Part shown: piece after piece, positions 1 to 48,119 of the stretch | How the letters are laid out: the number at the start of each line of letters is the position of its first letter | Position numbering within the stretch: the first letter of the stretch is position 1 | Notes under the pieces: model-generated | Database searches by the model: none | The model's input: the letters and a program-made list of their open reading frames with translations, nothing else | What the model was told of the DNA's origin: nothing | Source: Natronohydrobacter sp. | GTDB lineage: Bacteria > Pseudomonadota > Alphaproteobacteria > Rhodobacterales > Rhodobacteraceae | Assembly (NCBI GenBank): GCA_030603695.1 | Contig: JAUVXF010000021.1 | Location: 1 to 48,119 of the forward strand | DNA: 48,119 bases | Direction: 5' to 3' | Made by a program: the position numbers and the translations under genes

Positions 1-95
1 GGGGGGGCGCCCTGCCCCCCCCCCCCCCCCCCCCGGGGCCGCGGGGGCGGCCCCGCGCCCCCGCGCGGGCCCGGCCCCCCCCCCCACGCCACCCC
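1..95. other. low-complexity G/C run at window edge
   Basis: The first 95 bases are almost only G and C, with homopolymer C runs of about 20 and 13 bases. No reading frame, promoter or repeat can be recognised in it. It looks like poor-quality or artefactual sequence at a contig end rather than biology. The adjacent gene at 107 has a normal ribosome binding site and complete N-terminus, so reliable sequence begins at about 96. Confidence 0.6.
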
Positions 96-106
96 ATGAG
101 GCGCGC

Positions 107-1516
107 ATGCTGACAGCCTGCACCCCTGCTTTTCTGGATGATCTGGCCGCGCAACTGCCCCCCGACACGCTGCGCCCCCCGGAGGCACGCCATCTGCAAG
201 AACCGCGTGGGCGCTGGCACGGGCAGGCCGGCGCCTTGGCCTTGCCGCGCAGCACGCAAGAGGTGGCGGTGATCCTGCGGGCCTGCCATGCGGCGGGCGT
301 TGGGGTTGTGCCCTATGGTGGGGGCACGGGCCTTGTGGGCGGGCAGGTGGCGGCAGGAGAGATGCGCCCTGTGATCTTGTCATTGGAGCGCATGGCCGCC
401 ATTCGTGCGGTCTATCCGTCCGAGAATGTGATGATTGCCGAGGCAGGCGTCATTCTGGCCGATGTTCAGAAAGCGGCCGAAGCGGTGGAGCGGCTGTTTC
501 CGCTCTCGCTGGCCTCTGAAGGATCGGCGCGGATTGGTGGTTTGCTGGCCTGCAATGCGGGCGGGGTGAATGTGCTGCGCTATGGCAATGCCCGCGATCT
601 GGCGCTGGGGCTGGAAGTGGTCTTTGCCGATGGGCAAATCTGGCACGGGCTGAAGCGGCTGCGCAAGGATAACACGGGCTATGACCTGCGCCATCTGATG
701 ATCGGATCAGAGGGCACGCTGGGGGTGATCACGGCGGCAAGCCTGCGGCTTGCGCCGCGCCCGGCCCGCCAAGGTGCGGCGCTGATGGTTGTGCCAGACC
801 CCGACGCCGCCTTGCGCCTGTTGGCGCTGGCGCAGGCGCGCATGGGGGATGGCATTTCAGCCTTTGAGTTGATTGGTGCGATGGGGCTGGATTTTCTGGC
901 CCAGACCATGCCGCAAATCCGCCAGCCCTTCGCGCAGCCCCCCGCATGGATGGTGCTGATTGATCTGGGCCTGCCCGCAGGGCTGGCCCCAGACACAGCG
1001 CTGGAAGAGTTGTTTTCAGAGGCCCATGACACAGGGCTGGTGCTGGACGGGGTAATTGCCGCAAGCCTTGCGCACCGCGCCGAATTCTGGGCCTTGCGCG
1101 AGGCGATCCCAGAGGCCAACCGCCATATCGGCGCAATTTCCAGCCATGATATCTCTTTGCCGCTGTCAGAAATTCCGGCCTTCATTCGCCGCGCTGGCCC
1201 GGCGCTGGCGCGCCTCAATGACTACCGGATCAATTGCTTTGGCCATCTGGGCGATGGTAATTTGCATTACAACGTTTTTCCCGTTCCCGGCCGCACGCGC
1301 GCCGACCACGCGGCAGAGCGCGACGCGATCAAAGCCTGTGTGCATGATCTGGTGCATGAGATGGGCGGCTCTGTCAGTGCCGAACATGGGGTGGGACGCC
1401 TGAAAACCGCTGATCTGGTGACATATGGCGACCCTGTGAAACTGGCGGCCATGCGCGCGATAAAAGCCGCACTTGATCCCAAGGGCATCATGAATCCGGG
1501 CGCTGTTCTAGCCTAA
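107..1516 (+). CDS. FAD-linked oxidase, GlcD / D-2-hydroxyacid dehydrogenase type
   Basis: A 469-aa flavoprotein of the FAD-binding PCMH plus FAD-oxidase C-terminal family, which includes the glycolate oxidase subunit GlcD, D-lactate dehydrogenase and D-2-hydroxyglutarate dehydrogenase. The FAD-binding half shows VVPYGGGTGLVGG near residue 67 and a glycine-rich GLLACNAGG stretch. The C-terminal half shows GHLGDGNLHYN, SAEHGVG and the usual ending with LDPKGIMNPG. Length is normal for the family. The ATG at 107 follows GAGG with 5-nt spacing; an upstream ATG at 96 stops after five codons. The substrate is a D-2-hydroxyacid, but which one cannot be decided because no glcE/glcF partners are next to it. 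Its last 9 bases overlap the end of the convergent azlD. Confidence 0.85.
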   Translation: MLTACTPAFLDDLAAQLPPDTLRPPEARHLQEPRGRWHGQAGALALPRSTQEVAVILRACHAAGVGVVPYGGGTGLVGGQVAAGEMRPVILSLERMAAIRAVYPSENVMIAEAGVILADVQKAAEAVERLFPLSLASEGSARIGGLLACNAGGVNVLRYGNARDLALGLEVVFADGQIWHGLKRLRKDNTGYDLRHLMIGSEGTLGVITAASLRLAPRPARQGAALMVVPDPDAALRLLALAQARMGDGISAFELIGAMGLDFLAQTMPQIRQPFAQPPAWMVLIDLGLPAGLAPDTALEELFSEAHDTGLVLDGVIAASLAHRAEFWALREAIPEANRHIGAISSHDISLPLSEIPAFIRRAGPALARLNDYRINCFGHLGDGNLHYNVFPVPGRTRADHAAERDAIKACVHDLVHEMGGSVSAEHGVGRLKTADLVTYGDPVKLAAMRAIKAALDPKGIMNPGAVLA

Positions 1517-1837
1517 GGTAAAATGCAGCGCGAATAACACCGCCGCGCCCCCAAAAATGGTCAGGGTGGCGTTTTTTGTCCAGAAACTGATGGCGATTGT
1601 GGCCACAGCTGCCGCCAGACGCACGCCATCCAATGTGCCACCTGTGGCTTGGGGAAACAGGATCATGGGCGTGATCATGCCCGGCATTACCGCCACCGCC
1701 GTATAACGCAGATGGCGCAGCACCCATTCGGGCAGATCACGATTGCCAATTATGCCCAGAAACGACAGCCGCAACAGGTAAGAGCCAAGCCCCAGCCCAA
1801 CAATAATTGTCCAGATCTGGGCGGTTGTCATGGTCAT
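1508..1837 (-). CDS. azlD: AzlD-family branched-chain amino acid transport subunit
   Basis: A 109-aa hydrophobic protein with three to four predicted membrane segments and the AzlD pattern SYLLR-LSFLG early and AVMPGMI in the middle. AzlD pairs with AzlC to export branched-chain amino acids and analogues across the inner membrane. The ATG at 1837 overlaps the azlC stop (ATGA), indicating translational coupling. A second in-frame ATG lies two codons inside, at 1831. The 3' end overlaps the convergent FAD oxidase gene by 9 bases. Confidence 0.85.
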   Translation of the reverse strand: MTMTTAQIWTIIVGLGLGSYLLRLSFLGIIGNRDLPEWVLRHLRYTAVAVMPGMITPMILFPQATGGTLDGVRLAAAVATIAISFWTKNATLTIFGGAAVLFALHFTLG

Positions 1838-2538
1838 GATGCATCTCTCGCACGCATGCGGCGTTCCACTTCGGCCCCGGCCATCATCGCCAGCGCCGCC
1901 GCTACCAGCAGGCCCAGATTGAACGGCAGGAAGGCAAAAACCAGAACCCCGATAATTGAAACCAGCGCCGCCACCACATGCGCCGCACTGCGCAGCATGG
2001 GCACAATCAGCGCCAGAAAGGTGATCGGCACGGCAAAATCTATCGGCAGCCCCGCCGGAATGGCCGTTCCCAGGACCGCGCCCCCCCATGTGGCCAGATA
2101 CCACAAGGGGCAAATTGGTGTCACAACCCCGAAATAATAGGCCATTTTCTGCGCCGGGCGCATATCGGGGGTGTTTTCATATTTCAGGATTGCAGCGGCA
2201 TAAGCCTGATCCACCATGAAATAAGACACTGCCCCGCGCTTCCACCACGAGATCTTGCCCAGATGCGGCGCGAGAGAGGCGGAATACATGGCCATACGCA
2301 GATTAACCGCCAGTGCAGCCGCCAGAACAATCAGAACTGGCGCATTCTCGACCATCATCTGAACGGCGACAAACTGGGCCGCGCCTGCGATCACCAGCAC
2401 CGAAAACCCCATCACCTGCGCCAGATTAAGCCCGGCCTCTGTGGCGACCACACCAAACACCGCGCCAAAGGGGATGATGACCAGAATAAAGGGCGTTGCA
2501 TCGCGGAAGCCTTGCCAGAACTCGCGGGAAAGCGCCAT
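1834..2538 (-). CDS. azlC: AzlC-family branched-chain amino acid export permease
   Basis: The larger subunit of the AzlCD exporter, 234 aa, with repeated membrane segments and the family hallmarks GFRDATPFILVIIPFG near the N-terminus and AGAAQFVAVQ about residue 50. The frame stays open upstream to 2625, but that extension is not hydrophobic and not family-like. The start is therefore placed at the ATG at 2538 (MALSREFWQG). It is the first gene of a two-gene operon with azlD. No regulator is adjacent, so its control cannot be inferred. Confidence 0.85.
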   Translation of the reverse strand: MALSREFWQGFRDATPFILVIIPFGAVFGVVATEAGLNLAQVMGFSVLVIAGAAQFVAVQMMVENAPVLIVLAAALAVNLRMAMYSASLAPHLGKISWWKRGAVSYFMVDQAYAAAILKYENTPDMRPAQKMAYYFGVVTPICPLWYLATWGGAVLGTAIPAGLPIDFAVPITFLALIVPMLRSAAHVVAALVSIIGVLVFAFLPFNLGLLVAAALAMMAGAEVERRMRARDAS

Positions 2539-2654
2539 CAGATCAGAACCCCGTATATCAGCACTGCCGCAGCATTTGCGGGCAAAATTGTTCACATATG
2601 AAATGACTAGCCAAGGGGGCGGCAAGTTGCAAGATGGTGCAAAAGCGTTTGGGC

Positions 2655-2686
2655 GGTATCTGGCGGCCTTGCGCGCGCCAGATACC
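2655..2686 (-). terminator. hairpin downstream of greA
   Basis: A perfect 11-bp inverted repeat (GGTATCTGGCG / CGCCAGATACC) with a 10-nt loop lies 11 nt after the greA stop codon. On the minus strand the stem is followed by GCCCAAACGCTTTTG, so there is only a short delayed T-run. It is probably the greA terminator and separates greA from azlC. Confidence 0.55.
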
Positions 2687-2697
2687 CAAACTCTGCC

Positions 2698-3168
2698 TTA
2701 CTTGAAGGCGATAGACAGAATTTCGTAGCTGCGCACGCCGCCGGGGCTGCGCACATCCACAGTGTCGCCCTCATCCTTGCCGATCATGGCGCGCGCAAGG
2801 GGGGATTTCACGTTCAAAAGCCCTTTTTCCAGATCAGCTTCGGGTTCACCCACAATCTGATATGTGCGCTCTTCTTCGGTATCCTCGTCAATGATCGTTA
2901 CCGTCGCGCCAAATTTGACAGAACCGGTAAACTTTGTCGGATCAATTACTTCTGCCCGCGCAAGCACAGATTCCAATTCCTTTATGCGCCCTTCAATGAA
3001 GCTCTGCTTCTCGCGGGCGGCATGGTATTCGGCATTTTCGGACAAATCGCCATGCTCGCGCGCCTCTGCAATGGCGCGGATAATCGCGGGCCGCTCTTCG
3101 GATTTCAGCTTGCGCAATTCTGCATCAAGCATCTGCTGACCGGCACGGGTCAGGGGCAGTTTTTCCAT
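2698..3168 (-). CDS. greA: transcription elongation factor GreA
   Basis: A 156-aa protein matching GreA over its whole length. Residues about 1-75 form the antiparallel coiled coil, with the acidic tip region [12 protein letters not shown] that reaches into the RNA polymerase secondary channel. Residues about 80-156 form the FKBP-like C-terminal domain, containing [14 protein letters not shown]. GreA stimulates the polymerase to cleave backtracked RNA and restart. The gene is monocistronic: a hairpin follows it and the ETF-QO gene runs away in the opposite direction. Confidence 0.97.
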
Positions 3169-3343
3169 GTTTGTCCCCTCGCACTATAAAAAAGACCGCC
3201 CGCGGCAGGGCCGGGGCTGTCAAAGCTCTCTGCGCTATCAGACCGCACCCGCCGCCCGATTGCAAGAAGAATGCGCGCCCCCCGTGCAGTTGGCAAAGCT
3301 GCGTATCTGTGTCGCATCTGGATGCTGCAACGCCGCGTTGGCA

Positions 3344-3373
3344 TTGACCATCCTGCCAGCGCTGCGCTAGGTG
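3344..3373 (+). promoter_or_regulatory. candidate sigma-70 promoter for the ETF-QO gene
   Basis: TTGACC at 3344-3349, five of six matches to the -35 consensus, is followed after 17-18 nt by CTAGGT/TAGGTG, a weak -10. It lies in the 261-nt gap between greA and the ETF-QO gene, 57 nt before the start codon. The rest of the gap shows no gene. Confidence 0.45.
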
Positions 3374-3429
3374 TTCTGGCGAAAGAAAATATCAAACACG
3401 CCCCGCCACGCGCAAGAACAGGAGCCGCC

Positions 3430-5076
3430 ATGCCCGAACTAGCCCGCGAAGCCATGGAATATGATGTTGTTATCGTGGGGGCGGGGCCTGCGGGCCTGTC
3501 TGCCGCGATCCGGCTGAAGCAACTGGACGCTGATTTGTCGGTTGTGGTGCTGGAAAAAGGATCGGAAGTGGGCGCGCATATCCTGTCTGGCGCGGTGCTT
3601 GATCCGTGCGGGCTGGATGCGCTGATCCCCGATTGGAAACCGCGCGGCGCACCTGTCAGCGTGCGGGTGCGCAAAGATAATTTCTACATGCTGGGCGAGG
3701 CCGGGCAAATCCGCGTGCCCAACTGGCCCATGCCCCCCCTGATGAACAATCACGGCAATTACATTGTCTCCATGGCCAATCTCTGCCGCTGGATGGCAGA
3801 ACAGGCCGAGGCGCTGGGGGTAGAGATATTTCCCGGCATGGCCTGCTCTGAACTGGTCTATGAGGGCGGGCGTGTAAAGGGCGTTGTTGCGGGCGAATTT
3901 GGCAAGAATTCCGATGGCACACCCGGCGCGGGCTATGAACCGGGGATGGAGTTGCATGGAAAATATGTGTTTCTCTCCGAAGGCGTGCGCGGCTCTCTCG
4001 CAAAAGAGGTGATGGCGAAATATGATCTGGCCAAGGACAAAGAGCCGCAGAAATTCGGCCTTGGCATGAAGGAAATCTGGGAAATAGACCCCGAAAAACA
4101 CCGCGAAGGCACTGTCACCCATACAATGGGCTGGCCCTTGGGCAAAAATGCCGGCGGTGGCAGCTTCATCTACCACATCGACAATAACCAAGTTTATATC
4201 GGCTTTGTGGTGCATCTGAATTATGAAAACCCCTATCTCTCGCCCTATCAGGAATTTCAGCGCTTCAAACATCATCCGATGGTGGCGGAACTGCTGAAAG
4301 GCGGCAAGCGCGTGGCTTACGGGGCACGGGCCATTTCGGAAGGGGGGTATCAATCCATCCCCAAAGTCACCTTTCCCGGCGGTGTTTTGCTGGGCTGTTC
4401 TGCCGGGCTGGTGAATGTGCCGCGTATCAAGGGCAATCACAATGCCATGCTGTCGGGCAAGGCCGCCGCAGAGGCCGCGCATGCCGCCATCATGGCAGGC
4501 CGCGCGGGCGATGAACTGGCCGAATATGAGCAGGAATTGCGCACAGGCCCGATTGGCAAAGACCTGAAAAAAGTGCGCAATGTCAAACCCATGTGGTCAA
4601 AATGGGGGCTTGTGCCCTCGCTTGCGCTGGGTGGGTTGGACATGTGGACAAATACCTTGGGCTTTTCGCTATTTGGCACAATGGGGCATGGCAAGACCGA
4701 TGCCGCCGCCACCGCAGAGGCGCGCAAGCACAGCCCCATTAATTACCCCAAACCCGATGGGGTGTTGTCTTTCGACAGGCTGACAAATGTGGCCTATTCC
4801 TTCACCAACCATGAAGAAAGCCAGCCTGCGCATCTGACGTTGAAAGACCCTTCTGTCCCGATTGCGGTAAATCTGCCCAAATTTGCCGAACCCGCGCAGC
4901 GCTATTGCCCGGCTGGTGTCTATGAGGTGGTGGCCGAAGAGGGCAAAGACCCGCGCTTTGTCATCAATTTCCAGAATTGCGTGCATTGCAAGACCTGCGA
5001 TATCAAAGACCCAAGCCAGAATATTCACTGGGTTACGCCGCAAGGGGGCGATGGGCCGAATTATCCCAATATGTAA
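3430..5076 (+). CDS. electron transfer flavoprotein-ubiquinone oxidoreductase
   Basis: A 548-aa iron-sulfur flavoprotein that passes electrons from ETF to the ubiquinone pool during fatty acid and amino acid oxidation, at the inner membrane. The N-terminus has the FAD dinucleotide-binding motif VVIVGAGPAG (residues 13-22). The C-terminus carries the 4Fe-4S ligands, one Cys in YCPAGVYEV and three in NCVHCKTCDIKDP, and the usual final NIHWVTPQGGDGPNYPNM. Length matches bacterial family members. The start at 3430 is chosen because GGAG lies 5 nt upstream and the family begins just before the FAD motif; the open frame reaching back to 3271 is unlikely to be translated. ETF subunit genes are not in this window. 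Confidence 0.95.
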   Translation: MPELAREAMEYDVVIVGAGPAGLSAAIRLKQLDADLSVVVLEKGSEVGAHILSGAVLDPCGLDALIPDWKPRGAPVSVRVRKDNFYMLGEAGQIRVPNWPMPPLMNNHGNYIVSMANLCRWMAEQAEALGVEIFPGMACSELVYEGGRVKGVVAGEFGKNSDGTPGAGYEPGMELHGKYVFLSEGVRGSLAKEVMAKYDLAKDKEPQKFGLGMKEIWEIDPEKHREGTVTHTMGWPLGKNAGGGSFIYHIDNNQVYIGFVVHLNYENPYLSPYQEFQRFKHHPMVAELLKGGKRVAYGARAISEGGYQSIPKVTFPGGVLLGCSAGLVNVPRIKGNHNAMLSGKAAAEAAHAAIMAGRAGDELAEYEQELRTGPIGKDLKKVRNVKPMWSKWGLVPSLALGGLDMWTNTLGFSLFGTMGHGKTDAAATAEARKHSPINYPKPDGVLSFDRLTNVAYSFTNHEESQPAHLTLKDPSVPIAVNLPKFAEPAQRYCPAGVYEVVAEEGKDPRFVINFQNCVHCKTCDIKDPSQNIHWVTPQGGDGPNYPNM

Positions 5077-5140
5077 CCCCGCCAGATGTGACGATTGGGT
5101 GAGATTGGGGGCTTGGCGTGCGGTTTCTGGGCGGGGGTGA

Positions 5141-5169
5141 TTGCCTCTGCCCACCGCGCGCCCTACTGT
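5141..5169 (+). promoter_or_regulatory. candidate sigma-70 promoter for the TPR-ispE operon
   Basis: TTGCCT (5141-5146) and TACTGT (5164-5169) are separated by exactly 17 nt, 34 nt before the GTG start at 5204. The hexamers match the consensus only 4/6 and 3/6, so the spacing and position are the main support. Confidence 0.4.
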
Positions 5170-5203
5170 TACTCCCGAACCTTAGAATACGGAGCGCCTT
5201 TAC

Positions 5204-6913
5204 GTGGTCTTTTCCCGCCGTCTTGCCCGCTCGCTGGCTGTTGTATTTGCTTTGCTGCCTGTCGCGCCAATGGCGCAGGCGCAACCGGAAGGGCCTGTGC
5301 CCCCCGGTTTGGCCGGGGCGTTTTTGTCGGGGCGGATTGCTGTAACCGCGAATGACTTCGCACGCATGGCCGAAAGCTATGACAGTGCCTATCAGGCTGA
5401 TCCGCAGAATGACGCGTTTCGCGAACTGGCCATGCAAGGCTGGCTTCTGAGCGGCGCGTTTGAGCAATCCGCGCGTTTGGCCGCGCAGGGGGCAGCCACT
5501 GGCGATCTGACACAACCGGCCGCCCTGATCTTGCAGGCGGATGCGTTTTTGCGCGGGGCCTATGAGGCCGCTTTGGGCGCTTTGGAAGATGGCGCGGGCA
5601 CAGGGCCGCTGACAGATGCGATGGCGGTTGCATGGGCCAATCTGGGCAAAGGCAGCATGTCAGAGACGCTGGCCGCCTTTGACAGCGCTGTAACACAGCG
5701 CGCAGAGCTTGCACCCTTTGCCCTGTATCAAAAAGCCCTCGCGCTTGCCTTGGTGGGCGATATGGAGGGCGCGGCCGATATTCTGGTGGCGCAAAACGAG
5801 GGGCCGGTCAGCCTGTCGCGCCGTGGAATTCTGGCGCAACTGGCCATCCTGTCGCAGCTTGGCAGGTTTGAAGATGCGCTGGAGATCGTGGACAGCATGT
5901 TTTCCAGCCCCCCGGATGATGATGTCGCGCAAGTGATTGCGGCCCTTCAGGCAGGCGAGGCTATTCCTTTTACCACCATCACATCGGCCCGCGACGGGAT
6001 GGCAGAGGTCTATTTCACGCTGGCGGGCGCGCTTGTGGGGGATCGGGATGATTGGTTGCCGATCATCTACGGACAGCTTGCTCTGGCGCTTCGCCCTGAT
6101 CATGGTGATGCAATCTTGCTGACAGGGCAATTGCTGGAAAGGCTTGGCCAGTATGAACTGGCAGATAAAACCTATCTGCGCATGCCTGCCGAACATCCGC
6201 AATTTCTGGGTGCCGAATTGGGGCGCGCGAATGCACTTTATCAATCCGGCCAGACACAGGCCGCGATTGACAGCCTGACAGCCCTTAGCGCGGCGCGGCC
6301 CGATTCTGTGTTGGTGCTCAGCTCTCTGGGCGACATGCTGCGCCGCGAAGAACGCTATGCAGAGGCCGCAGAGGCCTATACAAGCGCGATTGATCTGATT
6401 GGCACGATAGAGCCGCGCCACTGGGTTTTGCTTTACACCCGCGCCATCGCGCTGGAGCGGATTGGCGATTGGGACAGCGCAGAACCAGAATTCCGCCGCG
6501 TGCTGGAATTTGTGCCAGATGAGCCGCAAGTGCTGAACTATCTGGGCTATTCGCTGATCGAACAGCGCCGCAATCTGGACGAGGCGCTGGATATGATCGA
6601 GCGCGCGGTCGCGGGCGATCCTGACAGCGGATATATCACCGATTCTCTGGGCTGGGCGTTTTATCGCCTTGGCCGCTTTGAAGAGGCCGTGCCGGTGATG
6701 GAGCGCGCGGTGGAACTGTTGCCGCAAGACCCGATCCTGAATGACCATCTGGGCGATGTTTATTGGGCTGTGGGCCGCAAGCGCGAAGCGCGGTTTCAGT
6801 GGCGCCGCGCCCTGTCTTTTGCGCCCCATCCCGATCTGGATCTGGAGTTCGTGCGCCGCAAGCTGGACGTGGGCAAGGACATCGCGCTGGAAGAGGCCGA
6901 AGCCGCGCAATGA
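5204..6913 (+). CDS. exported tetratricopeptide-repeat protein
   Basis: A 569-aa protein with a signal peptide (basic MVFSRRLAR, hydrophobic stretch, cleavage likely after AQA at about residue 26), followed by TPR-type helical repeats through most of the length. The clearest are in the C-terminal third, for example [21 protein letters not shown] and [21 protein letters not shown] arrays are protein-binding scaffolds; the partner is unknown and no catalytic motif is visible. The start is GTG at 5204 with GGAG about 9 nt upstream. The stop overlaps the ispE start (ATGA), so the two are probably co-translated. Homologues in this order are usually annotated simply as TPR proteins. The location is probably periplasmic. 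Confidence 0.85.
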
Positions 6914-7746
6914 CAGCGACAGAGCGCGCGCCTGCCAAGATAAACCTGTGCCTGAATGTGACGGGCCAGCGCGCAGATGGGTATCACCTGTTGGATTCGC
7001 TGGTCGTCTTTACCGAATTTGGCGACAGGCTGACAGCGCAGGCCGGGCAGGGGGTAACGCTGGCCGTGCAAGGCCCAGAGGCGGCGGGGCTGGGGGCAGG
7101 GCCTGACAACCTTGTGTTGCGCGCCGCCCGCCTGATGGGTGCGCAAGATATGGCGCTGGTCTTGCAGAAAGATTTGCCGCTGGCCTCTGGCATTGGCGGG
7201 GGGTCATCCGATGCGGCGGCGTGTTTGCGGCTGATTGCGCGGTTTACGGGCAGGGCATTGCCCGCGCCTGCCGATATTCTGGCGCTTGGGGCGGATGTGC
7301 CGGTGTGTTTGGGCCTGCACCCCTGCCGCATGCAGGGGGTGGGCGAAGTGGTTACACCCTTGGCCGTTCTGCCGCAATTCTGGCTGGTGCTGGCCAATCC
7401 GCGTGTGGAAGTGCCAACACCGCAAGTGTTCCGCGCGTTGGTGCAGCGTGATAATCCCCCATTGCCTGCACATCTGCCCGCATGGCCGGATGCAGCGGCC
7501 CTGTTTGACTGGTTGCGCGCCCAGCGTAATGATCTGGAAGCGCCCGCCTGTGCTCTTGCGCCCGTTATCGCGCAGGTGCGCGATGCCTTGGCCGCAACGC
7601 AAGGTTGCGCTTTGGCGCGGATGTCGGGGTCTGGGGCCACATGTTTCGGGCTTTACGCCTGCGCCGCGCAGGCCGAGGCAGCGGCGCAGGCGCTGCGCCT
7701 TGCGCATCCCGGCTGGTGGGTGGTTGCAACCCCGCGCCTGTTATAG
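6910..7746 (+). CDS. ispE: 4-diphosphocytidyl-2-C-methyl-D-erythritol kinase
   Basis: A 278-aa GHMP kinase that phosphorylates CDP-methylerythritol in the MEP pathway to IPP and DMAPP. It shows APAKINLCL at the N-terminus with the conserved Lys10, the ATP-binding glycine-rich loop [14 protein letters not shown] (residues 91-104) and Asp129 in [17 protein letters not shown] motif near the C-terminus is also typical. The ATG at 6910 overlaps the TPR gene stop. It converges with the polyprenyl diphosphate synthase gene 17 nt away, another isoprenoid gene that consumes the product of this pathway. Confidence 0.95.
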
Positions 7747-7763
7747 AGCGCAGGCAGCCTGCC

Positions 7764-8780
7764 TTAATATAGCCGCGCCACAACGTAATCGGCCAGATCG
7801 CTGAGCATATCGCGCAAGGGGTGATCTGGCAGGGGGGCTAGGGCCGCTTTGGCGCGGCTTGCCCATAAAAGCGCCTCGTGGCGCGTGCTTTCCATCGTGT
7901 CATGCTGTGCCATCAGGGCCAAAGCCTGCTCGAAATCGCCGTCACCTTGCTTGCCTGCCCCAATCACGCGCTGCCAGAACGCACGCTCTTCGGCATCCCC
8001 CGCAGCAATCGCGCGGATGACAGGCAGGGTGACTTTGCACTCGCGGAAATCATCCCCGATATTCTTGCCAATATTCGCACCAGCGCCGCCATAATCCAGA
8101 TAATCATCGACAATCTGGAAACTGATCCCCAGCGCATCGCCATAGGTGAACAGCGCTTGCACATGCTCTTCCGGGGCATTTGCCAACACCGCCCCGGCCT
8201 CTGTTGCCGCAGAGAAAAGCGCGGCTGTCTTGCCCCGGATCACGCGCAAATATTGGTCTTCGCTTGTGGCGATATTCTGCGCGGTGGTCAGTTGCAGAAC
8301 CTCACCCTCGGCAATCGTGGCAGAGGCATTGGCAAGGATGTCGAGCACCCGCAAAGACCCGCAATCCACCATCAACTGAAACGCGCGCGCAAACAGATAG
8401 TCGCCCACCAGCACCGAGGATTTGTTATCCCAGAGCAAATTCGCCGTGGCCCGCCCCCGGCGCTGCTTGCTTTCATCTACCACATCATCATGCAACAGGG
8501 TCGCTGTATGAATAAATTCAACAGTAGCCGCCAAATGATGGTGAAATTCGCCCTCATACTTGCACAAATGCGATGCAGCCAGCACCAGCATGGGCCGAAT
8601 GCGCTTGCCTCCGGCCTCTATCAGATGGGCGGTGACTTCGGGAATGCGCGGCGCGTGTTCGGATGCCATGCGCGCCCGGATCAGGGTGTTGACGGCTGTC
8701 ATATCCGCGCCCAGATATGCTGCAAGCCTGTCATGGGGGGCCTGCGCTTTGGGGGGATGTGTCATGTGCTGTGTGTCCAT
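7764..8780 (-). CDS. ispB: long-chain polyprenyl diphosphate synthase (ubiquinone side chain)
   Basis: A 338-aa trans-isoprenyl diphosphate synthase that extends FPP with IPP to the C40-C50 tail of ubiquinone. Both aspartate-rich motifs are present: DDVVD at residues 98-102, followed by the usual RRG, and DDYLD at residues 225-229. GGKRIRP, which binds the diphosphate, lies upstream. The product length, octaprenyl to decaprenyl, cannot be read from the sequence, though Rhodobacterales generally make Q10. The start is taken at 8780; a second ATG at 8765 is possible. The upstream open frame to 8963 overlaps the divergent DUF2007 gene and is rejected. Confidence 0.9.
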   Translation of the reverse strand: MDTQHMTHPPKAQAPHDRLAAYLGADMTAVNTLIRARMASEHAPRIPEVTAHLIEAGGKRIRPMLVLAASHLCKYEGEFHHHLAATVEFIHTATLLHDDVVDESKQRRGRATANLLWDNKSSVLVGDYLFARAFQLMVDCGSLRVLDILANASATIAEGEVLQLTTAQNIATSEDQYLRVIRGKTAALFSAATEAGAVLANAPEEHVQALFTYGDALGISFQIVDDYLDYGGAGANIGKNIGDDFRECKVTLPVIRAIAAGDAEERAFWQRVIGAGKQGDGDFEQALALMAQHDTMESTRHEALLWASRAKAALAPLPDHPLRDMLSDLADYVVARLY

Positions 8781-8835
8781 CTTCTGTTGTTGTCCTGTCT
8801 CGACAAACTGTTGCGCTTGGCCATAGGGTAGCGGC

Positions 8836-9051
8836 ATGAAAGAACTTCTGCGCACAACCAATCCGACAATCATTCCCTTTGCCACGGCAATCTTGCAAGG
8901 CGAGGGTATAGAGGTGTTTGATATTGACGTCCATATGCACACGCTGGAATCCACCTTGGGCATGATGCCGCGGCGGTTGATGGTGCGGCGTGAGGATCAT
9001 TTCATGGCCGTGTCCATTCTGCGCGAAAACGGAATCCCGCTGCATGACTGA
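8836..9051 (+). CDS. DUF2007 family small protein
   Basis: A 71-aa protein matching the DUF2007 (putative signal-transducing) family: a short beta-alpha unit with the typical opening about getting from one residue patch to a position-specific address, here KELLRTTNPTIIPFATAILQ, then a GIEVFDID strand. No catalytic residues are known. It overlaps the next methyltransferase start by 8 nt (ATGACTGA), so the two are coupled. Its promoter must lie in the 55 nt between it and the divergent polyprenyl synthase gene. Confidence 0.85.
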   Translation: MKELLRTTNPTIIPFATAILQGEGIEVFDIDVHMHTLESTLGMMPRRLMVRREDHFMAVSILRENGIPLHD

Positions 9052-9805
9052 GGGGCTGACGCAGGATGCGTTCCTTGACGGGAAAGTGATGGTCTGGCAA
9101 CCGCGCACAGGCTACCGCGCGGCCACAGACCCGGTGTTTCTGGCGGCCTCGGTGCCCGCACGCGCGGGCCAAACCGTGCTGGAACTGGGCTGCGGTGTTG
9201 GCGTGGCCTCTTTGTGCCTGCATGCGCGCGTGGCCGGGTTGCACCTGACAGGGGTGGAAGTGCAGCCCGAATACGCCGCCCTTGCCCGCCGCAACGGGGC
9301 CGAGAATGGTGCCGCGCTGGAGGTGAGAGAGGCCGATATCGCCGCGCTGCCCGCCGATCTGCGCGCGCAAAGCTTTGATCATGTCATTGCCAACCCGCCC
9401 TATTACGCGGCGCACGGGCCAAAGGCGCAAGACAAGGGCCGCGACAGGGCCTTGCGCGAGGAGACGCCGCTTTCGGTCTGGCTGGATGTGGCCTTGCGCC
9501 GGTGCCGCGATGGCGGCCAGATCAGCATCATTCACCTGACAGAGCGTTTGCCCGATCTGCTGGCGGGGCTGTCGGGACGGGCCTCTTGCACAGTGCTGCC
9601 GCTGGCCGCGCGCGCGCAGCGCCCGGCGCGGCGTGTGATCGTGCAGGCCCGCAAGGGGGGGCGCGCGCCTTTGGTTCTATTGCCGCCGCTGGTTATTCAC
9701 GAAGGCGAAACCCATCTGGGCGATGGTGAGTTTTTCACCCCCCCTGTGCGCGCCTTGATGCGCGTGGCGGGGGGGCTGGATTTGCAGGCAATGGCGCGCG
9801 GCTGA
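9044..9805 (+). CDS. SAM-dependent N6-adenine methyltransferase, TrmN6/YfiC type
   Basis: A 253-aa class I methyltransferase. Motif I is VLELGCGVGVASL and motif IV is ANPPYYAA, the NPPY signature of N6-adenine methyltransferases. The opening, with FLDGKV-WQPRTGYRAATDPVFLAA, is that of the tRNA1(Val) A37-N6 methyltransferase group (TrmN6/YfiC). The substrate is inferred from the family only. The ATG at 9044 lies inside the last codons of the DUF2007 gene, and the nth gene follows after 40 nt on the same strand. Confidence 0.85.
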   Translation: MTEGLTQDAFLDGKVMVWQPRTGYRAATDPVFLAASVPARAGQTVLELGCGVGVASLCLHARVAGLHLTGVEVQPEYAALARRNGAENGAALEVREADIAALPADLRAQSFDHVIANPPYYAAHGPKAQDKGRDRALREETPLSVWLDVALRRCRDGGQISIIHLTERLPDLLAGLSGRASCTVLPLAARAQRPARRVIVQARKGGRAPLVLLPPLVIHEGETHLGDGEFFTPPVRALMRVAGGLDLQAMARG

Positions 9806-9845
9806 ACCCTTGTCGCGGGCGGCTGGGCAGGGCATAGAAGGCGCA

Positions 9846-10490
9846 ATGGCAAAGCAACTCGATTACCCCACGATCCGCGAGATCTTTCGCCGCTTTCACG
9901 CGGCGCAGCCCGAACCCAAGGGCGAATTGGATCATGTCAACGCCTATACGCTGGTGGTGGCGGTTGCCTTGTCTGCGCAGGCCACAGATGTGGGCGTGAA
10001 CAAGGCCACGCGCGCCCTGTTCCAGATTGCCGATACGCCCGAAAAAATGCTGGCTTTGGGCGAAGAGGGGCTGATCCAGCATATCAAAACAATCGGGCTG
10101 TTTCGCAACAAGGCCAAGAATGTCATCAAGCTAAGCCGTATTCTGGTGGAAGACTATGGCGGCGAAGTGCCCTCCAGCCGCGCGGCGCTGCAAGCGCTGC
10201 CGGGGGTGGGGCGCAAGACGGCAAATGTGGTGCTGAACATGTGGTGGCGCATGCCCGCACAGGCGGTAGATACCCATATCTTCCGGCTGGGCAATCGCAC
10301 CGGCATTTGCCCCGGCCGCACGGTCGAGGCAGTGGAGCGCGCGATAGAAGACCATATCCCCGCCGAATACCAGTTGCACGCCCATCATTGGATGATCTTG
10401 CATGGCCGCTATATCTGCAAGGCGCGCAAACCCGTTTGCGGGGCCTGCCTTATCCGTGATCTCTGCCAATTCGAGGACAAGACCTTATGA
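9846..10490 (+). CDS. nth: endonuclease III
   Basis: A 214-aa DNA glycosylase/AP lyase for oxidised pyrimidines in base excision repair. It shows the helix-hairpin-helix LPGVGRKTA with catalytic Lys124, catalytic Asp142 in VDTHIFRLGNR, and the C-terminal iron-sulfur cysteines at 191, 198, 201 and 207 with the exact 6-2-5 spacing of the 4Fe-4S loop. The start at 9846 has AGAAGG about 5 nt upstream. The frame is open to 9810 with only a TTG start, which is rejected. Its stop overlaps the next gene (ATGA). Confidence 0.97.
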   Translation: MAKQLDYPTIREIFRRFHAAQPEPKGELDHVNAYTLVVAVALSAQATDVGVNKATRALFQIADTPEKMLALGEEGLIQHIKTIGLFRNKAKNVIKLSRILVEDYGGEVPSSRAALQALPGVGRKTANVVLNMWWRMPAQAVDTHIFRLGNRTGICPGRTVEAVERAIEDHIPAEYQLHAHHWMILHGRYICKARKPVCGACLIRDLCQFEDKTL

Positions 10491-11482
10491 AACCTTACCA
10501 GATTGCCGGGATCGGCAATGCGATTGTTGATGTGATTGCAACTGTGGATGACCATTTTCTGGATCGCATGACCATTCGCAAAGGCATCATGCAACTGATA
10601 GAGCGTGACCGCGCTGAAGTGCTGTATTCCGCCATGAGCACGCGGGCCGAAGCCTCTGGCGGATCGGTGGCCAATACGCTGGCGGGCGCAGGCGCGCTGG
10701 GGTTGAAGGCCGCTTTTGTGGGGCGGGTGAATGATGATGCCTTGGGCCGCTTCTATGCCGCCGATACCGAAGCGGCGGGCACGCGCTTTGTGAATGCGCC
10801 TGTTGCGGGCGGCGAATTGCCCACCTCGCGCAGCATGATCTTTGTCACCCCCGATGGCGAGCGATCAATGAACACCTATCTGGGCATTTCCGCCGAACTG
10901 GGGCCAGAGGATGTGGATGAAGCGGTCATGGCGGCAAGCGAGATTGTCTTTCTGGAAGGCTATCTGTTTGACAAGGACAAGGGCAAGGCGGCCTTCCTGA
11001 AGGCCGCGCGCGCCTGCCGCATGGCGGGGGGGCGTGCGGGGATCGCGCTGTCTGATCCCTTCTGCGTGGATCGTCACCGCGCCGATTTCCGCGCGCTTGT
11101 GGCGCAGGATATGGATTATGTGATTGGCAACGAACAGGAATGGGTGTCGCTTTATCAGGCCAACGATCTGGAAGATGCGCTGGCACAGGCCATCCGCGAC
11201 TGTGATCTGGTGGTCTGCACCCGGTCGGGCGATGCGGTGTGGATATTCGAGAAGGGCGAGCGCCATGAAATCCCGGTTACGCGCGTTGTGCCTGTAGATG
11301 CCACGGGCGCGGGCGATCAATTCGCAGCCGGGTTCTTGTCCGGGCTGGCCATGGGGTGCGATATGGCCACAGCCGGGCGCATGGGTGTGCTTGCGGCGGC
11401 AGAGGTGATTGGCCATCTTGGCGCGCGCCCGCAAACCGATCTGCGCGCGGCCTTTGCACGGGCAGGGTTGATCGCGGCCTGA
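10487..11482 (+). CDS. PfkB-family carbohydrate kinase (adenosine kinase-like)
   Basis: A 331-aa ribokinase-fold kinase. The N-terminal signature ASGGSVANTLAGAGALG binds the sugar. The C-terminal signature DATGAGDQFAAGFLSG, beginning at Asp271, includes the catalytic base Asp277 and the anion hole. Alphaproteobacterial proteins of this shape are commonly annotated as adenosine kinase. The substrate is inferred from that, and ribokinase-like activity on another nucleoside or sugar is possible. It is coupled to nth by an ATGA overlap, although the two have no obvious functional link. Confidence 0.85.
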   Translation: MKPYQIAGIGNAIVDVIATVDDHFLDRMTIRKGIMQLIERDRAEVLYSAMSTRAEASGGSVANTLAGAGALGLKAAFVGRVNDDALGRFYAADTEAAGTRFVNAPVAGGELPTSRSMIFVTPDGERSMNTYLGISAELGPEDVDEAVMAASEIVFLEGYLFDKDKGKAAFLKAARACRMAGGRAGIALSDPFCVDRHRADFRALVAQDMDYVIGNEQEWVSLYQANDLEDALAQAIRDCDLVVCTRSGDAVWIFEKGERHEIPVTRVVPVDATGAGDQFAAGFLSGLAMGCDMATAGRMGVLAAAEVIGHLGARPQTDLRAAFARAGLIAA

Positions 11483-11485
11483 CCC

Positions 11486-11514
11486 CTTGTTGGGGCGCTG
11501 GGCGCACCCCATAT
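11486..11514 (+). promoter_or_regulatory. heat-shock (sigma-32/RpoH type) promoter of htpX
   Basis: CTTGTT at 11486-11491 and CCCCATAT at 11507-11514 are separated by 15 nt. This is close to the RpoH consensus CTTGAA-N13-17-CCCCATNT, with all fixed -10 positions matching. The predicted transcription start is about 20 nt before the htpX ATG. htpX is a known RpoH-regulated gene in other proteobacteria, which strengthens the call. Confidence 0.65.
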
Positions 11515-11541
11515 CTGGGGCGATAATCTGACGGGGTTTGC

Positions 11542-12435
11542 ATGATGGGATATACGAAAACAGCCATTCTGATGGCCGCGATGACGGCGCTTTTCATGGG
11601 CGTGGGCTATTTGCTGGGCGGCGGGGCAGGGGTTTTGCTGGCGCTTGCCGTTGCCGTGGGCATGAATGCCTATGCCTATTGGAATTCCGACAAGGCCGTT
11701 TTGCGCATGCATAATGCGCGCGAATGCAACAGCCAGATTTACCCGGAATTGCAACGCATGGTGCACCGTCTGGCCGATGAGGCCGATATGCCCCATCCGC
11801 GTGTCTATGTGATAGACGAAGACCAGCCCAACGCCTTTGCCACAGGCCGCAACCCGGAAAATGCGGCAGTGGCTGCAACAACCGGGCTTTTGCGCCGTAT
11901 GTCGCAAGAGGAAATCGCGGCTGTCATGGCGCATGAACTGGCGCATATCAAAAACTATGACACGCTGATCATGACCATCACCGCCACCTTTGCGGGCGCT
12001 ATCTCCATGCTGGCGAATTTTGCAATGTTCTTTCGCGGCGGGCGCAATCAGGGCGCTGGCGGGGCGATTGCGGCGATTGCGATCATGATCCTTGCGCCAC
12101 TGGCGGCAGCGATTGTGCAAATGGCCATTTCACGCTCGCGCGAGTATGAGGCCGATCGCGTGGGCGCCGCAATTTGTGGCAACCCGCTTTGGCTGGCCTC
12201 GGCATTGGAGAAGATACAGGGCTTTGCATCGCGCATTGATTATGACAAGGCAGAGGCAAACCCCCAGACCGCGCATATGTTCATCATCAACCCGTTGCAC
12301 GTGCATAAACGCGACAAGTTGTTTTCAACCCATCCCAATACGGCAAACCGCATCGCGGCATTGGTGCAACTGGCGCAAGAGAGCGGGATTTCATCTGCGC
12401 CATCATCGCGTGGCGCGGCGGGGCCTTGGGGGTAG
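11542..12435 (+). CDS. htpX: membrane zinc metalloprotease HtpX
   Basis: A 297-aa M48 peptidase that degrades misfolded inner-membrane proteins with its active site on the cytoplasmic side. It has two N-terminal membrane segments (about residues 5-45), the zinc site HELAH at 131-135, a second pair of membrane segments at about 145-185, and the third zinc ligand in [11 protein letters not shown]. The C-terminal [14 protein letters not shown] is conserved in HtpX. ATG codons at 11542 and 11545 are both possible starts. It is preceded by a heat-shock-type promoter. Confidence 0.95.
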
Positions 12436-12498
12436 GGGCGGTTTAGCGCGTGCCGCGGTCATTCGCAGTCACGCGACCCACGTTAACCTTAAGTGGTC

Positions 12499-12544
12499 GC
12501 ATGTCTTTTTGCGCAAAACCGGTTCCCAGTTTTGCGCGACATGC
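12499..12544. repeat. palindromic intergenic repeat, RIME-like
   Basis: A long hairpin: outer arms GCATGTC / GACATGC, inner arms GCGCAAAAC / GTTTTGCGC, a 5-T bulge on one side, and a 9-nt loop CGGTTCCCA. The combination of GCGCAAAACCGGTTCCCA with GACATGC arms is typical of palindromic elements scattered between genes in alphaproteobacteria, such as the rhizobial intergenic mosaic elements. It lies exactly between the convergent htpX and phosphatase genes and could terminate both transcripts. Confidence 0.65.
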
Positions 12545-12545
12545 T

Positions 12546-13283
12546 CTAGTGGGGCGCAAGCTTGCTGCGCCCTGCCTCTGACAATACCCAGACATCCCGC
12601 CCTTCCACCACAATCGCCGTCAATGGCCCGCCATATCCCGCGCGGCTGTCGATATTCACGCGGTTGCGGTAATGCAGCGGGCGGGGGATGGCCGTATGGC
12701 CGTGAATGATCAGCGGGCCATGATCGCGGCTATCCATCAGGAACGGGTCGCGTATCCAGACCAGATCTTGCTCTTGCTGCTGCGCCAGCGGCACGCCGGG
12801 GCGAATGCCGGCATGCACATAGAAGGCATGGCCAATCTGGGCCGTCAGCGGGCGGTGGCGCAGAAAGTCGATATCCTCTGGTGGCACGGCCTCGCGCGCC
12901 TGTGCGCGCGCGCGCTCCAGATGAAACGCGGTGTGCCGATACAGCCCGTAAGACATCAGTGTTTCCGCCCCGCCAATCAACGGGTGCAGATAGGTGAAAC
13001 CTGCGCGCAAATTGGGGTCTTGCCAGTCGGGCGCGGTTAGAAATTTCTCAAACAGCCGATCATGGTTGCCTTTCAGAACCTCCCAAGGCGCGCCGCCCGT
13101 CATGCCGTCGCGCAAAAAGCGGATCACGCCTGCGCTGTCTGGCCCGCGATCCACCAGATCGCCCAGATGCACCACAGGGGCATCGGCATCTTTGCAGCGC
13201 TTGCGGTCTGCCTCTATCCAGCGATGGGCTTGCTGCAACAGGCCCAATTGGCCGTGGATATCGCCAATCGCATAACTGCGCAT
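12546..13283 (-). CDS. PPP-family metallophosphoesterase (serine/threonine phosphatase-like)
   Basis: A 245-aa calcineurin-like phosphoesterase with the PPP signature in order: GDIHG (residues 7-11), GDLVDRGPD, GNHDR, then HAGIRPG and HGHT as metal ligands. Bacterial members are protein phosphatases (PphA-like) or dinucleoside tetraphosphatases (ApaH-like); the sequence alone does not decide. The start at 13283 has the excellent ribosome binding site GGGAGAGGGAT. The open frame extends upstream to 13343 into the serA terminator and is rejected. Confidence 0.88.
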   Translation of the reverse strand: MRSYAIGDIHGQLGLLQQAHRWIEADRKRCKDADAPVVHLGDLVDRGPDSAGVIRFLRDGMTGGAPWEVLKGNHDRLFEKFLTAPDWQDPNLRAGFTYLHPLIGGAETLMSYGLYRHTAFHLERARAQAREAVPPEDIDFLRHRPLTAQIGHAFYVHAGIRPGVPLAQQQEQDLVWIRDPFLMDSRDHGPLIIHGHTAIPRPLHYRNRVNIDSRAGYGGPLTAIVVEGRDVWVLSEAGRSKLAPH

Positions 13284-13309
13284 ATCCCTCTCCCTTGGCA
13301 GATCGTGGC

Positions 13310-13340
13310 AAATGGCCCCGGTGTCACACCGGGGCCATTT
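13310..13340 (-). terminator. strong hairpin terminator of serA
   Basis: A near-perfect palindrome, arms AAATGGCCCCGGTGT and ACACCGGGGCCATTT meeting over a 1- to 3-nt loop, begins 6 nt after the serA stop. The A/T ends give a short U-tract on either strand, so it fits a bidirectional intrinsic terminator. It protects the downstream phosphatase gene from serA read-through. Confidence 0.7.
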
Positions 13341-13345
13341 CATTA

Positions 13346-14941
13346 TCAGGCCACATCAAACACGAGTGGGCGCACCTGCTGGAACAGCCCGGTTGCGCGC
13401 AGCTTGGCCAGTACGGGTTCGGGGGCAGGGCCATCCAGATAGAGGATCGCAATCGCATCCTTGCCCGCCTCGGAACGGCCAAGGGTAAAGTTGGCGATAT
13501 TGACGCCATTCTCGCCCATGGTCTGCCCCAAAGTGCCGATAATCCCCGGCACATCGCGGTTGGTGGTATAGAGCATATGCGCGCCCACCTCGGCATCAAT
13601 GGTAATGCCCTTGATCTGGATGAAACGCGGCTTGCCATCGGAAAACACGGTGCCCGCGATGGAACGCTCGCGCGTGTCTGTTACAACCGTCAGCTTGATA
13701 TAGGCATCAAACACGCCCGATTTCGCCTGTGTGGTGCGCGAGATTTGCACACCGCGTTCTTTGGCCACAATCGGGGCCGATACCATGTTCACATCGGGAT
13801 TGGTGGCTTTCATAATGCCCGCAATTGCGCCACAGCCCAGCGCATCAAGGTTCATTTCGGCCACTTTGCCATCATAGAGGATGTTGATGGCCTTGATCGG
13901 CTCATCCGTCAGCTGGCCCGCAAACGCGCCCAGATGGGCCGCCAGCTTCAGCCATGGCCCCATCACGCGCGCTTCTTCTGCGGTGACAGAAGGCATATTA
14001 AGCGCGTTTTGCACTGCCCCTGTCAGCAGGTAATCGGCCATCTGTTCGGCCACTTGCAGGGCCACATTCTCTTGCGCCTCTGTAGTGGACGCGCCCAGAT
14101 GCGGGGTGCAAACCACATTGGGCAGGCCAAAAAGCGGGTTTTCAGTGGCGGGTTCCACTTCAAACACATCAAGCCCCGCACCCGCCACATGGCCCGATTT
14201 CAGCGCCTCGGCCAAAGCGGCCTCGTCAATCAGCCCGCCGCGCGCGCAATTGATGATCCGCACGCCCGGTTTTGTCTTGGCAATATTCTCTGCAGACAGA
14301 ATGTTGCGGGTCTTGTCTGTCAGCGGCACATGCAGCGTGATGAAATCGGCGCGTGCCAGCAATTCATCGAGTTCCACTTTCGTTACGCCCAGTTTCGTTG
14401 CGCGCTCTGCCGAGAGGAAAGGATCATAGGCGATCACTTTCATCCGCAGCCCCAAAGCGCGGTCGCAGACAATACCGCCGATATTGCCCGCGCCGATTAC
14501 GCCCAGGGTTTTGGCCGTCAGTTCCACCCCCATGAAGCGCGATTTCTCCCATTTGCCCGCATGGGTAGAGGCATTGGCCTCCGGGATCTGGCGGGCAACG
14601 GCCATCATCAGCGAAATCGCATGTTCTGCCGTGGTCACAGAATTGCCAAAAGGCGTGTTCATCACGATCACACCTTTTTTCGAGGCAGCGGGGATATCGA
14701 CATTATCCACCCCGATCCCCGCGCGGCCCACCACTTTCAGATTGGTTGCCGCTTCAAGAATTTTTTCGGTAACTTTGGTGGCAGAGCGGATTGCAAGCCC
14801 GTCATACTGGCCAATGACTTCCAGCAATTTGTCTTTGTCCTTGCCCAGATTGGGCAGGTAATCCACCTCTACGCCGCGATCACGGAAAATCTGGACAGCG
14901 GTTTCAGAAAGCTTGTCAGATACGAGAACTTTGGGTGCCAT
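13346..14941 (-). CDS. serA: D-3-phosphoglycerate dehydrogenase
   Basis: A 531-aa long-type SerA that oxidises 3-phosphoglycerate with NAD+ as the first step of serine synthesis. It has an N-terminal substrate-binding part, GRAGIGVDNVD, the Rossmann motif GVIGAGNIGG, the catalytic His region TPHLGAST, an intervening allosteric substrate-binding domain, and a C-terminal ACT domain (about residues 455-531) that usually senses serine. The start at 14941 has AGGAG 8 nt upstream. It lies directly downstream of serC on the same strand, 94 nt apart, with a hairpin between them. Confidence 0.97.
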   Translation of the reverse strand: MAPKVLVSDKLSETAVQIFRDRGVEVDYLPNLGKDKDKLLEVIGQYDGLAIRSATKVTEKILEAATNLKVVGRAGIGVDNVDIPAASKKGVIVMNTPFGNSVTTAEHAISLMMAVARQIPEANASTHAGKWEKSRFMGVELTAKTLGVIGAGNIGGIVCDRALGLRMKVIAYDPFLSAERATKLGVTKVELDELLARADFITLHVPLTDKTRNILSAENIAKTKPGVRIINCARGGLIDEAALAEALKSGHVAGAGLDVFEVEPATENPLFGLPNVVCTPHLGASTTEAQENVALQVAEQMADYLLTGAVQNALNMPSVTAEEARVMGPWLKLAAHLGAFAGQLTDEPIKAINILYDGKVAEMNLDALGCGAIAGIMKATNPDVNMVSAPIVAKERGVQISRTTQAKSGVFDAYIKLTVVTDTRERSIAGTVFSDGKPRFIQIKGITIDAEVGAHMLYTTNRDVPGIIGTLGQTMGENGVNIANFTLGRSEAGKDAIAILYLDGPAPEPVLAKLRATGLFQQVRPLVFDVA

Positions 14942-14974
14942 GGTTTTGGCTCCTGTATTTATGTTTGGGGGAAG

Positions 14975-14995
14975 GGGCGCGCCCGAGACGCGCCC
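14975..14995 (-). terminator. hairpin between serC and serA
   Basis: A 7-bp GC stem (GGGCGCG / CGCGCCC) with a 7-nt loop, but no T-run follows on the minus strand. It may be a weak terminator, an attenuator or an RNA-stability element that sets the serC to serA ratio. Confidence 0.3.
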
Positions 14996-15035
14996 TGAAT
15001 GTGATCTGCAAAGGGCAGCAAAGCCCGCGCGGGCG

Positions 15036-16181
15036 TTAAAGTGCGGCGCGCTCTGTCTGATAGGCCCAGTCCAGCCAGCCCATCAGCGCCTCTATATCGG
15101 CGGTCTCTACTGTCGCGCCGCACCAGATGCGCAACCCGGCCGGGGCATCGCGATAAGCGCCGATATCGAAGGCCACGCCTTCGGTTTCCAACCGTTTGGC
15201 CACGGCTTTCGCAAAGGCCGCGCCATCGGTGATGGCGGGATCGGTGAATTTCAGACAGACAGAGGTGGTCGAGGCCGTGGCGGGATCTTCTGCCAGATTT
15301 GCAATCCAGTCATGCGCCGCACAGAAACGGGCAATTACAGCGGCATTGGCATCGCAGCGCGCGATCAGCGCAGGCAGGCCGCCAATCTCGCGCGCCCAAT
15401 CCAGCGCCAGAAGGTAATCTTCCACGGCCAGCATGGAGGGGGTGTTGATCGTCTCACCCTTGAAGATACCCTCAATCAGCTTGCCGCCCTTTGTCATGCG
15501 GAAAATCTTGGGCATGGGCCAAGGGGGGATATAGCTTTCCAGCCGTTCCACTGCGCGGGGCGACAGGATCAGCATGCCATGCGCGGCCTCGCCGCCCATC
15601 ACCTTTTGCCAGGAGAAGGTGACAACATCCAGCTTGTCCCAAGGCAAATCCATCGCAAAGGCCGCCGAAGTGGCATCGCAAATTGTCAGGCCCGCGCGAT
15701 TGGCCGGGATCATATCGCCATGCGGCATGCGCACGCCCGATGTCGTGCCATTCCATGTGAACACAACATCTGTGTCATAATCAATCGCGGCCATATCAAC
15801 AATCTGGCCATACTCTGCCTTGCGCACATCTGCATCAAGCTTCAACTGCTTTACGGCATCTGTAACCCAGCCTTCGCCAAAGCTTTCCCAGGCCACCATC
15901 GTTACCTTGCGCGGCCCAAGAAGTGACCACATGGCCATTTCCACCGCGCCAGTATCCGATGCCGGAACAATCCCGATCCGGTAGCCTTCCGGCACGCCCA
16001 GAATCTCTGCTGTGCCATCAATCGCGGCTTTCAGCTTGTTCTTGCCAATGGCCGCGCGGTGCGAGCGGCCCAAGGGCGCATCCGCAAGCTGATCAAGGCT
16101 GAATGTGGGGATTTTGGCACAAGGGCCAGAAGAAAAGCGCGGATTTGCCGGGCGCTGTGCCGGTTGTGCAGGTATAGTCAT
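15036..16181 (-). CDS. serC: phosphoserine aminotransferase
   Basis: A 381-aa class V PLP enzyme that converts 3-phosphohydroxypyruvate and glutamate to phosphoserine. It matches the alphaproteobacterial type: [11 protein letters not shown] opening, LGRSHR near residue 37, the Schiff-base lysine in [14 protein letters not shown] and [14 protein letters not shown] later. The start at 16181 is supported by GGAAGG about 5 nt upstream. It is the first gene of a probable serC-serA operon, divergent from serB, so all three serine-pathway genes share one regulatory region. Confidence 0.96.
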
Positions 16182-16201
16182 GATATCCTTCCAGATCATC
16201 G

Positions 16202-16227
16202 CCCTTCGTTGGGGAAGGGTGTCCCAA
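16202..16227 (-). promoter_or_regulatory. structured serC mRNA leader with alternative hairpins
   Basis: In the serC leader CCCTTC (16219-16214) pairs with GAAGGG (16207-16202) around loop CCCAAC. TTGGG (16227-16223) just upstream can pair with CCCAA in that loop, either as a competing hairpin or as a tight pseudoknot. The element ends 20 nt before the serC ATG. A conserved serC leader motif has been predicted in alphaproteobacteria; whether this is the same motif is not verified. Confidence 0.45.
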
Positions 16228-16232
16228 GAGCG

Positions 16233-16261
16233 CATCTACGGCGCATTCGAGGCTGGCACAA
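16233..16261 (-). promoter_or_regulatory. candidate serC promoter
   Basis: On the minus strand TTGTGC (16261-16256) and TAGATG (16238-16233) are separated by 17 nt. Each matches the sigma-70 consensus at only three positions. Transcription would begin near 16226, exactly at the first strand of the leader structure. Confidence 0.3.
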
Positions 16262-16348
16262 GATGGAAAATTGCACTAGAGCGCCGCGTGACGCGTGAAA
16301 TCTGCACGCCGTGTTCACCATCGGAAACCTGCCCAAGGAATGCCGCCC

Positions 16349-17227
16349 ATGTATGTCGCAACGCTACTGTCCAATCCCTCCACACCCAGCCTAGAGAGCG
16401 CGACAGTGGAAGCGCTGCGCAATGCCTGGGGCGGGGGGGCTGCCCTCTGGCTTAACCCCGGCATTGCAGCAGAATTCACGCTAGACACCGTGCCGGGCAA
16501 TCAATGGCAGGTTTGGGAAGATATGCAGGCGCTGGGCATAGACCTTGCGATCCAGCCCGCAGCGGCGCGGCGCAAGCGTATGCTGTTGGCCGATATGGAC
16601 AGCACCATGATCGGGCAGGAATGTATTGACGAACTGGCCGATGAAGCGGGCGTTGGCGCCTATGTGGCCGGGATCACTGCGCGCGCCATGAATGGCGAGC
16701 TGGAATTTGAAGAGGCGCTGCGCGAGCGCGTGGCGCTTTTGAAAGGGTTGGATTCGGGCGTGATTGCCAAGGTGCTGGCAGAGCGGATCACCTTCACCCC
16801 CGGCGGGCGCGAATTGATTGCCACGATGAAGGCCAATGGCGGCTATGCGGCGCTTGTCTCTGGCGGGTTCACGGCCTTTACGGGCCATGTGGCGCAGGCG
16901 CTGGGCTTTGATGAACATCGCGCAAATACGCTGCATATGGCCGATGGCTTGCTTGCGGGCACTGTGGCAGAGCCGATTTTGGGCCGCGAGGCGAAGGTGC
17001 GCGCGTTGGAAGAGATCAGCGCACGGCTGGGCATTTCGGCGGGCGATGTGATGGCTGTGGGCGACGGGGCCAATGATCTGGGCATGCTGGGGCGCGCGGG
17101 CGCGGGCGTGGCGCTGCATGCCAAGCCCTCGGTCGCAGCGCAATGCGATTTGCGGATCAATCACGGCGATCTGACGGCGCTGCTATATTTGCAGGGCTAT
17201 GGCGTTGATGAATTTGTGAACATGTGA
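16349..17227 (+). CDS. serB: phosphoserine phosphatase
   Basis: A 292-aa HAD-superfamily hydrolase for the last step of serine synthesis. The catalytic motif DMDSTMI begins at Asp82, with Asp84 as the general acid. Motif II is VSGGFTAF and motif III/IV is VGDGANDLGMLGRAG. The first 80 residues form the small N-terminal domain typical of long SerB proteins. The start at 16349 has AAGGAA about 8 nt upstream; an in-frame ATG at 16340 overlaps that site and is less likely. It is transcribed away from serC. Confidence 0.95.
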   Translation: MYVATLLSNPSTPSLESATVEALRNAWGGGAALWLNPGIAAEFTLDTVPGNQWQVWEDMQALGIDLAIQPAAARRKRMLLADMDSTMIGQECIDELADEAGVGAYVAGITARAMNGELEFEEALRERVALLKGLDSGVIAKVLAERITFTPGGRELIATMKANGGYAALVSGGFTAFTGHVAQALGFDEHRANTLHMADGLLAGTVAEPILGREAKVRALEEISARLGISAGDVMAVGDGANDLGMLGRAGAGVALHAKPSVAAQCDLRINHGDLTALLYLQGYGVDEFVNM

Positions 17228-17325
17228 CGTTTTCCTGCGCGGCCCCTGTTACACTGGGGCGCAAGCTATGGCATGCTTGAAAGACAACGCACGCCGCATG
17301 GCGCGCAGGACGACAGGGGAAAACC

Positions 17326-18489
17326 ATGCCAATCCGAAACCGATTTGCCGAAATGCTGCCGGAAATCACCGCTTGGCGGCGCGATTTTCATGCCAATCCA
17401 GAACTTTTGTTCGATTGCCACCGCACTGCCGGAATCGTTGCGCAAAAGCTGCGTGACTTTGGCTGTGACGAGGTGGTGACAGGGATTGGCCGCACCGGTG
17501 TTGTGGGCGTGATCCGGGGCAAAAGCACAGCATCGGGCCGCGTGGTGGGCTTGCGCGCTGATATGGACGCGCTGCCCATCCATGAGGCGACAGGGGCCGC
17601 CCATGCCTCTACCATACCGGGCAAGATGCATGCTTGCGGCCATGATGGACATACAGCGATGTTGCTGGGGGCTGCGCGCTATCTGGCAGAGACGCGGAAT
17701 TTTGACGGAACCGTGATTGTCATCTTCCAGCCCGCAGAAGAGGGCGGCGGCGGCGGTGATGAGATGTGCCGCGATGGGATGATGGCCCGGTTCGGCATTC
17801 AGGAAGTGTATGGCATGCATAACTGGCCGGGTGTTCCACAAGGGGAATTCGCCATTCGGCCCGGCGCGTTTTTTGCCGCCACAGACCAATTCGAGATTGA
17901 AATAGAAGGCCAGGGTGGCCACGCGGCAAAGCCCCATCACTGCACGGACAGCACGGTCATTGCCGCCCAACTGGTGATGGCCCTGCAAACAATCGCCAGC
18001 CGCAATGCCGATCCGACACAGGAAATCGTGGTGTCTGTCACCTCTTTTGTCACCAGCTCTCAGGCGTTCAACGTGATCGCGCAACGGGTCACATTGCGCG
18101 GCACGGTGCGCACCCTCAGCCAAGAGATGCGCGACTTGGCAGAAAGCCGCATAAAGGCGCTGGCCGAACATACAGCGGCGGGCTTTGGGGCGGTGGCGCG
18201 GGTGGAATACAGGCGCGGCTACCCGGTAATGGTAAATACCCCGACAGAAACCGATCACGCCATGGCGGCCGCGCGCGCTGTTTCGGGGGGCTGCGCTGCG
18301 GCGCCTTTGGTCATGGGTGGCGAAGATTTTGCCTATATGCTGCAAGAACGCCCCGGCGCCTATATTCTGGTGGGCAATGGCGATACGGCGGATGTGCACA
18401 GCCCGGCTTATGATTTCAATGATGCCGTTATCCCGGCCGGGTGCAGCTATTGGGTGGAACTGGCTGAACAGCGTATGCCCGCCGCGTGA
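17326..18489 (+). CDS. M20D amidohydrolase (hippurate hydrolase / N-acyl amino acid deacylase type)
   Basis: A 387-aa metallopeptidase-fold amidohydrolase that cleaves N-acylated amino acids. Metal-site motifs are visible: LRADMDALP, MHACGHDGHTAM with Cys and His ligands, the catalytic glutamates in FQPAEEGGGG, a GMHNWPG His, and a C-terminal MGGEDFAYM with the last ligand. The dimerisation domain lies at about residues 190-295. The exact substrate, for instance hippurate, acetyl amino acids or a conjugate, cannot be told. It follows serB after 98 nt and ends at a strong terminator. Confidence 0.9.
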   Translation: MPIRNRFAEMLPEITAWRRDFHANPELLFDCHRTAGIVAQKLRDFGCDEVVTGIGRTGVVGVIRGKSTASGRVVGLRADMDALPIHEATGAAHASTIPGKMHACGHDGHTAMLLGAARYLAETRNFDGTVIVIFQPAEEGGGGGDEMCRDGMMARFGIQEVYGMHNWPGVPQGEFAIRPGAFFAATDQFEIEIEGQGGHAAKPHHCTDSTVIAAQLVMALQTIASRNADPTQEIVVSVTSFVTSSQAFNVIAQRVTLRGTVRTLSQEMRDLAESRIKALAEHTAAGFGAVARVEYRRGYPVMVNTPTETDHAMAAARAVSGGCAAAPLVMGGEDFAYMLQERPGAYILVGNGDTADVHSPAYDFNDAVIPAGCSYWVELAEQRMPAA

Positions 18490-18509
18490 TCACCGTGTGG
18501 CAGGCAGCA

Positions 18510-18537
18510 AAAAGCCCCGGCATTGGCCGGGGCTTTT
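18510..18537. terminator. strong bidirectional terminator
   Basis: A perfect 12-bp stem AAAAGCCCCGGC / GCCGGGGCTTTT with loop ATTG. It gives a T-run on both strands and serves the convergent M20 amidohydrolase (+) and lipoprotein (-) genes. Confidence 0.85.
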
Positions 18538-18556
18538 GTCACATCTTCCGCCACAA

Positions 18557-18829
18557 TCAGGGGCAAGCGGCCTCGTAATATGTGCCATCGCCGCGCGCAT
18601 AGGCGCACCGCCCTGTCGCGGTATTTTGCGCCAGCAATGTCCCTGCCGCAGCGCCTGCTACGGTGGTCAGGATTGTCCAGTTGGTATTTGCGCCAAACAG
18701 GTTGGCCACAGCCAAACCGCCCACAGCCCCTGCCACGCCACCAACAACGGAACGTTCTGTTTGGGTCATCTGGCAGCCGGCCAGCGCAATGGTTGCGGCC
18801 AGAATGGTTGCCGGGATAAATTTCGACAT
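18557..18829 (-). CDS. small glycine-zipper lipoprotein
   Basis: A 90-aa protein with a lipoprotein signal peptide: MSKF, a hydrophobic stretch, then lipobox LAGC with Cys at about residue 19. The mature part has glycine/alanine-rich segments (VVGGVAGAVGGLAVANLFGA and VAGAAAGTLLAQ) that resemble a glycine-zipper two-helix membrane unit, and two Cys in the last 20 residues that could form a disulfide. Function is unknown; similar proteins sit in the envelope. The ATG at 18829 has AGGAG 5 nt upstream; a GTG one codon earlier is the alternative. Confidence 0.8.
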   Translation of the reverse strand: MSKFIPATILAATIALAGCQMTQTERSVVGGVAGAVGGLAVANLFGANTNWTILTTVAGAAAGTLLAQNTATGRCAYARGDGTYYEAACP

Positions 18830-19090
18830 CACATCTCCTTTCGGGCATAGCCCTTTGTGTCTGTATTAGAAACAGTTTATCATATTACCGTGCGCTGTCA
18901 CCCCGTCTTGCGGGAATGAGCAAGTTTTCACCGATCACTTCATTCTGATATCCGTGGCCCTCTAAATGGCTAAAATCCAAGCCAATCCTGTCAGGCCATG
19001 CCGGGTAAATCTGCCATTGGGCGCGCTGGATTGTCCCTGCGCCATAGCTTGCTGCCCCGCCCAATAGCCGGGGCAATCCGGCGACAGGAT

Positions 19091-19744
19091 TTACCCAAAT
19101 GCCAGATCCAGCGACAGAGAGCCAGCATGTTCCAGCATCCCAAGCCGTGCCCGCTGAGCATGCAGTTCCAAACCTGCCAGCAAGAATTGCACCCGCGCCG
19201 AAGTCACATCCTCCAACACCGCGCCAGATCCCAGGCAAGCCCAAAGCGCATCGTCAATTTTCATGCGCTCTGACCGCGCGATCATTTGCACGCCGCCGGC
19301 ATGCACCATAACATCAATGTCACCGCCCCAGGGCAGGGCCGTTTCCACACACATCAGCAGTAGAAACACCAATTTCACCTGACGGCGTGTCAATCCTGAT
19401 GTGCCTGTCCAATGGATGCGCTGCTTCTGATGGGCACTGATTGCGCGCAAGATTGACATGATCTCGGCGTGAGAGATCATCTGATCTGCGCCCACAATCC
19501 CGAAGGCGACCCGAAAGAAGCGCAGTTTCGCATTGGCGCAGCTTGTGCTTTCGGCCACGAGCTTTATCTCTGGCCCTTGCATTTGCTGGCTTGCCTGAAT
19601 CAGCTCCAGCCCATTACCGATGGCGCCCAAGGGGCTGACAAGATCATGACAAATGCGCGCGGCTACCATGGCGCTCAGGTCTTGCGCGTCTTTTGGTGTT
19701 TGATCTGCGCCCTTTGGCGCAGTATGGACGATGTTATGAGCCAT
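19091..19744 (-). CDS. chpT: histidine phosphotransferase ChpT
   Basis: A 217-aa protein of the ChpT family, which relays phosphate from CckA to CtrA and CpdR in alphaproteobacterial cell-cycle and motility control. The phospho-accepting His33 lies in ARICHDLVSPLGAIGNGLEL, and the rest resembles a degenerate histidine-kinase ATPase domain. The start at 19744 (MAHNIV) has GGAGAGGA upstream; the frame is open to 19777. The first 9 coding bases overlap the start of the divergent DUF3553 gene. CckA and CtrA are not in the window. The 261 nt between this gene's stop and the lipoprotein start hold no convincing gene. Confidence 0.85.
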   Translation of the reverse strand: MAHNIVHTAPKGADQTPKDAQDLSAMVAARICHDLVSPLGAIGNGLELIQASQQMQGPEIKLVAESTSCANAKLRFFRVAFGIVGADQMISHAEIMSILRAISAHQKQRIHWTGTSGLTRRQVKLVFLLLMCVETALPWGGDIDVMVHAGGVQMIARSERMKIDDALWACLGSGAVLEDVTSARVQFLLAGLELHAQRARLGMLEHAGSLSLDLAFG

Positions 19745-19918
19745 CTTATCCTCTCCCCCGGAATGTTTGTTCGTCATCCAGATTATCCCGAATGGGGGCT
19801 GGGGCAGGTTCAGTCACGCGCGGGCATTCTTGTTACAATCAATTTCACGGATGCAGGTAAAAAGGTCATTAATGCTGAACAGGTTATATTGGTGTTGGCG
19901 CTTGATGCTTCTCATTAG
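19736..19918 (+). CDS. DUF3553 domain protein
   Basis: A 60-aa protein matching DUF3553 along its whole length: SPGMFVRHPDYPEWGLGQVQS, then a strand with VTINF-DAGKKVINAE. The domain is also found fused to the C-terminus of UvrD-type helicases and resembles a CarD/Tudor-like small barrel, so nucleic-acid or protein binding is plausible but unproven. The GTG/ATG choice is uncertain: ATG 19736 gives the full domain but no good ribosome binding site, and ATG 19763 would remove the first strand. The gene overlaps chpT head to head. Confidence 0.75.
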   Translation: MSHLILSPGMFVRHPDYPEWGLGQVQSRAGILVTINFTDAGKKVINAEQVILVLALDASH

Positions 19919-20038
19919 CTTTGCACAACCAGTGGGTGTGTTCAAGCCTCGCACTGCGCGCCTTTCAGGCGATTGTCGGCGTTTTGTGAAGAAGCGCCTA
20001 AATCTTGGGCGCGACACTGGCGCGCAAGGCGGGTTTTG

Positions 20039-20839
20039 ATGCCGCCCATGACCAAATCCGCGCAGCCCCGCCCGCAAGGTCTGATTGTGCGTCTGGCGCA
20101 GACAAGCGCAGATTTGCGCGCCGCTCAGCGCCTACGCTACCGGGTGTTCATTCAGGAAATGGGCGGGTCTGGCCCCTTGGTGGATCATGATGCCGGGCTG
20201 GAATGTGATGCGCTTGACCCGCTCTTTGATCACCTCTTGCTGATCGACACCGCCCGCGACCCTGAGGGTGGTGATCATGTAGTGGGCGCATATCGGCTGC
20301 TGCCCGATACTAGGCTGACAGAGGCCGGACAATTTTACTGCGACACCGAATTTGATCTTGCGCCCCTGCGCCAGTCCGGGCGGCGATTGTTGGAATTGGG
20401 CAGGTCTTGCATCGATAAACCCTATCGGGGCGGGGTAGGAATGTTGCAAATGTGGCAGGGGCTGGCCGAGTATGTTGTGAAAAACCGTATCGAGATACTG
20501 TTTGGCGCGGCCAGTTTTCACGGGGCAGACCCGGCGCGCTGGGCGCAGCCGCTAAGCTGGCTGCACCATCACCATCTTGCACCCGAAACCTTGCGCGTGC
20601 ACGCAAGCCATAGCACGGGCTTTGTGCCCCTTGCAGTTGACAAACTGGATCGCAAAACGGCGCTGTTGCAACTGCCCTCGCTGATCCGTGGCTATTTGCG
20701 GTTGGGCGGTGTTGTGGGCGAAGGCGTGTTTGTGGATCACGCATTTCAGACAACTGATGTTTGTGTTATTCTGGATACCGCCGCCATGTCAGAGCACGCG
20801 CAGGCTTTGGCACGCCCGGCACGCGGAGAAGGGCAATGA
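20039..20839 (+). CDS. olsB: L-ornithine N-alpha-acyltransferase OlsB
   Basis: A 266-aa GNAT-like acyltransferase that attaches a 3-hydroxy fatty acid from acyl-ACP to ornithine, giving lyso-ornithine lipid. It shows the autoinducer-synthase/OlsB pattern: LRYRVFIQEMGG, DALDPLFDHLLLID, VGAYRLLP, and LELGRSCIDKPYRGG in the acyl-CoA-fold core. The ATG at 20039 follows AAGG about 10 nt upstream; 20048 is an alternative. It overlaps olsA by ATGA, the classic olsBA order. Ornithine lipids replace phospholipids when phosphate is scarce, but no Pho box was recognised upstream. Confidence 0.9.
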   Translation: MPPMTKSAQPRPQGLIVRLAQTSADLRAAQRLRYRVFIQEMGGSGPLVDHDAGLECDALDPLFDHLLLIDTARDPEGGDHVVGAYRLLPDTRLTEAGQFYCDTEFDLAPLRQSGRRLLELGRSCIDKPYRGGVGMLQMWQGLAEYVVKNRIEILFGAASFHGADPARWAQPLSWLHHHHLAPETLRVHASHSTGFVPLAVDKLDRKTALLQLPSLIRGYLRLGGVVGEGVFVDHAFQTTDVCVILDTAAMSEHAQALARPARGEGQ

Positions 20840-21657
20840 CATGGTATTCGCAAACCCCACCGCCCGACAGGCCCCTTCGCGGTTCGGATTGGCCCCGTCT
20901 TTTTTGGCGCGGCGCGTTGCTGGTTGTTCTGGTTTTTGGCGGGTTGGTGGTGAAACAGGTTTTGCGGCTGGCTGAGCGCCCGGTTTTCGGGTTGCGCCGC
21001 CCTGTCACGCCCTATGTCACGCAGGCCGTATGCCGTGCCGCTTTGGCTGTGCTGGGGCTGCGGCTGCGGATCACTGGCCAGCCTTTGCAGGCGCGCGGCG
21101 CGCTGGTGGCCAATCATGCCTCCTGGCTGGATATCTTCGCGCTCAACGCTGCAACGCGGATGTTTTTCGTGGCCAAGGCCGATATTGCGCGCTGGCCGGG
21201 CATTGGCTGGCTGGCGCGGGCCACAGGCACGGTTTTTATCCGTCGTGACAGGCGCGATGCCGCACGCCAAAAGCTGCTCTTCGAGGCCCGCTTGCGTGCC
21301 GGGCATAAGCTATTGTTTTTCCCCGAAGGCACAAGTTCTGATGGGGGGCAGGTGCTGCCATTCAAATCCACTTTGTTCGAGGCGTTTTTTGCCCCCGAAT
21401 TGCGTGATTTCATGAATATCCAGCCGGTCAGCATCCGCTACCATGCGCCACAGGGGCAGGATGCGCGGTTTTATGGCTGGTGGGGGGATATGGAATTTGC
21501 CAGTCATTTCCTGCGTGTGCTGGCACAGCCCCGGCAGGGGCGGATTGATCTGGTCTTTCACACGCCCTTGCGCGTGGCCGAATGGCCAGAGCGCAAGGCC
21601 CTTGCGCTGGCCTGCGAAACGGCTGTGCGCGCGGGCTTTGCCGCAACACCCGCCTAA
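20836..21657 (+). CDS. olsA: lyso-ornithine lipid O-acyltransferase OlsA (PlsC family)
   Basis: A 273-aa PlsC-type acyltransferase that completes ornithine lipid synthesis by O-acylating lyso-ornithine lipid. One membrane segment lies at about residues 24-42. Catalytic NHASWLD is at 93-99 (H-x4-D) and the substrate-binding motif FPEGT is at 162-166. PlsC proteins can also make phosphatidic acid; assignment to OlsA rests on the coupled olsB upstream. It converges with the ThiE-like gene 10 nt away. Confidence 0.9.
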   Translation: MTWYSQTPPPDRPLRGSDWPRLFWRGALLVVLVFGGLVVKQVLRLAERPVFGLRRPVTPYVTQAVCRAALAVLGLRLRITGQPLQARGALVANHASWLDIFALNAATRMFFVAKADIARWPGIGWLARATGTVFIRRDRRDAARQKLLFEARLRAGHKLLFFPEGTSSDGGQVLPFKSTLFEAFFAPELRDFMNIQPVSIRYHAPQGQDARFYGWWGDMEFASHFLRVLAQPRQGRIDLVFHTPLRVAEWPERKALALACETAVRAGFAATPA

Positions 21658-21667
21658 ACCGCCGCGC

Positions 21668-22285
21668 CTAGCGCAAGGGGGCTGTCAGATCGGCCAAGGC
21701 CGCAACAGGATCAGCGCTGTTCCAGATTTCGTCACCAATGGCGAAAAAATCCGTCACAGGGGCAATATCTGCAATCAGATCGCGGGTCAGGGCGCCTTCG
21801 GCCACGACCGGCATTTCAATCATGGCAGACCACCATTCAAACAACGCGCGCTCTGCCAGTTTGCCATCGCCAAGCGCGGTTTGTCCGACAGGGCCAAAGC
21901 TGGCATAATCTGCGCCCGCTTCCACCGCGTTCATGCCATCATGGCGCAGTTGCCCGCAATAGGCCCCGATAATCGCATCTGCGCCCAATTCGTCGCGCAG
22001 CTTGCGAATGCGCCCTGCGGGATCGCTCAGATGCACGCCATCCAGCCCCAGACGCTCTACCATCAGCACATGATCGGCAATCACCAGCGGAATATCGCGG
22101 GCATGGGCAATCTCGCGCACCGTATCGGCGCTGCGTAAGATCACATCTTCGTCGCGCGTGGCCAAAGACAGGCGCAGGCAGGCGATATCCTGTGCATCCA
22201 GCACCCGCGCCACAAGGGGGGCAAAGGTTTCTAGCGCGATCACAGGCGGGGTGATCAGATAAATCTGGGGGGTCTCGGTGCTCAT
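21668..22285 (-). CDS. thiamine phosphate synthase-like (ThiE/TenI fold) protein
   Basis: A 205-aa TIM-barrel protein with the ThiE/TenI layout: YLITPP at the start, DGVHLSD after a predicted IADHV strand, and AGADYASFGPVG. Key ThiE features are altered: GVHLSD replaces GVHLGQ-D, no Thr-Lys pair follows the GP motif, and the C-terminal phosphate loop reads FFAIGDEIWNS. It may therefore not make thiamine phosphate. The start at 22285 has AAAGG upstream; the frame is open to 22342. No other thi gene is nearby. Confidence 0.65.
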   Translation of the reverse strand: MSTETPQIYLITPPVIALETFAPLVARVLDAQDIACLRLSLATRDEDVILRSADTVREIAHARDIPLVIADHVLMVERLGLDGVHLSDPAGRIRKLRDELGADAIIGAYCGQLRHDGMNAVEAGADYASFGPVGQTALGDGKLAERALFEWWSAMIEMPVVAEGALTRDLIADIAPVTDFFAIGDEIWNSADPVAALADLTAPLR

Positions 22286-22412
22286 GGCGCGCCTTTCTTG
22301 CGACGGTGACGCCCTCTTACCGCTTGGCTGGAGGGGAAACAAGCGCGCCGAAGCTTGAAGCGCGCGGCCCCGCGCGCTAAGGCAGCGCAGGTTTGCACAA
22401 GGCAGATGCTCT

Positions 22413-23186
22413 ATGACCCCGCTTGATGATCAGCTTTTTGAAGCGGCCAGCCCCATAATGGTACTGGTGCGCCCCCAGATGGGCGAAAATATCGGCGCAG
22501 CCGCGCGCGCGATGCTGAATTTCAGTTGCGCACGCATGCGCCTTGTTGCGCCGCGCGATGGCTGGCCCAATCCCAAGGCCGCCGCAATGGCCTCTGGCGC
22601 CTATCCCGTCTTGGATCGCGCGGGGCTGTTTGCGGATGTGGCCGGGGCGACAGCCGATTGCGACTATGTCTATGCCACGACAGCACGCGGGCGGGGGCTG
22701 ACAAAGCCCGTGCTTACGCCCGAACGTGCCATGCAAGAGGCCCGCGCCATGCTGGCTGCGGGCAAGCGCGTGGCGGTGCTGTTCGGGCCAGAGCGCGCGG
22801 GGCTGGAAAATGAAGATGTGGCGCGGGCCAATGCGATTATCACAGTGCCTGTCAATCCGGCTTTCTATTCGCTCAACCTTGCGCAATGCGTGCTGCTGGT
22901 GGCCTATGAATATACCCGTCAGGGGCTGGAAACACCGCCCGATGTCATGGCCATGGCAGGCACGGATTTCGCGACGGGGATAGAGCGCACCAAGCTTGGT
23001 GATCATTTTGAAGAGCGGCTGGAGGAAGCGCAGTTTTTCTACCCCCCCGACAAGGCCGAGCATATGCGCCTGAACCAGCGCAACATGTGGTCGCGCCTGC
23101 CGCTGACGCGCGCGGATGTGCAAACCCTGCATGGCATGTTGCGCCAGCTTGTGCGCGCAAGCCAGAGAAACCAGCGCAATGAGTAA
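22413..23186 (+). CDS. trmJ: tRNA (Cm32/Um32) 2'-O-methyltransferase TrmJ
   Basis: A 257-aa SPOUT (SpoU) methyltransferase. The knot motifs are MVLVRPQMGENIGAAARAM (motif 1), VAVLFGPERAGLENED (motif 2) and VPVNPAFYSLNLAQCVLLVAYE (motif 3). The C-terminal extension after residue 170 is characteristic of TrmJ, which methylates the ribose at position 32 of the tRNA anticodon loop. It is followed by a hairpin and then ctaA on the same strand. Confidence 0.9.
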   Translation: MTPLDDQLFEAASPIMVLVRPQMGENIGAAARAMLNFSCARMRLVAPRDGWPNPKAAAMASGAYPVLDRAGLFADVAGATADCDYVYATTARGRGLTKPVLTPERAMQEARAMLAAGKRVAVLFGPERAGLENEDVARANAIITVPVNPAFYSLNLAQCVLLVAYEYTRQGLETPPDVMAMAGTDFATGIERTKLGDHFEERLEEAQFFYPPDKAEHMRLNQRNMWSRLPLTRADVQTLHGMLRQLVRASQRNQRNE

Positions 23187-23200
23187 CGCTGCGTGTTTGC

Positions 23201-23226
23201 GCCGGGTTCAGGCGCTTGAACCCGGC
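23201..23226 (+). terminator. hairpin downstream of trmJ
   Basis: A perfect 10-bp stem GCCGGGTTCA / TGAACCCGGC with a 6-nt loop, 14 nt after the trmJ stop. There is no T-run, so termination may be partial. It lies 44 nt before ctaA. Confidence 0.45.
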
Positions 23227-23270
23227 CCTTGCCCACACTAGCTTGCGACAGCACCAGACTGGAGACACCA

Positions 23271-24428
23271 ATGGCGAAGAAACGCGCGATTTTCGAGGAT
23301 GTCAGTGCGGCGCAACCCGCAAAACCCGCGCCGCAAGCAGGCGTGATAGACCGCGCCAAACCTGCGGGCGCGCGCGGCGCGATCCGGCTGTGGCTGATGT
23401 CGCTTTTCGCGCTGGTCTGTGTGATGATCGTGGTGGGCGGCATGACACGGCTGACAGATAGCGGCCTGTCCATTACCGAATGGCGGCCCGTCACGGGCGC
23501 AATCCCGCCACTCAACGCCGAAATGTGGCTGGAGGAATTCGAGAAATACCGCCAGATTGATCAATATCTTCTGGTCAATCGCGGCATGACGCTGGAAGAG
23601 TTCAAGGTCATCTATTGGTGGGAATGGGGCCATCGCCAGCTTGGCCGCGTGATTGGCCTTGTCTGGGGTCTTGGATTTCTGGCCTTCTGGCTTGCCAAAC
23701 GCATCCCGACGGGCTGGACACCGCGCCTGCTGGCTTTGGGCGCGTTGGGCGGGGTGCAGGGTGCGATTGGCTGGTGGATGGTGGCCTCTGGCCTGAATGA
23801 GGGGATGGTGGCCGTGGCATCTTACCGGCTGGCCACGCATCTGGGGCTGGCCTTTGTCATTCTGGGGATGATTGCGTGGTATGCGTTCCTTCTTAACCGG
23901 TCTGAGGCCGATTTGATCGCCGCGCGCCGCGCGCGCGAGGGGCGGCTTTATTCCAGCACCACCGGGCTGATGCATTTTGCCTTTTTGCAAATCCTGCTGG
24001 GTGCGCTGGTGGCGGGTATTGATGCCGGGCGCGGCTATACCGATTGGCCGCTGATGAATGGCGTTTTCCTGCCGCCCGAATTGCTGGCCATGCAACCGGC
24101 TTGGGTGAATTTCTTTGAAAACCCCGCCACAACGCAATTCATCCACCGCAAGGCCGGCTATCTGCTGGCGGCTTTCGCTGTTGTTGTCTGGCTGCGGGGG
24201 CGCAAATCCAGCCACTCCGCCACGCGCGCGGCCTATAACGCCATGATCCTTGTGATGGCGGCGCAAATCGGGCTGGGCATTGTCACGGTGCAATATGCTG
24301 CGCCGTGGCAGTTGGGGATTGCCCATCAGGCAACGGCGGTGCTGCTGTGGGTGCTGATTATCCGCGCGCGCCATCTGGCGCAGTATCCGCGCTTTGACAG
24401 TTTGCGCGGGCAGGGGGCAAAAGCATGA
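23271..24428 (+). CDS. ctaA: heme A synthase
   Basis: A 385-aa COX15/CtaA family membrane enzyme that oxidises the C8 methyl of heme O to make heme A for aa3-type cytochrome oxidase. About eight membrane segments are visible. Conserved heme-ligand regions are TRLTDSGLSITEWRPV-G near residue 60, EWGHRQLGR, RLATHLGLAF, FIHRKAGY and GIAHQATAVLL. The start at 23271 has GGAG 6 nt upstream; the open frame begins at 23229. The stop overlaps the carboxypeptidase start (ATGA). Confidence 0.95.
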   Translation: MAKKRAIFEDVSAAQPAKPAPQAGVIDRAKPAGARGAIRLWLMSLFALVCVMIVVGGMTRLTDSGLSITEWRPVTGAIPPLNAEMWLEEFEKYRQIDQYLLVNRGMTLEEFKVIYWWEWGHRQLGRVIGLVWGLGFLAFWLAKRIPTGWTPRLLALGALGGVQGAIGWWMVASGLNEGMVAVASYRLATHLGLAFVILGMIAWYAFLLNRSEADLIAARRAREGRLYSSTTGLMHFAFLQILLGALVAGIDAGRGYTDWPLMNGVFLPPELLAMQPAWVNFFENPATTQFIHRKAGYLLAAFAVVVWLRGRKSSHSATRAAYNAMILVMAAQIGLGIVTVQYAAPWQLGIAHQATAVLLWVLIIRARHLAQYPRFDSLRGQGAKA

Positions 24429-25894
24429 GTGCCTATGCCGAACTGATGGCATTTGCCCGCCAGACAGAGGCCTTGGCGCAAATATCCGGCCGCTTGGGTT
24501 GGGATCAGCAAACCGTCATGCCGCGCGGCGCGAATGCCCAGCGATCCGAGGAAATGGCGGCGCTGGAAGATGTGCTGCATGCGCGGCGCACCGATCCCCG
24601 TCTGGGGGAATGGCTGGAGAAAGCAGAGGCCCGCGATGCCGTGGAAGCGGCAAATCTGCGCGAATTGCGCCGCGCCTATGCGCGCAATGTGAAAGTGCCC
24701 GCAAAGCTGGCCTCGGAATTGGCGCGGCTGGCCCCATTGGCGCAAACCGCATGGGAAGAGGCCCGCCATACGGGCGATGTGGCCGCCTTCCTGCCATGGC
24801 TGTCGCAGATGATCGCGCTGCGCCGTGAAGAGGGGCAGGCCCTTGCCGAAGGGGGCGACCCCTATGATGCGCTGATGGCCGATTACGAGCCTGAAACGGA
24901 TTCGGCCACGATTGCCGCCACCTTTGAGCGGATGCGCCCGCGCCTTGTCGCGTTGCGTGGTGCTATCCTTGGCGCAGATACCCCGCCCGCGCTGGCGGGC
25001 CATTTCCCCCAAGAGGGGCAATTGCGCCTGTCTCGCCGTCTGGCCGAACATTTCGGCTATGATCTGACGCGCGGGCGGATTGATCTGGCGGTGCATCCCT
25101 TCTCTTCCGGCTCTGGCGATGATGTGCGCATTACCACCCGCGTGATGGTGGAAGACCCGTTCAATTGCCTCTATTCCACCCTGCACGAGGTGGGCCATGC
25201 CGCCTATGAGCAAGGGGTGGACAGCGCGCATCTGCTGACGCCCCTTGGGCGGGGGGTATCGATGGGCGTGCATGAAAGCCAAAGCCGGATCTATGAAAAC
25301 CAGCTTGGGCGGTCGCGCGCATTTTGTCAGTGGCTGCATGGCGCGATGGTGCAGGAATTCGGCGCCCTTTCTGTGCCGGATGCAGAGGCGTTTTATGCCG
25401 CCGCAAACCGCGTGACAAAAGGCTATATCCGCACCGAGGCCGATGAGGTGCAATATAACCTGCATATCATGCTGCGCTTCGATCTGGAGCGCGCCCTGAT
25501 CCGGGGCCAGTTGGAGGCGCGCGATCTGCAAGAGGCGTGGAATACCCGGTTTGAGGCCGATTTCGGCTACCCGGTGGACAAGCCCGCCAATGGCGTGTTG
25601 CAAGATGTGCATTGGTCGGTGGGGTTGTTCGGATATTTCCCCACCTATGCGCTGGGCAATATCTATGCGGGGTGTCTGTATCAAAGCCTCAGCGCCGAAT
25701 TGCCCGATCTGGCGCAGGATCTGGCGCGCGGTGATACCCGTGCCGCGACAGACTGGTTGCGCCGGCGGCTGCAAACTTACGGCGCCTTGCGCGGCCCGCG
25801 CGAAACCATTGCCCATGCCTGCGGCTTTGCCCCGGATGAAGGCCCGCTTATGGCCTATCTGGAAGCCAAGTTTTCAGAGCTTTACAGGCTTTGA
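24425..25894 (+). CDS. M32 family metallocarboxypeptidase
   Basis: A 489-aa thermostable-carboxypeptidase-1-type enzyme that removes C-terminal residues from peptides in the cytoplasm. The zinc site HEVGH is at residues 254-258. Family landmarks include LGWDQQTVMP at the N-terminus, DVRITTRV, GVHESQSRIYEN containing the third zinc ligand, and HWSVGLFGYFPTYALGN. Length is typical. It is translationally coupled to ctaA, and its last 13 bases overlap the convergent sensor kinase gene. Confidence 0.93.
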   Translation: MSAYAELMAFARQTEALAQISGRLGWDQQTVMPRGANAQRSEEMAALEDVLHARRTDPRLGEWLEKAEARDAVEAANLRELRRAYARNVKVPAKLASELARLAPLAQTAWEEARHTGDVAAFLPWLSQMIALRREEGQALAEGGDPYDALMADYEPETDSATIAATFERMRPRLVALRGAILGADTPPALAGHFPQEGQLRLSRRLAEHFGYDLTRGRIDLAVHPFSSGSGDDVRITTRVMVEDPFNCLYSTLHEVGHAAYEQGVDSAHLLTPLGRGVSMGVHESQSRIYENQLGRSRAFCQWLHGAMVQEFGALSVPDAEAFYAAANRVTKGYIRTEADEVQYNLHIMLRFDLERALIRGQLEARDLQEAWNTRFEADFGYPVDKPANGVLQDVHWSVGLFGYFPTYALGNIYAGCLYQSLSAELPDLAQDLARGDTRAATDWLRRRLQTYGALRGPRETIAHACGFAPDEGPLMAYLEAKFSELYRL

Positions 25895-27222
25895 GGCAGC
25901 GGCAGTTGCAGCACGGCGCGCAACCCGCCCAATAGGGGGCTGTCCTCCAGCAGCAGCGCGCCGCCATGGGCGCGCGCGGCCTCTGCGGCAATCGCCAGAC
26001 CAAGGCCAAGCCCGCCACTGTCGGAATTGCGCGCCTCATCCAGCCGGGCGAAGGGTTCGCAGGCGCGCGCGCGGTCTGGCTCTGGAATGCCGGGGCCGTT
26101 ATCTTCCACGCTTATCTCAAGCCACGGCCTGCTTACCTCACATGTCACGCGCACGCGCGTTCCGTGGCGCAGGGCATTGCTGATCAGGTTGTCCAGCGCG
26201 CGGCTTATCGTGCCCGCATTCAGCGAAAGTGTGGGCGGCACTTGGTCGGAAATCTGCAAGCCGATCTCATGGCCCGCCATGCGGTAACGCTCGAGCAGAT
26301 CAGCCACCAGCGCGCGCGGATCGGTGGGGGCGCGCTCTTCGGCCATTTGCCCGCGGGTATAATCCAGAAACCCTTCCAGCCGCTTTTCCAGATCGGTGAT
26401 TTCCGTTTCCAGCGCGGCGCGATCTTCATCATCTGTCATCATCGACAGGATCAGGCGCATCCGCGTCAGCGGTGTGCGCATGTCATGGCTGACCCCGGAA
26501 AGCATGATTTTCTGCTGCACCCGCGCGCGTTCTATCCGGTTGCGCATATCCATGAAGGCATGGGCAGCGGCGCGGATTTCGCGCGCGCCAGAGGGGCGCA
26601 GGGCCACGCGCTCGCCCCGCCCGTAAGCTTCGGCGGCCGCACCCAGACGCCGGATAGGCCGGATTTGCAGGCGCAAAAACTGAAACGCAATCAACGTCAT
26701 CAGCACCGATGCCAGAAACACAATAACCAGCAACTGATGCGGGTTAGAGGTTGTCACCAACCCGCGCGGCACGCCCAGTTCAATCACACCGTGCCTGCTG
26801 TCCAGCCAGAGCCGCACCTCGCCCGATGGGCTGCGCAGATCAGCAGCCCGAAACCCCGCCAGATTGGCCGACAGAACGCGCACAATCTCGCGCCCTGCCA
26901 GATCCAGCCGGGAAATGGGCTGTGCCGGGGGCGGGGGGGTGCCAACCGGAAAAACCTGCACAGAGATTTGCAATATTTGCGTCAAATCCGCCAAATCGGC
27001 CAGCACAGATTGAGGATCGGCGGCGTTTTCCAGTCTTTGGGTCAGAAAGGTAAGATCACGCAAGACATTTGTGGTCATCTGTGCCGTTACGCGCTCATAA
27101 TGGCGCTGGATGAATACCACAGAGACCACGATCTGAATCACGATAATCGGGATGATCAGAATAAGCACCGCCCGCCCGTAAAAACTGGCTGGAGAAAAGC
27201 GATGAAGAAAGCCGCGTGCCAT
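25882..27222 (-). CDS. membrane sensor histidine kinase (EnvZ-like architecture)
   Basis: A 446-aa two-component sensor. Membrane segments lie at about residues 17-38 and 164-184 and enclose a periplasmic sensor region of about 125 residues. A HAMP segment follows, then a HisKA domain with phospho-accepting His246 in SGVSHDMRTPLTR. The ATPase domain has an N box (NLISNALRHG), DNGPGIPE and GGLGLGLAI. No response regulator is adjacent: pyc lies upstream and a convergent carboxypeptidase downstream. The partner must be elsewhere and the signal is unknown. Confidence 0.92.
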   Translation of the reverse strand: MARGFLHRFSPASFYGRAVLILIIPIIVIQIVVSVVFIQRHYERVTAQMTTNVLRDLTFLTQRLENAADPQSVLADLADLTQILQISVQVFPVGTPPPPAQPISRLDLAGREIVRVLSANLAGFRAADLRSPSGEVRLWLDSRHGVIELGVPRGLVTTSNPHQLLVIVFLASVLMTLIAFQFLRLQIRPIRRLGAAAEAYGRGERVALRPSGAREIRAAAHAFMDMRNRIERARVQQKIMLSGVSHDMRTPLTRMRLILSMMTDDEDRAALETEITDLEKRLEGFLDYTRGQMAEERAPTDPRALVADLLERYRMAGHEIGLQISDQVPPTLSLNAGTISRALDNLISNALRHGTRVRVTCEVSRPWLEISVEDNGPGIPEPDRARACEPFARLDEARNSDSGGLGLGLAIAAEAARAHGGALLLEDSPLLGGLRAVLQLPLPQSL

Positions 27223-27284
27223 AGGCGCAGCATATCCCCCCCATCGGCGCGCAACAAGATGCGCGCGGCCCGACAGGCGGAATA

Positions 27285-27312
27285 AATGCGCGCCCCAAAA
27301 CAGGCGCGCATT
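27285..27312 (-). terminator. Rho-independent terminator of pyc
   Basis: A 10-bp stem AATGCGCGCC / GGCGCGCATT with an 8-nt loop, 5 nt after the pyc stop. On the minus strand it is followed by TATTCC, making a T-rich tail together with the stem end. Confidence 0.75.
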
Positions 27313-27317
27313 ACGTT

Positions 27318-30300
27318 TCAGTCTTCCAGTTCGATCAGCAGGTCTTTGGCTTCAATCTGCGTGCCGGGCTGGACATGCACCGCCTTTACCTTTGCCGCGC
27401 GGTCGGCATGCAGGCCGGTTTCCATTTTCATGGCCTCTATCGTGAGCAGCAGATCACCGGGTTTCACCTGCGCGCCCACCGTCACGGCAACAGAGGCGAC
27501 AGAGCCGGGCATCGGCGCGCCGATATGGTTGGGATTGGCAATATCGGCTTTCGCGCGCTGGGCTGTCTTGGCCTTGATTTCACGGTTGGGCACGCGGATG
27601 GTGCGCGGCTGGCCGTTCAACTCAAAAAACACCTTCACATCACCATCATCAGTGGTCTCACCCACAGTGATCATGCGGATTTCCAGCGTTTTGCCGGGGT
27701 CAATCTCGGCGCTGATTTCCTCGCCCGGTTCCATCCCGTAAAAGAATGTGCGGGTGGGCAGGGTGCGCACTGGCCCGTAAATCCGGTGGCGGCCCATGTA
27801 ATCGAGAAAGACCTTCGGATACATCAGATATCCGTTCAGATCCTCGTCATCCACCTTGTAGCCTTCCAGATCTTCCATCAGCTTTGTGCGGGCTGCGTCC
27901 AGATCAACGGGGGGCAGATGTGCGCCGGGGCGATCTGTCTGGGGGGTGTCGCCCTTCAGCACCTTGCGCAAAATCCCCTCTGGCCAGCCGCCGGGGGGCT
28001 GGCCCAGATTGCCGCGCAGCATGTCGATCACACTATCGGGGAAGCTGACATCTTTGTCGGGGTTTTCGACATCGGCGCGGCTTAGGCCCTGAGAGACCAT
28101 CATCAGCGCCATATCACCCACCACCTTGGAGGATGGCGTCACCTTCACGATATCGCCAAACATCATGTTCACATCGGCATAGGTGCGCGCAATTTCCGGC
28201 CAGCGCTCTTCCAGCCCCATCGAACGCGCCTGCGCCTTCAGGTTGGTGAACTGCCCGCCGGGCATTTCGTGCAAGTACACTTCGGAAGACGGCGCTTGCT
28301 GGGCCGATTCAAAGGCCGCGTAATGGCTGCGCACCTCTTCCCAGTAGTCCGAGATTTTGCGGATCGCGGCCATGTCCAGCCCGGTATCGCGGTCGGTATA
28401 GCGCAGCGCTTCCACGATAGAGCCAAGCGTGGGCTGCGAGGTATTGCCCGACAGCGCATCCATCGCGGCATCGGCAGCATCCACCCCGGCCTCTGCGGCG
28501 GCAAGGATCGTGGCGCCTGCAATCCCGCCTGTGTCATGGGTGTGGAAATGGATGGGCAGCCCCACTTCTTCTTTCAGCGCCTTGACCAGCAAGCGCGCAG
28601 AGGCTGGCTTCAAAAGCCCCGCCATATCCTTCAGCCCCAGCACATGCGCGCCCGCGGCTTTCAGATCCTGCCCCATGCGGACATAATATTTCAGATCATA
28701 TTTCGCGCGGTCTGGGTTCAGGATATCGCCCGTATAACAGATTGTGCCTTCGCAAACCTTGTTGGCCTCCAGCACGGCATCCATGGCCACGCGCATATTT
28801 TCAACCCAGTTCAGGCTGTCAAAGACGCGGAACACATCCACCCCGGTTTCAGCGGCCTGACGCACAAAGAATTGCACCACATTATCGGGGTAATTCGTAT
28901 AGCCCACCCCGTTCGAGGCGCGCAAAAGCATCTGTGTCATCAGATTTGGCATGCGCGCGCGCAAATCGCGCAGGCGCTGCCATGGGCATTCCTGCAAGAA
29001 GCGATAGGCCACATCAAATGTGGCTCCGCCCCAGCATTCTACCGAGAAAAGCTGTGGCAGCATATGGGCATAGGCTGGCGCAACCCGGATCATATCGATA
29101 GAGCGCATGCGCGTGGCCAGAAGCGATTGATGCGCGTCGCGCATGGTGGTGTCTGTCAGCAACAGCCGCTTTTGCGCCGCCATCCAATCGGCCACGGCCT
29201 GTGGCCCCTGTTCATCCAGTATCTGCTTGGCCCCGCGCGGTGGCTCGCCTGTCACCTTGGGCGCAACAGGTGTTTTTATCCCGGCAGGCGGCAGGGCACG
29301 GCCTGCGGTTTCGGGATGCCCGTTAACGGTGATATCCGCGATATAGGTCAGGATTTTCGTTGCCCTGTCGCGGCGCTTGCGGAAATTGAACAGCTCTTCG
29401 GTGGTGTCGATGAATTTGGTGGTATAGCTCATATCCAAGAATGTTGGATGTTTGAGCAGGTTTTCCACAAAAGCGATATTCGTGCTCACCCCCCGAATAC
29501 GGAATTCGCGCAAGGCGCGATCCATCCGGGCAATGGCTTCTGTGGGGGTGGGCGCCCATGCTGTGACCTTCACCAGAAGCGAATCGTAATAGCGGGTGAT
29601 CACACCGCCAGCATAGGCCGTGCCGCCATCCAGACGAATACCCATGCCAGTGGCGCTGCGATAGGCTGTCAGGCGGCCATAATCGGGGATGAAATTGTTC
29701 AGCGGGTCTTCGGTTGTCACGCGGCATTGCAGCGCATGGCCCGACAGCGTGACATCGCCTTGCGAGGGCGTTCCCGTGGCCTCTGATAATGTGGCCCCTT
29801 CGGCAATCCGTATCTGGGCTTTCACAATATCAATGCCCGTCACTTCTTCGGTGACAGTATGTTCCACCTGAACGCGCGGATTCACTTCGATGAAATAGAA
29901 TTTGTCATCATCCATATCCATCAGAAATTCGACAGTTCCCGCATTCTGATAGCCCACAGCGCGGCCAATTTTCAGGGCCTCTTCGCAGATCGCGGCGCGC
30001 TGCTCGGCACTCAGATAGGGGGCTGGCGCGCGCTCCACCACTTTCTGGTTGCGCCGCTGCACGGTGCAATCCCGCTCGTAAAGGTGATAGAGATTGCCAT
30101 GGGTATCGCCCAGAAGCTGCACCTCCACATGGCGCGCGCGCAGGATCATCTTTTCCAGATAGCCTTCGCCATTGCCGAATGCGGCTTCGGCCTCGCGGCG
30201 GCCTTCACGGACTTTGGCCTCCAACTCTTCCGGGGCGTTGACCGCCCGCATCCCGCGCCCGCCGCCACCATGGCTGGCTTTCAGCATCAGCGGATAGCCA

Positions 30301-30761
30301 ACCTCTGCGGCCATGGCGCGAATGGCGTCCATATCCTCGCCCAATACCTCGGTTGCGGGGATAACCGGCACGCCTGCGGCAATCGCCACGCGCCGCGCGC
30401 TGGCCTTGTCACCCAGGGCGCGCATTGTCTCTGCCTTGGGGCCGATGAAGGTAATGCCATTGGCCACACAGGCATCAACCAGCGCGGGGTTTTCCGACAA
30501 AAGCCCATAGCCGGGATGGATCGCATCCGCGCCCGATTGCTTGGCCACGCGAATGATCTCATCTATCGAGAGATAGGCCGCGACAGGGCCAAGCCCCTCG
30601 CCAATGCGGTAGGCTTCATCGGCTTTGAAACGGTGCAGGCCAAGCTTGTCCTCTTCGGCGTAAACCGCAACGGTGCGTTTGCCCAATTCATTGGCCGCGC
30701 GCGCGATGCGGATTGCAATTTCGCCCCGATTGGCAATGAGGATTTTCTTGAACTCGGCCAT
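27318..30761 (-). CDS. pyc: pyruvate carboxylase
   Basis: A 1147-aa single-chain enzyme that carboxylates pyruvate to oxaloacetate with ATP and biotin. Domains run in the usual order. The biotin carboxylase domain (about 1-460) has GGGGRGM in the ATP-grasp loop and MKEVNPRVQVEHTVTEEVTG-like residues, read here as EVNPRVQVEHTVTEE. The carboxyltransferase TIM barrel (about 540-820) contains TTMRDAHQSLLATR. The biotin carrier domain at the C-terminus has AMKMET with biotinyl Lys1112. Full length, no disruption. The gene lies downstream of the lactate-dehydrogenase-type gene on the same strand, which could supply pyruvate. Confidence 0.97.
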   Translation of the reverse strand: MAEFKKILIANRGEIAIRIARAANELGKRTVAVYAEEDKLGLHRFKADEAYRIGEGLGPVAAYLSIDEIIRVAKQSGADAIHPGYGLLSENPALVDACVANGITFIGPKAETMRALGDKASARRVAIAAGVPVIPATEVLGEDMDAIRAMAAEVGYPLMLKASHGGGGRGMRAVNAPEELEAKVREGRREAEAAFGNGEGYLEKMILRARHVEVQLLGDTHGNLYHLYERDCTVQRRNQKVVERAPAPYLSAEQRAAICEEALKIGRAVGYQNAGTVEFLMDMDDDKFYFIEVNPRVQVEHTVTEEVTGIDIVKAQIRIAEGATLSEATGTPSQGDVTLSGHALQCRVTTEDPLNNFIPDYGRLTAYRSATGMGIRLDGGTAYAGGVITRYYDSLLVKVTAWAPTPTEAIARMDRALREFRIRGVSTNIAFVENLLKHPTFLDMSYTTKFIDTTEELFNFRKRRDRATKILTYIADITVNGHPETAGRALPPAGIKTPVAPKVTGEPPRGAKQILDEQGPQAVADWMAAQKRLLLTDTTMRDAHQSLLATRMRSIDMIRVAPAYAHMLPQLFSVECWGGATFDVAYRFLQECPWQRLRDLRARMPNLMTQMLLRASNGVGYTNYPDNVVQFFVRQAAETGVDVFRVFDSLNWVENMRVAMDAVLEANKVCEGTICYTGDILNPDRAKYDLKYYVRMGQDLKAAGAHVLGLKDMAGLLKPASARLLVKALKEEVGLPIHFHTHDTGGIAGATILAAAEAGVDAADAAMDALSGNTSQPTLGSIVEALRYTDRDTGLDMAAIRKISDYWEEVRSHYAAFESAQQAPSSEVYLHEMPGGQFTNLKAQARSMGLEERWPEIARTYADVNMMFGDIVKVTPSSKVVGDMALMMVSQGLSRADVENPDKDVSFPDSVIDMLRGNLGQPPGGWPEGILRKVLKGDTPQTDRPGAHLPPVDLDAARTKLMEDLEGYKVDDEDLNGYLMYPKVFLDYMGRHRIYGPVRTLPTRTFFYGMEPGEEISAEIDPGKTLEIRMITVGETTDDGDVKVFFELNGQPRTIRVPNREIKAKTAQRAKADIANPNHIGAPMPGSVASVAVTVGAQVKPGDLLLTIEAMKMETGLHADRAAKVKAVHVQPGTQIEAKDLLIELED

Positions 30762-30840
30762 ATATCGCCCCCCTTGGCTGTGACAATCGCCAGATTGTGA
30801 TGTGTTCTAGGGCAATTTCTGCGGTGCAGTAAAGCCCTTG

Positions 30841-32010
30841 TTAGGATTCGTCACAATTGCCGGCCATAGGCGCTGTCCATATCCGGCTGGCGGCCTCTTG
30901 GGGGGTGGCAATGCCCATCTGCATCATATTTGCCACCAGATCGGCGCGCAAAATTTCGGCCAGATGGGCGGCGCCCTCTGCGCCCAGCGCGCCCAACGCA
31001 TAATGCCAGCCGCGCCCCAGCATGCAGAAATCCGCCCCCAAAGCCATGGCGCGCAGCACATCCAGCCCCGATTCAATCCCGCCATCATAGATCAGCGGCA
31101 TATCCGGCCCCAAGGCTGCCCGGATTTCGCCCAGCCCGGCCAGCGCAGAGGGCGCGCCATCAAATTGCCGCCCGCCATGGTTTGATACCCAGATCGCATC
31201 TGCACCCGCATCGCGCAGACGCAGGGCATCGGCGCTGTTCATCACGCCCTTTATCACCAACGGCCCGTCCCACAACGCGCGCACGGCATGCAGATACTCC
31301 CAATCGGGGGCTGCGCGCAGCAAATAGCCGGGATGGGCGGTAGAGGGGGCATTGCCCGCCAGCCGCAAATATTCCTCCATCAGGCGCAAGCGTGGCTGGC
31401 CGTGGCGCAGCGTGCCCAGCGCCCAAGCCGGGCGCTGCGCGATTTGCCACAGCATAGAGGGCGTCAGGCGCGGCGGAATCGAAAGCTGCGCGCGCAACTG
31501 CCGCTCGCGCCGCGAGGGGCCGGGCAAATCCACCGTCAGCACCAGAACACGAAACCCCGCCTTGCGCGCGCGGGCCAGAATATCGGCGCGGATATCGGGG
31601 TCTTTGGGCGGGTATAGCTGGAACCAGCCCATATCGCCCGCGATTGGCCCGATCTCTTCGGGCAGGCGGGTGGCGACTGTGCTTAAACAATAGGGCAGGC
31701 GCTTTTCTTGCGCCATGCCCGCCAGCGCGGCCTCTGCCCCCGGCCAGATCAGGCCGGACATGCCCACAGGCGCAACCCCCACCGGCAAGGCATAGTCCTG
31801 CCCCAGAAAGCGCGTGGCCAGATCCGGCAGGATTGGCCCGCGCAAGATGGCGGGGCGGAACAGCACCTGTTCCAGCGCGCGGCGGTTGCGGGGTTTGACA
31901 GATTCGCTGCCTGTGGCGCTGTCCAGATATTCCCAGACAAACCACGGCACACGCCGCTTGCAGGCAGTTTTCAGGTCTGACAAGGCGGGGTAGTGCAGAT
32001 CAAGGCTCAT
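30841..32010 (-). CDS. FMN-dependent alpha-hydroxyacid dehydrogenase (L-lactate dehydrogenase-like)
   Basis: A 389-aa member of the LldD/glycolate oxidase/mandelate dehydrogenase family. It shows RVPWFVWEYLDSATGSE at the N-terminus, FQLYPPKD for the substrate pocket, and the active-site SNHGGRQ with catalytic His278. An FMN-phosphate segment (YDGGIESGLDVLRAMALGAD) follows. L-lactate oxidation to pyruvate is the most likely reaction, but other 2-hydroxyacids are possible. It precedes pyc by 79 nt, suggesting a lactate to pyruvate to oxaloacetate route, and diverges from uvrD. Confidence 0.85.
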   Translation of the reverse strand: MSLDLHYPALSDLKTACKRRVPWFVWEYLDSATGSESVKPRNRRALEQVLFRPAILRGPILPDLATRFLGQDYALPVGVAPVGMSGLIWPGAEAALAGMAQEKRLPYCLSTVATRLPEEIGPIAGDMGWFQLYPPKDPDIRADILARARKAGFRVLVLTVDLPGPSRRERQLRAQLSIPPRLTPSMLWQIAQRPAWALGTLRHGQPRLRLMEEYLRLAGNAPSTAHPGYLLRAAPDWEYLHAVRALWDGPLVIKGVMNSADALRLRDAGADAIWVSNHGGRQFDGAPSALAGLGEIRAALGPDMPLIYDGGIESGLDVLRAMALGADFCMLGRGWHYALGALGAEGAAHLAEILRADLVANMMQMGIATPQEAASRIWTAPMAGNCDES

Positions 32011-32064
32011 GCGCGCGACTATATCCTGCGCAGCTCAGATGCCAAGACTGTGTCAAATCTTGCG

Positions 32065-32079
32065 GAACTTTTCCAGAAC
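32065..32079. promoter_or_regulatory. LexA (SOS) box upstream of uvrD
   Basis: GAAC-TTTTCCA-GAAC on the plus strand reads GTTC-N7-GTTC on the minus strand. This is the direct-repeat LexA operator established for alphaproteobacteria including Rhodobacter and rhizobia. It lies 41 nt before the uvrD start codon, a normal repressor position, and uvrD-type helicases are usual SOS genes. It also lies 55 nt from the divergent flavoprotein gene. Confidence 0.7.
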
Positions 32080-32120
32080 ACCGCTTCCCCTGCGCCGATG
32101 AAGGCGCTAGAGTCTTGCCC

Positions 32121-34502
32121 ATGAGTGATTTCAACACCGATCTTCCGCTATCCGCCCGCGCCATGGCCGCGCGTCCTGCGCCCTATCTGGACGGGCTGAA
32201 CCCCGCGCAGCGACAGGCCGTAGAGGCGCTGGATGGCCCTGTCCTGATGCTGGCAGGCGCAGGCACAGGCAAGACCAAGGCGCTTACCGCGCGGATTGCG
32301 CATTTGCTGAACACGGGCCGCGCCTATCCGTCTGGCGTTCTGGCTGTCACCTTCACCAACAAGGCCGCGCGCGAGATGAAATTGCGCCTTAGTGGCTATC
32401 TGGGCGAGGTGGTGGAAGGCATGCCATGGCTGGGCACATTCCATTCCATCAGCGCCAAATTGCTGCGCCGCCATGCCGAATTGGTGGGGCTGAAATCCAA
32501 TTTCACGATTTTGGACAGTGACGACCAGTTGCGCTTGCTCAAGCAACTGATTGTCGCCGCCAATATGGATGAAAAGCGCTGGCCCGCGCGGCTGCTGGCC
32601 TCTGTCATCGATCAGTGGAAAAACCGCGCATGGCGTCCCGATCAGGTGCCCAGTGCAGAGGCCAGCGCCTTCAACAATCGCGGGACAGAACTTTATGCCG
32701 CGTATCAGGAACGGCTTAAAACCCTCAATGCCTGCGATTTCGGGGATTTGCTGCTGCATTGCGTGACCATCTTTCAGGCGCATCCTGATGTGCTGCACGC
32801 CTATCAGGCGCGGTTTCGGTATATTCTGGTGGATGAGTATCAAGATACGAATGTGGCACAGTATCTGTGGCTGCGGCTCTTGGCCGAAGGGCATAAGAAT
32901 ATCTGCTGCGTGGGGGATGATGACCAATCCATCTATGGCTGGCGCGGGGCAGAGGTGGGAAATATCCTGCGATTCGAGCGCGATTTCCCCGGCGCCGTAG
33001 TGGTGCGGCTGGAGCAGAATTACCGATCAACCCCGCATATTCTGGCCGCGGCCTCTGGCGTGATTGCGGGCAATGCCGACCGTCTGGGCAAGACATTGTG
33101 GACAGAGGCGCGCGAGGGCGAGAAAATCCGCCTGATTGGCCATTGGGATGGCGAGGAAGAGGCCCGCTGGATTGGCGAGCAGATCGAAGACCTAAGCCGC
33201 GGCACGCGCGGCCTGATCCCGTTCAGCCTGAACCAGATGGCGATTCTGGTGCGTGCCAGCCATCAGATGCGCGCCTTCGAGGATCGTTTTCTGACTATCG
33301 GCTTGCCTTACCGCGTGATTGGTGGCCCGCGCTTTTATGAACGGATGGAAATTCGTGATGCGCTGGCCTATTTCCGGCTGGCTGTCAGCCCTGCCGACGA
33401 TCTGGCCTTCGAGCGGATTGTGAACACCCCCAAGCGCGGTTTGGGCGAAAAGGCGCAACAGACCATCCAGAACATTGCACGCGCAAAGGATGTGTCACTG
33501 GTGCAGGGCGCGGCACTTGCGATCGAGGCGGGCGCGATCAAGGGCAAAGGCGCGGCCGCGCTGCGCGAGCTGATCGAGGGGATTGCCCGCTGGCACCAGC
33601 GCGCGCGCAGCGCCGGGCTGTCAGTGACGGGCGATGATGATCTGATAGAGGTGATCGGCCAAGAGGCGGGCGCGAGCGACCATATCGAACTGGCCGAGCA
33701 GATTTTGGAAGAATCGGGCTATACCGAGATGTGGCTTGCCGACAAGACACCAGAGGCGCCGGGGCGGCTGGAAAACCTGAAGGAATTGATCAAGGCGCTG
33801 GAAAACTTCGAGAATCTGCAAGGGTTTTTGGAACATATCGCGCTGATCATGGAGAATGACAGCGATACGGGCGAGGCCAAGGTTTCCATCATGACGCTGC
33901 ACGGGGCCAAGGGCTTGGAATTTCCGGTGGTGTTCCTGCCGGGTTGGGAAGAGGGGTTGTTTCCATCCCAGCGCTCCATGGACGAATCGGGGGTGAAAGG
34001 GCTGGAGGAAGAGCGCCGCCTTGCCTATGTGGGCATCACCCGCGCCGAACAGCTCTGCACCATCAGCTTTGCCGCCAATCGGCGCGTTTATGGGCAATGG
34101 CAATCGCAAATGCCCTCGCGCTTTGTCGATGAATTGCCAAGCGCCCATGTAGAGGTTCTGACCCCGCCGGGGCTGTATGGTGGCGGTGTGGCCGTGGCAA
34201 GCAGCATTGAAAGCCGGGCAGAGCGTGCGGATGTCTATAATTCGCCGGGATGGCGGCGCTTGCAAGCGGCCTCTGCCCGCCCGCTTGTCCAACCGCGAGA
34301 GGCGCGAAATACGGTGATAGACGCAAACGCCCTTCCCGCATTCGAGCTGGGGGACAGGGTGTTTCACCAAAAATTCGGCTATGGCCGCGTGGCTGCGGTG
34401 GAAGGGGACAAGCTGTTTGTGGAGTTTGAAAAATCCGGCTCCAAGCATCTGGTTGCCAAATTTGTGGTTCCCGCAGATCAGGCGGATGACGTGCCGTTCT
34501 AG
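32121..34502 (+). CDS. uvrD: UvrD/PcrA-type ATP-dependent DNA helicase
   Basis: A 793-aa superfamily 1A 3'-5' helicase for nucleotide excision and mismatch repair. The Q motif LNPAQRQAV is followed by Walker A GAGTGKT with Lys51, motif Ia TFTNKAAREM, Walker B VDEYQDTN, motif III VGDDDQSIYGWRGA, motif IV LEQNYRS, motif V TLHGAKGLEF and motif VI VGITRAE. The C-terminal 50 residues (FELGDRVFHQKFGYGRVAAVEGDKL) form the PcrA/UvrD barrel that contacts RNA polymerase. The ATG at 32121 is preferred to the TTG at 32115. A LexA box lies upstream. Confidence 0.95.
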   Translation: MSDFNTDLPLSARAMAARPAPYLDGLNPAQRQAVEALDGPVLMLAGAGTGKTKALTARIAHLLNTGRAYPSGVLAVTFTNKAAREMKLRLSGYLGEVVEGMPWLGTFHSISAKLLRRHAELVGLKSNFTILDSDDQLRLLKQLIVAANMDEKRWPARLLASVIDQWKNRAWRPDQVPSAEASAFNNRGTELYAAYQERLKTLNACDFGDLLLHCVTIFQAHPDVLHAYQARFRYILVDEYQDTNVAQYLWLRLLAEGHKNICCVGDDDQSIYGWRGAEVGNILRFERDFPGAVVVRLEQNYRSTPHILAAASGVIAGNADRLGKTLWTEAREGEKIRLIGHWDGEEEARWIGEQIEDLSRGTRGLIPFSLNQMAILVRASHQMRAFEDRFLTIGLPYRVIGGPRFYERMEIRDALAYFRLAVSPADDLAFERIVNTPKRGLGEKAQQTIQNIARAKDVSLVQGAALAIEAGAIKGKGAAALRELIEGIARWHQRARSAGLSVTGDDDLIEVIGQEAGASDHIELAEQILEESGYTEMWLADKTPEAPGRLENLKELIKALENFENLQGFLEHIALIMENDSDTGEAKVSIMTLHGAKGLEFPVVFLPGWEEGLFPSQRSMDESGVKGLEEERRLAYVGITRAEQLCTISFAANRRVYGQWQSQMPSRFVDELPSAHVEVLTPPGLYGGGVAVASSIESRAERADVYNSPGWRRLQAASARPLVQPREARNTVIDANALPAFELGDRVFHQKFGYGRVAAVEGDKLFVEFEKSGSKHLVAKFVVPADQADDVPF

Positions 34503-34528
34503 TATCCGGCTTGATCAAGCCGGATACT
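34501..34528. terminator. 28-nt perfect palindrome at the uvrD stop codon
   Basis: AGTATCCGGCTTGA and its exact complement TCAAGCCGGATACT meet without a spacer and include the last two bases of the uvrD stop. As RNA it forms a stable hairpin at the very end of the message, so it probably protects or terminates it. A protein-binding site is the alternative. Confidence 0.5.
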
Positions 34529-34554
34529 CTGAGCACAGGGTTTTGCACCAACAC

Positions 34555-34585
34555 AAAAGGCCATGGCAGTTTGCCTGGCCTTTTT
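34555..34585. terminator. bidirectional Rho-independent terminator (sRNA array and uvrD)
   Basis: Arms AAAAGGCC-GGCA and TGCC-GGCCTTTT with a small internal loop and a GTT apex. On the plus strand it is followed by five T and fits uvrD. On the minus strand it ends in CCTTTTGTG and closes the DUF1127-sRNA transcript, 35 nt after the last motif hairpin. Confidence 0.75.
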
Positions 34586-34618
34586 AGTCTGCCGCATGAT
34601 CGCCCTGAAAGTGAAAAA

Positions 34619-34695
34619 GGCGGTAGTCCCAGGGAGGAGGAGGGGACTACCGCCAAATTTGCAAGACCCCAGGGAGGAGGAGGGGGCCTTTGCAA
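34619..34695 (-). ncRNA. Cuckoo/CcsR-type sRNA, unit 3 of the array
   Basis: Two adjacent stem-loops. The first on the minus strand, at 34695-34659, has an 8-bp stem AAGGCCCC / GGGGTCTT including one G-U pair, extended more weakly by TTGCAA repeats. The second, at 34654-34619, has a perfect 12-bp stem GGCGGTAGTCCC / GGGACTACCGCC. Both expose the 12-nt loop CTCCTCCTCCCT. The loop resembles the anti-Shine-Dalgarno end of 16S rRNA. By analogy with CcsR RNAs of Rhodobacter sphaeroides it should act on mRNAs by base pairing and be processed from the DUF1127 transcript. Confidence 0.8.
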
Positions 34696-34700
34696 GACCT

Positions 34701-34714
34701 CGGCCCGAAGGCCG
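34701..34714 (-). other. UUCG-tetraloop spacer hairpin between sRNA units 2 and 3
   Basis: On the minus strand CGGCC-TTCG-GGCCG forms a 5-bp stem capped by a C(UUCG)G tetraloop, an exceptionally stable fold. It lacks the CCTCCTCCC motif. It probably marks the 3' boundary of unit 2 or blocks exonucleases during processing. Confidence 0.55.
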
Positions 34715-34722
34715 GTATTCAC

Positions 34723-34798
34723 GGAACGAATGCGCCAGGGAGGAGGACGGCCCATTCGTTCCAACATGCGCCCCAAGGGAGGAGGAGTGGGGCAGCAT
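34723..34798 (-). ncRNA. Cuckoo/CcsR-type sRNA, unit 2 of the array
   Basis: Two stem-loops with unrelated stems and the same loop. The first, at 34798-34766, has a stem ATGC-GCCCCA / TGGGGC-GCAT with one bulged base and loop CTCCTCCTCCCT. The second, at 34762-34723, has GGAACGAATG / CATTCGTTCC plus GCC / GGC, with one mismatch, and loop GTCCTCCTCCCT. Stem sequences differ from units 1 and 3 while the loop is conserved, so selection appears to act on the loop and on pairing as such. Confidence 0.8.
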
Positions 34799-34803
34799 CT
34801 TAA

Positions 34804-34832
34804 TCCGGTTTCAAGCTTGCGCCTTGGCCGGA
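34804..34832 (-). other. motif-free spacer hairpin between sRNA units 1 and 2
   Basis: TCCGG / CCGGA outer arms with inner CAAG / CTTG on the minus strand form an imperfect hairpin without the loop motif. It occupies the same relative place as the UUCG hairpin between units 2 and 3. Confidence 0.4.
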
Positions 34833-34840
34833 ATTTGTGG

Positions 34841-34908
34841 CGGTGACCGAGGGAGGAGGAGCGGCCACCGTCGCAATCGGGCCTCCAGGGAGGAGGAGAG
34901 AGGCCCGA
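34841..34908 (-). ncRNA. Cuckoo/CcsR-type sRNA, unit 1 of the array
   Basis: Starts 7 nt after the DUF1127 stop. The first stem-loop (34908-34877) has a perfect 9-bp stem TCGGGCCTC / GAGGCCCGA and loop TCTCCTCCTCCCTG. The second (34870-34841) pairs CGGTGGCCG with CGGTCACCG around CTCCTCCTCCCT. Its single irregular pair is G-U on the minus strand but A-C on the plus strand, which supports minus-strand transcription. The proximity to the gene suggests the sRNAs are cut from the same transcript. Confidence 0.8.
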
Positions 34909-34915
34909 AATCTTG

Positions 34916-35128
34916 TTACTTTCCGTAAGCGGCCTCATAGGCAAGGCGCGAGATCATCGAGCGCGAAATGCCCAGATCATCCAATTCGCGTGTGCTCAGT
35001 TGGCTCAGCTCTGCGTAGGTGCGCTTGAAAACACGGCGGCGAGCCAACATGTCAGACACCCGGCGCACCAATGCGCCAAAGCCGCCATCACCGTGAACGA
35101 TCCGTGCGTTATCTGCTATATGTGCCAT
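34916..35128 (-). CDS. DUF1127 small arginine-rich protein (CcaF1-like)
   Basis: A 70-aa basic protein whose C-terminal 45 residues match DUF1127: RRRVFKRTYAELSQLSTRELDDLGISRSMI. In Rhodobacter sphaeroides the DUF1127 protein CcaF1 is encoded just upstream of the CcsR sRNAs and binds RNA, affecting their maturation. The same neighbourhood here makes an equivalent role likely (inference). The start at 35128 has AAGGTAGAG upstream. It is longer than the minimal 45-50 aa DUF1127 proteins. A candidate stress-type promoter lies about 50-75 nt upstream. Confidence 0.88.
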   Translation of the reverse strand: MAHIADNARIVHGDGGFGALVRRVSDMLARRRVFKRTYAELSQLSTRELDDLGISRSMISRLAYEAAYGK

Positions 35129-35178
35129 CGTTACTCTACCTTGTCTGTGTCGCGGTATGTTTCCCGCTGTTGAGAGGA

Positions 35179-35205
35179 AGATAGCAGTTTGCTGCGCCTG
35201 CACAA
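35179..35205 (-). promoter_or_regulatory. candidate RpoH-type promoter of the DUF1127-sRNA transcript
   Basis: On the minus strand TTGTGC (35205-35200) and CTATCT (35184-35179, as TGCTATCT) have sigma-32-like spacing of 13 nt to the octamer. In R. sphaeroides the homologous locus is under RpoHI/RpoHII. The -35 element keeps only TTG, so the match is partial. Further upstream at 35228-35242 lies ATGCGCC-A-GGCGCAT, a small palindrome of unknown role. Confidence 0.4.
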
Positions 35206-35264
35206 TGCTTGATGCTGCAATGCGGCTATGCGCCAGGCGCATGTTTACCTTAGGTAATTTTGTA

Positions 35265-35300
35265 AATCTTGGCCAATTGGGCAAAAATAAGGCCAAGATT
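35265..35300 (-). terminator. inverted repeat between the HIT gene and DUF1127
   Basis: Perfect 10-bp arms AATCTTGGCC and GGCCAAGATT enclose a 16-nt AT-rich loop, 44 nt after the HIT gene stop and upstream of the DUF1127 promoter region. It may terminate HIT transcription. No long T-run follows, so an operator role is the alternative. Confidence 0.4.
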
Positions 35301-35344
35301 CAAAGCGGTTGCGGAAAATGCGGGCAGTTCACGAAAATGGCATT

Positions 35345-35770
35345 TTAAAGGAGGCTTTTTAAGGTATCTGCAATTTGTGCCATTTCTGCGCCGGGCAGTT
35401 GCGGTGGCGTGCTGAACCCGGCCAACCCGTCATGCAGATAGGCGGCAGATGTCACGTCATGCACATGATGCATAGGCACGACATGGGCATGCGCATGGGC
35501 GACATGAATGCCCGTGTAGAACATCGCCACCCGTTCCACCCCGTAAAGCGGCTTCATCGCCCGCGCGATCCGCTGGGCGCAGGTGGTTATTTTCGTGGCC
35601 AGCGCCTCTGGCACATCCTCAAACCAGACATGGTGCGCCTTGGGAATGACAAGCGCATGCCCCTTGCGGATGGGGTGCAAATCCAGAAAGGCAAGGATGT
35701 GGTCATCCTCGTAAATTTTATGGGCGGGCAGGCTGCCCACAGCGATCTTGCAGAATAGACACTCTCGCAT
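35345..35770 (-). CDS. HIT family nucleotide-binding protein
   Basis: A 141-aa histidine-triad hydrolase/transferase. The N-terminal CLFCKI zinc-type motif and KIYEDD-AFLDLHP are typical of HIT proteins, with GHALVIPK in the middle. The triad is His92-x-His94-x-His96 followed by VVPM. It should hydrolyse AMP-linked substrates; the physiological target is unknown. The start at 35770 (MRECLF) has AAGGA about 9 nt upstream; the frame is open to a TTG at 35794. Confidence 0.9.
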   Translation of the reverse strand: MRECLFCKIAVGSLPAHKIYEDDHILAFLDLHPIRKGHALVIPKAHHVWFEDVPEALATKITTCAQRIARAMKPLYGVERVAMFYTGIHVAHAHAHVVPMHHVHDVTSAAYLHDGLAGFSTPPQLPGAEMAQIADTLKSLL

Positions 35771-35909
35771 TGGGATAATCCTTGTTTTCTGCAACTGTCA
35801 CATAGCCGCAAGCCCGCCGCAATTGGCGCAATAGGGCGGCAGCGTGTTCCCCCTTGTTCTTTGGGCAAAAAAGGCCATGTTTCGGGCGAAAAGTCAGAAA
35901 GGGCAGGGC

Positions 35910-36980
35910 ATGAGCGTAACACGCGAAGAGGTTCTAACGGCATTGGGCGCAATCGGGCTGCCAGATGGCGGCACGCTGGTATCGCGCGATCTGGTGCGCG
36001 CATTGGTAATTGAAGACGGGGCAGTGCGTTTCGTGATTGAAACCGACACCCCCGATGCGGCAAAGGCATTGGCCCCGGTTCGGCAGGCGGCAGAGGCGGC
36101 AGTCGCGGCGCTGGACGGGGTTTCGCGCGTTTCTGTGGCGCTGACAGCCCATGGCCCGGCAGCCAAGCCCAAAGGCCCGGCGCCCGCGCTGAAACTGGGC
36201 CGCCATCCGACAGACCAGCCCGACAAGCAGCGCGTGGCAGGGGTGACGCATATTATTGCGGTCGGGTCTGGCAAAGGGGGCGTGGGCAAATCCACCGTAG
36301 CGTCCAATCTGGCAGTGGCGCTGGCGCGGCATGGGCTGAAGGTGGGCTTGCTGGATGCCGATATCTATGGCCCCAGCCAGCCGCGCATGATGGGGGTGAA
36401 CAGCCGTCCTGCCTCTCCTGATGGCAAAACAATCATTCCGCTTCAGGCGCATGGCGTGACCATGATCTCCATCGGGCTGATGATGAAAGAAGATGACGCG
36501 GTTATCTGGCGCGGCCCGATGCTGATGGGCGCTTTGCAACAATTGCTGACTCAGGTGGAATGGGGGCAGTTGGATGTCCTGATCGTGGATATGCCGCCGG
36601 GCACAGGCGATATTCAGCTGACCCTGTGTTCCAAATTCGATGTGCGCGGCGCGATTGTGGTTTCAACCCCGCAAGATGTGGCGCTTCTGGATGCGCGCAA
36701 GGCGCTGCGCGCGTTTCAGACATTGAAAACCCCGGTTCTGGGATTGATAGAAAATATGTCCACCTTCATTTGCCCCAAATGCGGGCATGAGGAACATATC
36801 TTCGGCGAAGGTGGCGTGCGCGCAGAGGCCGAAAAACAGGGGCTGCCCTTTCTGGGGGAATTGCCGCTAAGCGTGGAGGTGCGTTTGGCCGGGGATGGCG
36901 GCGTGCCTGTGGCCGCAACGGACAGCCCTGTTGCAAAAGCCTATGAGCGGATGGCGGCGCGGCTGATCGACGTTCTGTAA
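35910..36980 (+). CDS. mrp: Mrp/ApbC-type iron-sulfur cluster carrier ATPase
   Basis: A 356-aa P-loop protein that carries and transfers 4Fe-4S clusters. The N-terminal DUF59-like domain (about 1-85) is followed by a linker, the deviant Walker A GSGKGGVGKST with Lys127, MPPGTGDIQLTL, and the cluster-binding CPKC at Cys288 and Cys291. The ATG at 35910 is preferred because it begins the DUF59 domain and has AGGG upstream; the frame is open to 35844. A very strong terminator follows. Confidence 0.93.
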   Translation: MSVTREEVLTALGAIGLPDGGTLVSRDLVRALVIEDGAVRFVIETDTPDAAKALAPVRQAAEAAVAALDGVSRVSVALTAHGPAAKPKGPAPALKLGRHPTDQPDKQRVAGVTHIIAVGSGKGGVGKSTVASNLAVALARHGLKVGLLDADIYGPSQPRMMGVNSRPASPDGKTIIPLQAHGVTMISIGLMMKEDDAVIWRGPMLMGALQQLLTQVEWGQLDVLIVDMPPGTGDIQLTLCSKFDVRGAIVVSTPQDVALLDARKALRAFQTLKTPVLGLIENMSTFICPKCGHEEHIFGEGGVRAEAEKQGLPFLGELPLSVEVRLAGDGGVPVAATDSPVAKAYERMAARLIDVL

Positions 36981-37005
36981 TCTCTGGCACCGGCAGCGTG
37001 CTTTC

Positions 37006-37041
37006 AAATGTGCCATGAGGTTTCATGGCACATTTTTTTTT
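37006..37041 (+). terminator. strong Rho-independent terminator of mrp
   Basis: A perfect 13-bp stem AAATGTGCCATGA / TCATGGCACATTT with loop GGTT, followed by a total of nine T, 25 nt after the mrp stop. Confidence 0.92.
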
Positions 37042-37400
37042 GCCCGAATGGCGCATGGAACCTGATGGAATCCGCCTGAGCATGTGTTCACAAACTGATC
37101 TTGGCCGAATCACTGCGCTGTGATTCGGCGTGTTCGCCGCCTCACAACACTGTTTTCTTGCAAGTTGTGCAGAAGATGCGCCGGAAATCGCCAAATTCGC
37201 GTTGCCAATCTGCAACATTGATCCAGTGGCGCAAATTAAATGGAATCTTATGGGCGAAATCGTAGTGCTGCGCGGGGCGCTGTTCTTTGCGTGTATATCG
37301 GTTGGTTCCATATATGTTCTCACAACATATAGATAAATCAGCGCATTTTTTACTTTATTCTGTAGTGCTCTGGTTGGATTCTGCCGCTGGCTGTGCCCGG
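37042..37400. other. non-coding stretch upstream of the dcw leader
   Basis: About 360 bases, more AT-rich than the surroundings, with no convincing gene. It holds a perfect 10-bp hairpin GCCGAATCAC / GTGATTCGGC at 37104-37129 with a GANTC site in each arm, and an 8-bp palindrome TATATGTT / AACATATA at 37311-37331. GTTCCAT-like words also occur here. The 68-codon open frame at 37130-37336 has no ribosome binding site and is not coding-like. Upstream regulatory DNA for the dcw cluster is the most likely content. Confidence 0.5.
37104..37129. repeat. 10-bp inverted repeat with GANTC sites
   Basis: GCCGAATCAC, a 6-nt loop TGCGCT, and GTGATTCGGC. Each arm contains GANTC, the CcrM methylation site of alphaproteobacteria. 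It could be a hairpin in RNA or a methylation-sensitive DNA site. Confidence 0.5.
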
Positions 37401-37438
37401 AAGTTCCATCTTTTTCCTTGATGACCATAAAGTTCCAT
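37401..37438. promoter_or_regulatory. AAGTTCCAT direct repeats at the expected dcw promoter
   Basis: AAGTTCCAT occurs at 37401-37409 and 37430-37438, start-to-start distance 29 bp (nearly three helical turns). Between them lies CATAAA (37426-37431), a possible -10. This placement suits an operator for a dimeric or oligomeric regulator such as MraZ, but the known MraZ boxes of other phyla differ, so the regulator is not assigned. Confidence 0.35.
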
Positions 37439-37439
37439 G

Positions 37440-37657
37440 GCATTCCAGTATCCAAGATGAACGGGCAGCACGGGGCGCTAAGACCCCACCGAGGCAGAGT
37501 TTCATACAGGCACCCGCAAATCTTGGAATGACATAGATCCGGCGCGCTCGCGAGCAGCATCCCCCTCCCCCAAAGGAGCGAGCGCCAACCGGGCACCCAG
37601 AGATGGGACAGTCGGCGGATCGGGCAGTGGCAGCAGCTCGATCCGCCGTTTTCATTT
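37440..37657 (+). ncRNA. dcw 5' leader with UpsM-like sRNA and internal terminator
   Basis: The region before mraZ folds into several stems: GGGG / CCCC near 37474-37489, a GC hairpin at about 37532-37588 (GGCG-CGCTCG / CGAGCG-CC) whose loop holds a C-rich single strand, and a final 10-bp stem CGGCGGATCG / CGATCCGCCG (37613-37648) followed by TTTTCATTT. In Rhodobacter sphaeroides the dcw leader is long and its 5' part is the abundant sRNA UpsM, ended by such a terminator. Position and size agree here; the 5' end is not determined by sequence. Confidence 0.55.
37613..37657 (+). terminator. Rho-independent terminator inside the dcw leader
   Basis: A 10-bp GC stem with a 16-nt loop and T-rich tail, 37 nt before the mraZ start. 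Transcription of the dcw genes must read through it, which makes it an attenuator or the 3' end of a separate sRNA. A second small hairpin (CGCCCC-GTCA-GGGGCG, 37659-37674) sits just before the mraZ ribosome binding site. Confidence 0.7.
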
Positions 37658-37693
37658 GCGCCCCGTCAGGGGCGAAGCAAGAAGGGCCGCGCA

Positions 37694-38215
37694 GTGGCAC
37701 GCAGGTTCAGAAGCACATACCACCAGAAGGTGGATGCCAAGGGCCGTGTTTCGGTTCCGGCTTCGTTCCGTCGTGTGATTGAACAGGGCGATCCCGATTG
37801 GTCAGAAGGGCAGCGCCCGAATTTCATCATCGTCTCGGGCCTGAAATACCAGAAGCGTCTGGATTGCTTCACCATGGCCGCGATGGAAGTCATTGAGGAT
37901 CGCATTGATCTGATGCAGCCCGGTTCCAAAGAACGCAAGGAAATGGAGCTGACCTATCACGCCAATTCCATAGAGGCGCAGATCGATGAAGATGGGCGTA
38001 TCATCCTGCCGCAAAACCTGCGCGACAAGCTGGATTTGATCCCGGATGAAAAGGCGCGTTTCGTGGGCTTGAATGATCATTTCCAGATCTGGAAAAATGA
38101 AACCTATGAAGGTGTTTACGGCGTGGAAGATGATGCGTTGGATGAAGACAAGGGCGCAGATTATGACCCGCGTGTTCTGTTGCCCGAAGGCCGCGCCCAT
38201 ATAAGAGAGGCGTGA
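37694..38215 (+). CDS. mraZ: transcriptional regulator MraZ
   Basis: A 173-aa protein with two SpoVT/AbrB-like halves: the first has [14 protein letters not shown] (about residues 13-26) and the second has [16 protein letters not shown]. MraZ is the first gene of the dcw cluster and represses its own operon by binding direct repeats upstream of itself. GTG at 37694 is the start, with GAAGGG upstream. The C-terminal tail is longer than in E. coli MraZ, as is usual in alphaproteobacteria. The stop overlaps rsmH by one base. Confidence 0.95.
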
Positions 38216-39204
38216 TGCAGGGCGCAGAAGACACCCCGCATATTCCCGTTCTGCTGCGCCCTATCTTGCAGCATCTGGCCCCTATTTCCGGTATCTGGGT
38301 TGATGGCACGCTGGGCGCGGGCGGCTATGCGCGCGCGCTTCTGGAGGCCGGGGCAGAGCAGGTTATCGGCATAGACCGCGACCCTTTGGCGCTGGAGCTG
38401 GCGCAGCGCTGGGCGGCCCCTTACGGCGCGCGCATGCGCCTTGTCGCCGGCAATTTCGCGCAGCTGGATCAGCATGCGGGCGGGCTGGTGGATGGGGTGG
38501 TGCTGGATCTTGGCGTATCGTCCATGCAGCTTGATCTGGCCGAACGCGGGTTTTCCTTTGCCAAAGATGGCCCCTTGGATATGCGCATGTCACAAACGGG
38601 TGTTTCTGCGCGTGATCTGGTCAATCAGGCGGATGAGGCTGTGCTGGCCGATATCCTGTATCACTATGGCGAAGAACGCGCCTCGCGCCGCATTGCGCGC
38701 GCGATTGTGCAGGCCCGCACGCGCGCGCCGATTGACACAACGCTAGAACTTGCCGCCATTGTCAGCGCCTGCCTGCCGCGCCCCAAGCCCGGCCAAAGCC
38801 ACCCGGCCACGCGCAGTTTTCAGGCCTTACGCATCGCCGTGAATGCGGAATTTGATGCCCTCGTGGCCGGGCTGGAGGCCGCAGAGCGCGCCTTGCGTCC
38901 CGGTGGCAAGCTGGCCGTTGTCAGTTTTCATTCGATGGAAGACCGCGTGGTGAAACGCTTTCTGGCCGCGCGTGCGGGGCAGGGGGCGGGCGGCAGCCGC
39001 CACGCGCCCGAACAAGTGGCCATCGCGCCGCGCTTTCGCCTGATCGAAAAACGCGGCCTGAGTGCCGATGCCACGGAACTGGACGAAAACCCGCGCGCGC
39101 GCTCGGCGCGGTTGCGCATGGCGGAACGCACCGATGCTCCCGCAGGCCCTGTGGATCACACGCTTCTGGGTTTGCCAACACTGCCAGCAGACAAGGGAAG
39201 GTAA
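38215..39204 (+). CDS. rsmH: 16S rRNA m4C1402 methyltransferase RsmH (MraW)
   Basis: A 329-aa SAM-dependent methyltransferase acting on C1402 in the ribosomal decoding centre. [10 protein letters not shown] near the N-terminus, [17 protein letters not shown] as motif [11 protein letters not shown], and [16 protein letters not shown] are all signature segments. The insert domain occupies about residues 115-215, and [15 protein letters not shown] follows. TGATG couples it to mraZ; a GTG one codon upstream is possible. FtsL follows after 6 nt. Confidence 0.96.
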
Positions 39205-39210
39205 GACAGC

Positions 39211-39585
39211 ATGCGCAGTTTGCTCTATCTATGCACCGCTCTTGCAGTCATTGCCCTGGCGGGATGGGCCTACCGCGAAAACCACCTGACCCAACAGGCC
39301 ATGAACGAGCGCCGCGCGCTGGAACGAGAGATTGCAGCCCTCAGCGAAGCGCTGAGCATCCAGCGCGCCGAATGGGCCTATCTCAACCGCCCCGACAGGT
39401 TGCGCGAATTGGTGGATGTGAATTTTGAACGCCTGAAGCTGATCCCCATCACCGCTGGCCATTTTGGCGATATCGGGCAGGTTGTCTATCCGCTGCCAGA
39501 GGCGCGGGCAGAGTTTCAGGACGGGATAGAAGTATTCGGGGCCATCGAACTTCTGGCAGAAGACATCAACGAGGTGGAGCCATGA
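39211..39585 (+). CDS. ftsL: cell division protein FtsL
   Basis: A 124-aa bitopic membrane protein: a short cytoplasmic end, one membrane segment at about residues 4-20, then a periplasmic coiled coil (about 25-60, rich in Glu, Arg and Leu). FtsL bridges the divisome through FtsB and FtsQ and activates FtsWI. Sequence conservation is low in this family, so the call rests on size, topology and its place between rsmH and ftsI. The stop overlaps ftsI (ATGA). Confidence 0.85.
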   Translation: MRSLLYLCTALAVIALAGWAYRENHLTQQAMNERRALEREIAALSEALSIQRAEWAYLNRPDRLRELVDVNFERLKLIPITAGHFGDIGQVVYPLPEARAEFQDGIEVFGAIELLAEDINEVEP

Positions 39586-41363
39586 TGCGCACACCCCTGC
39601 GGCCTTTGGCCCGCATCCTGAAGGCGCGCGCAGAAGGGGAAAACCCCGATCTGATAGAGCGCGAGAATCGCAGATTGCGCCAAGAAGCACAGCGCGACCG
39701 CGATCGCAGCCGCGCAGAAACACGGCTACTGGCCGTGGCGTTGCTGTTTCTATGCGGCTTTGTCGTGCTGGGGGCGCGCATGGGCCTTTTGGCCGCAACC
39801 GCCCCTTTGGAACTGGCGCGCGGGGTGAATGAGGAAATTTACAGCGCGCGGGCCGATATTGTGGATCGTCACGGGCGGGTGCTGGCCACCAACCTTGCAA
39901 CCCACGGGCTGTATGCCGAAACGCGGCGCATGGTGGAACCCGTGCGCGCCGCTCAAGAGTTGGCGCGGATTTTCCCCGATATTGACGCCGACCGCATGGC
40001 AGAGCGTTTTACCGAACCAAACCGGCGCTTCATCTGGGTGCGCGCGCGCTTGTCGCCCGAAGAAATGCAGCAAGTCCATGAAATCGGCGAGCCGGGCCTT
40101 CTGTTTGCCCCGCGCGACATGCGTCTTTACCCCAATGGCCGCATTGCGGCGCATGTTCTGGGGGGGGCAAGCTTTGGCCAGCAGGGTGTGCGCGCCGCAG
40201 AAGTGATTGGCGTGGCAGGAACGGAACTGTTCTTTGAGGATCGTCTGCGCGATCCGGCCCTTGTGGATCAGCCTTTGAAGCTGTCGCTGGATCTGACAGT
40301 GCAAGCCGCTGTCACCGAAGTTCTGGAAGGCGGGATGCGCATGCTCAATGCACGCGGCGCAACCGCCGTCCTGATGGATGTCTTTACCGGAGAGGTGATT
40401 TCACTGGTCTCTCTGCCGGATTTCGACCCAAACAACCGCCCAGCCCCCCCCACCGAAGGAGAGCCGGCCGATAGCCCGCTCTTTAACCGTGCGGTGCAGG
40501 GCTATTACGAGCTTGGCTCTGTGATGAAAGCCTTCGCTGTGGCGCAAGGGCTGGAAGAGGGCACAGTCACCCCTGACACGATCATAGACATCCGCGGCCC
40601 GCTGACATGGGGGCGCTTTCGCATTCGGGATTTCCGCAATTATGGCCCGCAGCTTTCTGTAAAAGATGTGATGGTCAAATCCTCCAATATTGGCACAGCG
40701 CGGATCATGCAGCCCATCGGGGCCGAGAAGCAGCAGGAATTCTTGCGCAGTTTTGGCTTTCTTGATCCCATGCCGCTGGAAGTGTCAGAGGCGGCGCGCG
40801 CGCGCCCGCTTTTGCCCGCGCGCTGGTCTGATCTGTCGGTGATGACAATATCTTACGGGCATGGGCTGTCTACCAGCCCGCTGGCGCTGGCGGCGGGCTA
40901 TGCCACGCTTGTGAATGGTGGCTACCGCGTTGTGCCCACCTTGGTAAAGCAAGACAGCCCTCAATTGGGGCCTCGCATCATTTCCGAACGCACCTCGCGC
41001 CAGAAAAGGCTGATGCTGCACCAGACAGTGCAGGAAGGCACGGCCTCTTTCGCCCGGATTGCAGGCTATCCCGTGGGGGGCAAGACAGGCTCTGCCGATA
41101 AGCCAAACCCGACTGGCGGTGGCTACAAGAAAGATGCTGTTCTGGCCACCTTCGCCAGTGTCTTTCCTGCGCATGAGCCGCGTTATGTGCTGGTGGTCAC
41201 ATTGGACGAGCCGGTGGATACCACCGGGCCAGAGCCGCGCCGCACTGCGGGCTGGACAGCCGTTCCGGTTTCGGCAGAGATTACGCGCCGCGTCGCCCCG
41301 CTACTCGGCCTGCGCCCGATTTCGCTGGATATGGCCAATGCTACGCTTGCGCAGGGGCAATAA
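39582..41363 (+). CDS. ftsI: septal peptidoglycan transpeptidase FtsI (PBP3)
   Basis: A 593-aa class B penicillin-binding protein. A basic cytoplasmic N-terminus is followed by one membrane segment at about residues 46-68, a pedestal domain, and the transpeptidase domain with the three active-site motifs: SVMK at Ser313-Lys316, SSN at 367-369 and KTG at 501-503. It cross-links septal murein together with FtsW. An ATGA overlap couples it to ftsL, and murE follows after 78 nt. Confidence 0.95.
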   Translation: MMRTPLRPLARILKARAEGENPDLIERENRRLRQEAQRDRDRSRAETRLLAVALLFLCGFVVLGARMGLLAATAPLELARGVNEEIYSARADIVDRHGRVLATNLATHGLYAETRRMVEPVRAAQELARIFPDIDADRMAERFTEPNRRFIWVRARLSPEEMQQVHEIGEPGLLFAPRDMRLYPNGRIAAHVLGGASFGQQGVRAAEVIGVAGTELFFEDRLRDPALVDQPLKLSLDLTVQAAVTEVLEGGMRMLNARGATAVLMDVFTGEVISLVSLPDFDPNNRPAPPTEGEPADSPLFNRAVQGYYELGSVMKAFAVAQGLEEGTVTPDTIIDIRGPLTWGRFRIRDFRNYGPQLSVKDVMVKSSNIGTARIMQPIGAEKQQEFLRSFGFLDPMPLEVSEAARARPLLPARWSDLSVMTISYGHGLSTSPLALAAGYATLVNGGYRVVPTLVKQDSPQLGPRIISERTSRQKRLMLHQTVQEGTASFARIAGYPVGGKTGSADKPNPTGGGYKKDAVLATFASVFPAHEPRYVLVVTLDEPVDTTGPEPRRTAGWTAVPVSAEITRRVAPLLGLRPISLDMANATLAQGQ

Positions 41364-41441
41364 GAGAGAGGGCCATTGATCCGCGCCCTGAAATAAGGAT
41401 AAAGGCGCAGACAATGTGCCATCAGTAAGGGAACCCCGCAG

Positions 41442-42926
41442 GTGAGTAATCTGGCCCCCCGTCCGCTATCTGCCCTGGGCCTTAGCCCAAGTCGGGGGGG
41501 GAATGTTTCCGTCACCGGTCTGGCCATTGACAGCCGCAGCGTGCGCGAGGGTGCGCTGTTTGCCGCGCTGCCGGGCAGCCGTGTGCATGGGGCGGATTTT
41601 ATCAGCTACGCCTTGCGCATGGGCGCAGCCGCCATTCTGACAGATCGCGAAGGCGCGGAAATTGCGGCAGAGGCGCTGGCCGCCAGCCCTGCCGCGCTGG
41701 TTTTGGCCGAAGACCCGCGCGCGGCACTTTCTGGCGCGGCGGCGCTGTGGTTTGGCGCACAACCTCAGACGATGGTCGCCGTCACCGGCACGAATGGCAA
41801 AACATCAGTTGCCAGTTTCACGCGCCAGCTTTGGGCCGCGCTGGGGCATGAGGCCGCCAATATCGGCACGACCGGCATAGAAGGCGCGTATTCCGCGCCG
41901 CTCTCGCATACCACCCCCGACCCGATCACCCTGCACCGCTTGCTGGCCGATATGGCCGGGGCGGGTGTAACCCATGCGGCGATGGAAGCCTCATCTCATG
42001 GGCTGGATCAACGGCGGCTGGACGGGGTGCGCCTGTGCGCCGCTGCCTTTACCAACCTGACGCAGGATCATCTGGACTACCATCTGACGATGGAGGGGTA
42101 TTTTGCCGCCAAAGCGCAGCTTTTTGACCGCGTTTTGCCGGATGATGGCGTGGCCGTTATCAATATGGATGATGCCTATGGCCCGCAAATGCTGGCCGTG
42201 GCCGAAGCGCGCGGCCAAGGCTGCCTGACAATCGGGCGCGGCGAGGATGCCGATTTGCGCATTCTGGGCCAGCGCTATGATGCTGCGGGGCAGGTGCTGC
42301 GCTTTGCCTATGAAGGGCAGGTGTATCAGCAGCATCTTCCGCTTATTGGCGGGTTTCAGGCCGAAAATGTGCTGGCCGCGATGGGGCTTATTCTTGCCTC
42401 TGGCGCGGAGATGGAAGACCTTGCCCCCCTTCTGCCCAAGCTGGAAGGGGTGCGCGGGCGGATGCAACTGGCGGGCAAGCGCGCCAATGGTGCCCCTGTT
42501 TTCGTGGATTACGCCCATACACCGGCCGCCATAGAGGTGGCGCTAAAAGCGCTGCGCCCGCATGTGATGGGGCGTTTGATCATCGTTTTTGGCGCAGGCG
42601 GCGACCGTGATCGCGGCAAGCGCCCGCTGATGGGCAAAGCGGCCTCTGATCATGCTGATGTTGTATATGTGACAGATGACAATCCAAGATCCGAAGATCC
42701 AGCCGCTATCCGTGTTGAGATTGTGCAAGCCTGCCCAGAGGCCAATGAGGTGGGCGACCGCGCAGAAGCGATCTTGCGCGCGGTGGATGCGCTGGGGCCG
42801 GGCGATGCTTTGCTGATTGCGGGCAAGGGCCACGAGACAGGGCAGATTGTAGGCGATACCGTCTATCCCTTTGATGATGTCGAACAGGCCTCTGTTGCCA
42901 TTGCCGCCCTGGAGGCCCGCGCATGA
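41442..42926 (+). CDS. murE: UDP-MurNAc-L-Ala-D-Glu:meso-diaminopimelate ligase
   Basis: A 494-aa Mur ligase that adds the third peptide residue to the murein precursor. The P-loop GTNGKTS contains Lys120; the carbamylated-lysine region and HTTPD lie downstream. DNPR at 413-416 is the meso-DAP recognition motif, so the cell wall is of the Gram-negative A1gamma type. The start is GTG at 41442, with AAGGG about 10 nt upstream. It overlaps murF by ATGA. Confidence 0.96.
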   Translation: MSNLAPRPLSALGLSPSRGGNVSVTGLAIDSRSVREGALFAALPGSRVHGADFISYALRMGAAAILTDREGAEIAAEALAASPAALVLAEDPRAALSGAAALWFGAQPQTMVAVTGTNGKTSVASFTRQLWAALGHEAANIGTTGIEGAYSAPLSHTTPDPITLHRLLADMAGAGVTHAAMEASSHGLDQRRLDGVRLCAAAFTNLTQDHLDYHLTMEGYFAAKAQLFDRVLPDDGVAVINMDDAYGPQMLAVAEARGQGCLTIGRGEDADLRILGQRYDAAGQVLRFAYEGQVYQQHLPLIGGFQAENVLAAMGLILASGAEMEDLAPLLPKLEGVRGRMQLAGKRANGAPVFVDYAHTPAAIEVALKALRPHVMGRLIIVFGAGGDRDRGKRPLMGKAASDHADVVYVTDDNPRSEDPAAIRVEIVQACPEANEVGDRAEAILRAVDALGPGDALLIAGKGHETGQIVGDTVYPFDDVEQASVAIAALEARA

Positions 42927-44353
42927 CCCTTTGGACAGCCGCAGACGCCGCGCGCGCAACAGCTGGGCAGGCCACATCCGACTGGCAGGCCAGCGGCATT
43001 TCGATAGATACCCGCAGCTTGCAGCCGGGTGATCTGTTTGTCGCACTGAAAGCGGCCCGCGATGGCCATGATTTCGTGGCCCAAGCCCTGCAAAAGGGCG
43101 CAGCCGCCGCGCTGGTGTCGCATATCCCCGAAGATGTGGGGCCAGATGCGCCCTTGCTGATCGTGCCGGATGTGATGGCGGCCCTTACTGCGCTGGGTGC
43201 GGCAGGGCGGGCGCGTGCGCGGGCGCGGGTAATCGGGGTGACAGGCTCTGTCGGCAAAACCTCGACCAAGGAAATGCTGCGCGACATGCTGTCGGATTTC
43301 GGCCAGACCCATGCCGCAGAGGCCAGTTTCAACAATCACTGGGGCGTGCCCATCACGCTGGCACGCCTGCACCCAGAGGCCGATTTCGCCGTGATAGAGA
43401 TTGGCATGAACCACCCCGGAGAGATTGCGCCGCTCTCGCGCCTTGCGCGCCCTGATATCGCGATGATCACCGCAATCGCCCCCGCCCATCTGGAAGCCTT
43501 TGACAGTATCGATGGCATAGCCCGCGAAAAGGCCAGCATCTTTGAAGGCTTGGCCGCCGGCGGCGATGCGATTTATCCTTGCGATCTGCCCACAAGCCCC
43601 ATTCTGGAAGCTGCCGCCAAAACCGCGCAAGCCCGGCTTTGGCCCTTTGGCGAGGGATCGGAGTGCCTGAGCGCCCATGATCTGACCCAGACCGAAACTG
43701 CGCTTGTGCTGCGCGCGCAGCTGGGGGCGGTGCGTGTCTCTGTGCGGCTGGTAAATGCGGGGGCGCATTTCGCACGCAATGCGCTGGCATGCCTTGGGGT
43801 GGCACAGGCGCTGGGGCTTGATCCCGCGCGTGCGGCCATGGCTTTGGGGCGTTGGCAGCCCCCCGCCGGGCGCGGCCTGCGCGAAGCGATCACGCTGGAT
43901 GCTGTGGAAGATTTGCAATTCACGCTTATTGATGATGCCTTCAATGCCAACCCGGCCTCTCTAGAGGCCGCTCTTGACATGCTGGCCAGCCTTACCCCCG
44001 CCCGCGATGCCACTGGTCGGGCGGGGCGGCGCATTGCCATTCTGGGCGATATGTTGGAACTTGGCCCGCAAGAGCTGGAGATGCATCGCGCCGTAGCCGA
44101 TTATGCTGCCCTGCGCGGGATTGATCTGGTGCATTGTGTCGGGCCGCGCATGGCTGCCCTTCACGCGGCCTTGCCCCAGCGCAAACGGGGCCGCTATGCG
44201 CCCCAAGCCGATGATTTGGCACGGCTTGCGCATATTCTGGCCGCACCGGGGGATATTGTGCTGGTGAAAGGTTCCAAATCCAGTTTTGTGTCGCGGGTTG
44301 TGGATGGGCTGCGCAGGCTGGATGTTGCGCCAAATTATAAAAAGGAAATGTAA
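42923..44353 (+). CDS. murF: UDP-MurNAc-tripeptide:D-Ala-D-Ala ligase
   Basis: A 476-aa Mur ligase that adds D-Ala-D-Ala to the UDP-MurNAc-tripeptide. The P-loop GSVGKTSTKEML is at about residue 110; SFNNHWGVP, EIGMNHPGEI and DAFNANP are family hallmarks. It is coupled to murE by a 4-nt overlap and followed within 3 nt by mraY, so the precursor enzymes are made together. Confidence 0.96.
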   Translation: MTLWTAADAARATAGQATSDWQASGISIDTRSLQPGDLFVALKAARDGHDFVAQALQKGAAAALVSHIPEDVGPDAPLLIVPDVMAALTALGAAGRARARARVIGVTGSVGKTSTKEMLRDMLSDFGQTHAAEASFNNHWGVPITLARLHPEADFAVIEIGMNHPGEIAPLSRLARPDIAMITAIAPAHLEAFDSIDGIAREKASIFEGLAAGGDAIYPCDLPTSPILEAAAKTAQARLWPFGEGSECLSAHDLTQTETALVLRAQLGAVRVSVRLVNAGAHFARNALACLGVAQALGLDPARAAMALGRWQPPAGRGLREAITLDAVEDLQFTLIDDAFNANPASLEAALDMLASLTPARDATGRAGRRIAILGDMLELGPQELEMHRAVADYAALRGIDLVHCVGPRMAALHAALPQRKRGRYAPQADDLARLAHILAAPGDIVLVKGSKSSFVSRVVDGLRRLDVAPNYKKEM

Positions 44354-44356
44354 CGG

Positions 44357-45442
44357 ATGCTTTTTTGGCTAACCGAATTTGCAGGGACTGTGCCGGGGCT
44401 GAACCTGTTTCGCTACATTACTTTCCGCGCGGGCGCGGCCTTTCTGACAGCGCTGATTTTTGGCTTCATGTTTGGAAAGCCGCTGATCAACATGTTGCGC
44501 CGCCGTCAGGCGAATGGCCAGCCCATACGCGAAGATGGGCCAGAAAGCCATTTGCTGACCAAGACAGGCACCCCCACAATGGGGGGGCTGCTGATCCTGT
44601 CGGCACTGGTTCTGGCCACATTGCTTTGGGCGCGGCTGGATAATGGCTATGTGTGGATTGTGCTGTTGGTGACAGTGGGCTTTGGGCTGATCGGCTTTGC
44701 CGATGATTTGGCCAAAGTGTCGCGCGGCAATGTCAAAGGGGTGCCGGGCCGGGTGCGTCTGGCGATGGGCACGGCCATAGGTCTGGCGGCGGCGGTGGGG
44801 GCGATGTATCTGCACCCGCCTGCGCTGCAAGGCCAACTTGCTGTGCCTGTGTTCAAAGAGGTTTTGATAAACCTTGGCATCTTCTTCGTGCCGTTCGGGG
44901 CCTTTGTCATTCTGGGCGCGGCCAATGCGGTGAATCTGACAGATGGTCTGGACGGGCTGGCGATCATGCCTGTGATGATTGCTGCCAGCACTTTGGGGAT
45001 TATTGCCTATGCAGTGGGGCGGGTGGATTTCACATCTTATCTGGATGTCCATTATGTGCCCGGCGCAGGGGAATTGCTGATCTTTGTGGCCGCCCTATGT
45101 GGCGGAGGGCTTGGGTTCTTGTGGTATAATGCCCCCCCTGCGGCGGTGTTCATGGGCGATACAGGCTCGCTTGCGCTGGGCGGGGCTTTGGGGGCGATGG
45201 CAGTGGTCATCAAGCACGAAATCGTGCTGGCCATTGTGGGCGGTATTTTCGTGGTCGAAACGCTGTCGGTTGTGATTCAGGTGCTCTATTTCAAGCGCAC
45301 AGGCAAGCGCGTGTTCCTGATGGCCCCCATCCACCACCATTTCGAGAAGAAGGGCTGGGCAGAGCCGCAAATCGTGATCCGGTTTTGGATTATCGCACTT
45401 GTGCTGGCGCTGATCGGGCTTGCGACGCTGAAAATCCGGTGA
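44357..45442 (+). CDS. mraY: phospho-MurNAc-pentapeptide transferase MraY
   Basis: A 361-aa polytopic membrane enzyme (about ten segments) that makes lipid I from UDP-MurNAc-pentapeptide and undecaprenyl phosphate. It contains [17 protein letters not shown] with the aspartate pair, [25 protein letters not shown] and [12 protein letters not shown], all diagnostic. It is the last dcw gene in this run: murD, ftsW and murG do not follow, and convergent genes lie only 3 nt away. Confidence 0.97.
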
Positions 45443-45445
45443 TTG

Positions 45446-45687
45446 TCAGGCCCGCCGCACGGCGCGGAAAACTTTGAGCACAAGGCCAGCCAGCACAAGC
45501 GCTGCGCCGCCAAGAAGAAGCAGGCTGTAAATCTCAAGCTGCAATATCTGGCGGGCATATTGCCCTGGCGTGGGGTCTTGATAGGGCAGGGGCGAGACGA
45601 TCACGCCCCAGACCAACCCGGCGAGCATAAGCGCCGCCCCTGCGAGAAGGAACCAGCGCGCCCTTGGCAACAAGGGCGCGCGCTGCA

Positions 45688-45688
<1 letters not shown>
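45446..45688 (-). CDS. small two-helix membrane protein, unknown function
   Basis: An 80-aa protein with a basic N-terminus and two hydrophobic segments at about residues 12-31 and 52-73, separated by a short proline-containing loop (SPLPYQDPTPGQ). I do not recognise a family. Its ATG overlaps the aspC stop by one base (TGATG), so it is probably translated from the same message. The high density of Leu and Gly in the helices and the basic C-terminal RAVRRA fit an inner-membrane protein. Confidence 0.7.
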
Positions 45689-46959
<1,271 letters not shown>

Positions 46960-46980
46960 TCAAATCCACAGGGAAGCGAT

Positions 46981-47400
46981 ATGACGGAAAACGACCACAC
47001 AGCACCGCAAGACACAAGCTCTGATTGGTATTCAGGAGAGAATGCCACATTCGGGGATCGCCTGACAGCCGCGAGAGAGGCGCAGGGCATCACACAGGCG
47101 CAACTGGCCCGTAGGTTGGGGGTAAAGCTGAAAACCATTCAGGGCTGGGAAAGCGACGCCTCAGAACCGCGCGCAAACAAGCTGCAAATGGTGGCCGGGC
47201 TTTTGAATGTCTCGCTTGTCTGGCTACTGACGGGCGAGGGCGAAGGGGTGGCAGAACCCGCAACCAGCGCCGAAGTGGCCGCAGGTGCGCAGGCGCTGTT
47301 GCGCGATGTGCAGGCCATGCGCGCTGTCATGACACAGCTTGCAAGCCGGATGGGAAAAGCGGAAAAGCAATTGCGCATGATCCTGAAAGAGACGCTATGA
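46981..47400 (+). CDS. XRE-family helix-turn-helix regulator
   Basis: A 139-aa protein with an HTH_3 domain at about residues 24-78: FGDRLTAAREAQGITQAQLARRLGVKLKTIQGWE, the Cro/CI-type fold. The C-terminal half contains a short coiled-coil-like helix (LLRDVQAMRAVMTQLASRM) that may dimerise. The start at 46981 has AGGGAAG upstream; the long open frame before it is antisense to aspC. It is coupled to sdhE by ATGA. The target is unknown and autoregulation is possible. Confidence 0.88.
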   Translation: MTENDHTAPQDTSSDWYSGENATFGDRLTAAREAQGITQAQLARRLGVKLKTIQGWESDASEPRANKLQMVAGLLNVSLVWLLTGEGEGVAEPATSAEVAAGAQALLRDVQAMRAVMTQLASRMGKAEKQLRMILKETL

Positions 47401-47675
47401 CCATGGATATAACCGAAACCGAAGCCCGGCTGAAAAAACTGCGCATGCGTTCGTGGCGGCGTGGCATGAAAGAGATGGATCTTATCCTTGGCCCTTTTGC
47501 CGATACCCAGCTGGCCCGGATGCCTGCCCCGGTGCTGGACGCCTATGAACAGTTGCTGGATGAGAATGACCAAGACCTGTATCTCTGGGTTACAGGCGCA
47601 AAACCCTGCCCTGAAGCTTTGGCACCCATGATGCGCCAGATCGCCGATGCTGCGGGATTGCGCCCTGATCTGTGA
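47397..47675 (+). CDS. sdhE: succinate dehydrogenase flavinylation factor SdhE
   Basis: A 92-aa protein of the SdhE/YgfY/SDHAF2 family, which helps attach FAD covalently to SdhA. The hallmark RRGMKEMDLILG begins at residue 21, with the essential RGxxE pattern. DLYLWVTG later is also conserved. A second ATG at 47403 could be the start. It overlaps the XRE gene by 4 nt; the succinate dehydrogenase genes are not in the window. Confidence 0.93.
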   Translation: MTMDITETEARLKKLRMRSWRRGMKEMDLILGPFADTQLARMPAPVLDAYEQLLDENDQDLYLWVTGAKPCPEALAPMMRQIADAAGLRPDL

Positions 47676-47709
47676 GACGGATCAAGATCGTGTGGCCTTA
47701 ACATTTCTT

Positions 47710-47743
47710 TTGCCAGTTCAGGCTATGCTGATCCTATATCAGC
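47710..47743 (+). promoter_or_regulatory. promoter and palindrome upstream of the ldtR-like gene
   Basis: TTGCCA (47710-47715) is followed after 18 nt by CTATAT, a plausible sigma-70 promoter. Overlapping the -10 is GCTGAT-CCTAT-ATCAGC (47727-47743), a 6-bp palindrome of the kind bound by MarR-type dimers, so autoregulation is possible. Confidence 0.45.
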
Positions 47744-47759
47744 AAAGCCGGAGTGTTTG

Positions 47760-47993
47760 GTGAGCATTTATCAGGAATTCGAACAGCCCCTTCGGAGCGC
47801 GTATCAGGCGCGTTATCTGGATAATCTGGCGCTGCTGGAGCGGTTGCATCGGCTGATGCTGGACGTGATCAAGGACGAATTTGAACGGCTGGGCGTGGTC
47901 AGCATAAACCCTGTTCAGGCACTGTTATTATTCAATATCGGCCAGAATGAAGTGACAGCCGGCGAATTGAAAACACGCGGGTATTACCAAGGC
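47760..47993 (+). pseudogene. MarR/LdtR-like regulator, interrupted by an IS21-type element
   Basis: The first 78 codons (MSIYQEFEQPLRSAYQARYL onward) match the N-terminal part of LdtR-type MarR regulators of Rhodobacterales, including the HTH entry VTAGELKTRGYYQG. The sequence then switches abruptly: the usual continuation after GYYQG, a Ser-Asn recognition helix, is replaced by WERRCKIRPR and a stop at 48024. The rest of the winged helix is missing in this window. GTG at 47760 is the start, with CCGGAG upstream. The interruption coincides with an IS21-like end, so the allele is probably inactive unless the contig is a chimera. Confidence 0.75.
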
Positions 47994-48119
47994 TGGGAAC
48001 GGCGGTGCAAAATTAGGCCACGGTAGCGGCGGGATCGTCTCGCTGCGGGCGGAGTAAAATTCTGCCACTTTTCCCTTCTTGCAGCAGCAGGGAGGGTGGG
48101 GAGATCTATACCGTGGAAC
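47994..48119 (+). mobile_element. left end of an IS21-family insertion sequence
   Basis: Begins with TG, as IS21 ends do, and carries two copies of a terminal subrepeat 47 nt apart: GCAAAATTAGGCCAC (48007-48021) and GTAAAATTCTGCCAC (48054-48068), the multiple end repeats typical of IS21 relatives. Near the window edge GGGGAG precedes GTG at 48113, which begins GTG GAA C and fits an istA start (Met-Glu-Leu). The transposase itself lies outside the window. Confidence 0.65.

Follow-up and report, generated by a model that had tools for sequence, protein, structure and literature searches.

A hairpin array of probable CcsR-type small RNAs behind a DUF1127 gene in Natronohydrobacter sp., with a possible PhaR site at its promoter

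The DUF1127 gene and the six-hairpin array

The window, that is, the whole stretch of Natronohydrobacter sp. DNA that was analysed, is 48,119 bases long. Its minus strand carries six stem-loops at 34619–34908, in the order in which they would be read behind a gene for a short DUF1127 protein. The initial annotation had pointed to the CcsR sRNAs of R. sphaeroides, which carry this motif behind a DUF1127 gene, and PF06568 matches the gene found here. The best named relative of this protein, with 89% identity over the protein, is encoded in a Roseinatronobacter MAG locus, which places the window close to Roseinatronobacter. The locus is flanked by HIT-domain and Mrp-like genes in one direction and by a UvrD-like gene in the other. 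Behind the Mrp-like gene and before mraZ, a terminator-like hairpin of 13 pairs with a T-tract is present at 37006–37035 of the plus strand; shuffles yield 1.0 site of this type. The window also contains a serC leader (RF00517, 58.1 bits) at 16178–16229 of the minus strand. The features of the array and its gene are as follows.

34916–35128, minus strand: DUF1127 (CcaF1-like) gene, 70 aa (PF06568, 1.3e-13)
34877–34908, minus strand: hairpin 1, first of pair 1 (fold, arm shuffles)
34841–34870, minus strand: hairpin 2, second of pair 1 (fold, arm shuffles)
34835–34912, minus strand: probable CcsR-type sRNA unit 1 (RF02791, 30.4 bits)
34804–34832, minus strand: separator hairpin S1, motif-free (fold, alignment A1)
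34766–34798, minus strand: hairpin 3, first of pair 2 (fold, arm shuffles)
34723–34762, minus strand: hairpin 4, second of pair 2 (fold, arm shuffles)
34721–34804, minus strand: probable CcsR-type sRNA unit 2 (RF02791, 31.4 bits)
34701–34714, minus strand: separator hairpin S2, motif-free (fold, alignment A1)
34659–34695, minus strand: hairpin 5, first of pair 3 (fold, arm shuffles)
34614–34654, minus strand: hairpin 6 with T-tract, second of pair 3, terminator shape (fold, covariation)
34615–34698, minus strand: probable CcsR-type sRNA unit 3 (RF02791, 50.3 bits)

The array is real and exceeds chance expectation. As first described, the six minus-strand loops share an 11-nt core, the 11-mer TCCTCCTCCCT being present in 6/6 loops, and the six stems all differ from one another. 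The motif CCTCCTCCC has six copies in the window, every one of them on the minus strand (34632–34896); dinucleotide shuffles predict 0.27 copies, and none of 100 shuffles contained as many as six. The 2.95-Mb genome contains ten copies, six of them in the array, and eight copies of the reversed motif. At three other places in the same genome (C2, C28 and C29) no clear hairpin loop was found around CCTCCTCCC. The motif-to-motif spacing in the array is 37, 74, 39, 66 and 40, so that the hairpins are grouped as pairs; the loops are closer within pairs (37, 39, 40) than between them (74, 66), in agreement with the earlier description. When the motif is kept unpaired, the folding energies of the six hairpins are −18.3, −16.7, −17.0, −23.3, −16.2 and −24.5 kcal/mol, values that were equalled by 1, 2, 2, 0, 0 and 0 of 300 arm shuffles, respectively. 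Hairpin 6 is followed by TTTTT, which closes the array with the shape of an intrinsic terminator.

Alignment A1 contains 23 arrays and uses as reference the structure of the window, which is itself one of the rows; this structure is retained in 84.4% of cells. Both sides are changed in 45 pairs versus 32.4 (sd 3.0) in shuffles, and doubly changed cells number 151 versus 56.9 in shuffles and 28–53 with a slid structure, where the reference row favours the structure over the slid controls and the kinship of the rows favours it over the shuffles. Hairpin 6, with 12 bp, is paired in 100% of cells across the 23 loci. The weakest helix is hairpin 3 (64.2% of cells paired), in part, as judged by eye, because the aligner shifted some sequences. 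Swapping of arms between species worsened the folding of all six hairpins; the cost was greatest for hairpin 4 (from −19.7 to −10.0, 452 swaps) and smallest for hairpin 5 (from −14.1 to −11.3, 168 swaps), and the result for hairpin 6 is based on 18 swaps. The stems are maintained through compensatory change. Avoidance of cross-pairing was considered as a reason for the different stems and gave no signal (−7.95 within arrays, −8.01 between species).

An addition to the original description are the separator hairpins between the pairs. In A1, the two helices of S1 (helices 3 and 4) are paired in 82.6% and 77.2% of cells, with both sides changed in 5/9 pairs; S2 is paired in 87.8% of cells, with both sides changed in 2/5 pairs. 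We speculate that S1 and S2 set the units off for cleavage.

Family assignment, copy number and solo copies

The three pairs coincide exactly with the matches of the Rfam CcsR1 model (RF02791), which span model positions 1–83 in every case. The matches come from a relaxed search, and none of the three units reaches the gathering score of 65.3, a score that was reached in 8/246 genomes sampled from the family. The covariance-model search that the initial annotation had proposed as a check gives 30.4–50.3 bits on all pairs, below the gathering score, and its assignment of the pairs to three two-hairpin CcsR-type sRNAs is supported by the end-to-end matches. The ar14/NfeR1 model RF02344 gave 46.3 and 40.8 bits, under its gathering score of 58.8. 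RF02791 was found in 35/37 genomes of the genus at E<=0.02 (2/14 controls) and in 207/246 genomes of the family sample at E<=0.001 (1/14 controls). None of the matches in control genomes is above the cut-off; at E<=1 they occur in 8/14 genomes.

The array probably represents three two-hairpin CcsR-type small regulatory RNAs. The locus is a cuckoo RNA/CIN1 locus, an already known kind: it has CCUCCUCCC loops, variable stems and a short DUF1127 gene in front. Cuckoo RNAs contain two to four adjacent hairpins each. Loops with CCUCCUCCC on variable stems are described for cuckoo-type RNAs in the excerpted text of PMC10746234.

The suggestion that three pairs could be an unusual copy-number variant did not hold, as exactly six exact motifs were counted in 21 of the 24 closest loci (L001–L024). 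The exceptions are L004 and L016, with five, and L007, with two, where the contig soon ends. Of 236 homologous DUF1127 loci found, 80 were kept. Up to ten motifs are present in Defluviimonas, Paracoccus, Sedimentimonas, Salipiger and Thioclava loci. In 14 loci, mostly from Roseibium/Labrenzia (L052, L053, L055, L057–L059, L062, L063, L065, L066, L070, L073, L077 and L078), a three-motif cluster lies ~450–900 nt upstream of the DUF1127 match, and the same loci also have one or two motifs behind the match.

A solo CcsR copy in the same genome is a further addition to the earlier account. This fourth CcsR-like RNA (L086; contig 7, 262659–262736, minus strand, 22.6 bits) has two hairpins, one loop with CTCCTCCC and one with CCTCCTCCC, followed by a T-tract, and is flanked by a CobB/CobQ-type amidotransferase gene and an HlyD-family gene. 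A DNA similarity search with this RNA in 40 genomes, including its own, returned the self-match only. Among 14 further places, the two-motif solo copies are L090, L094, L097, L098 and L102. One CTCCTCCC each is present at L091–L093, and one at L101, far from the match; L095, L096, L099 and L100 have no CTCCTCCC, and L103 ends at the contig edge.

The predicted promoter, PhaR-like boxes and phaR loci

The upstream region of the DUF1127 gene was compared in alignment A2, which contains 23 upstream regions. The following elements were recognised.

35245–35257, minus strand: palindrome TTACCTAAGGTAA (A2)
35213–35226, minus strand: PhaR-like box GCCGCATTGCAGCA, centre ~−49 from the predicted start (A2)
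35190–35205, minus strand: second TGC-N4-GCA dyad TTGTGCAGGCGCAGCA over the −35 element (A2)
35178–35205, minus strand: predicted promoter TTGTGC-N16-TATCTT, conserved across A2

The box and promoter, which go beyond the initial annotation, were found as a single pattern in 20/23 rows of A2, the exceptions being L002, L008 and L017. The sequence TTGTGCANNYGCAGCA over the −35 element forms the second TGC-N4-GCA dyad, which PhaR may also use. Several relatives have TTCCC...GGGAA in place of TTACCTAAGGTAA, with both half-sites changed jointly. In rows where both elements, box and −35, could be located at the promoter, they are separated by 9–10 or 17–18 after re-reading by eye (L042 and L171 have 18; the printed value of 2 had a wrong anchor). 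At L003, L005, L037, L039, L053 and some other loci the best box match lies away from the promoter or is absent, and the box is absent from most Stappia, Roseibium and Hyphomicrobiales loci. By analogy with R. sphaeroides, the promoter is probably driven by a stress sigma factor; excerpts of PMC10253847 and PMC8625941 describe cotranscription with the DUF1127 gene, an RpoHI/RpoHII promoter, a terminator and processing involving RNase E and CcaF1 for the ccaF1-CcsR1-4 operon of that species.

The consensus reported for PhaR sites is CTGCNNNGCAG in R. sphaeroides and NYGCRNYGCRN in S. meliloti, and efficient binding by PhaR is described for GTTTTCCGCAATGCAGCAATT (SMb20609) (PMC12542648, in part). 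The core of the box in the window, CCGCATTGCAG, is nearly identical to GTTTTCCGCAATGCAGCAATT; it fits the S. meliloti dyad YGCRNYGCR and has one mismatch to CTGCNNNGCAG. YGCRNYGCR occurs in 20/23 clade upstream regions and exact CTGCNNNGCAG in 8/23, the window having no exact form. The wider-family boxes CTGCATGGCAG and CTGCATAGCAG are one base off the S. meliloti consensus. In a set of 93 loci (18 of 111 were dropped, five without a motif cluster and 13 without a recognised DUF1127 motif), 36 carry exact CTGCNNNGCAG upstream of DUF1127, compared with 7 for the reverse of the pattern and a shuffle expectation of 0.74, and 77 carry CTGCNNNGCAG with one mismatch (32 reversed, 15 expected), counts that are not independent, since the loci are related. 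Specificity is weak at one mismatch, so the strength of the box rests on the exact matches and their position. The genome contains 32 loose boxes, 30 of them elsewhere and most of these overlapping long open frames.

The box recurs at solo copies. At L086 a PhaR-like box precedes the first CTCCTCCC by 72 nt; the same distance was found at L098, and 77 nt at L090, L094, L097 and L102, with one base changed in the boxes of L090 and L097 and with a box pattern that was loosened after inspection of the solo copies, L091–L093 fitting the degenerate form alone. The pattern GCCGCAWTGCAGMA has 78 matches in 34/37 genomes of the genus and none when reversed. A comparison of match lists places 21 of the 78 just upstream of a CcsR match and 57 elsewhere; among the 30 of these 78 places that were fetched, L140 and L141 look like promoters of arrays at the ends of contigs.

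PhaR was detected in the Natronohydrobacter genome (158.4 bits) and in 47/49 genomes searched; being nearly universal, it offers no test by co-occurrence with CcsR. The phaR gene adjoins a phasin gene (Phasin_2, 26.2 bits, cut-off 24.9), a match obtained from an inner start, Pfam giving none from the too-early start; an NCBIfam search of the candidate found no phasin family. Two dyads lie directly before this phasin gene. Across 21 stretches (20 chosen from the 49 genomes and the present one, in which alone the phasin gene was confirmed), an exact dyad occurs before or beside phaR in 20, and the reversed dyad in 0/21. In the same genome, PhaR-like dyads (the L153, L159, L149 set) also occur upstream of two enzyme genes, one of the methylmalonyl-CoA-mutase family and one alanine-dehydrogenase-like, and in the stretch that separates an XRE-cupin regulator from a urtA-like gene.

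PhaR is described as a repressor released by PHB, and as repressing the sRNA MmgR in S. meliloti through a bound promoter site (PMC12542648, in the excerpted text). Control of the array promoter by PhaR through the dyads is a separate and weaker claim than the CcsR assignment; read from the DNA, it is tentative, with a chance a little under one half. The literature search, with the main CcsR studies outside its coverage, found no PhaR–CcsR link and no PhaR–DUF1127 connection in the papers covered, and PhaR is not mentioned in the main text of the CcsR study PMC8307010.

Proposed regulation, alternatives and known systems

We consider the array best explained by CcsR-type sRNAs (probability about 0.8), an account in which transcription, processing and targets are predicted steps. 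A single minus-strand transcript would start from the promoter at ~35178–35205, run through the DUF1127 gene, its proposed first gene, and the six hairpins, and end at the hairpin 6 terminator. Processing would release three two-hairpin CcsR-type sRNAs. Each loop would present the anti-Shine-Dalgarno sequence UCCUCCUCCCU atop its stem; if the stems mainly display the loop, their sequence can drift by compensatory change. By base pairing with ribosome sites of the GGGAGGA type, which often belong to genes for solute-binding proteins, the loops would reduce translation. PhaR, bound at the ~−49 dyad and the −35 dyad, may repress the promoter until PHB granules titrate it, the sign of its action being presumed; titration by PHB could in this way couple carbon storage to uptake. 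That PhaR of the Rhodobacter family generally controls cuckoo/CcsR sRNAs, in the array as in solo copies, by way of dyads placed at fixed distances ahead of the promoter, with PHB build-up leading to shutdown of solute-binding proteins of uptake systems, is a proposal to which we give slightly less than even odds.

The sequence GGGAGGA followed by ATG at 3–9 nt occurs 48 times in the genome, and its reversed form four times. The first 30 of the 48 GGGAGGA genes were compared with all 27 genes that have AAGGAGG, another strong site (three of the 27 frames are shorter than 40 aa), the genes being classed by hand from Pfam names: solute-binding proteins account for 13/30 versus 3/27 (Fisher p 0.0086) and uptake-system parts for 17/30 versus 6/27 (Fisher p 0.014). 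High expression may also account for the enrichment, if abundant proteins tend to have strong ribosome sites. In this genome, GGGAGGA sites (L215–L244) are frequent on TRAP, ABC and TctC solute-binding proteins.

The open frame 34499–34798 (99 aa) reads SSSL at several motifs, and the repeats might be taken for a feature of its protein; since the spacings 37, 74 and 40 are not divisible by three, no single reading frame is kept, and the bases of the array covary as pairs, which makes a protein origin extremely improbable. The hairpins could also be a stabilising 3' UTR or a terminator series of the DUF1127 mRNA that does not act in trans, as their place directly behind the gene and the terminator shape at their end would allow. 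This is very unlikely given the solo two-hairpin copies, where a DUF1127 gene would not fit into the 72 or 77 nt that lie between the box and the first CTCCTCCC, and the constancy of the nine-base loop motif, in rows that were chosen for carrying it. A general translation brake would have the loops mimic the anti-Shine-Dalgarno end of 16S rRNA without any choice of target. The loop does contain CCUCC, the core of the anti-Shine-Dalgarno, and is constant on variable stems, but the genome has few GGGAGGA sites at start codons, 48 in all, with solute-binding proteins over-represented among the genes concerned, and flhR is named as a target of CcsR in R. sphaeroides, according to excerpts of PMC8307010; we regard such a brake as unlikely.

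The alternative that concerns the promoter would leave the sRNAs unchanged: the dyad may be bound by another regulator, e.g. the LysR-type LsrB/VtlR, and PHB would be uninvolved. LsrB/VtlR activates the related NfeR1 and AbcR1, and LsrB is described as activating NfeR1, a CCUCCUCCC sRNA, via TGCA-N6-GCAT (PMC10746234, in part). A box upstream of −35 is in the usual position for an activator, and the −35 elements of the solo copies look poor by eye. Each of the LysR-type boxes GCAT-N3-TG-N3-T and TGCA-N6-GCAT was found in 9/23 clade upstream regions; in the window, TGCA-N7-GCAT comes close to the second of them. Both published boxes are, however, absent from the upstream region of the window, whereas YGCRNYGCR is found in 20/23 upstream regions and dyads of the same type near phaR in 20/21 stretches. 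Since the LysR boxes, absent here, are each present in 9/23 relatives, LysR-type control is kept as a rival, possible though rather doubtful.

CcsR RNAs are known as stress-related RNAs with links to C1 metabolism and pyruvate dehydrogenase. If the PhaR site is true, carbon storage would be a second CcsR input, with one rule for the array and the solo copies. That the loops stay constant while the stems drift and covary suggests that target choice sits in the loop, which makes target rules testable by sequence.

The locus resembles the CcsR1-4/ccaF1 operon of R. sphaeroides, as excerpted in PMC10253847, in having a DUF1127 gene ahead, tandem CcsR units and an end terminator; it differs from CcsR1-4 in having three units rather than four and RF02791 scores below the cut-off. 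With NfeR1/ar14 of rhizobia it shares CCUCCUCCC loops and variable stems (PMC10746234, in part). NfeR1/ar14 is a three-hairpin RNA under LsrB and NtrC, whereas here pairs lie behind a DUF1127 gene. NfeR1, with its CCUCCUCCC loop, silenced two solute-binding protein mRNAs in an S. meliloti reporter assay (PMC10746234, excerpted text). MmgR of Sinorhizobium meliloti offers the likeness of an sRNA with a PhaR site at its promoter, a site that is predicted in the present case. MmgR is a different sRNA from CcsR and, according to the available portion of PMC12542648, is thought to act on phasin expression.
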